DNA of 36,988 bases from a bacterium (GTDB lineage Bacteria > Patescibacteriota > Gracilibacteria > Absconditabacterales > Absconditicoccaceae). Location of the stretch: the NCBI GenBank assembly GCA_023245855.1, contig JAHFJL010000002.1, positions 1 to 36,988 on the forward strand, read 5' to 3'. Position numbers and translations under genes: made by a program. Every line of letters starts with the position of its first letter. Position 1 is the stretch's first letter. Under the pieces are notes generated by a model, which did no database searches, had not been told where the DNA came from, and saw nothing but the letters and a program-made list of their open reading frames with translations. Shown here in pieces: positions 1 to 36,988 of this stretch.

Positions 1-1054
1 AGAAGAAAATGGTATGCCGTATTGATAATTAGAAGACCAAGGAGAATTGATAGCAAAGTATGATGAAGATGTGGTCTCTATCCAAGCGTTATTTATAGAA
101 GTCCTATAATATATTCTAAAAATGAGGTTATCTGTAAAGTTAGTGACTGTATTATTGTTGGTATCACGAGCTACAACGCTAAGATCAACTCGGTTGAAAG
201 TGCTAGGAGAAGAATTATCTGTAGTTACTGCGAAGTTATCAATATTAGTATTGTTGTAATTATTATTATTGTTGTTTGTATTGTTTACGTAGAAGATGAT
301 CTCTTTGTAGATAGAAGAGTTGTTGGAATCATATACTCTAACTTTGTAATCATAACTGCTGTTTGTAAATTGGATGAAGTTAGAGAGGTAAGCGTATCCG
401 TTGTTGGAAGTATTGAATGTATATCCGTAATAATTGTAGTTAGAATTCATCGTATAATAACTAGAAGAACTTGTTTGATACCAAGAGTTGTTGTTAGCAT
501 TACCATAATAGACTTGGAATTTAACCGTGTCAGAGAAATTGTTGATGATAGAGTTGTTATAATCACGAGCTTGGATATTCAAATTCACATATTGATAGGT
601 TGCAGGAGTAGAATCGTCAGTAGTCAGAGAAAAATTATTTAGATTACCATTACTTGTATTATTATTGTTGTTATTATTGTTGTTTGCATTGTTTACGTAA
701 AAAATAATCTCTTTGTAGATAGAAGAGTTGTTAGCGTCATATACTCTTACTTTGTAGTCGTAACTGCTGTTTTTGAATTGAATGAAGTTAGAGAGGTAAG
801 CGTATCCGTTGTTGGAGGTGTTGAATGCATATCCGTAATTATTGTAACTAGAGTTGATTGCATAATAATTGGAAGATGATGTCTGTGTCCATGAATTCGT
901 GTTTGCGTTACCATAATATACTCTGAAATTTACCGTGTCCGTAAAGTTGGTGATGATATAATTGTTGTAGTCACGAGCTTGGATATTTAAGTTTACGTAT
1001 TGATAGGTCGTAGGGGAGGAATTGTTTGTAGATAGAGAGAAATTGTTAAGGGTA
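1..1054 (-). repeat. Tandem ~400-bp coding repeats with Asn-codon linkers
   Basis: Three in-frame copies (third truncated by the edge) of a ~360-bp domain-coding unit sit inside the surface-protein gene. They are separated by AAC/AAT-rich linkers at about 658-700 and 245-290. Copies 1 and 2 are nearly identical at nucleotide level. Copy 3 has diverged, which suggests recent duplication of the inner unit. Confidence 0.85.
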
Positions 1055-1503
1055 GTATTTGTCGTGTTTGTAACAGTATTTGAAGCATTATCATCTATTC
1101 GTCCGCCATTATTAAAGTCATATGTCCATTGAGGATAGGTTCGTTGACTATCATTGTTTGGCTTATTATTCCGATTTATAGGTGCAGCTTCGCTATATCT
1201 GATCCAAAGCTTGATTTTCCCCATTATTGTTTGGTTATAGGAAAATTGCCCATTACATGAAGAAATGCTTCTAAGGTTAGAATCTGGAGTCATAAGGTCA
1301 CATCTCAGATTAGATGATGCCCCTCCATTTGTTGTAGTAGTCATTTGTCGTTGATTGGTGCCTGCCTTCGTAATGTTTACACATGCAGTTACGCCATTAG
1401 AAAATGTCACATTTTCACAATTGGTGGTGTTTGCAGAAACGATTGACGTAAGTCATCCAAATATTCATCAGATAAGACTTAGGCTTAATAAAAACTTTTT
1501 CAT
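1..1503 (-). CDS. Secreted repeat-domain surface protein (5' part; C-terminus beyond left edge)
   Basis: The ATG at 1503 opens an uninterrupted frame to the window edge (501 codons seen). The N-terminus is a signal peptide, with MKKFLLSLSL followed by a Gly-rich hydrophobic stretch using three UGA glycines and a likely cleavage near VSA. After a unique Cys-containing region of about 140 residues come near-identical modules of about 120 residues, at roughly 1050-690, 650-290 and 250-1 (the last cut). Each begins NFSL/NFAVTT, carries YVNLNIQARDYNN, NFTDTVNFRVYYG and YDYKVRVYD, and ends IIFYVNN. Modules are joined by poly-Asn linkers. Alternating hydrophobic and Ser/Thr/Asn/Tyr residues suggest beta-sandwich (Ig/FN3-like) folds. 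This is probably a cell-surface adhesin or stalk. The family is inferred from architecture only. A TTGACA promoter lies just upstream. Confidence 0.85.
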
Positions 1504-1540
1504 GAGCGATACAATAAACGGATAAATATTATCAACATAA

Positions 1541-1568
1541 TACATACTTTTTTTACTGATTTTGTCAA
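1541..1568 (-). promoter_or_regulatory. Sigma70-type promoter for the surface protein
   Basis: On the minus strand TTGACA (1568-1563) is followed after 16 nt by TATGTA (1546-1541), about 40 bp before the ATG at 1503. The -35 is perfect and the -10 is approximate. Confidence 0.5.
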
Positions 1569-1638
1569 GTATTATTTGTTGATACTTTGGAGCTAATATA
1601 TATATTTTCACTGATTTTTATCTACTCAATATTTTCTC

Positions 1639-2082
1639 ATGCGTTTTTTGTGAATGTTCTTTAAATATCTCTTACGATCTGCGTTTTCTATCATTATTTT
1701 TTTGCTCTTTATCTGATGGGCAAAAATGAACTGGAATATCTGATCATATATCAATTTTTTGGATGGTACGACTTGGTCTGTATTTCATCGATCCCAACCT
1801 GCTACTCGAGTAGATCCTTTTTGGCCGCATGAACAATTTTCTGGTAGTATCTCTGATGTATTCTCCGATCCTTCTGGAGATAGCGGAACTTCGTGATTGG
1901 ATGTCTACGATCCTAATTTTGGATCAGATTTAAATAGTTTTTCAGGTGAAGATACCTCTGGTGAGGATCAAAGTTACTGATTTACTGCTTCCGGACAAGC
2001 TTCTCATACTACAGATTCTTCTGGCGGTACTTCTCAATCAGCGCTCCTTAATCTTATCAAACAACATGAAAATACTAAATAA
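1639..2082 (+). CDS. Small membrane-anchored protein of unknown function
   Basis: This 147-aa protein uses UGA glycines at residue 5 and elsewhere and ends in TAA. Residues 6-26 form one hydrophobic segment (FFKYLLRSAFSIIIFLLFIG) after a short basic N-terminus. The remainder is acidic and rich in Gly, Ser and Asp (for example SDPSGDSGTSG and SGEDTSGED), with a more helical end LLNLIKQHENTK. It looks like a signal-anchored protein with a flexible extracytoplasmic tail. I do not recognise a family. The gene points away from the divergent surface-protein gene and precedes the SufB/D-like gene by 77 bp. The start is the first ATG, and no clear Shine-Dalgarno is visible. Confidence 0.7.
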
Positions 2083-2118
2083 TGAATGATGAATAATGAA
2101 TGATGAATAATGATGGAA
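2083..2118 (+). repeat. Short direct repeat ATGAATGATGAATA
   Basis: Two and a half tandem copies of a 14-bp unit (ATGAATGATGAATA) follow the stop of the preceding gene directly. No function is visible. Confidence 0.6.
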
Positions 2119-2128
2119 CTTTTTTATA

Positions 2129-2154
2129 AGGCGAATGCTATTCGCCCCTACAAA
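2129..2154. repeat. Hairpin with CCCCTACAAA tail
   Basis: GGCGAAT-gct-ATTCGCC forms a 7-bp stem followed by CCTACAAAAC. The same layout (a stem ending in CC, then CTACAAA) recurs at 9965-9998 and 20311-20340, with different stem sequences that remain self-complementary. Confidence 0.6.
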
Positions 2155-2159
2155 ACAAC

Positions 2160-2825
2160 ATGAAACTTCTTCAAAATAATATATTTCAGCCTGTTTCTGT
2201 CTCTTCTGGTCAGCGTTTGGAGCTTGTGGATATTTTTTCTGGTCCTGGCAAAAAGAGCATCGAACTTGATGCTCATAGCTCGTTGACCTATCTCGTTATA
2301 GGCTCAGATGCTGATATCCATATCGATCTTGTGACTAGATGATCGGCATGCTCTTGTACTCTTTTTGCGTTGTTTTTTTCTGATGCGAAACGTCCGCTAA
2401 CAGGATCGCTTAAAGTTTCGCTTAATCATTCCCATACTTCAGCCAATGTAGAACTCATCTCTTTTCTCTACGATGGAGCGCAGATCCATATTGATTGATC
2501 TATCGATATTTGAAAAAATATTGATCAGGTGCATGCGCGTCTGCTCGAGCAGAATGTGGTCTTGGGTCAGAATATCTCTCTTAAAACGTTGCCTCAGCTC
2601 AATGTTGCTTCAGCTCAGGTTCGTGCTTCGCATGGTGCTAATCTCGATAGGCTCGATGAACAGAAACTTTTTTATATGATGAGCAGGGGATTGACTCAGC
2701 AACAATCCCAGCAATTGCTTGTGGATGGATATATCAATCTCGCATTGGCTTCTTTGAGTGAATTTTCTGAAGATGAAGTTGCTGATATCCGTGAAAAGTT
2801 AAATATGCTGCAAAATAAAATTTAA
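2160..2825 (+). CDS. Minimal SufB/SufD-core Fe-S assembly protein
   Basis: This 221-aa protein contains the SufB/D beta-helix core. The C-terminal part reads QVRASHGANLDRLDEQKLFYMMSRGL and then a helix of the type SQQLLVDGYI. This is the hallmark end of SufB/SufD (SHGATVG..DEEQLFYL.SRGL..EEA). Upstream are short strands and the segment SLNHSHTSANVEL. Canonical SufB/SufD are about 400-480 residues, so only the core and C-terminal helices remain. UGA codes Gly at 2340, 2511 and 2523. In the Suf pathway the core family scaffolds nascent clusters with the SufC ATPase, but no sufC, sufB partner or sufS is in the window. Function as a true scaffold is therefore inferred. Overlapping frames here are shadows. 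Confidence 0.8.
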
Positions 2826-2827
2826 TT

Positions 2828-2941
2828 TATCACATAGGAATTTCAAAAATTCCTATTCAGCTACGCTGGATAAAAACGACGTCAAGGTCCTTAGCGTAGT
2901 CTAAGGGTAAACTTCTTTTGGAAGTTTCGGCGTCTTATTTT
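2828..2941. repeat. Interspersed structured repeat, family A, copy A1
   Basis: Begins TATCACATAGGAATTT and ends GGCGTCTTATTTTA. Hairpins in order: ATAGGAATTT/AAATTCCTAT (2834-2856), CAGC-tac-GCTG (2858-2868), then an outer GACG/CGTC stem enclosing CCTTAG/CTAAGG and AAACTTC/GAAGTTT. Other copies are at 18375, 23893 and 25325. Confidence 0.85.
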
Positions 2942-2945
2942 AATA

Positions 2946-2966
2946 TTGGGGCTTATCTCGCCCCAA
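2946..2966. other. Perfect 7-bp hairpin
   Basis: TTGGGGC-(ttatctc)-GCCCCAA forms a strong stem between repeat A1 and the truncated repeat B0. It could be part of a composite element. No U-run follows directly. Confidence 0.55.
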
Positions 2967-2974
2967 ACCCCTAG

Positions 2975-3182
2975 TTTTTTTAAACGCTCCGCTAGGGTAA
3001 CTTTTGCCTAGTCGCAAAAGTCACCAAAAAGACTTTCAGCCAGACTCAAAACTCTATACGAATATTTCAAATATGTGTTTCCTACCAACTCGCCTCCGTC
3101 CCACCTTTGGCGGGTCCCACATCCGGCTCGTTTCATTTAATTTCTTCGTCTAAGTTATGATTACCGTCTCGTAGAGAGTCTG
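2975..3182. repeat. Truncated family-B repeat (B0) and GC-richer tail
   Basis: AAACGCTCCGCTAGGGT and the stem ACTTTTGC/GCAAAAGT (3000-3021), then CACCAAAAAG, match the first ~70 bp of the family-B element. The following stretch to 3182 is richer in G+C than its surroundings, with a small CCCACC/GGCGGG hairpin near 3098, and does not match the other B copies. I see no gene in 2826-3242. Confidence 0.6.
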
Positions 3183-3242
3183 GTGTTTTATTTTAATAAT
3201 TTATTTTCTTGTATACATAACAATATTCTGTATATTTTTTCT

Positions 3243-3983
3243 ATGCATCGTAAACTATTTACATTTCTAAGATTTTTTTTGGTGGTAGCTGCCTTGGGGG
3301 TGGCGGTTTTTTTGGCGTTTTTTAGCTCGTCTAGCAAGAGTGCGGATCATAGGATAGTTTTCGTACTTGATATCAATAGGACGATGAATACTCAGGATGT
3401 GCTTTTGAATGCAAAAAATATTTCCAGACTTCAAGCTGCCAAACATATCATTGCAACAACTCTTTTGGCTGATCCTCATTCTTCGTATGGGCTTGTTCTT
3501 TTTAATGCGGGTGCTGAGTATATTCTTCCTCCTACGTTTGATACCTGAACATTCCTCCTTTATCTCAATGATGTCACTACAAATTTATTGCCTGATTGAA
3601 CCAAAGATTTTGCACAGCTTACTTTATTTCTTCATTCTAATCTCAGTACGACTTATCTCATTCTCTCTGATTTTGATGCTGTATATAACGGAAAAGTCAG
3701 TCTTCCTGCTTCTACTTCGTTGCTTGGTATGTGATCATCAGCTTGAGCGCAAGTAAGAACTTCCAATGGAATCCTGTATTATGATAACGGAAAATCTGTA
3801 TTCAGCGCTCGTAATGATCAATTCGCTCATACGTTAGGGTTTCCGTACACTTCTCTTTCAGATCTTACTGCTTTTTCTCCTCAGAAACTCTTGTTTCATG
3901 GGCTGGTTACTTTAAACACTATTCAATATCTCCGAATATATGCGCTTTTGTGAGTGCTTGTGATTTTAGCTGTTTTATTGTAA
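3243..3983 (+). CDS. Membrane-anchored von Willebrand factor A domain protein (BatA/B-like)
   Basis: This 246-aa protein starts with a basic segment and TM helix (MHRKLFTFLRFFLVVAALGV). A vWA-like domain opens RIVFVLDINRTM and contains SRLQAAKHIIATTLL, YGLVLFNAGAEYILPP and TTYLILSDFD. It ends with a second TM segment (ALLGVLVILAVLL). The MIDAS-type loop is degenerate (DxNxT instead of DxSxS), so metal binding is uncertain. UGA Gly codons occur at 3546, 3597 and 3729 onward. An upstream in-frame ATG at 3183 would add residues without a known counterpart. I prefer 3243 because it starts at the signal anchor. The next gene follows after 7 bp, so the pair is probably an operon. BatA/BatB-type aerotolerance or envelope function is only suggestive. 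Confidence 0.75.
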
Positions 3984-3990
3984 TTCTGTG

Positions 3991-4452
3991 ATGTCAGACT
4001 TTTCGTTCTTAGCGATCCCCAATATTGAAGGTATGCGTATATGATGGTATATTCAGGTTTTTGGTATTGTGATTTTGTTCGGCGTCTGTTTTTTTTTCGT
4101 GGTGTATTTTTGGATCAAATATCGTAGAGAGAGGCAGCTTCTCCGTCATCTTACTACGTTCGATCATCGTACTCAAGCATTGGAAAAGGATCTTTTTTTG
4201 CAAAAGATAACTTCTGCATCCGGCAAACAATGCGTCGTATTATTCATTGAATATCTGGAAAAATTTGTTACAAGTGATGCCACCGGTGTTAGACCGTTGC
4301 AAGCGTACGCGAATTTGTCGGAACTCTTGGTCCCTCAAGGGTTCACGGAAAAGGAAGTTGAAGCGCTTGAACATGTTTTGTATGCTGATACAACGCTTTC
4401 TAAAGATCTAAAGATAAAAATAGACCAATACTGCGTGGCAAAAATAGATTAA
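3991..4452 (+). CDS. Small single-TM protein downstream of the vWA gene
   Basis: The 153-aa product has an N-terminal extracytoplasmic stretch, a TM helix at about residues 20-42 (IQVFGIVILFGVCFFFVVYFW), then the basic IKYRRERQLLRHL and a soluble helical domain of about 100 residues. It lies 7 bp after the vWA gene and is probably co-transcribed with it. One UGA Gly occurs in MRIGWY. The C-terminus KIDQYCVAKID stops inside a 24-bp tandem repeat. A one-base change (CAA to TAA) sets this end, and the frame stays open in sense through two more repeat units apart from one further such stop (see findings). No family was recognised. Confidence 0.7.
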
Positions 4453-4521
4453 TACTTCGTGATGAAAATAGATTAATACTTCGTGAGAAAAATAGACCAA
4501 TGCTACGCGACAAAAATAGAC
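4416..4521 (+). repeat. 24-bp tandem repeat, 4.4 copies, at gene 3' end upstream of dnaA
   Basis: Units begin at 4416, 4440, 4464 and 4488 with a partial at 4512, each of the form AAAAATAGAYYAATRCTDCG plus four bases. The period of 24 preserves reading frame and the first unit is coding (KIDQYCVA). The array ends 38 bp before dnaA, a position where initiator-binding iterons would not be surprising, but the units do not resemble DnaA boxes. Confidence 0.85.
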
Positions 4522-4558
4522 AAAAAATAATCATTCATTTATTTTGTAGTTTTCGAGT

Positions 4559-6037
4559 ATGCTTATCGATATGGTAGAACAATATGATGAAGAGAAAAAA
4601 GCATTGTTTCGCGGAGTCTGGGAAAGAACACTTTTGCATCTCGCTCAACAACAGGATCATAAAAAGATTCTCTCTTTTTTGTGTAAAGTGGGGATCATAG
4701 ATATCGATGAACACGATAAAATCGTTGTTTTTGGCGTTCCTAACGAGTTTGTACTTACCCAAGCGAAGAAATTTTTTTCCAAAGCGCTCAAAGAGTCCGT
4801 AAATGAAGTCTACAACGAGCAATTTTCCATCAAGTTTGTAGTCTATTCAAAATTTTCTACCAGCAATGATCTGCTTCTTGATCTCAAGAAAGTCCTTAAT
4901 ATCAAGGAAACCAAACATTCTGAATTCACCGTAGAAAAAAAATCAATCAAAAAAGAATTATCTGAATTTTTCGGCATTTTGTTTGATCCGAAATTTACGT
5001 TCGATACTTTCGTCGTCTGAGCTACCAACAACATCGCATTTTCTGCTGCTAAAGCGGTAACTGCTCAACCATGACAAGCATACAACCCTTTGTTTCTGTA
5101 TGGGAGCGTAGGGCTTGGAAAAACGCATCTGATGCAAGCGATAGGGAACGATATCATGGCGAGATATCCGGAAAAAGTCGTCGTATATCTGCCGACGAGC
5201 AAACTTATCGATGAAATCGTCACCGCGATCAAAAGCAATAAGCTGACAAATGTGCTCAAGAAGTTTGATGACGTTGATGTCCTGCTTATCGATGACGTGC
5301 AATTCCTTGCAGACAAAGATAAAACTCAAGAGATATTCCACAATATCTTCAATGATTTCCAACTCAAAAATAAACAGATTATCCTTTCTTCAGATCGTCC
5401 TCCCAGAGAGCTTGTGCATATCGAACCTAGACTCAAAAGCCGTTTTGCGTTAGGGCTTGTAGCTGATATCAAATCACCGGATTTTGAAACAAGGATTGCT
5501 ATCCTTCAATCTAAGCTTATGAGTAAAGGTGAAGATATGGATTTTAATTTACTTGAAGTTATCGCAAAACATATCAAAGAGAATGTTAGAGAGCTTGAAT
5601 GAGCGCTCAATATCTTGCTCAGCAGAAAAGCGATCATGCATAAAGAGATCGAACAAAAAGATGTCTATGAATGCCTCAGGACGCTGGGTTATGTCGTAGA
5701 GCAGAGCTCAGATGCAACAGAAACAGCTATCCAATCCAATAGCAAAAGCACAAAGAATTTTGATGCGTTGGTGGCTATGGTTGCTCAGTATTATGGGATA
5801 TCTGTCCAAGAATTGAAATCTGAATCCAGAAAAAAAGAGATCACGAATGCACGTCAGATATTGATGCTTTTGGCTAAAAAATATTTCACCTGGACCTTAG
5901 AGAGGATAGGGGATCACTTTGGTGGAAAGGGTCATGCGACCGTCATCTATGCTATCAATAATATCGAAAAGAAAGTGAAACAAGACCAGGATATGGCTCA
6001 TGATTATGAAGTCTTTGTTGACTGGTTAGGGAAATAG
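4559..6037 (+). CDS. dnaA: Chromosomal replication initiator DnaA
   Basis: The 492-aa protein has all four DnaA domains: N-terminal interaction domain, linker, AAA+ core with Walker A GSVGLGKT (182-189) and Walker B LLIDDVQFL (~244-252), and the C-terminal helix-turn-helix. UGA encodes Gly at residue 154 (FDTFVVGATN, normally FVxGxxN), 172 (QPGQAYNPLFLYG) and 348 (RELEGALN). All three are positions where other DnaA proteins have Gly, which is the clearest proof of the code here. The DNA-binding signature at 455-465 reads GGKGHATVIYA, where many DnaAs have RDHTTV or RDHST. The gene ends in TAA followed by a strong terminator. It probably forms its own unit after the small membrane-protein gene. 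Confidence 0.97.
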
Positions 6038-6053
6038 ATTTTGTTTATCGAAG

Positions 6054-6079
6054 ACGGTTCGTGAGAGCCGTTTTTTTTA
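6054..6079 (+). terminator. Rho-independent terminator of dnaA
   Basis: ACGGTTC-gtga-GAGCCGT (one G-U pair) is followed at once by eight T residues, 17 bp after the dnaA stop. Confidence 0.85.
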
Positions 6080-6087
6080 ATATTTGT

Positions 6088-6405
6088 GATATAATTAAAC
6101 TTTTTTTTTGTGATTTATTTTCCAAAAAATTATTATTTTCTCCTTATTTTTTTAAAAACGCTTCGCTTGGACTTTCTTTTGTCTGGCCACAAAAGAACCC
6201 TTTGACTTCGCAAAGGACAAGAGCAAAAAGGCTTTTCTCTCGCCATCAGAGCAATATCATGGACATTTTATATCACATACCGTTCATTATCCCTCTCTCC
6301 TGTCTAACGACAAACGGATATTCGGGATGTCACGATTGGACTACGGTGTATGCTGTTAGATTGATGGCTCAAACTCCTAAATCAATTATTATATACTTTA
6401 ATTAT
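6088..6405. repeat. Interspersed structured repeat, family B, copy B1
   Basis: The copy runs from a TATAATTAAA-like start through a T-rich stretch, AAAAACGCTTCGCT, hairpin H1 TTCTTTTGT/ACAAAAGAA (6174-6197), an inserted hairpin module shared with repeat A2 (about 6202-6224), GCAAAAAGGC, H2 (ATGGAC...GTTCAT) and H3 TGTC-taac-GACA (6301-6312), and ends near CAATTATTA. It fills the gap between dnaA and the end of the convergent gene at 6414. An apparent + strand reading frame here is not conserved between copies. Confidence 0.85.
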
Positions 6406-6413
6406 GCCTTATC

Positions 6414-8540
6414 TTATATTCCTGCTAGATTTTTTTCTAGATTGCTATCCGCTTTTCGTGACTTGTATTTGTCGGTAAAGGTGTCGGAAAATTCGTTGCT
6501 ATGCTGTTCGATAGTTTCATCTTTTTCCATGATGGTGTTTATCTTCTCTAATGCTCAAAGATCAACGATTCATTGGTCGTTGCTGATGATACCATACAAT
6601 GTCGTATAATCGATCTTATCGTTTGTTGTTCAAATCCTTTCTCGATTGTCTGCGCTTTCTTCCATCGCTTTCTGATTGAATAATTCTTTGATGAGCGGTT
6701 CTTTGCATCATTTTTTTTCATCTTGGATTCTGTCGGTGGTGATATGTGCGTTGAATTTTTCGAAAGCGTCTCTGATTTGGATATATTGCCCTGAATTTTT
6801 GTAATAGTCTAAGCTTTTATCGATGATAGACAATAATTTGTGTTGGTTGGGCTTGGTCTCTTTGGCAAATGATTGCGTTTGTCCGTCTTCCGCTTTCACT
6901 CATAGATTATCAAAGATATATCAAATATTCTCCTGCATCGCAAGATTTTTTTCGTTATATTTTTCTATGTAATATTTGTTAAGCTCTTGATGAGAGAATT
7001 TTTTTGGCAATTCATCGTTTAAGTTTTGTACTAATGTTGTTTGATATCCTTCTAGATCTTTTACATCATTATGTTCTAGTATGCCTTTGATATCTGTTGT
7101 TTTCGCTGTATCTGATAATTCTTTCAATGTCGGCAGATTGGTCGGCAAGGTAAACTTTCATCAGTTCTTTTGTCCTATTTGATAGATACCGTCCTGATCG
7201 AGATGTACCACATCATCCATCTGCAGTTTTCCTGTCTCCATATCATAATAGAATCCGGTATTATACCCGTTTATCGTTCAATTAAGGTTAACCGTTTTGT
7301 TGTCGATGCTGATATCGTTTTTTACGTTCAGTTTAAAATCTTTTGCAAAATTCTCTTCATGGATATTGGTGCTATCGAAATATCCTGCCAATCCTTTGAA
7401 AACGTTGGCTACGATCCTTTCTTTCATGGTCGTATTTGTGATCTCTCTGATTTTTTGTTTTCCGTTATCGACTAGATTTTTTATGTTTTCACTGATTTGT
7501 TTATAGGTATCTTCACCTGCGTCTTGTTTGAGTTTTTCTGTATTGATTGTTCCCTCTTTCATATAATCTCCGATAGCGATATTCTTGCCTGCCTTCTTGA
7601 GTGCTGCGTTAAATCAGTTTTCAATATCTTCTTTTTTGTATGCCACTTTGAGGATGTTCGCATCCGAAATACCTAGTTTCCCAAAGCTTTCATCGTTCAG
7701 GATATTTTCACCGGTATCTATGTAGTTTTGTATAGATTTTACTTCAAGTATTTGGTCTTGATCGGTTTGCAGGTCGCTGAGTTTATCGGTTTTCGTTTCT
7801 TTGTTTTTGAAACCGCTTTCATAGATGGAGGTTGGAACATCCACTTGGATATCGATATCGAGAAGCTTATTGAGCTTGTTAAATTCTTTGATGAATTCTA
7901 CTCTTTGGGGGAGCGGTAGATCGTTGTTTTGTGAGAGTTTTTGGGCGGTGAATAAATTTTTTGCATAATTATTTGGTGAGATACTGGCTGCATCTAGCTG
8001 TTTTTTTATTGAACCCAATAATGCTCAATTCTGTTGTATAAATATTTTTAGTTCTTCGTCTTTTGGTTTGTATTTGTCTGGGATCTCTGTGTAGAGTTTG
8101 TTGATGTTTTCTTTTGATTGATTGATTTTTATTTCTTTGTCTTGTTCTAATTTTTCTTTGTCTCTTACTGTTTCTTCTTTGTTTTTTACTAATTCTTCTT
8201 TATTTTTATTGTTAATTTCATCTTTTATTATTTTTATTATTCTTTGTAGTTCTTCTTCTGATTTTTCTTCTGATAAAATGATAGGATCGGTCTGTAATAA
8301 TATATTAAAAGCTTGTGATCATTTTGAATATACATCATTTACTTTTTCTGTATCCAATTTTTCTAAAATTTTTTGTATATTTTTTTCATTTGTCTTAGGA
8401 TATTTTTGCATAACTTCATTATGAATATTTTGTAATTCTGGATTAGTATATTTTACTTTTTTATCAAAATTTTCTGTCACTTTGGGTGATTCTTTTTTAG
8501 GTTCATTTACTTCTGTTTGTAAGAGTTCTCCAAAGGGCAT
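6414..8540 (-). CDS. Large charged/coiled-coil protein of unknown function (708 aa)
   Basis: The frame from ATG 8540 to TAA 6414 is continuous only with UGA = Gly (for example at 8319, 7614, 7278, 7152-7155 and 6708). There is no signal peptide or TM helix. Residues ~85-170 are Lys/Glu-rich helix (EEKSEEELQRIIKIIKDE, then KNKEE and RDKEK runs), probably coiled coil. Then come mixed helical parts and a more strand-like middle (NGYNTGFYYDMETGKLQMDD, LDQDGIYQIGQKNGGKFTLP). No catalytic motif or family was recognised. It is the last gene of an operon with the 208-aa and 109-aa genes, 22 bp after the former. A large cytoplasmic structural or effector-like protein is possible, but that is inference. 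Confidence 0.75.
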
Positions 8541-8562
8541 CCTATTGTTTTAATTAAAATAC

Positions 8563-9189
8563 TTATTTGTTAAGATATTGTTTGTATACATCTTCTATTT
8601 GTTGTAATAGTTTTAGTGTTTCATCTAATTTTTTATTTTTTTCATCTAATTTTTTATTTTTTTCATCCAGTTTTTTATCTTCTTTATCTAACTTAATTGT
8701 TTTAATATTTTGTATATACATTTTACAATAAGTACCAAATATTCGTTTGGTTGATTTGTTTTTATTTATTTCTTGAAAAGCTTGTTTTCCCAGTGCTGTT
8801 GTTTGAAAAGGATCTAAAAATGCTGTAGTGAATATTGCTTTTTCATAAGCTTTACTTGATGTTTCTCGAATATCACAAATTGTAAGATACGTCGCTGGTC
8901 GACTAGGAGATTTAATGCTTCTATGTCGCATGGTATCAAAATCTTTCATCTCTGCAGGTGTAAGAAATGTTCACTTCAAAAAAAAGTTTTTTATCTCTGT
9001 GGTGTCTGGCACTGTTTTGGCTGCATGTATTGTGGTAGTTTTGTTATTTGTTTGTGCTTGTGTATTTTCAACGTTCCCCAAAACGGTAGCTAAGGTGAGC
9101 GCTACTGCAGGTATGATATATTTCCCGTGTTTGGTTGCTGTCTGGATCCGTTTTTTTGGCTTGTTGAGCATTTGTGTGGGGGATAACAA
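8563..9189 (-). CDS. Exported or anchored protein with KLDEKNK repeats
   Basis: This 208-aa product reads through one UGA Gly (8971). The N-terminus is basic (LNKPKKRIQTATKHGK) followed by a hydrophobic stretch IIPAVALTLATVLG and NTQAQ, a plausible signal peptide or anchor. The middle (TPAEMKDFDTMRHRSIKSP, KQAFQEINKNKS) is unassigned. The C-terminus holds three copies of the heptad KKLDEKN and then LLQQIEDVYKQYL, a coiled coil. An internal ATG at 8949 would lose the export signal, so I chose 9189. It is the second gene of the operon, 8 bp after the 109-aa gene. Confidence 0.7.
8621..8683 (-). repeat. 21-bp tandem coding repeat (heptad)
   Basis: Three tandem 21-bp units (first two identical, third diverged) encode the KKLDEKN heptads of the 208-aa protein. 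They are multiples of three, so the coiled coil can grow or shrink without a frameshift. Confidence 0.8.
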
Positions 9190-9197
9190 ATAAATTC

Positions 9198-9527
9198 TTA
9201 GTTAAGAGCTTCTTCTTTTCTCAATGCCTTGATCGTTGCTAATTCATTGAGTGTATTATCCGTATTTTGCATAATCTTTTTTGCTTGTTCGATGTATGTT
9301 TTGTTTTGTTCTTTGTGTTGGTTTAAAGCTCCATATAACATTTCAATCTGACGTTTTTGCTCTTTTGTCCCTTTTTCTATCTTTTCGATCTCTTTTTCAA
9401 ATTTGATATCATTATCAAAATTAAGTGTCTCTATAAGCTCTTTTCTTACTGATTGTGTATTGAATTCCCCTGGTTTATGAAGCAATTCTGCTCCTGATTC
9501 TTGGTGTTTTAATTTTTTGTTTGTCAT
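9198..9527 (-). CDS. Small charged helical protein, first gene of the operon
   Basis: This 109-aa protein starts MTNKKLKHQESGAELLHKPG and ends in TAA. After about 25 residues it is almost entirely predicted helix, rich in Lys, Glu and Gln (FEKEIEKIEKGTKEQKRQIEMLYGALNQHKEQ), with heptad-like spacing. It has no TM segment, no Cys and no UGA codon. No family was recognised. It sits about 35 bp behind a near-consensus promoter and is followed closely by the 208-aa and 708-aa genes. The three probably act together. A shared coiled-coil character suggests a filament or complex, which is inference. Confidence 0.7.
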   Translation of the reverse strand: MTNKKLKHQESGAELLHKPGEFNTQSVRKELIETLNFDNDIKFEKEIEKIEKGTKEQKRQIEMLYGALNQHKEQNKTYIEQAKKIMQNTDNTLNELATIKALRKEEALN

Positions 9528-9563
9528 AGTGGTGTGTTTATAAAAAATAAAGATTACATATAT

Positions 9564-9591
9564 ATTATATCTGTTTTTATTTTTTTGTCAA
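9564..9591 (-). promoter_or_regulatory. Strong sigma70-type promoter of the three-gene operon
   Basis: On the minus strand TTGACA (9591-9586), a 16-nt spacer and TATAAT (9569-9564) are both perfect consensus boxes, 37 bp before the ATG at 9527. This is the best promoter in the window. Confidence 0.85.
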
Positions 9592-9621
9592 ATCTTGTAG
9601 GGTTTGGAAATAGCAAAATTT

Positions 9622-9900
9622 GGTATAATTAAAGTTGTCTTGTGATTATTTTCCAAGAAAATATTGTTTTCTCTTTATCTTTTTAAACGCTTCGCTGGAC
9701 TCACTTTTGGTATAGCCCCAAAAGTGAGCAAAAAGGCCTTTCTCTCGCCATCAGAGCAGTATCATGAACATTTTATATCACATATCGTTCATTATCCCTC
9801 TATCCTGTCTAACGACAAACGGATATTCGTGATGTCACGATCGAACTACGGTGTATATTGTTGGATTGATGGCTCGAACTCTTAGATCAATTATTACATA
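9622..9900. repeat. Interspersed structured repeat, family B, copy B2
   Basis: Same order as B1: TATAATTAAAG start, AAACGCTTCGCTGGAC, H1 CTCACTTTTGG/CCAAAAGTGAG (9700-9728, 11 perfect pairs), GCAAAAAGGC, CTCTCGCCATCAGAGC, H2 ATGAAC/GTTCAT, H3 TGTC/GACA, CACGATCGAACTACGGTG and CAATTATTAC. It lies between the divergent 109-aa gene and the end of clpC. I see no gene in 9528-10021. Confidence 0.85.
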
Positions 9901-9964
9901 ATAAATTCTTTAATTAATCCAAAAACTTAAATTCATTCACTTTCATGAACATGTCAAAGGAGGA

Positions 9965-9998
9965 CAGAACAAAAAAAAGGCGGATACTATCCACCCCT
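9965..9998 (-). terminator. clpC terminator, also a CCCCTACA-type hairpin
   Basis: Read on the minus strand, GGTGGAT-agt-ATCCGCC is followed by eight T residues, 25-40 bp after the clpC stop. On the plus strand the same hairpin ends in CCCCTACAAAC, the tail seen at 2145 and 20332. Confidence 0.75.
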
Positions 9999-10021
9999 AC
10001 AAACATATTTATTGATGTGTT

Positions 10022-12592
10022 TTATTTCTTTTCCATGATTTTTTTGATCAATTGCGGTTCTACTTCGTCTTGGATATATCTATCCAAAGGTCTCGCACCG
10101 TATTGCGGTTCATAGATCTTCTCAATGATCTCTTTGATCTGTTTGTCAGAAAATTTTGGCAGAACGATATCTGAACTGACTTTCCATGCATTCAAGAATT
10201 GTTCGAGCTTGTTTTTCATGATATTCACAAGCGTATCTTTTTCTAGATGTTTGAATACGATCTTATAATCGATTCTGTTGAGCAATTCAGGAGTGAGGAA
10301 GTTCTTCACTTCTTCGAGCACTTTGTCTTTGACGATAGCGAATTCTTTGACACTAGCATCAGCCTTTTCTCCGCCACTGAATCCGATACTGCTTTGTTTT
10401 TTCACAAATTCGTCTGCTCCGATATTTGAAGTCATGATGATTATCGTGTTCTTGAAATCTACGATTCTCCCTTTTGCGTCTTTGAGCTGCCCTTCGTCGA
10501 GAATCTGTAATAATATATTTAATACATCACTCGCAGCTTTCTCTATTTCATCAAATAATATCACTGAATAAGGTTTTCTTCTGACCGCTTCGGTGAGGCC
10601 ACCACCTTCTTCATATCCGATATATCCCGCAGGCGAACCTATTAATTTTGATACTGAATATTTTTCCATGAATTCTGACATATCTATCCTGATCATCGCA
10701 TCAGGGTTTCCGAAATATTCTTTAGCGATTAATTTCGCTAGAAAAGTCTTACCGACTCCGCTTGGTCCCAGGCATAAAAATGAACCGATAGGTTTCGTAT
10801 ATTTTATCACTGATAGTCTGCTTCTTGTAAGTGTTTTCACTACTGCATCCACCGCTTCGTCTTGTCCTACGATGTTTTTCTTTAGTTCATCACCGAGTCT
10901 TCTGAGTTTTCCGATTTCAGATTCGTTGACGATATTTGTTGGAATTCCTGTCTTGTCTGCTAATACGTTACCGATATCATCTTTGGTAATGATCGGTCTG
11001 AGATGAGTCGGGATGTTTTTGTGGGTTCTGATCTTGTTCATCTCGATCTTCGCTTCCTCTTCTTTCGCTTTGAGCTCTGCAGCTCCGAAGTAATCCTGCT
11101 TCTCGATTGCTTCTTTGATCTTGTTTTGGATTTTTGTAAGCGTATCTTCAAATTTTTTGTAGTCTTTGTCGTTGTCGAGCTTTTTGTTCATCGTAGATTT
11201 TCTTGCGCAGGCTTCATCGATGATATCGAGTGCTTTGTCCGGCAAATATTTGTTCATCATATATCTTTTGCTGAGGTTGATAGCTATATCGAGCGCTTCG
11301 TCTTCGATCTGCACTCCATGAAAATCTTCATAAGTCTGTTTGAGTCCTGCGAGGATTTGTTTTGATGATTCCACATCCGGTTCGTTGATGATGACTTCCT
11401 GGAATCTTCTTTTGAGCGCTGCATCTTTTTCGATATATTTTTGGTATTCGTTGAATGTAGTCGATCCGATCAATTTTATTTTTCCTCTTGCAAGCAGCGG
11501 TTTCAACATCTGCGCGGCATCACCGTTTTCTTGTCCTCCTGCACCGATGATGGTGTGGATTTCGTCGATGAAAAGGATGATATTGTTCATAGGATCCATC
11601 GCTTCTTCGAGGATGGATTTCATCCTTGATTCAAATTCTCCTCTGTATTTAGTGCCTGCTACCAATGTTCCCATATCGAGCAAAAATATCCTCTTGTTCT
11701 TGAGTTTTTCTGGTACTTCGCCTTTGACTATTTTTTGCGCCAATCATTCTACGATAGCGGTTTTACCTACTCCAGCTTCTCAAATGAGGAGCGGATTATT
11801 TTTGTTTTTTCTCAAAAGCGTATAGATGATCTGGTTGATCTCATTGTCTCTTCCGATGATGGGATCGATGATTCCATCTTTCACATCTTTTGTGAGATCG
11901 TTTCCAAAGTATTCTATCGTAAGTTTCTTCTCTTCTTTTTTGCTTTTGTCGCCAGTGACCACGCTGTTGTCTTTCTCTACGATTTCGCTTTCTACGGCGT
12001 CGAGGAGCATATTGATATTGTTCATTTTCTGCATTTTTTCTATTTTCATAAGTTGAATCTTGTTAACATCTAAATTAAACGTTATAAAGATTTTACTCAA
12101 TGTTTGTAAAAAAGCAAATAATCACATCTGGATAATCAGTGGATTTTTTGTGAGCTTTTTGTAGTTCTCGAGTATGCTTTTTGGGTTGATATGGTGTGCA
12201 TGAAGGTGGTCTATAAATTGATTTGACAAATCCTGGAATGATACGAAAAATAGGATATCTAGGTCTAATTTCTTGGTTTTTGTATTTATATGCTTGTTGA
12301 GTTCTTGAGCGATCTTTTTGCTGAGCGGTAGTTTCTTTGCATCTTCAAAGCTTCCTACTACGGTATCTGTAGTATATTTGTTGTGAAAATATTCTTCCAA
12401 AAGCTCTTCTGAAACACCGAGCAGTTTCCAGAAAATGACATTGAGATCGTTATGCTTCAAAAACATAGAAATCCCCCAAAAGAGGTTTTCTCCATGGATT
12501 GTCCTTTGGTTGTTGGTATATGCTAGTTTGTTCGCATGCGTGAGGCATGAGGTAGAATTATTTGTGAGAAGCGTTTTTATCTGTGGTAGCAT
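10022..12592 (-). CDS. clpC: ClpC-type AAA+ unfoldase
   Basis: The 856-aa protein has a weakly conserved Clp N domain (about 1-150), a first AAA+ module with Walker A GEAGVGKT (271-278) and LFIDEIHTIIGAG, a UVR-like helical insert (EAIEKQDYFGAAELKAKEEEA) typical of ClpC, and a second AAA+ module with GPSGVGKT (~610) and VILFDEIEKA, ending in a ClpB_D2-like region. UGA supplies the first Gly of the first P-loop and Gly of the following VEGLA. It unfolds substrates for ClpP or remodels aggregates. ClpP is not in the window. The N domain differs from the usual paired repeats, so adaptor use may differ. A perfect CIRCE half-site lies about 50 bp upstream. Confidence 0.93.
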
Positions 12593-12641
12593 ATCGTTTC
12601 CTTGCTCAATATAAAATTATGTGTCTCTAGAATATGTTTTT

Positions 12642-12650
12642 GAGTGCTAA
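12642..12650 (-). promoter_or_regulatory. CIRCE half-site upstream of clpC
   Basis: TTAGCACTC, the exact left arm of the HrcA operator, is on the minus strand 50-58 bp before the clpC ATG. The right arm (GAGTGCTAA after 9 nt) is absent: the corresponding bases are TTCTAGAGA. hrcA itself is at 19526-20197. Confidence 0.35.
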
Positions 12651-12687
12651 ATTCAAATAAAAAAAAACAAAAAATTTTTTCAAATAT

Positions 12688-12900
12688 ATTTTAAAAAACG
12701 CTCCGCTAGGGTGACTTTTTCCTGCTCGGAAAAGTCACCAAAAAGAGCTTTTTTCTCTTGCCATCAGCGCAGTATCATGAACATCTTATATCACATACCG
12801 TTCATTATCCCTCTCTCCTGTCTAACGACAAACGGATATTCGGGATGTCACGATTGGACTACGGTGTATGTTGTTGGAATACTTGCTCGAATTTTATAAA
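12688..12900. repeat. Interspersed structured repeat, family B, copy B3
   Basis: AAAAAACGCTCCGCTAGG is followed by H1 GGTGACTTTTTCC/GGAAAAGTCACC (12710-12739, one bulged T), CAAAAAGAGC, H2 ATGAAC/GTTCAT, H3 TGTC/GACA, then CACGATTGGACTACGGTG. From the ATG-like start onward it is nearly identical to B1. The rest of the 12593-13022 gap is AT-rich with a short pyrimidine-rich stretch (12973-13015), and I see no gene. Confidence 0.85.
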
Positions 12901-13022
12901 AAAATATATAGCTTTTCTTGATTATTCCGTGCTGATAATTACTCTTTCATTATATTGCACTTATTACTTACTGTCTCGCCTTCTACCTTTCACCTTCTAC
13001 TTTATACCTTATACTAAAAATC

Positions 13023-14159
13023 ATGTTAGGTTTTTTGAGATCATTGTTCGGTTCACGCATACATCCGATGAATACTATCCGGCTTCGTAAAAAGGTTTTG
13101 CTTCAAAACTTTGATTATCTCCAAGCTATCCAGCCTAAAGCTTCAATTTTTCCTGTACTCAAATCCAACGCCTATGGACATGGACTCAAACAGATAGTCA
13201 AGATGCTTTCGAGAGCTGATGTTCCCTATATAGCGGTAGATAGTTACCCTGAATATGTCGTTGTCAAAAATAATTGCTCTCTTCCGATTCTGATCCTTTG
13301 AGAGACGTTGCTCGAAAATTATAGGAAATTTGATCATAAAAAAACAACGTTTTGTGTCTATAATACCTGAACTATCAGACATCTTGGAAGATTAGGGAAA
13401 CCGACAAAAATCCATCTGTTTTTGAATACCGGGATGAATAGGGAAGGCATTCAGGAGGATGAATTATCAGGATTTATTAAAGAGCTTCAAAGCCATCCCA
13501 ACTTGATTGTCGAATGAATATTGTCACATTTTTGGGAAGCTGATGCACCTTCGGACTATTCTATGACTGATCAGATCCAACGCTTCAAACGTATGTATTA
13601 CAAAATCATAGATGCGTGATTTACCCCTCTCTGGAGGCATATCGGCAATAGTGCGGCTATGTTCAAGATCACCGATGAATTCTTTAACGCTTATAGGCCA
13701 GGTATCGCTTTGTATGGGTATAATCCGCTCCATACCGAGGATCCTTTGTATAAAAAAGGGAACAATCTTGCTCCGATATTGTCTGTCACTTCGAGAGTCA
13801 TGAGTCTGCAGACCATATGGCCAGGGGAGTGAGTGAGTTATCACCATGACTACAAACCGCATGATAAAGAGCTTGTCGCGACTGTTCCCTTCGGCTATGC
13901 TGAGTGATTGTTTAGGAGTGCTTCAGGCAAGATATTCATCAAACATCGCAAAGCGTTTCTTCGCCAGGTCGGCATTATCTGTATGAATTTATCGTCTTAT
14001 CTGGTCGATAGCGCTGTGCATATCGGTGATGAGGTAGAAATCATTTCAGAAAATCCTCGCGCTAAGAATTCTATGGCTAACCTTGCAGAGCAGAGTTGAA
14101 CCATTGTTTACGAAACTTTGGTCAAGCTTGATAGAGGAATCAGGAGAGAGATTGTATAG
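13023..14159 (+). CDS. alr: Alanine racemase (PLP-dependent)
   Basis: The 378-aa protein converts L-Ala to D-Ala for peptidoglycan. The PLP-lysine motif is VLKSNAYGHG (Lys47). Further family motifs are FLNTGMNREGI, LSHFWEAD, RPGIALYG and VPFGYAEG, the last normally PxGYADG with the catalytic Tyr. The segment IICMNLSSYLVD stands where most have VCMDQxMVD, so the usual Asp after Met is Asn. Several UGA glycines occur, including the Gly of VPFGYAEG. Stop is TAG at 14157. ATG 13023 adds about 15 residues before the normal family start, so ATG 13068 (MNTIRLRKK) is an alternative start. The gene precedes the ZIP transporter by 114 bp. Confidence 0.92.
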
Positions 14160-14232
14160 GTACAAGGGACAAGGGACAAGAGGAAAGGAGAAAGGTACAA
14201 GGAGAAAGGTACAAGGGGAAAGGGGAAAGGAA
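14160..14232 (+). repeat. Purine-rich simple repeat (GGTACAAGGGGAAA-like)
   Basis: Short imperfect units such as ACAAGGG, GGAAAGG and GGTACAAGG follow the alr stop. Similar tracts occur at 35290-35350 and, as the complement, at 12973-13015. Confidence 0.6.
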
Positions 14233-14273
14233 TGGATGTTATGATTGAGAATTTTAATTTGTAAAATTTTTGG

Positions 14274-15017
14274 ATGTCGTTTATATATGCGTTGGTGAGC
14301 GTGCTTATTGTGAGTTCTATTTCGTTGATAGGTATTGTTACCTTATGATTCAGCAATAAATTTCTTCAAAAAATATTGTTGTCGCTGGTCAGTCTCTCTA
14401 CAGGAGCGTTGTTTGGTGATGCGTTTTTTCATCTTTTGCCAGAAGTGATAAAGGTCTGATGAATGACGATATCTGTGTCGCTTTCATTGCTGTGATGAAT
14501 ACTTTTTGGTTTGATCACTGAAAAGATTATCCGCCGAAATCATTGTCATATGCCGATTACCAAAACTCATGTGCATCCGGTCGCAACCATGAATCTCATC
14601 TGAGATGTCGTGCATAACCTTATCGATGGATTGATTATCTGAGCAAGTTATCTCGTGAGCATCCCGGTCGGGATCGCTACGACTTTAGCGGTTGTATTCC
14701 ATGAAATCCCGCATGAAATAGGAAACTTTTGTGTGCTTGTGCATGGTTGATATTCCAGAAAAAGAGCGTTATTGCTCAACTTTTTGACGGCACTCACTTC
14801 AATACTTGGCGTTGTTATCTCCTTTTTGCTGTATGGATATACGCAAAATATCATTACCTTTTTGATTCCCTTTGCTGCGGGAAGCTTCATCTATATCGCC
14901 GGTTCTGACCTTATCCCTGAATTACACAAAGAGACAAAGATATCACAGACTTTGATCCAGATCCTTTTTTTCCTCATCGGTATCTGACTGATGGCGTCTT
15001 TATTGCTTATCGAGTAA
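14274..15017 (+). CDS. ZIP-family divalent metal transporter
   Basis: This 247-aa, roughly seven- to eight-helix membrane protein matches the ZIP family. TM4 carries HNLIDGLIIGASYL and TM5 carries HEIPHEIGNF, the metal-binding HNxxDG and HEIPHE motifs of the ZupT/GufA type. A His-containing loop precedes TM4 (NHCHMPITKTHVH). It should import Zn2+, Fe2+ or Mn2+ across the cytoplasmic membrane; the specific metal cannot be read. UGA codes 9 of 22 glycines, including the second Gly of LVHGGYS, one of the highest fractions in the window. It ends in TAA 10 bp from the convergent membrane-protein gene. Confidence 0.9.
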
Positions 15018-15021
15018 AGAA

Positions 15022-15076
15022 AAAACCCTACCTTGCTCATAATCTTATAAAGATCATAAGTGAATAGATAGGGTGT
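15022..15076 (-). terminator. Long imperfect hairpin terminator for the minus-strand gene
   Basis: On the minus strand ACCCTATC...CTTATGATCTT pairs imperfectly with AAGATTATGAGCAAGGTAGGGT and is followed by TTTTTTC. The TAG stop of the 190-aa gene lies within the right arm. Confidence 0.65.
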
Positions 15077-15600
15077 ACTTGTCATTGAATAACCGTATTT
15101 TCGCAATTTTTTCTTGTGCTGAATTCGGTGTTTTTGGTTCTTTCTTCTAATGCATTGATTATTTTTTTCATTTTTGCGCCAAGCGCAATCATAAATACAA
15201 ATCCTAGGATGAGATTAATTATGAAAGCGTGCATACTTAAAGGCATTCCTATCGTTTTTCCTTCTACTACTAAGAATAAGGATCTTCCTACATAAGGAAG
15301 ATAAAATAAGAAGAATATCGCTAATGTCTCAGCAATATATGCCAACCAAAACAAATTTTTCCTAAAAAATTCTTTTTCTAAGAATTTTTTATTTAACCAT
15401 TTGCGTGTGAACGTGTACACACCAAGCGCTACAAGCAAAACGTCTATGAGTACTGTACCCCCTCGTAAGAAGAGGACTGCACATATACTCGCACCATTGA
15501 GATATTCTATTGCACCCGAGATGCAAGCAACGATGAGATAGATAGCGATGAGGAGTATTATGGCAGATCTCGAAAAAAAGAATTTTTTTATTGTTTTCAT
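15028..15600 (-). CDS. Four-helix membrane protein of unknown function
   Basis: This 190-aa protein starts MKTIKKFFFSR and has four clear hydrophobic segments: IILLIAIYLIVACISG, TVLIDVLLVALGVYTF, NLFWLAYIAETLAIFFLFYL and FIINLILGFVFMIALGAKM. A basic, Thr/Asn-rich tail follows. With UGA = Gly the frame continues past 15082 for another 18 residues to TAG 15028, inside the terminator hairpin. It lies 69 bp after rsmG on the same strand and may be co-transcribed. I do not recognise a family. Confidence 0.7.
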
Positions 15601-15669
15601 ATGTTTTATATTTTTTTTGTTTGGGTTCTCTTATACTTTTTCTTTTAGGGAATTCAATATCCTGTTTAT

Positions 15670-16254
15670 CTATATTTTTTTTAACATATAGATGACTCTT
15701 TCGATATCTCACTCAAAGAGTGTATAAGAATGCTTTTTGACTAAGACTAAACGATATTTTTTTGCAAAGGTATCGATATCCTTTTCTTCTTCTTCGGTGT
15801 ATTGTTTGTAGAGGATGAGCAACCCTCCTTTTCTTACTAGACGATTGACTCGTGGCAGGATCTTATCTATATATCCTAGAGATCTTGCGGTAACATAATC
15901 AAATCCTGTAGCTTGGCCTTTGAAATCCTCAGCTCTCGTTCGTATGGCTTTGGCATTGGGTATCTTTAGTGTGCTGATCATCTTGTTGATGGCATCGACT
16001 TTTTTTCTTGTGGCGTCTATCCCTATGCATTCTACCTCTGGATTGCTCATAGCTATCGGCAATAATGGAAATCCTCATCCTGTCCCTACGTCACAAAGTG
16101 TAGTCCTTGGCAATAGTTTTAGTGCTTTGTTGATCTCCAATGAATCTTGGATATGTTTGATCCGAATGCCTTCTGGATCTCTGATGGCTGAGAGATTTAT
16201 CTGTGAATTTATCGTTATGAACTCGTCTATTAACTCTTTTCGTTGTTTTTCCAT
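15670..16254 (-). CDS. rsmG: 16S rRNA (guanine-N7) methyltransferase RsmG (GidB)
   Basis: This 194-aa Rossmann-fold methyltransferase should methylate 16S rRNA at the 530-loop guanine (G527 in E. coli). The N-terminus has NLSAIRDPEGIRIKHIQDSL, the RsmG substrate region. The SAM site is DVGTGGGFPLLPIA, with a UGA glycine in GGG, followed by GIDATRKKVDAIN, TRAEDF, FDYVTARSLG and RKGGLLILYKQ. It is slightly shorter than E. coli RsmG (207 aa), mainly at the N-terminus. It is the first gene of a minus pair with the four-helix membrane protein. Stop is TAG. Confidence 0.92.
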
Positions 16255-16299
16255 TGATGAGAAGCTAGTTAACTAAAACTTTTGTCCTTTTGTAAACCC

Positions 16300-16327
16300 T
16301 TGCTTTCTTTCTAAAAATCATTATAGT
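16300..16327 (+). promoter_or_regulatory. Putative promoter of the 16336 gene
   Basis: TTGCTT (16300-16305), a 16-nt spacer and TATAGT (16322-16327). Transcription would start close to 16334, so ATG 16336 would be leaderless and ATG 16369 would have a short leader. Confidence 0.4.
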
Positions 16328-16335
16328 AGGTGGCT

Positions 16336-17346
16336 ATGTTCTTTTTTTTTAATACATTATATCTACTAATGGTTATAAGAAAGTTGAAGCAAAAAAAAAT
16401 ACTAAATACAAAAGTTATTCTCTGATTCCTCATTCTTTGTTTGTGAGTATATTTTTTGATTAGATTGGTTATTGGTATTTTTAGTAGGTTTTCTCATATT
16501 CCTCAAACAGAGATGCCAACTTTGTGAGCATCACTCACTTTTTCTGGTAGAATTTCTGTGGATAATAATTTTCCAAACTACACCCATTCTTTGATTGATA
16601 TTCATGGCAATAAAATCTGACTCAAGAGTTCCACTATCAATCTTAATTCCTACAAGGATACCAAAATAGAGATTGTCGGAAATGTAAAAAAATACTTCAA
16701 GACCACTCCAATCCTAGAAGTGAATACGATCAAGCTTCCGGATCAAAATGTGATAATAACCAGTAATAAATATTTCTTCGTCAAAGATCTTGTGTATCTG
16801 GATTTCTCTGCTCAACCTCAATTGAGTGCTATAAAATCTTGAAACGATATCCAGGTTCTCTTTAATGATGCTCCTGTGGTAAATATAGAACGTTTTGTGT
16901 GCAGCAAGATCCTGAAAAGTAGAAATTGCACTTATTTGATAACTGATTATGTAAATAACAACAAAGATAGTTTTGAGTCGTATCGATGATATACGTTCTA
17001 TAAACATGGAACTGGATTTTGGACTACTTTTGATGATAATATGTTCGGATTCATGTTTAAGAACATCTCTGATGATATGGTTTTGGATATCTCCAATATG
17101 TTTAGGATAGTAAACAAGGATTTTATCATCAAAAATAAGCTTGATCTCATCCAATCTAATTGTAAAAATGATACAACACAATTGCGCAGCATAGATAGTG
17201 AAGGTAGTCTGGTCTATGAAGATCCGTATATGCTCAACTTGCTTCTTAATGGAACTGATAAAAAAAATAATCCCGTCACTTGCAGAATCACTTTCGATGC
17301 TCGAAATAATTGGAACGTAAAAGATGTGGAGTTTTCAAATAAATAA
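16336..17346 (+). CDS. Signal-anchored extracytoplasmic protein of unknown function
   Basis: This protein of 336 aa (325 if ATG 16369 is used) has a basic N-terminus (VIRKLKQKKILNTK), a TM helix (VILGFLILCLGVYFLIRLVIG), then a soluble extracytoplasmic part rich in beta-type segments. Residues ~75-145 resemble a small OB-like barrel (TFSGRISVDNNF, IDIHGNKIGLKSS, TKIEIVGNVKKYFKTTPIL). Three or four Cys residues are spaced along the C-terminal half. Several UGA glycines occur. It is a single gene, with its own promoter and a hairpin terminator shared with greA. No family was recognised; a surface or envelope role is inferred. Confidence 0.7.
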
Positions 17347-17372
17347 TATTTAATCAATATTTTATAGAATAT

Positions 17373-17413
17373 AAAAAAACAACTAACGAAATATTATGTT
17401 AGTTGTTTTTTTA
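17373..17413. terminator. Bidirectional terminator between the 16336 gene and greA
   Basis: AACAACTAAC (17378-17387) and GTTAGTTGTT (17398-17407) form a perfect 10-bp stem, with A residues on the left and T residues on the right. It can serve both convergent genes. Confidence 0.9.
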
Positions 17414-17425
17414 GTATCTATTTTC

Positions 17426-17938
17426 TTATTTAACGTCCAAGATTTTCAATTCCTTTCTTTCGTTGTTAAGTCTCATTTTTACGGTATCTCCGGATTTTTT
17501 GCCTTTGATAGCTATTCCCATCGGTGATTCAAATGATATCTTGATAGAATCTTTTACGGTCTTGAGGCTTTTATCGAAATCCATAGTAGTCTCTCATGTA
17601 CCTACGATAGTTACGGTATAGGTATCATTGTCGTCAGTTTGTATGGTCACTTTAGAACCGTAATCTATTTCTTTGTCTGATTTAGCTTTTTTCCCTTTTG
17701 TATCTTCTTCCTTGATGATTTCTACGTCATCAATCAATGATTCAATCTCACTGATTCTTGAATTAGTGAAATCTTTGTCTTCGAGCGCAGATTTATATTC
17801 AAAGTTCTCTGAAAGATCTCCCATCGCTTTTGCTTCTCCCAATCTCTCTAGAATAGAAGGAAGCTTTATTTTTTTGAGCTCATTGAGTTCTTGGACTAAC
17901 TGTTCGTATCACTCTTTGGTAAGATAATTTTTTTTCAT
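17426..17938 (-). CDS. greA: Transcription elongation factor GreA
   Basis: GreA (170 aa) stimulates cleavage of backtracked RNA by RNA polymerase. The N-terminal coiled coil contains EGYEQLVQELNELK and GEAKAMGDLSENFEYKSA; the acidic tip residues of GreA fall in the latter (canonical GDLSENAEY). The C-terminal FKBP-like domain has DYGSKVTIQT, VGTGET and the family segment SPMGIAIKGKKSGDTV. UGA gives Gly in KEGYEQ and GTGE. It has a 35-residue basic/acidic linker (EEDTKGKKAKSDKE) and is a little longer than the usual 158 aa. It follows the HPF-like gene by 30 bp, probably as one unit. Confidence 0.93.
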
Positions 17939-17968
17939 AACTAATATCCTGTAAAAAATTAAAATAGC

Positions 17969-18289
17969 TTATTTTGAAAGATGCATTTTGAAATGTTCGA
18001 ATGCGTGGTTTACTACATCTTCTATGATCTTGAATCCGCCTTCTCCTGTTGACCACTTAAATACGTGTCCATCGTAGTTGAATTTGAAATCTCATTGGAA
18101 TTTTCCTTGTTTGCTGAGTATGATGCTATAATCTACTCTGATCTCTGCTGTTTCCTTGTTAGCAAAAATCTTTTTGAAATAAGAATCCATCTTGCCTTCC
18201 AGATTTTTTTGGACAATGTCTTTTACAAGAGCTTGTTGGTCTGCAGGTACATCTACAAAGTGGTATGAAATTACAGGTTTGTTTGTCAT
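17969..18289 (-). CDS. HPF/RaiA-like ribosome hibernation factor (probable)
   Basis: This 106-aa protein has the beta-alpha-beta-beta-beta-alpha order of the short HPF/YfiA family: YHFVDVP, helix ADQQALVKDIVQKNLEGKMDSYF, strands AEIRVDYSIILSK, FQGDFKFNYDGHVFKWST, and helix FKIIEDVVNHAFEHFKMHL. Members bind the decoding centre of idle 30S subunits. Basic residues on the helices are fewer than in E. coli HPF and no long C-terminal dimerisation domain exists. Assignment rests on fold pattern, so a related small domain is possible. One UGA Gly (18089-18091). It is directly upstream of greA. Confidence 0.55.
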
Positions 18290-18374
18290 CTTTCTTTGGG
18301 ATAAGAAGATAAAAGTTTAATGTCCATGAGTATATCGAGTATATATGTATTTTCTCTGAAAATTCAATCGTATT

Positions 18375-18569
18375 TGATCACATAGGAATTTTTAAAATTC
18401 CTATTCTCCTTCGACTTCGCAAAGGACAAGAGCTACGCTGGATAAAAACGACGTCAGGGCCCTTAGTGTAGTCTAAGGGTAAACTTCTTGTGTATCGATT
18501 TTCGATATAACTCTCACATCCCCGAGAAGTCGGGGTGGTCGAGAAAGAAGTTTCGGCGTCTTATTTTAT
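18375..18569. repeat. Interspersed structured repeat, family A, copy A2
   Basis: The longest A copy. It has the H1 hairpin, then an inserted module shared with B1 (18411-18433), AGC-tac-GCT, the GACG/CGTC outer stem, a CCTTAG/CTAAGG hairpin, and between AAACTTCT and AGAAGTTT a two-hairpin module TATCGA/TCGATA plus CCCCGA-gaag-TCGGGG. The right end overlaps the stop of the Nudix gene, so on the minus strand the element could act as its terminator. Confidence 0.85.
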
Positions 18570-19066
18570 CACAGTTTCTTGATAAAATCTTGTTTGATAT
18601 TCTGATTTTTTTGTCCTTCTTTGATCAAAGCATAGCTTTTTCTGATCAGTTCTCTGATGTCCTGATAGTAGATGAGCGCTAATACTTCATTGAGTGTACA
18701 TCGTTTGTGGATACCGATATATCCTTCCGCATTTTCGATATTTACGGTGCTTTTGTCTCCAAAATGCTGAATCAAAAAATATGTGACATCCTTGTTCATT
18801 TGTCCTTTTTGGTTATCGATATTTCTGAGCTGGGTAGTCCCTATCTGCTGTTTGATTCTCATCTGATTGATAGGAATCCCTGTTTCTTCACTCACTTCTC
18901 TGAGTGCAGCTTTTTGGATATCTTCGTTGCCTTGAACTTTCCCTTTGGGAGCCACTCGTTCTATTTTGCCGCTGAGAGCATGTCTTTTGATGAGTAGGTA
19001 TCTAGGTTCTCCATCTGGAGCAATATAATAAACAATTCATCACGCACTTTGAATAATCGGTCACAT
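18566..19066 (-). CDS. Nudix hydrolase
   Basis: This 166-aa protein starts ATG-UGA (Met-Gly). The N-terminal strand region is SAGGIVYYIAPDGEPRYLLIKR, and the Nudix box GX5EX7REUXEEXGU fits GKVQGNEDIQKAALREVSEETGI exactly. The substrate (nucleoside diphosphate derivative such as oxidised dNTP or Ap4A) cannot be told. A GTG inside (MAPKGK position, 18955) is not the start, because the upstream frame carries conserved strand residues. The final codon before TAA is a UGA Gly, and the last bases lie in repeat A2. It is the third gene of a minus run behind hrcA. Confidence 0.9.
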
Positions 19067-19141
19067 ACTACACTGCTAATATAACTAAAAAAAATAATGA
19101 AAAATTAATAATTAATAATGTTGGTATTTCATATATATCTT

Positions 19142-19516
19142 TTATCTAAGGATTTTGTTCATGATTTTACCAAGAAATCCTGCGATTCATTTTTCGTTTT
19201 TGCTGTTTTTGATAGTGGTATCTATGTTGGTGTACGATTGTCTGATCCCTTTTTCTGCTTCTGGACGGTGGAGATTACTGATAGCTGTATCGATATCAGG
19301 AGTAAGTGAAGAGGGATTTTTTACTGTCTCTTTTTTTGCTTCTTTTGACTTGGGCTGATTAATATTTTTGAGCATATCTTCAGCTTGTTGATGTTCTTTT
19401 TCAGTCTCTTGTTTGCCTATCTCTTTCCCTTTGAGCTTGTCTGCGTACGTATTCACTTTCCCTTCAGCTGATCAAGTCCTGACTTCCAGGTTTTTATTCT
19501 CTATTTTTTCTGTCAT
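19142..19516 (-). CDS. Small charged protein between hrcA and the Nudix gene
   Basis: This 124-aa protein starts MTEKIENKNLEVRTGSAEGK and ends in TAA after GIAGFLGKIMNKILR. The body is strongly hydrophilic (KGKEIGKQETEKEHQQAEDM, KSKEAKKETVKN) with little predicted core. The last 15 residues form an amphipathic, Gly-containing helix that could attach to a membrane or partner. It occupies the place often held by grpE after hrcA but shows no GrpE motif. The start is 9 bp after the hrcA stop, so it is co-transcribed with hrcA. Two UGA glycines occur. Function unknown. Confidence 0.65.
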
Positions 19517-19525
19517 GGATGCGTG

Positions 19526-20197
19526 TTATGTATCTAAAGATTGCAATATTTTTTTGAATATCGCTACATTCTGTTTGTAATTCACTCTTGTCGGTCCGAT
19601 GATTGATAAGATACAATCATAGTCTTCAATAGTGATTTTTGCGTATAAGCAGGATATGACGATATTCTGATCTTCTATAAAAGAATAATATATCTGATTT
19701 TTTTTTACGATCTTATTGTCGATGAATTTTACGATTCTTTTTTCTTCGATGAAACGGATGATATTTTTCGTGGTCTGGTATTCGTCCTGAAGATCATCTC
19801 TCAAGAGGTTGTTGATGCCCAGATAATAATATTCATCATTTCTCAAGAATCCTACCACTACACCATCAGCCAAACTTCCTATGCTTTCTACTAATTCTTT
19901 GAGTCCGCTTCTCACTTTGATAACTTCGACTTCCTTTTCTTCTTCTTGAGCAACCAAATAATTACCGATATAAGTTGTTAATCCTTGAACCGTAGGCACT
20001 CTTCCTGAACTATTGTAGGGTTGATAGACCATTCCTCATTTTTCGAGCATATTGAGATATTTTCTCAAAGTGGAAGGTGCGTATTCAGCGTCTTCAAGCG
20101 AATGCAAAAATTTAGAACCGACAGGTTCCCCTTTGTTGATATAATTATCGATAACTACATCCAAAAGTGCAAGAAGCTTCTGATCGAAATTTTCCAT
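19526..20197 (-). CDS. hrcA: Heat-shock repressor HrcA (short form)
   Basis: This 223-aa protein matches HrcA. The winged-helix N-terminus reads YINKGEPVGSKFL, APSTLRKYLNMLEKGGMVYQ and SSGRVPTVQGL, and the C-terminal effector domain ends in IIGPTRVNYKQ. UGA codes Gly in LEKGGM, the usual LExxGYL/GLI position. Known HrcA proteins are about 340 aa and bind CIRCE operators, so about 110 residues of the central GAF-like/inserted part are missing, although both ends are intact. It is the first gene of a run with the 124-aa protein and Nudix gene. A CIRCE half-site lies by clpC, which suggests the regulon. dnaK, groE and grpE are not in the window. Confidence 0.9.
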
Positions 20198-20307
20198 AGC
20201 TGAAAATACGGGTATTTGCTGTAAAAAAATATTATCTTTTTGATATCTAGACTATATAGTTTTCCTTAAAATTCTCAAGTGATTTTAACTTATTTTTTGT
20301 TTAAATG

Positions 20308-20349
20308 CATAAGGTACGGTTTGAAACCGTACCCTACAAAAACCTTATG
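20308..20349. repeat. Nested inverted repeat with CCCTACAAA tail
   Basis: GGTACGGTTT-g-AAACCGTACC (20313-20333) is a perfect 10-bp stem followed by CTACAAA. An outer CATAAGG/CCTTATG pair encloses it. It lies just after the stop of the minus-strand gene at 20354. Related hairpins are at 2129 and 9965. Confidence 0.65.
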
Positions 20350-20353
20350 TATT

Positions 20354-20857
20354 TTAATCGATATTCGGAGCTTCTTCTGTGGTTGTCACATTGCCTGTGC
20401 TCTTTAATTGTTTTTGCCAGAGCATCCTGTTGATGGACATTCTTGTAGGAGAGGCGTTGCAAAATTCGTCCGCCGTCAAAATCAGAAATCATTTGACCCC
20501 TTGCATGATGTAGGTCAGATTAAAATCGTTTTCCCAGATCTTTTGTTTGATCTTGTGTTCACCGACTTTTTCTAATCCTACCTTTGAAATATAATAATGC
20601 AGTTCATGTTCTTGTTCTCGTTCCATATCCTCATTTTTCATATATTCGAGTTCGTGGATTTGGTTCGTGTTCTGATGATCGAGACAGATCAAATATTCTT
20701 TGAGAGCATCGATGTTTTGGAGGATGTTCTTGATCTTGTAATAATGCAGATATTTCAAAAAATCTTTCACCTCTTGTTTGAGATATCCTGCAATATCAAG
20801 CGTATCTATTTCTTCAGCGATGTTTCTGCTGATGATCTCTTTTTTGCTGTCAGCCAT
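20354..20857 (-). CDS. Helical protein of unknown function downstream of the ABC ATPase
   Basis: This 167-aa protein is mostly helix: IAEEIDTLDIAGYLKQEVKDF, LKYLHYYKIKNILQNIDALKE, and an Asp/Glu/His-rich stretch HELEYMKNEDMEREQEHELH. One UGA Gly (20489) joins it to a C-terminal segment FLILTADEFCNASPTRMS, followed by a polar Thr-rich tail. It has no TM helix, so it is not the permease of the neighbouring ATPase. It starts 41 bp after that gene on the same strand, so they are probably co-transcribed. No family was recognised. Confidence 0.65.
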
Positions 20858-20898
20858 ACGATAATTGTACTTTAGAAGAGGTAAAACCGTTTGTAAAA

Positions 20899-21567
20899 CT
20901 ATTTAATGACATGTAATTTGATTGGATGTTTAGCTTTAAGATAGTTGAGCAGGTGGATATCATGCGTTATCAAAAATATCGTATTGCCTGCTTTGTTCGC
21001 TTGGATAAGAATATCGGCAACCATCTGTGTATTTTCTCGATCAAGGTTGCCTGTAGGTTCGTCAGCTACGATAAATTCCGGATCATGGATGAGCGCTCTT
21101 GCGAGAGCTACTCTCTGTTTTTCTCCTGAACTCAAAAGTTTTACGGGTTGATCCAACAGATGTTTGATATTCACTTTCTGCAAAACTTGCCTAAGCTTGG
21201 AATCAATGATTGATTCTCCAATTTCATAGAGTTCAAGCGGATAAATTATATTTTCTCTGACACTCAAATCTTCTAAGAGTTGATAATCTTGAAAAATTAT
21301 TCCTAATCTTTTCCTCAATATCTGAATATCTTCTGGAGTAAATGTAGAGATATCTTGCTTATTGTAAAAAACCATCTTTTCTGGAGGTGTAAGCTTTCCT
21401 GTAATGAATTTTACCAAAGTTGTTTTTCCTGTTCCGGATTTTCCTGTAAGGACAAAAAATTCCGTTGGCTGTAATTCTAGGTTTAACTTATCAAAAAGCG
21501 GCATAGGATTGTCTCGATATCATCGGCTGAGATTTTTGATCTCTATTAGCGGAGTGCTTTTTTCCAT
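20899..21567 (-). CDS. ABC transporter ATPase of the FtsE/LolD type
   Basis: This 222-aa nucleotide-binding domain has Walker A GKSGTGKTT (42-50), Q-loop GIIFQDYQLLEDLSVREN, signature LLSSGEKQRVALARAL, Walker B EFIVADEPTGNLD and the H-loop LITHDIH. The DYxLLxxxTVxEN and DEPTGNLD forms are those of FtsE, LolD and MacB, which drive mechanotransmission rather than transport in FtsEX. UGA codes Gly in the N-terminal LSRGYRD. No FtsX/MacB-like permease is adjacent (the neighbour is soluble), so the partner must be elsewhere. Stop is TAG. Start at 21567 is chosen because it includes the conserved first strand (IEIKNLSRGY). Confidence 0.88.
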
Positions 21568-21779
21568 TGGTAGTGGTGATATAAAAGTTTTTGTTTGTAT
21601 GATTAAGTATAGTCTCAAAAAGTTTTTTTTGCAAAATAAAATGTCCGCTTGGGACTGTTTGGATTGACAAAATCATTAAAATTGACCAAAATTGTCAAAA
21701 ATGGAGTAAAAATGGTTGAAACTTTGGCTGATTTCCTTACTTTTACACTAAAGAATATTTAATCTTTAGGTAAACTCAT

Positions 21780-22805
<1,026 letters not shown>

Positions 22806-22826
22806 AAAATTATTCCAAGTATATAT

Positions 22827-22862
22827 AAAATTTCTCTGCTATGGCGGGGATTTTTTTTATTT
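22827..22862 (+). terminator. pheS terminator
   Basis: AAATTTCTCTGC-tatg-GCGGGGATTTTTTTT is a stem with several G-U pairs and a T-run, 22 bp after the stop. Confidence 0.75.
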
Positions 22863-22876
22863 TATGGTAGGTATAC

Positions 22877-22906
22877 TTGAAATTAGTATTCAAATACATA
22901 TATTAT
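22877..22906 (+). promoter_or_regulatory. Putative promoter of the coiled-coil gene
   Basis: TTGAAA (22877-22882), 18-nt spacer and TATTAT (22901-22906), about 48 bp before ATG 22954. Confidence 0.45.
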
Positions 22907-22953
22907 ACAAAATGTAAACATAAATATAAACAAATAAAAAAAACAAAAAAATT

Positions 22954-23841
22954 ATGAAACAGAATCTTGAAAACAATGAACGTATTCTTCTTAGGTTCAA
23001 AAAAGAATTCGAGCCTCTCAAAAAAGAGGAGTCTGAAGCCCGTAGATTGTGGACTTTGGGCTACAAAAAATATATGTCTGCGGTTGAAGGCTTAAATGAA
23101 AGACGGAAAAAAAAGCTGACCACTGATACAGTTAAAGATGATATTATCAATAAAGCTGTTCAAAATCTTTGGGATACTCTGGAGGGGTGGAATGCTAAAT
23201 CAGAAGCATTGACCAAACGTAGGGATGCCGCCCGCAATGCCATGAGAACTAAGGAATATGAAATCTTAGAACAAGAAAAACTTTTGGAAAAGCTTCTTCA
23301 TGAATACAAGTTACAACTTGAACAAGGAGATAGTATGATAGACAAGGTATTTTTGCTTAACGAAAGCGTTGTTGCTTCATTGGAGCATATGGACAAATAT
23401 CTTTCTGCTCAGGTATTCTCTCAATTGCATGAAAAAGGTACACAAAAAACTATTGAAAATAGTCAGTTGACTAAGCGTGTTGTTATTATGACCAATAGCA
23501 TCACCTTTATGGATATCTCTAAAGTAGAAGAAGCAAAGGAGCATATCGATGCATTTTTTGCACGGATAAATCCTGATAAGAATATTCAATCGGAAGATGA
23601 TACCGTTGCTATGCTTTCAGAACTCCTTAAGGAGCTTCTGGTTGTTAAGATCAAAGTCAAAGCCGGTCCTAATCTTTCCAAATTCTTAGCTTTGGAATTG
23701 AGTGAAGAAAAATTCTCTGAGCTCAAAAAAGCGCAAAAATTGTTGGCAAGCGCTACCAATTATGTACGATCCGGTAAATATGTCCGACTTTTTACCAGAA
23801 CTACCAAAGAAGATGTTTGGGAGCCTGTCAGACAATCGTAA
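22954..23841 (+). CDS. Coiled-coil protein of unknown function (295 aa)
   Basis: This protein is almost entirely helical and charged: NNERILLRFKKEFEPLKKEE, RLWTLGYKKYMSAVEGL, NERRKKKLTTDTVKDDI, LTKRRDAARNAMRTKEYEIL and EQEKLLEKLLHEYKLQLEQG. The second half includes a stretch with more hydrophobics (VVIMTNSITFMDISKVEEA) and a basic end (YVRSGKYVRLFTRTTKED). It has no signal or TM helix. All of its few glycines are GGN codons; no UGA is used. A terminator follows directly, and the gene has its own promoter, so it is a single-gene unit. Function unknown; a scaffold-like role is inferred only from the coiled coil. Confidence 0.75.
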   Translation: MKQNLENNERILLRFKKEFEPLKKEESEARRLWTLGYKKYMSAVEGLNERRKKKLTTDTVKDDIINKAVQNLWDTLEGWNAKSEALTKRRDAARNAMRTKEYEILEQEKLLEKLLHEYKLQLEQGDSMIDKVFLLNESVVASLEHMDKYLSAQVFSQLHEKGTQKTIENSQLTKRVVIMTNSITFMDISKVEEAKEHIDAFFARINPDKNIQSEDDTVAMLSELLKELLVVKIKVKAGPNLSKFLALELSEEKFSELKKAQKLLASATNYVRSGKYVRLFTRTTKEDVWEPVRQS

Positions 23842-23859
23842 AAAAATTATTTATTATTA

Positions 23860-23891
23860 TAAAACCTGCAGTATTTCTGCAGGTTTTTTTT
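23860..23891 (+). terminator. Terminator of the coiled-coil gene
   Basis: AAAACCTGCAG-tattt-CTGCAGG followed by eight T residues; perfect 7-bp core stem. Confidence 0.9.
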
Positions 23892-23892
23892 C

Positions 23893-23984
23893 TATCACAT
23901 AGGAATTTCGAAATATTCCTATTCCGCTAAAGCGGGATAAAAACGACGTTAAACTTTTTTTGGAAGTTTCGGCGTCTTATTTTA
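23893..23984. repeat. Interspersed structured repeat, family A, copy A3 (shortest form)
   Basis: The minimal A element: ATAGGAAT...ATTCCTAT, CCGC-taaa-GCGG (23924-23935; A1 has CAGC/GCTG), then GACG...CGTC enclosing AAACTT/GGAAGTTT with no inserted modules. The right end meets the stop of the glycosyltransferase gene. On the minus strand the CGTC arm is followed by GTTTTTA. Confidence 0.85.
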
Positions 23985-25169
23985 TTTATTTTTCCATTTT
24001 TCTCTGATTTTTTTTGCTATCATCTTTCTCTCTCGATGGGTGTTCATAAATTTTGTAAATCCTTCTACGAGCGTTTTGTGATGTTTATTTGCTACGAGAA
24101 CTCCGCAGTCTTCATCTACGAGTTCTACGGTTGCTCATTGATTATATCCAAAGACCGGAACCCCTAGCAATAATGCTTCTACGGTTCCCATTCCATAACT
24201 TTCTTTGGTGAGATTTATCAGTCCTTTTGCATATTTCATGATCTTGATCTTTTCGTCGGTATCGTTTATCCGTCCTATAAATATGATGCTTGGTCCTGCA
24301 ATGGATTTAAGATATTGTTCGTCAGGACCGCTTCCCATCACAATCAATGGAACTTTCATCTCATTGCATAATTTTATTATTTTATCTGATTCTCTGACAA
24401 AGTTCACTAATCTTCCGACATATATATAATATTCGTGCGGTGTCTCTTCGACTGCAGGCAAAAAGAATCTTTCTGGGATGCGTGGATATTTGATGGTGAT
24501 GTTTTCCATATCATATAGTTTTTTAGCTTCTTGTGCTGTATATTTGCTATTAGCATAAATTTTATCAAACTTCGTATATCTCAGATCTCGCTCTCTTAAT
24601 CTAGGAACGATTCGATTGAAAATCCTGCCTTTGATTCCTGTCAGCTTTTCTTTGTATTCATCATGATGCGTCCGGATATATTGCATAGGTGAATGAAGAT
24701 ATAATGTAGTCGGTATCCCAGATATCGGAGTAATGTTTTTCGCGATAGCAAAAGAGGAAATTGTAATGTAATCAGGGCTATCCCTGTTCATTACATTCAT
24801 TGGGATTTTTCTCTCATCGGAAAAATCTGATTTCTTTAGATTTTTATCGTGGTCGAACAAATATCTTTTGATTTTTCTTGATAGTATTTTTATCAATATA
24901 GGATAGAAGAGCATCAAATTGCGATAATCAAACAATCGTGACAAGAGCGGAATCTTGTGAGTGCTGCACCAGAGAAAGAGTTGATTTGCTCGTGTAGGCA
25001 GAGCAGTCACTATTTGAAAATTATGTTTTCCTGTCTTCAGTTCTTTACTATCAGAAAAAAGAGTGAAAACTTTTGCATGGGTTATATCTTTTTGTTCGTT
25101 GATCAGATCTTTGAGTACTGCTAGCGCTCATCAAGGAGTTATTCGACAATGTACGAAAGCGATTTTCAT
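23982..25169 (-). CDS. GT4-family glycosyltransferase (group 1)
   Basis: This 395-aa GT-B fold enzyme starts MKIAFVHCRITPGGALAVL with two UGA glycines, the acceptor-domain glycine loop. The C-terminal domain shows YYIYVGRLVNFVRESDKII, VPLIVMGSGPDEQYLK, IIFIGRINDTDEK and the E-x7-E motif ESYGMGTVEALLLGVPVFGYNQG, typical of GT4 retaining transferases using nucleotide-sugar donors. It probably builds an envelope glycan or glycolipid; donor and acceptor are unknown. It ends in TAA at repeat A3. The next gene upstream (25487) is on the other strand, with repeat A4 between. Confidence 0.9.
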
Positions 25170-25324
25170 AGTTGATTGGATTAAACGATAAACGATGTTC
25201 GGTAAAGTATTACCTAATCACGATACGTTTTGTTAATTTATCGTTTTATAGGTTCGAAGCAAGGAAAATATTTTACTTACAATTTCTTGAAATGTGTCAG
25301 GAAAACGATATTACTCAATGGTTT

Positions 25325-25469
25325 TATCACATAGGAATTTTTGAAATTCCTATTCAGCTACGCTGGATAAAAACGACGTTAAACTTCTTGTGTATCGATT
25401 TTCGATATAACTCTTACATCCCCGAAAAGTCGGGGTGGTCGAGAAAGAAGTTTCGGCGTCTTATTTTAT
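25325..25469. repeat. Interspersed structured repeat, family A, copy A4
   Basis: H1 hairpin, CAGC-tac-GCTG, GACG/CGTC and AAACTTCT/AGAAGTTT enclosing TATCGA-ttt-TCGATA (25393-25407) and CCCCGA-aaag-TCGGGG (25420-25435), as in A2 but without the CCTTAG hairpin. The rest of the 25170-25486 gap holds only AT-rich sequence. Confidence 0.85.
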
Positions 25470-25486
25470 GTTTTGTCTAGATTATC

Positions 25487-25903
25487 ATGAATCAAGAAGA
25501 AAGAGTGTTTGTCAGAAGAAATATCATCAAGTTTGTCATCGGATTGATATTGTTAGGATTCTCATTTTCATATATCCAAAATCATCCTGCAGAAAAATCG
25601 TCTATTTTCTCCGGTTTTGAAGTGCTTTGGCAGAGAGTTGTCGTATATTATCATAAGATAACGAATAGTGATTCTGCAGCTTTCCAAAAGAAATATGATT
25701 ATGAAAAAACTTATAAAGAACTCATCAATATGGCGCAAAGCAAATCCTGTGTTGACCCTAATGTCCTGACTACATTGAATGAAACCTATATTCAACTCCA
25801 AAAAGAATGAGCTAGTACTTTAGATGCAAATCTTCCTGGATATATCCGCAAAGCCAATGAATACAAGAATATGATTGATAATTGTACTACCTCAAATAAA
25901 TAA
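25487..25903 (+). CDS. Small single-TM protein
   Basis: This 138-aa protein starts MNQEERVFVRRN, then TM helix IIKFVIGLILLGFSFSYI, then a soluble, helix-rich extracytoplasmic domain (ILWQ-type segment GFEVLWQRVVVYYHKI, KYDYEKTYKELINMA) with two Cys (SCVDPN and DNCTTSNK) that may form a disulfide. UGA Gly at 25808. It starts 15 bp after repeat A4 and ends before its own terminator. No family was recognised. Confidence 0.7.
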
Positions 25904-25912
25904 AGTTTAGCA

Positions 25913-25953
25913 TAAAAAAAACCTCCTGTACTATCATGGGAGGTTTTTTATAA
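25913..25953 (+). terminator. Terminator of the 25487 gene
   Basis: AAAAAAACCTCC-(tgtactatcat)-GGGAGGTTTTTTA. The A-run on the left lets it work for the convergent rseP gene as well. Confidence 0.85.
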
Positions 25954-25954
25954 A

Positions 25955-27151
25955 TTAACTTATAAAGGGAATTTTAACATTTCGGAAGTGGATGAGGTCT
26001 TTTAATAAAATGTAGACTCCAAGTGCCATCAATGCTACAAAGAATATGAGATTGATATATCATTCTACATTAAAATATTTTTCTGGTTTGAGTTTTCCTA
26101 ATCCTTGGATCAATACTCCTAATAACCTTCCTCCATCAAGCGCTGGAATAGGTATGACGTTGAATATTGCTAGTGCAAGTGAGATCATGCCTGCGAATCC
26201 GAGGTAGAGTTTCCGTCATCCAATGCTCAATAAGCTTTCACCGAATTTGATTGCTCCCGCTGGTCCTGTAAGTTTACCCAGTGAAGTTTTGATCCTTAAT
26301 CCGTTAAAAGATAAGAGATCTTTTCATAGTGTGCCAAGTGCTCAGAATGTAAGTGATGTTTCTGCTCTTATTTCTTTGAGTGCTATTCGCATTGATGTGA
26401 AGAATGGAAACTTGATAGGTTTGAGATCAATGTTTCCTGCAAAAAATGTTAATCCTAGGATGCAATTGTCTACCGGACATTCCGTTTTAGCGATAATATT
26501 TTTTCCGCCTCTTGTAAAAAGTACAGAGATATTCTGGTTGATATATTTTTTGAGTACGCTTCAGATATTCCAGACATCAACAGGATCACTGTTGATTGAA
26601 AGAATGGTATCTCCTGATAATAATCCTATCTGTTGTCCAAGAAGATCTGATGATACGGTTTCGATCTTTGCTGGAGAGGATACTAAATCTCAGCTTATGA
26701 ATCCTTGTTTTCGAAGGAAGTTTACCGTTGGCATCAGATAACTATTCTGTTTGCTCAAAAATGCATTTTCTGGGAGTATTGATATCGGTTTGGTTCCCAT
26801 GGTAAAGAGGGCTGTGAATATCACTCGTGCGAGGGCGAGATTCATCCCTACTCAGGCGATCAGAATCCATATTTTTCTTCTGAGTTTCGCTTTGATGAAA
26901 CTATCTTTTGCATTGAAGTCCTGTTCGTCTTTTGGATCTTCACCTTTGAGTCTGACAAATCCTCCTAGGGGCAAAAGATTGAGCGTATATTCTGTACCAT
27001 CTTTTCCTGTTCGAAGTCTGCATACCTTTGGCGGGATGCCGATACCGAATTCTAATACTTTCACTCCATTCTTTTTTGCTACCATAAAATGACCTAATTC
27101 ATGGATCAATACCAAACACATAAACATAAATATTCCTAATACAACTCACAT
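25955..27151 (-). CDS. rseP: Site-2 intramembrane zinc metalloprotease (RseP/RasP type)
   Basis: The 398-aa M50 protease carries the HELGH motif at residues 17-21 in the first TM helix (CLVLIHELGHFMVAKKNG) and the second metal-binding motif NVIPIPALDGGRL near 339, in a C-terminal TM helix. Between them lie EYTLNLLPLGGFVRLKGEDP, another TM region and a PDZ-like domain (DTILSINSDPVDVWN). It cleaves membrane-bound anti-sigma factors or signal-peptide remnants in other bacteria; its substrate here is unknown. The start is ATG-UGA (Met-Gly), which adds the beginning of TM1 compared with the internal ATG 27127. UGA is used often. The last two helices end in DLIHFRNVKIPFIS. Confidence 0.93.
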
Positions 27152-27160
27152 CTTTATATT

Positions 27161-27400
27161 AACTAACAACTAAAAACTAATAACTAATAACTAAAAACTA
27201 ATAACTAAAAACTAATAACTAAAAACTAATAACTAAAAACTAATAACTAATAACTAATAATTAATAACTAACAACTAACAACTAATAACTAACAACTAAC
27301 AACTAACAACTAATAACTAATAACTAATAACTAATAACTAAAAACTAATAACTAAAAACTAATAACTAATAACTAATAACTAACAACTAACAACTAACAA
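27161..27400. repeat. Heptamer tandem array AACTAAN (~34 units)
   Basis: About 240 bp of continuous 7-bp units AACTAA(T/A/C) (for example AACTAATAACTAAAA), immediately upstream of the rseP start. The last position is variable, and the units are grouped as A/T and then C variants. It lacks spacers, so it is not CRISPR. In one frame it is rich in stop codons. Confidence 0.9.
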
Positions 27401-27500
27401 CGATGGAAATTATAATTATTTAATATTCTTTTTTTGTTGATTAGTGTTTACGAAATTGTATAAACAATTCAACTGTAAATTCGCTTAAATCCCTAGATAA

Positions 27501-27572
27501 TTTATATTATTTATATTATTTATATTATTTATATTATTTATATTATTTATATTATTTATATTATTTATATTA
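27501..27572. repeat. 9-bp tandem array TTTATATTA, eight copies
   Basis: Eight perfect TTTATATTA units sit about 30 bp before the tatD start, in the divergent rseP-tatD intergenic region. Between the heptamer array and this one is ordinary AT-rich DNA. Confidence 0.9.
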
Positions 27573-27600
27573 TTATATCCTTTAATCCATTATCGCTTTT

Positions 27601-28440
27601 ATGAAATTATATGACTCGCATACGCATTTGAATACTGATCCTTTGTTTGAAAATTGGCGTATTTATCTGCAATCTTTCATCGATGCTGGAGGAGTGGGAC
27701 TGGTGAATTCTTGAGCTAGCGAATCCTATAATGTCCAAGGAATCGAAATCGCGAAACAAGCCGAAAGCTTAAAGCTTAAAGCATGAAGCCCTCTTTCTCA
27801 AATTATCGTAAAAGCGACACTTGGTCGACATCCATTAGAGTGCGTGGAATGAGATATGACACTTCAGAACATCCCTGCAAAAATGCAATGGCTCAAGGAT
27901 TTGTGCTTGGCTAACATAAAATATGTGGTTGCTATCGGGGAATGCGGCATAGATCTTCATTATCCTTGATCTCTGGAAAGATTAGATACCCAAAAACAGC
28001 TTTTTACTGAACATTGCAAATTAGCTCGTGAACTTGATTTACCATTGGTTGTACATTCTAGGGATGCGTTTCCTGAGACCTTTGAAATCTTGAAAAATTA
28101 TACCGATCTGACTATTTATTTTCATTGTTGGGGCTATGGACCAGAACAGATTAAAATATTACAAGATTTGAAAATTAAAAAATTGTTTTTTGGTTTTTGC
28201 GGTAATATAACATATAAAAAAGCTGATGAATTACGTAAAAGTTTACACATAGTTCCATTAGATCAATTGCTGTTAGAGACTGATGCTCCTTATTTAACAC
28301 CTCAAATCATTCGTGGAGAGACTAACCATCCTGCTCATGTGAAATATATTTACGATTTTGTTGCTGATTTTTTAAAAATCAGTCCTGAATTACTGTCTCA
28401 GCATACAGAAATCAATTTTCATTCTATATACAAAATATAA
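27601..28440 (+). CDS. tatD: TatD-family metal-dependent hydrolase
   Basis: This 279-aa TIM-barrel amidohydrolase has H7xH9 (YDSHTHLN), VVAIGECGIDLHYP (metal Glu), VVHSRDAF, YFHCWG and LETDAPYLTP (metal Asp). Members are 3'-5' exonucleases or D-aminoacyl-tRNA-related hydrolases; the exact substrate is not shown. The usual GIHP motif appears as GRHP. UGA codes Gly four or more times, for example VNSGASES and HYPGSL. The 5' end is preceded by the 9-bp array, and the gene ends in TAA at 28440. Confidence 0.93.
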
Positions 28441-28457
28441 TATAATTTTATATAATC

Positions 28458-28488
28458 TTGACTTTTTGTTTCTATTTTGTATTATAAT
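28458..28488 (+). promoter_or_regulatory. Putative promoter of the 28536 gene
   Basis: TTGACT (28458-28463) with TATTAT at 28480 (16-nt spacing) or TATAAT at 28483 (19-nt spacing), about 50 bp before the start codon. Confidence 0.5.
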
Positions 28489-28535
28489 AGAGATTTATTT
28501 TTCTCTATTGTTTTTTTATAATTTATTTTTGCATT

Positions 28536-29279
28536 ATGAGTAATGAGGAAAGTCCAAAAAACCTTTGATTGGATGATAGTGAATTCATAAATGATCATGC
28601 TACCAATAAACAGAACAATACTGTTTCTGGAGAACTTTCTCATGTTTTATCTCTTGAAAAAAATCATGAAGGTGTCCCTGATATTGAGGTACAATTTGTG
28701 AATGATAAGCTAATCCATCTCAAAGAACTTTTGTATTGTGTGGGTTGAACATTCACTCCAAAAAATATTAATGATTTTGTTGCAGATCAATTGAATAAAC
28801 ATAGTGTTGATAAAAAAGTTTTTCTTGTTGTTGAGGAATTAAATCGTTTACTTAAAGAAGAGTGCTTTGATGCTCAAAGAGAATCTAATACTCCATGGAT
28901 TTGGGCTATTAATCTCCTTACTCAGCTTAAATTTGCTTTTGAAATAAAAAGAAAGAAAATCCTTAAAAAACTTGAAAAAAAATTACAGAAGCAAACACAG
29001 AAAACAAAAAAAAATGTTATACCTTTCAATATTTCTCCTCTTATTAATCCTTCTTCTCTTCCTGAAACTTCAGAGAATTTTGATTCACTCGTTGAAAAGG
29101 CTGATAAACTTTTTGAGCTCAGATGACCTGAATATTTCCAAAAAGCTAAAATTATCTATCAACAAGTTCTTGCAGCATTTCCTGTTGATAAAGATATCTG
29201 ATATGTAAAAGATCAGATTGTAGAAATCGATAGACTCCTTAATGAGATCTTTTGAACTTTTACTAAACCCCAACTCTAA
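28536..29279 (+). CDS. Protein of unknown function (247 aa), convergent with the VirD4-like gene
   Basis: The N-terminus is acidic and polar (MSNEESPKNLGLDDSEF). The middle is helical (LNKHSVDKKVFLVVEELNRLL, IWAINLLTQLKFAFEIKRKK), followed by a Lys/Gln-rich stretch and a final helical part FQKAKIIYQQVLAAFPVDKD that resembles a TPR-like helix pair. UGA glycines occur at the N-terminus and in LRGPEYF. No signal peptide or TM helix. Its last 17 bp overlap the 3' end of the convergent VirD4-like gene. No family was recognised. Confidence 0.7.
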
Positions 29280-31740
29280 AGAAAATCTCTTTGTCGACCA
29301 ATTCTCTCTTGGTTCCCCATTTGAGTGCAGAAATCTGTTTCATGATTTCTACTTTTTCTGGTATATTCAAAATAGGATCATTATATGGTACTCTTGTCAT
29401 AAAACTGAATGGTCTAGTTGGTTGGTTGTTGACTACTATTTTTGCTGCAGATCTGAAGGTATCTCCGTTTATTAGATCTGATGCTGAAAATTCTGGTCAC
29501 ATCTCTTTTTCCAAAAATTCTGCATCGGTAGGTCATACTTTGTGAAAGAAAAAATTTCCTACGTTACCGAAAATCGTTTTGGAAAGATCTAAATCTCATC
29601 CCAATCATTTTTGGTTGAGCTGATCAATATATTGATGCGCTAATACTAGTCCTAGCTTATATTTTCTGGCTTCAGATAGGATGCTTTCGATAGATTTGGA
29701 TACGTAATTTTGGAACTCATCGATGTAGAGAAAAAAAGGTGTTCTGTCTTTTGGATCGAGACTTGCTCTTTTGAGTGCTGAAAGCTTCAATTGCATCGCT
29801 ACCATCCTTCCTATCAGTTTACTGTTGTCTTCTCCTACAAGACCTTTTGAAAGATTTACGAGAATCACTTTCTTTGAATTCATCGCATCGAAGAAGTTGA
29901 AGGATGAAGTTGGTTGTCCGATAATATTTCTGACATAGGTACCTGTTGTAAATGGTCAAAATTTTGCTTGGATAAATGGTATGATTTCCGCTTTTTCTCT
30001 GTCTCCCATTTTCTTGTACGTCTTGTTCCATCGGGCAGCGATGATCGGATTTTTTACGTTTCTGATTTTGCTTTCGGCGAATGCATCATCAGTAAAGAGT
30101 CTCATGATATCTATAAGAGTTCCTCATTCTGGTTGTTCCATCAATAAGAAACATGCATTACGGAAGTAATCCTGGATACGCGGTCAGAATATCTCTTCTC
30201 CATACATTGAAACAAACATCTCTACGAGATCACTTGTCACAACATCTCTTTCGTCGTCATTTTCTGTACCATCCAATGGATTGAAGGCGATCGGATAATC
30301 GGTATTCGCAAGGTCAAAATAAATCAGATCATCTATTCTTTCTTTTGGATAATGTTTCATAACGAATTCTACCAAATCTCCATGGGGATCTATTGCGCAA
30401 AATCCATTTCCTAATCTGATATCTTCCAAGAGTGATGTAAGCATAAGCGTGGATTTTCCAGAACCTGTTTGCCCGATAATATACATATGTCTAAATCTAT
30501 CGTCATTATTGGTCATTATTTTCACTTCTTTTTTGATGCCTGCATAGGTGTTGTATCCCAACATTATGCCTTCTGTCGGCAGATTGTCTGGTGCTGGTAC
30601 GATCTTGTATTTTTGTCGGCTGATGCGGGGATTCCTATTGAACTTTGCGTTAGGGATATGGATGATAGAGGAGAGTTCTTTGATGCTGAGAATCATCTTT
30701 CTGTTCCAGTTTTTGAGATTGCTTATCATGCCGTTGTCTGTTCGGAATGACCTGTTGATAAACTCTTTTGCAAAGGTTTGTATTTTTTTTGTCCTTTTGA
30801 ATTTTAAGGCGTTGAGTCCGATATAATTGTATTGGCTGCATGATCTTGCAAGATCGTCTATGATCCTTTCGGGTCTATGCGAATCCGGCGATGTCACCAA
30901 CGCTCTGATCTTTACTGAAAATATCTCATCGTCTTCTTTTTTATCGAGATCGGATGATTGTTGTTGGGTGAGGTCGTTTTTTTTCTTGTCGTCGTCTTTG
31001 TTTGCATCTTTATCGCTGCTTCCCGCAACCCCTTTTCGGATATCTTTGAGGAGCATTCCCATAAATCATTTATTTTTTCCTTCTTTTATTTTTTTTGATT
31101 CTTTCCTGAGCTCTTTGAGCGCATTTTCATCAAGCGGAGAAATAAGCACCTGCAGGCACATCTTCTCGTCCGTAAATACTTTGGAATATGCTGAAAGTAT
31201 GCTATCCATAGGATCAGCTTCAAATGTTTCGTATGTTTTGATCGGGTATGCATTGTCTTTTGCTAAGACGAATTCGCCTCCTGCCATATATTTCCCAGCT
31301 TCAAGCAGCTTAGGTTGATCGATGCTATCTACTACTGCACCTATATAAAATGATGAAATCAATTTTTCCATCGTCTCTACATGTTCTTCCGGGACACCCA
31401 TGATGAACTTGATTAGCTCTTTTTCGATCAGCATTTCCATACTGATATAATTGTTTCCGAATTTCTTATGTTTCCGTTTATCTTCAAATATCGCATAAAA
31501 ATTCTTATATACCTGGTTCATAATCTGGAGATTCTGTTTCATGTCTTTTATAGTATCTCATCCTTCGTCTCATCACTTCGTCGTAACGCTTTTCGGGATT
31601 TTGATCTGCAAATATTTTATTTTTTTCGCTTGTTGCTGTCTGTGGGTTTTTGCCATAGAAGAAAATATTGATTGTATCAAGATGGATACTATCAACCATA
31701 ATCCTAGTGCTATGATAATGAGTATAAGAAGGTTGCTCAT
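29263..31740 (-). CDS. Membrane-anchored VirD4/TraD-like T4SS coupling ATPase
   Basis: This single 825-aa frame joins pieces interrupted by UGA Gly at 31066, 30184, 29605 and elsewhere. It starts with a TM helix (MSNLLILIIIALGLWLIVSIL). About 200 cytoplasmic residues follow, then a charged linker (KDANKDDDKKKNDLTQQQS). The RecA-like motor has Walker A IIGQTGSGKST (~421) and FCAIDPHGDLVE, then FNPLDG, FGPRIQDYFRNA, and Walker B FFLYIDEFQNYV (~667) with ARKYKLGLVLAHQYI. This is the VirD4/TraD family that feeds DNA or protein to type IV systems. Here it stands without relaxase or mating-pore genes, and CPR genomes often carry such lone members. Stop is TAG. It overlaps the convergent 28536 gene by 17 bp. 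Confidence 0.88.
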
Positions 31741-31956
31741 ACGTTTTTAATTCGCTAAAACCGTTAAACGGTCTGTAGATAATTATAGCTAATATCCTAT
31801 AAAATGCAAATTTTGTCTTCGTATTTTCTGCTTATATTCCCTCTTTCTCTACCAAAAATAGAAAAATGATGCCAAATATGCGTTTGAAAACAAATCTTGT
31901 TGTTTGTATGAATTTTGCTATATATGCTCTATATTTTTTTATTTTTTGCAAACGAT

Positions 31957-32898
31957 ATGCTGTTAGCGTGAAAAGAATTGTCTCTCCAGCTCAAAGACCA
32001 TCTTATCAAGAAAAGAGCTCAATTGTTCGGTGATAGAAAGGCATATGTAGCTATCATCTTTCTTGGTGATGATTTTTCATCTGCGACCTATGTGAAACAT
32101 AAGAAAGCGTACGGAGAATCGATAGGATTGCCTGTGGTTGTTTTTGGTCAGAATCATGTAGCTGAATATGATAGGAATCAGGTATCTCGTTATGATGATG
32201 TGAGCATTTATGTTAATCAGAATTATGATACCATATTCAAGGTCATGGAACTCATCAAATACCTCAATCAAGATGATGATTGTGTAGGTATTATCGTCCA
32301 ATTACCGCTTCCTGATACTTTCAAGGAGTATAAAACAGATATGCTGGCTGCTATCACGCCTACCAAAGATCTTGATGGGTTGGGCGGTGTAATCTCTGGT
32401 TTGGCTTCAATCGATCTGATAGATTTTTCTCATGCAACACCAAAAGCTGTCCTCTATTTGCTCGATAATTACAATCTTTGAGCAATGAAATGAAAGACAG
32501 TATCCATTATCTGACAAAGCAATATCGTAGGCAAACCCTTGATTCTAGAGTGCATCAAAAGAGGAGCGACCGTAGCGTCATTCAATCAAGATAATTCGTT
32601 GGAAGAAATCAAAACGATGACTAAACAGTCAGATTATATCATTTCTTGTACCGGTAAAATCCATCTTATCGATGCGAGTTTCCTGCGTGATGATAGATCA
32701 CAGATTGTCATCGATGTAGGATATGGGCATAAAGACGGCAAACCTGTCGGTGATGTGGATATCGAAGCTATCAAAGATAAAGTTGCTGCATATACTCCCG
32801 TTCCTGGGGGCATAGGACCTCTTACTGTGGCGTGTCTGTTCGATAATGTATTCACTTTGCAGGCTTATCAAGATGTTTTAAAGCCATATAAACTCTAA
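31957..32898 (+). CDS. folD: Bifunctional methylene-THF dehydrogenase/cyclohydrolase FolD
   Basis: The 313-aa protein interconverts 5,10-methylene- and 10-formyl-THF using NADP+. Visible motifs are SSATYVKHKKAYGESIG (catalytic Lys region), GIIVQLPLP, TPTKDLDGLGG, HATPKAVLYLL, the Rossmann segment VSIIGQSNIVGKPLILECI, and VPGGIGPLTVACL. UGA glycines occur in NLGAMKGKTVSIIGQSN, where other FolDs have GxxxxViGRS. It is about 25 residues longer than E. coli FolD. The chosen ATG (31957) includes the conserved first helix, with a UGA Gly at codon 5. It supplies formyl donors for purine and fMet synthesis. Confidence 0.94.
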
Positions 32899-32993
32899 AA
32901 ATAATTTGAAATTTATAATTTTAAATTTGAAAATAGTAGCAATTAAATGTTTTTAAATTGTACATTCTAAATTTTAAATTCAAAATTAAATTT

Positions 32994-34061
32994 ATGGTAT
33001 ATGATGTGCTAATTATTTGATGAGGTGCTTCAGGACTATTCTGTTCCTTATTTTTGCCGAAGGAGCTCAAAAAATGTATTATAGAAAAGACGGATAAACT
33101 CGGTTCTAAGGTTCTGCTTTCTGGAGGAGAAAGATGTAATCTCACCAATCTTAATCTCAATCAAAATCCTGAACTTTATTATGTCGGTCAATCCCTTAAA
33201 TCTTTGCCGTCCCTTTTTCATCAATTCGGACCTGAAGATATGATCGCTTATTTGCATGAGCATGGTATCGAAACCAAAATCGAAGCAAATGGCAGAGTGC
33301 TGCTCAAGAGCTGAAAAGCTAAAGAAATCGTAGAGTTTCTTGTCAATCAATCAAAAAATAATGATACTGAATTTCTGCTCAATCACGAAGTCATCTCTGT
33401 GACCATCGCTGATACTCATACGTTTGTAATCACTACGTCTGCAGGCGTGTATTCGGCTAAGCAAGTCATCGTAGCGAGCTGAGGGATGACATATCCGCAA
33501 ATAGGTGCGAGCCCGTTCGCATATGAGATTGCTGAACAGCTATGACTTAGCATCTCTTCTCCTCATGGTGCTTTGTGTGGCATAGAAACTAAGGAAGATC
33601 TTTCTATGTTGTCGTGAAATACCGTTCAGACAACCCTTGCTTTGTATGCTAACAATAAAGTGGCCTATGCAACAAAATGATCTTTGTTGTTCACTCATCG
33701 AGGACTCAGTGGTCCGATAATCTTTGATGCTACTCTCTATATAGATCAAAATGTTTCCAAATATTCTCTGCAATGCAATTTCGATCTTGCTGGTACCAGC
33801 AAAAAAGTCATCCAGAAATTCAAGCTCAGTCCTGGAGATACTATCCGTGATTTTCGTATCAAAGCCTTGAGATCTATCCAAGAGGCGAAAGTCTCCGTAT
33901 GATGAATTTTATTGAAAGACCTTGATCAATCATTCCAATCTAAAATCATTCCCTGACTTTATTTTTTGGGAGAGACTCTCGATATTACCTGAAAGACTTG
34001 AGGATTTAATCTTCAATGGGCGTGGACGAGTGCATATGTTTGTGCTAAGAAATTTAACTAA
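32994..34061 (+). CDS. HI0933-like flavoprotein (NAD(P)/FAD-dependent oxidoreductase)
   Basis: The 355-aa protein has an N-terminal dinucleotide-binding fold MVYDVLIIGGGASGLFCSL, in which the first two of three glycines are UGA, followed by EKTDKLGSKVLLSGGERCNLTN, the signature of the HI0933/YhiN (BaiN-like) family. Further motifs are GRVLLKSGKAKEIVEFL, VIVASGGMTYPQIGAS, LLFTHRGLSGPIIF and GLYFLGETLDITGKTGGFNLQWAW (FAD closing motif). The reaction of this family is uncertain. UGA use is very high. It follows folD by 95 bp and ends in TAA just before repeat B4. Confidence 0.92.
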
Positions 34062-34097
34062 CAACTCATAGTTAATATCTAACAACGATTGAATTTT

Positions 34098-34300
34098 TTT
34101 TCCTTCGGAGACATACTTTTGGCATACCCCCAAAAGTACGCAAAAAGGCTTTTTTTTTCGCCATTAAAAGCAATATCATGGAGTATGTATATCATGATTA
34201 TTTACATATCCCTTAGTCCTGCCTTACGGCAAACGGACTTACGGGATGATACGCTCGACCTACTTTTTACGCTGGTGGAATAATGGCTCGAATTCTAATA
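34098..34300. repeat. Interspersed structured repeat, family B, copy B4 (diverged)
   Basis: H1 TACTTTTGG/CCAAAAGTA (34114-34138), GCAAAAAGGC, CGCCATTAAAAGCAATATCATGG, H3 TGCC-ttac-GGCA (34220-34231; other copies TGTC-taac-GACA), AAACGGA, then GGGATGATACGCTCGACC and GGCTCGAATTCTAA. This is the most diverged B copy, and the loss of sequence identity preserves H1 and H3. Confidence 0.8.
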
Positions 34301-34312
34301 TATTAAAATAAA

Positions 34313-34346
34313 AAAATAGCTGAATTGACAGCTATCTCTTTTTTTT
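34313..34346. terminator. Hairpin terminator, mainly for corA
   Basis: ATAGCTG-aattga-CAGCTAT. On the minus strand the stem is followed by TTTTTTTATTTT, just after the CorA-like stop. On the plus strand TCTCTTTTTTTT follows. Confidence 0.85.
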
Positions 34347-34353
34347 ATTGTGT

Positions 34354-35286
34354 TTACTTCTTTAAGAAATATCTACGTAAAAGATAATAGGTTATACCTG
34401 CTAATGCGAGACACAATATAATAAATAGCGGATAGGATATTCGATAATTGGCTGCGCCTCCTGTCATTCCGCTTCGTTCGGACATTCCTCCGATACCCGC
34501 AATCAAGGTCAATGGCATGAAAATCGCATTAACAAAAGTCAATCTTGTTACACTATTGTTATTTTTGATCCCTATGAGCGTGTTGTATGCTGACATCAGT
34601 GAATCATTTTTTTCTGTCAGAATGTTGATAGTATTGATGATTTTGGAAAGTTTTACTTTCAGGTTATTGAAGTACACATTGAGATGTTTTTCATGGTTTT
34701 CTCTTACGTGATCTATGAGGTCGTCAATGATATTTTTTTGTGAAAGAAAATTGTGTCTGATAGTAATCTTATTGAAATCTTCTTTGATCAGATCGTTTAC
34801 AATATCGTCTTCTATCTTTTTTTCGGCGATATCGTTTTGGATTTCAAGGAGTTTTTGTGAAGAGTATGCTAACGATTTCATCGTCTTATCGTAAAATGAG
34901 TCGATGATTCTGTATAATATATAGTAAGGTGATGCTTTATACGATCCTTTCATCTTTTCTGCTTCCTTGCTGAATTTTTCAAACATATCACTAAAACTTG
35001 TGGATTCTAATCCGGTCGTGGTGATAATATAGTTGTCGCCTATGATCACGTCCAATTCATTCAAAAGATATCTTCCTTTTTCTGGTTGATATTTTGTGAA
35101 GGTAAGCGCCAGAAAAAAATGCTTATCATTTTTTTCTATCTTGGAGTGTGCGTTGACTCCCAACAGATCATTGGTCATCATTTCATGAAATTCATATTCT
35201 TGAGCCAATTTTTTGATAGAATCTTCTTGATTCGGTTCTTGGATATAAATCCATTGCGTTGTTCCTATTTGGAGTGTCTTTTGCAT
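34354..35286 (-). CDS. CorA-like divalent cation channel
   Basis: The 310-aa protein has the CorA layout: a cytoplasmic alpha/beta domain (IIGDNYIITTTGL), the long stalk helix (LSQKNIIDDLIDHVRENHEKHL, VKLSKIINTINILTEKND), TM1 LTFVNAIFMPLTLIAGIGG, and TM2 YPLFIILCLALAGITYYLL followed by a basic RRYFLKK. The pore signature normally GMN reads GMS (GGMSERSG, about residues 266-268). Mg2+/Co2+ transport is the family role, and selectivity may differ. All 14 glycines use GGN and none UGA, unlike neighbours. Ends in TAA. Confidence 0.9.
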   Translation of the reverse strand: MQKTLQIGTTQWIYIQEPNQEDSIKKLAQEYEFHEMMTNDLLGVNAHSKIEKNDKHFFLALTFTKYQPEKGRYLLNELDVIIGDNYIITTTGLESTSFSDMFEKFSKEAEKMKGSYKASPYYILYRIIDSFYDKTMKSLAYSSQKLLEIQNDIAEKKIEDDIVNDLIKEDFNKITIRHNFLSQKNIIDDLIDHVRENHEKHLNVYFNNLKVKLSKIINTINILTEKNDSLMSAYNTLIGIKNNNSVTRLTFVNAIFMPLTLIAGIGGMSERSGMTGGAANYRISYPLFIILCLALAGITYYLLRRYFLKK

Positions 35287-35289
35287 AAT

Positions 35290-35352
35290 ATATAAGGTAG
35301 AAGGTGAAAGGTGAAAGGGACATGGGACAAGGTGAAAGTTACAAGTTACAAG
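35290..35352 (+). repeat. Purine-rich simple repeat
   Basis: Units such as AGGTGAAAGG, GGGACAAGG and GTTACAAG, like those after alr, lie in the CorA upstream region. The remaining 35353-35665 sequence is AT-rich and contains the promoter below. I see no gene there. Confidence 0.6.
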
Positions 35353-35558
35353 GGTATAATCTTATATTTTCTAATAGTTCTTTAATTAAGTATATCTAGA
35401 AATAATCTCCTGTCAAATTTTTGAGACTGATTTTTGTTGATTTTGCGTTGTTTGATAACTGTTAGTTTGCAATGAAATATAAAAAACTATGATTGTAAAT
35501 ACAAAAATGGGTGTTTTCTTATTTTACCGCAAAAAATATTTCATCTGATACTATTCTT

Positions 35559-35587
35559 TTGATTTGTTCTTCGTTTTGGGGTATACT
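35559..35587 (+). promoter_or_regulatory. Putative promoter of the 35666 gene
   Basis: TTGATT (35559-35564), 17-nt spacer, TATACT (35582-35587). Confidence 0.55.
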
Positions 35588-35665
35588 TATATTACACAAA
35601 CGACTCAACCATAAAACGTTGAAGCGTTTACATGAAAATCATTTACCTTATTATTCGTTATTATT

Positions 35666-36109
35666 ATGGAAAACTTCAATTCTAAACTTTCAAGTGAATC
35701 AATTCGCAATGTAAATGCACTTATTCAAAAGATCGAAGGTGTTTGTAAAAACATTGAATCAAGTCTCGCTCTATGTCTTGAACTTAGTGGAGATTCTGTA
35801 GCAGATTTTAGCATAACTACTGCAAACAAGGTAGAATCTGAATTTGTTGATAGAGTTGTCCTCAATATAGATAAAATCAAAAATCATCTTCAAGACCTAA
35901 AAAAAGCGTTAAGCAAAAAAGTCATCAGCGATGGTTCTGATATCCAAAAAATCATTTGATCACTTCAAGAAACCTCTGATACTTTACAGACATTCTTGCT
36001 TACTAATAATTTCTTCAATACTACCTTCCAATTGCCTGTTATGGAAATCCAAGCAGCAATCGATCAGATCTTTGAGCATGTATCATTGTTAGAATACGCT
36101 CACTCTTAA
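35666..36109 (+). CDS. Small helical protein of unknown function
   Basis: This 147-aa protein starts MENFNSKLSSESIRNVNAL. It is all-helical with heptad-like stretches (LIQKIEGVCKNIESSLALCL, VVLNIDKIKNHLQDLKKAL, MEIQAAIDQIFEHVSLLEY) and contains two Cys. There is no TM segment. One UGA Gly occurs at 35957 after QKII. It has its own promoter and terminator, so it is a single-gene unit. No family was recognised. Confidence 0.75.
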
Positions 36110-36138
36110 TAGTTTAGCGGTCTTTGAAAATATATAAT

Positions 36139-36176
36139 TGAAAAAATCTCTCGGTATATCCGTAGGGATTTTTTTT
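36139..36176 (+). terminator. Terminator of the 35666 gene
   Basis: AAAAAATCTCTCGG-tatat-CCGTAGGGATTTTTTTT: a paired stem with a G-U/mismatch middle and a T-run. Confidence 0.8.
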
Positions 36177-36988
36177 ATTTCTGACTCCAAACAACTTTCT
36201 GCTCGCCATTCACTTCTTTAAATTCCTTGGCTATTACCTTTATCTTATCACCGATGTTGTAGAATTTTTTTCGTTCTACTCCCGTTGGTGCGACAATAAA
36301 ATTTTTGTGCAACAATCATTCTACTCCTTTGACGGTAACGAACATTCCATAATTGTAACTAAGTTTGATATATCCGTCATATTCTTTTCCGATCTTGATA
36401 TCTTTGATGCTGAATACTCATTCGCTCGATTCAGTTTCAGTGCTTGGAGCGGGTTTTGAAGCTGAGACAACGGATTTTACTGGAGTTCAAACTGGTTTTC
36501 ATGTTGTACTTGTCGTGGTTGTTGCAGCTGGTGCCGGCGCTGCTGTAGGAGTTCATCATTTTATTTTTTCTATTTTAGCGATATTTGGACAGAACTTGAG
36601 ATAATTTTGTTTTACAATGCCTGCTTGTTTGTAGATTGCTTCTAGTTGCTGGAGTGTATCAGCCTTATTTCCTATCCATATCATCAAGGGTCCTCCGTTG
36701 TTTTCTATCTGGATGGTCTGATGTTGGTAGATATCAACATGTACAGGGATATCTTTCCCTTCTAGGGTGACTTTGCTGCCTGCTTCGTATTTGAGATTTG
36801 CTTGATCGGTGAGTCCTTTGGGTTTGGTATACCAAATCGCTTTGTGTGAATAATGCTCTATATCGAAAATGATTGCGTCCGGTTCTTCACCGTCAATCGC
36901 AAATTCTGTAAAATATGAAGTATGCTGTTCGATAAAGAGATCATGCAGATTCTCCATCTCTTCTTCAGTCACTCCCAATGCTTCAAGT
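36175..36988 (-). CDS. S1-domain RNA-binding protein (3' part, runs off right edge)
   Basis: The frame is open to the edge (271 codons seen, ending TAA), with no start codon fitting the conserved reading. The visible part has an unassigned alpha/beta region (ENLHDLFIEQHTSYFTEFAI, ANLKYEAGSKVTLEGKDI, ENNGGPLMIWIGNKADTL), then a low-complexity Ala/Pro/Thr linker (TPTAAPAPAATTTTSTTG) and a C-terminal S1 barrel: IKIGKEYDGYIKLSYNYGMFVTVKG, EGLLHKNF, FYNIGDKIKVIAKEF. S1 domains bind RNA, and the location suggests translation or RNA turnover. The parent protein is not recognised. Several UGA glycines occur in the linker and S1 domain. Confidence 0.7.

Follow-up and report, generated by a model that had tools for sequence, protein, structure and literature searches.

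The heptamer array upstream of rseP in the 36,988-nucleotide window (the whole stretch of DNA analyzed here) is probably a left arm that has outgrown its usual length, in a decayed copy of a small element with inverted heptamer arms; this element is scattered through the genome and nearly confined to this genus and one neighbor. We parsed positions 27161-27398 (+ strand) into 34 in-register ARYKAAN heptamers, 33 AACTAAN and one AATTAAT (the unit at 27259), whose seventh bases run CATTATATATATTTTCCTCCCTTTTATATTTCCC along the array; TRF reported a period of 7, 34.6 copies, and a score of 365 for 27160-27401. The array ends in AACGATGGAA (27399-27408, + strand), the core of the dispersed palindromic element, and the same or a similar core ends the sister arms. 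An AT-rich loop remnant follows (27409-27436, + strand), and the right arm is missing or decayed: no facing heptamer arm was seen to the right of the core in the rseP-tatD gap, and a promoter-like block toward tatD, TTGATT-16-TATAAA (27437-27464, + strand), comes directly after the remnant. A nonamer array of ATTTATATT (27500-27578, + strand; TRF period 9, 8.9 copies) occupies the tatD leader and is not part of the element. The two flanking genes are divergent and match Peptidase_M50 (rseP, P0001, 25955-27151, − strand) and TatD_DNase (tatD, P0002, 27601-28440, + strand). Both read through TGA, taken as glycine as in translation table 25, which Gracilibacteria and SR1 use. Most rseP orthologues of the genus align from about the methionine at 27151, which we take as the first base of the ATG start, so that the array begins approximately 9 bp upstream of it.

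The array is far beyond chance, because three-unit AACTAAN has 68 matches in the genome against 0 for the pattern reversed, and three rounds of order-2 Markov simulation yielded no exact tandem runs of at least 16 matching bases at periods 4-30. These results agree with the sequence-only reading, which had described about 34 copies upstream of rseP, a second array of nonamers near 27501-27572, and a divergent rseP-tatD setting; the other AACTAAN arrays that it suggested looking for do exist in this genome, mostly as inverted pairs. Beyond that reading, the array ends in the core, sister inverted pairs exist, and three further partial or diverged copies of the element lie in the same window, as found by profile: a partial copy with an AATGAAN/AATGATG arm and a core (2070-2133, − strand), a diverged copy (19083-19201, − strand), and a half copy with an AACTAAC-type arm and a AACGATTGAA core (34049-34100, + strand). 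Other repeats were seen as well. A second dispersed hairpin-like repeat of 71 bp sits beyond the 3' end of rseP (25321-25391) and recurs at L041 1597-1667 with 88% identity, and short GC-rich hairpins with CGCCCCTACAA stand beside two AATAATG-type arrays (window 2114-2160 and L063 7265-7310). AAGGGAC and AGGTGAA heptamer families are also dispersed in this genome (window 14158-14231 and 35308-35353; L049 8819, L050 3116, and L063 2703, the last seemingly with a facing arm), and may be arms belonging to further IVP-type elements.

The other AACTAAN arrays of the genome consist of heptamers, AACGATGGAA or a close form of it, an AT-rich stretch, and opposite heptamers. Five of the six interior AACTAAN arrays with at least three units face an inverted arm (contigs C9, C26, C36, C43, and C70, in C26 across an IVP gene), and the window has the arm and core only. 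A first profile built from eight such places, the window included, found many more copies. A profile built without the window still matches 27366-27442 (E 1.8e-9), and it matches 27377-27439 at 8.4e-8 when only the last three units of the array are left unmasked. The element usually contains four ARYKAAN heptamers, the core, an AT-rich loop, the inverted core, and four inverted heptamers; the core lies inside each arm with a consensus, read by eye, of about ARYGNYGGWAT, and heptamer positions 1, 5, and 6 are nearly always A in an alignment of 16 copies. We parsed 43 arm pairs from loci of this genome and its congeners, or 39 once nested ones were removed. The arms are 4-5 units long in 75 of 86 cases, compared with 34 units in the window left arm, and the fifth unit is, by reading, usually a degenerate unit beside the core. 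The core and loop together span 25-42 bp in 27 of the 43 pairs and 53-63 bp in 8; most of these longer ones show an inner stem on reading. The parsed pairs share the features of MITEs, being short, gene-less, and bounded by terminal inverted repeats, and the window copy keeps one arm. In a copy of congener G003 (L374), the right arm is broken by an apparent small hairpin insertion. Pure AACTAAT arrays of approximately 17-18 units stand at two contig starts of this genome in opposite orientation (L041 1-127 and L044 1-120, contigs C6 and C36), and a single long array at which the assembly broke may account for both.

Adjacent units in the sister elements are of the same type in 76 of 222 cases, above the mean (47.4) and even the maximum (66) of 1000 shuffles. 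Growth of the arm by slippage or unequal exchange fits the data, because neighboring units of the sister arms are alike beyond the shuffles; unequal exchange, which had been proposed from the patterned seventh base, is thus plausible alongside slippage. Unit by unit, the two arms match in 34 of 149 cases, which 558 of 2000 shuffles reached, so the match is not above chance, and a match in composition is not clear (460 of 5000 shuffles); a concerted change of the arms, suspected at first, was rejected. RNAalifold on the element copies gave no consensus pairs, and a selected RNA hairpin was rejected on this result together with the arm matching. A search of Rfam at the gathering score, covering 9 sources with elements, returned one L10 leader (L278) and no match at any element, and a known structured RNA family was accordingly rejected. 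No target-site duplication was detected in the 39 elements, whose flanks agree no more than shuffled ones at k=3 and k=4. We also rejected a RAYT-driven REP, since RAYT does not track the element: PF01797 was not found in this genome and has three matches in G006, which is element-free.

With 150 candidates scored per genome (79 with stricter filters in one search), so that all counts are lower bounds, the element model R1 matched eight of the nine genus genomes, with none in G006. This genome has at least 66 matches on both strands, in at least about 38 places by count, and the window copy was not among its 150 scored candidates. G010, a genome of a neighboring genus, has at least 10 matches, two other genomes of the family have one weak match each, and none was seen among the candidates scored in the remaining 38 of the 49 family genomes; a profile search of 20 stretches of the class (313 kb) gave no match. 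The 21 copies in the sampled part of this genome lie in tandem (10), convergent (7), and divergent (2) gaps, in an ORF (1), and at a contig edge (1), where the sample offers 117 tandem, 39 convergent, and 45 divergent gaps, and 17 of the 21 are no more than 15 bp from the end of a called ORF.

These positions bear on the possibility that the element is a functional intergenic structure, for example a binding array or a signal for RNA processing or stopping, that selection maintains at some sites and that is not mobile. At one gene pair, judged by eye, the element follows directly after the stop codon of the upstream gene, which we take to be YidC-like, in five of eight genus genomes (this one included) despite deep divergence; the variation of the heptamer is restricted at its three A positions, and TAA or TGA lies inside 288 of 300 perfect units, counted by unit types. 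Against this, the unit types differ and both loop classes are present among congeners at that same site, no arm-to-arm complementarity exists beyond the consensus, and the code used here does not read TGA as a stop. Furthermore, a second site, also judged by eye, holds the element in this genome only of five, with other palindromes or heptamers in three congeners and none in one, and the rseP-tatD gap holds it in two of nine genus genomes. We therefore regard a selected, immobile structure as unlikely; the site pattern could arise from re-insertion as well as from long retention. In one and the same gap, before the orthologue of L046 10046, G008 (L364) and G003 (L362) have palindromes of other short units, and the G003 palindrome resembles the flanks of an IVP gene in L412.

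The window array consists of tandem 7-bp units between genes and is in that sense an intergenic heptamer SSR, and it could be only that, a product of heptamer slippage in a period-7-prone genome with no element behind it. Among TRF arrays with a period above 3 in a 302 kb sample of this genome, 43 of 77 have a period of 7, 14, 21, or 28; the share is 22 of 54 in the congener sample, 8 of 37 in the family sample, and 14 of 32 in the class sample. A bacterial excess of heptamers is also reported in the available text of PMC4692102. Exact five-unit AACTAAN occurs in at least 118 stretches of other species, with titles naming many phyla, and is mostly solitary there: 2 of 133 arrays are faced, within 900 bp, by an arm of two exact units, and in five of the 133 the opposite arm lies on the other side. 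In viral contigs the reversed control unit is not much rarer than AACTAAN (12 versus 18), and on that ground we rejected AACTAAN as a special unit. However, this explanation is already weakened by the AACTAAN arrays of this genome, which mostly end in a common core and face inverted arms, and by the narrow range of arm lengths; of 99 genomes, 4 (this one included) contain a four-unit AACTAAN array and none contains the backward control, which gave one match in 12 other genomes. We consider a plain slippage array distinctly unlikely, and we return to the expanded element arm as the preferred reading.

The promoter-like block next to the window copy is conserved across the orthologous rseP-tatD gaps. 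Its first 27 bases have at least 20 matches in 12 of 13 gaps, in each of which the matches exceed every one of 200 shuffles, and 18 matches in the thirteenth (G026). The heptamers lie between the block and rseP and the nonamers between the block and tatD, so a change in copy number would alter a leader or an upstream length, not the spacer of this block. No array stands between the block and rseP in G001, G003, and G005, among the orthologous gaps compared. G008 has a complete two-armed element in its rseP-tatD gap, which model R1 also matches, and G007 has an AAAGATG array instead, on the tatD side; the rseP-tatD gene order persists while repeats come and go. Among 382 loci, a three-unit ATTTATATT pattern matched L011 alone, and L011 is this very place in the rseP-tatD gap. 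A promoter consensus scan found 7 sites where 6.3 were expected, i.e., no excess; one match (27387-27416) has its first hexamer within the last array units, the other six fall in the nonamers, and the conserved block is absent from the list because its second hexamer ends in A. Phase variation of rseP or tatD set by array length, as proposed in the sequence-only reading, is very improbable and was dropped as the leading idea, since the array, although close to the rseP start and, should transcription begin near the conserved block, within the rseP leader, lies outside that genus-conserved block and is lacking in most congeners, and since RseP and TatD are housekeeping proteins rather than surface antigens. 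The array most likely has little effect on rseP and tatD, given its place in the leader or upstream region of rseP, with the promoter-like block intact.

Most of the copies found are gene-less, and some enclose a gene of the IVP family. IVP (PF05635), the 23S rRNA intervening-sequence protein, is a four-helix-bundle protein. An ORF of 116 aa enclosed by the arms and core of L043 matches PF05635 (23S_rRNA_IVP) at 6.3e-24; the element profile matches on one side of it, and the other arm is plain by reading. The element profile matches both sides of the IVP gene in 4 of 31 IVP loci (L399, L404, L405, and L406), and in C30 of this genome an IVP gene lies, by reading, between arms nested with a gene-less copy. 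A PF05635 gene between inverted repeats is thus found in L043, L399, L404-L406, and C30 and not in the window copy. PF05635 has 69 matches in nine of nine genus genomes and none in 14 control genomes; G006 has 13 IVP matches but no element match. We examined the flanks of 30 of the 69 matches. Their mean inverted-repeat score is 16.4, compared with 9.6 for 249 other ORFs, and drops to 9.7 when partners are shuffled among loci (n=30); 11 of the 30 exceed the 99th percentile of the 249 control ORFs, and 15 of 30 score above 16 versus 1 of 55 neighbors. At period 7, the threshold is reached by 12 of 30 IVP flanks and by 48 of 249 ORFs of this genome (Fisher p 0.012). The other IVP loci of the genus have arms of other heptamers, in some cases non-heptameric inverted repeats, and in some none visible, and the IVP genes in L396, L407, L410, and L415 have direct instead of inverted flanking repeats.

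Similar flanks were observed beyond the genus. Eleven of 12 genomes with AACTAAN arrays, mostly of other phyla, have PF05635, with 74 matches, a rate that is no test since the genomes were picked for their arrays. We examined 30 of the 74 matches: 24 have inverted flanks above the 99th percentile (a score of 16) of 472 control ORFs, and under another start-codon rule 15 of 30 exceed 16 versus 1 of 45 neighbors. The mean inverted score is 18.3, against 8.6 with shuffled partners (n=30). For period 7, 18 of 30 IVP flanks reach the threshold, compared with 80 of 472 controls, which lie 250 bp away or at other loci (Fisher p about 5e-7), and for period 8 the counts are 6 of 30 versus 9 of 472; other periods give little signal. 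Controls at the same loci show no clear period-7 enrichment (17 of 30 versus 20 of 45 in these genomes; 12 of 30 versus 14 of 55 in the genus), and these neighbors share the arm-bearing gaps. IVP genes in the genus and in several other phyla are often flanked by locus-matched, often heptameric, inverted repeats. The link runs one way, from IVP to inverted arms and not from AACTAAN arrays to IVP: of the 118 AACTAAN loci listed for other species, a single one has any IVP gene, and none has one within 500 bp; the notion that every AACTAAN array is an IVP arm was rejected for other species on these counts and on the scarcity of facing arms.

No target duplication was detected at the copies, no transposase is known for the element, and its arms do not pair unit by unit, so that its movement, and any part of IVP in it, is inferred; the ends of the element are those of the IVP gene-bearing element, and the transposase search covered RAYT. 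The element would spread as a whole, its arms being acted on by IVP or some other host factor. One copy would have inserted near rseP and subsequently lost its right arm, and the left arm would then have grown to 34 units by slippage or unequal exchange.

Comparisons with known systems indicate both likenesses and differences. The intervening sequence (IVS) of the 23S rRNA in Coxiella burnetii carries GACAGAT heptamers, strain-variable in number, before the S23p gene and has 28-bp terminal inverted repeats, according to the available text of PMC4990558, and it resembles the present element in a PF05635-type gene between terminal inverted repeats and in tandem heptamers. In contrast, the copies examined here stand between protein genes and not in 23S rRNA, the window copy between rseP and tatD; most of those found are gene-less, and their arms are degenerate heptamers, usually four and 34 in the window. 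TAACTGA heptamers of Beggiatoaceae, cyanobacteria, and Bacteroidetes, whose origin is left unexplained in the available text of PMC4679880, are likewise intergenic and tandem with a closely similar unit and long arrays in some species; a Beggiatoaceae genome has 169 direct sets, most near start codons, and one inverted. The element differs in its core, facing arm, and linked gene, none of which that text describes for TAACTGA. The IVP flank of the Calothrix locus L437 has the unit AGTTATC, which reads GATAACT on the other strand, i.e., TAACTGA in another register. Like MITEs, REP, RUP, and RPE, as far as covered in PMC10969869, the element is a short, mostly gene-less intergenic inverted repeat with gene-bearing relatives, whereas its related gene is PF05635, and neither a target duplication nor a transposase is known for it. 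The GGGAATC and GGGGA(C/T)T heptamers of Xanthomonas and Nostoc, which are G-rich and studied as quadruplexes, also form intergenic arrays that vary in length and are sometimes inverted where genes converge, but the available text of PMC4692102 describes neither a core nor an IVP link for them. Within the accessible open-licence literature, we found no report linking IVP genes to dispersed intergenic heptamer arms, apart from the heptamers of the Coxiella IVS.

It is possible, and we propose it tentatively, that IVP genes with inverted heptamer arms constitute a widespread class of small mobile elements with their own way of moving, in which IVP or a partner enzyme would recognize heptad arrays. 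Gene-less or one-armed descendants would then be a major source of unexplained intergenic heptamer repeats, including the window array and some TAACTGA repeats.

Intergenic heptamer arrays and the IVP family have each been noted for years without explanation, and here they are tied together by sequence. If the arms are what an IVP-linked movement recognizes, both puzzles become testable at the bench. On the element reading, the 34-copy array is the remnant of an element and not a gene switch, and the element may help to account for some of the seven-letter intergenic repeats of bacteria.
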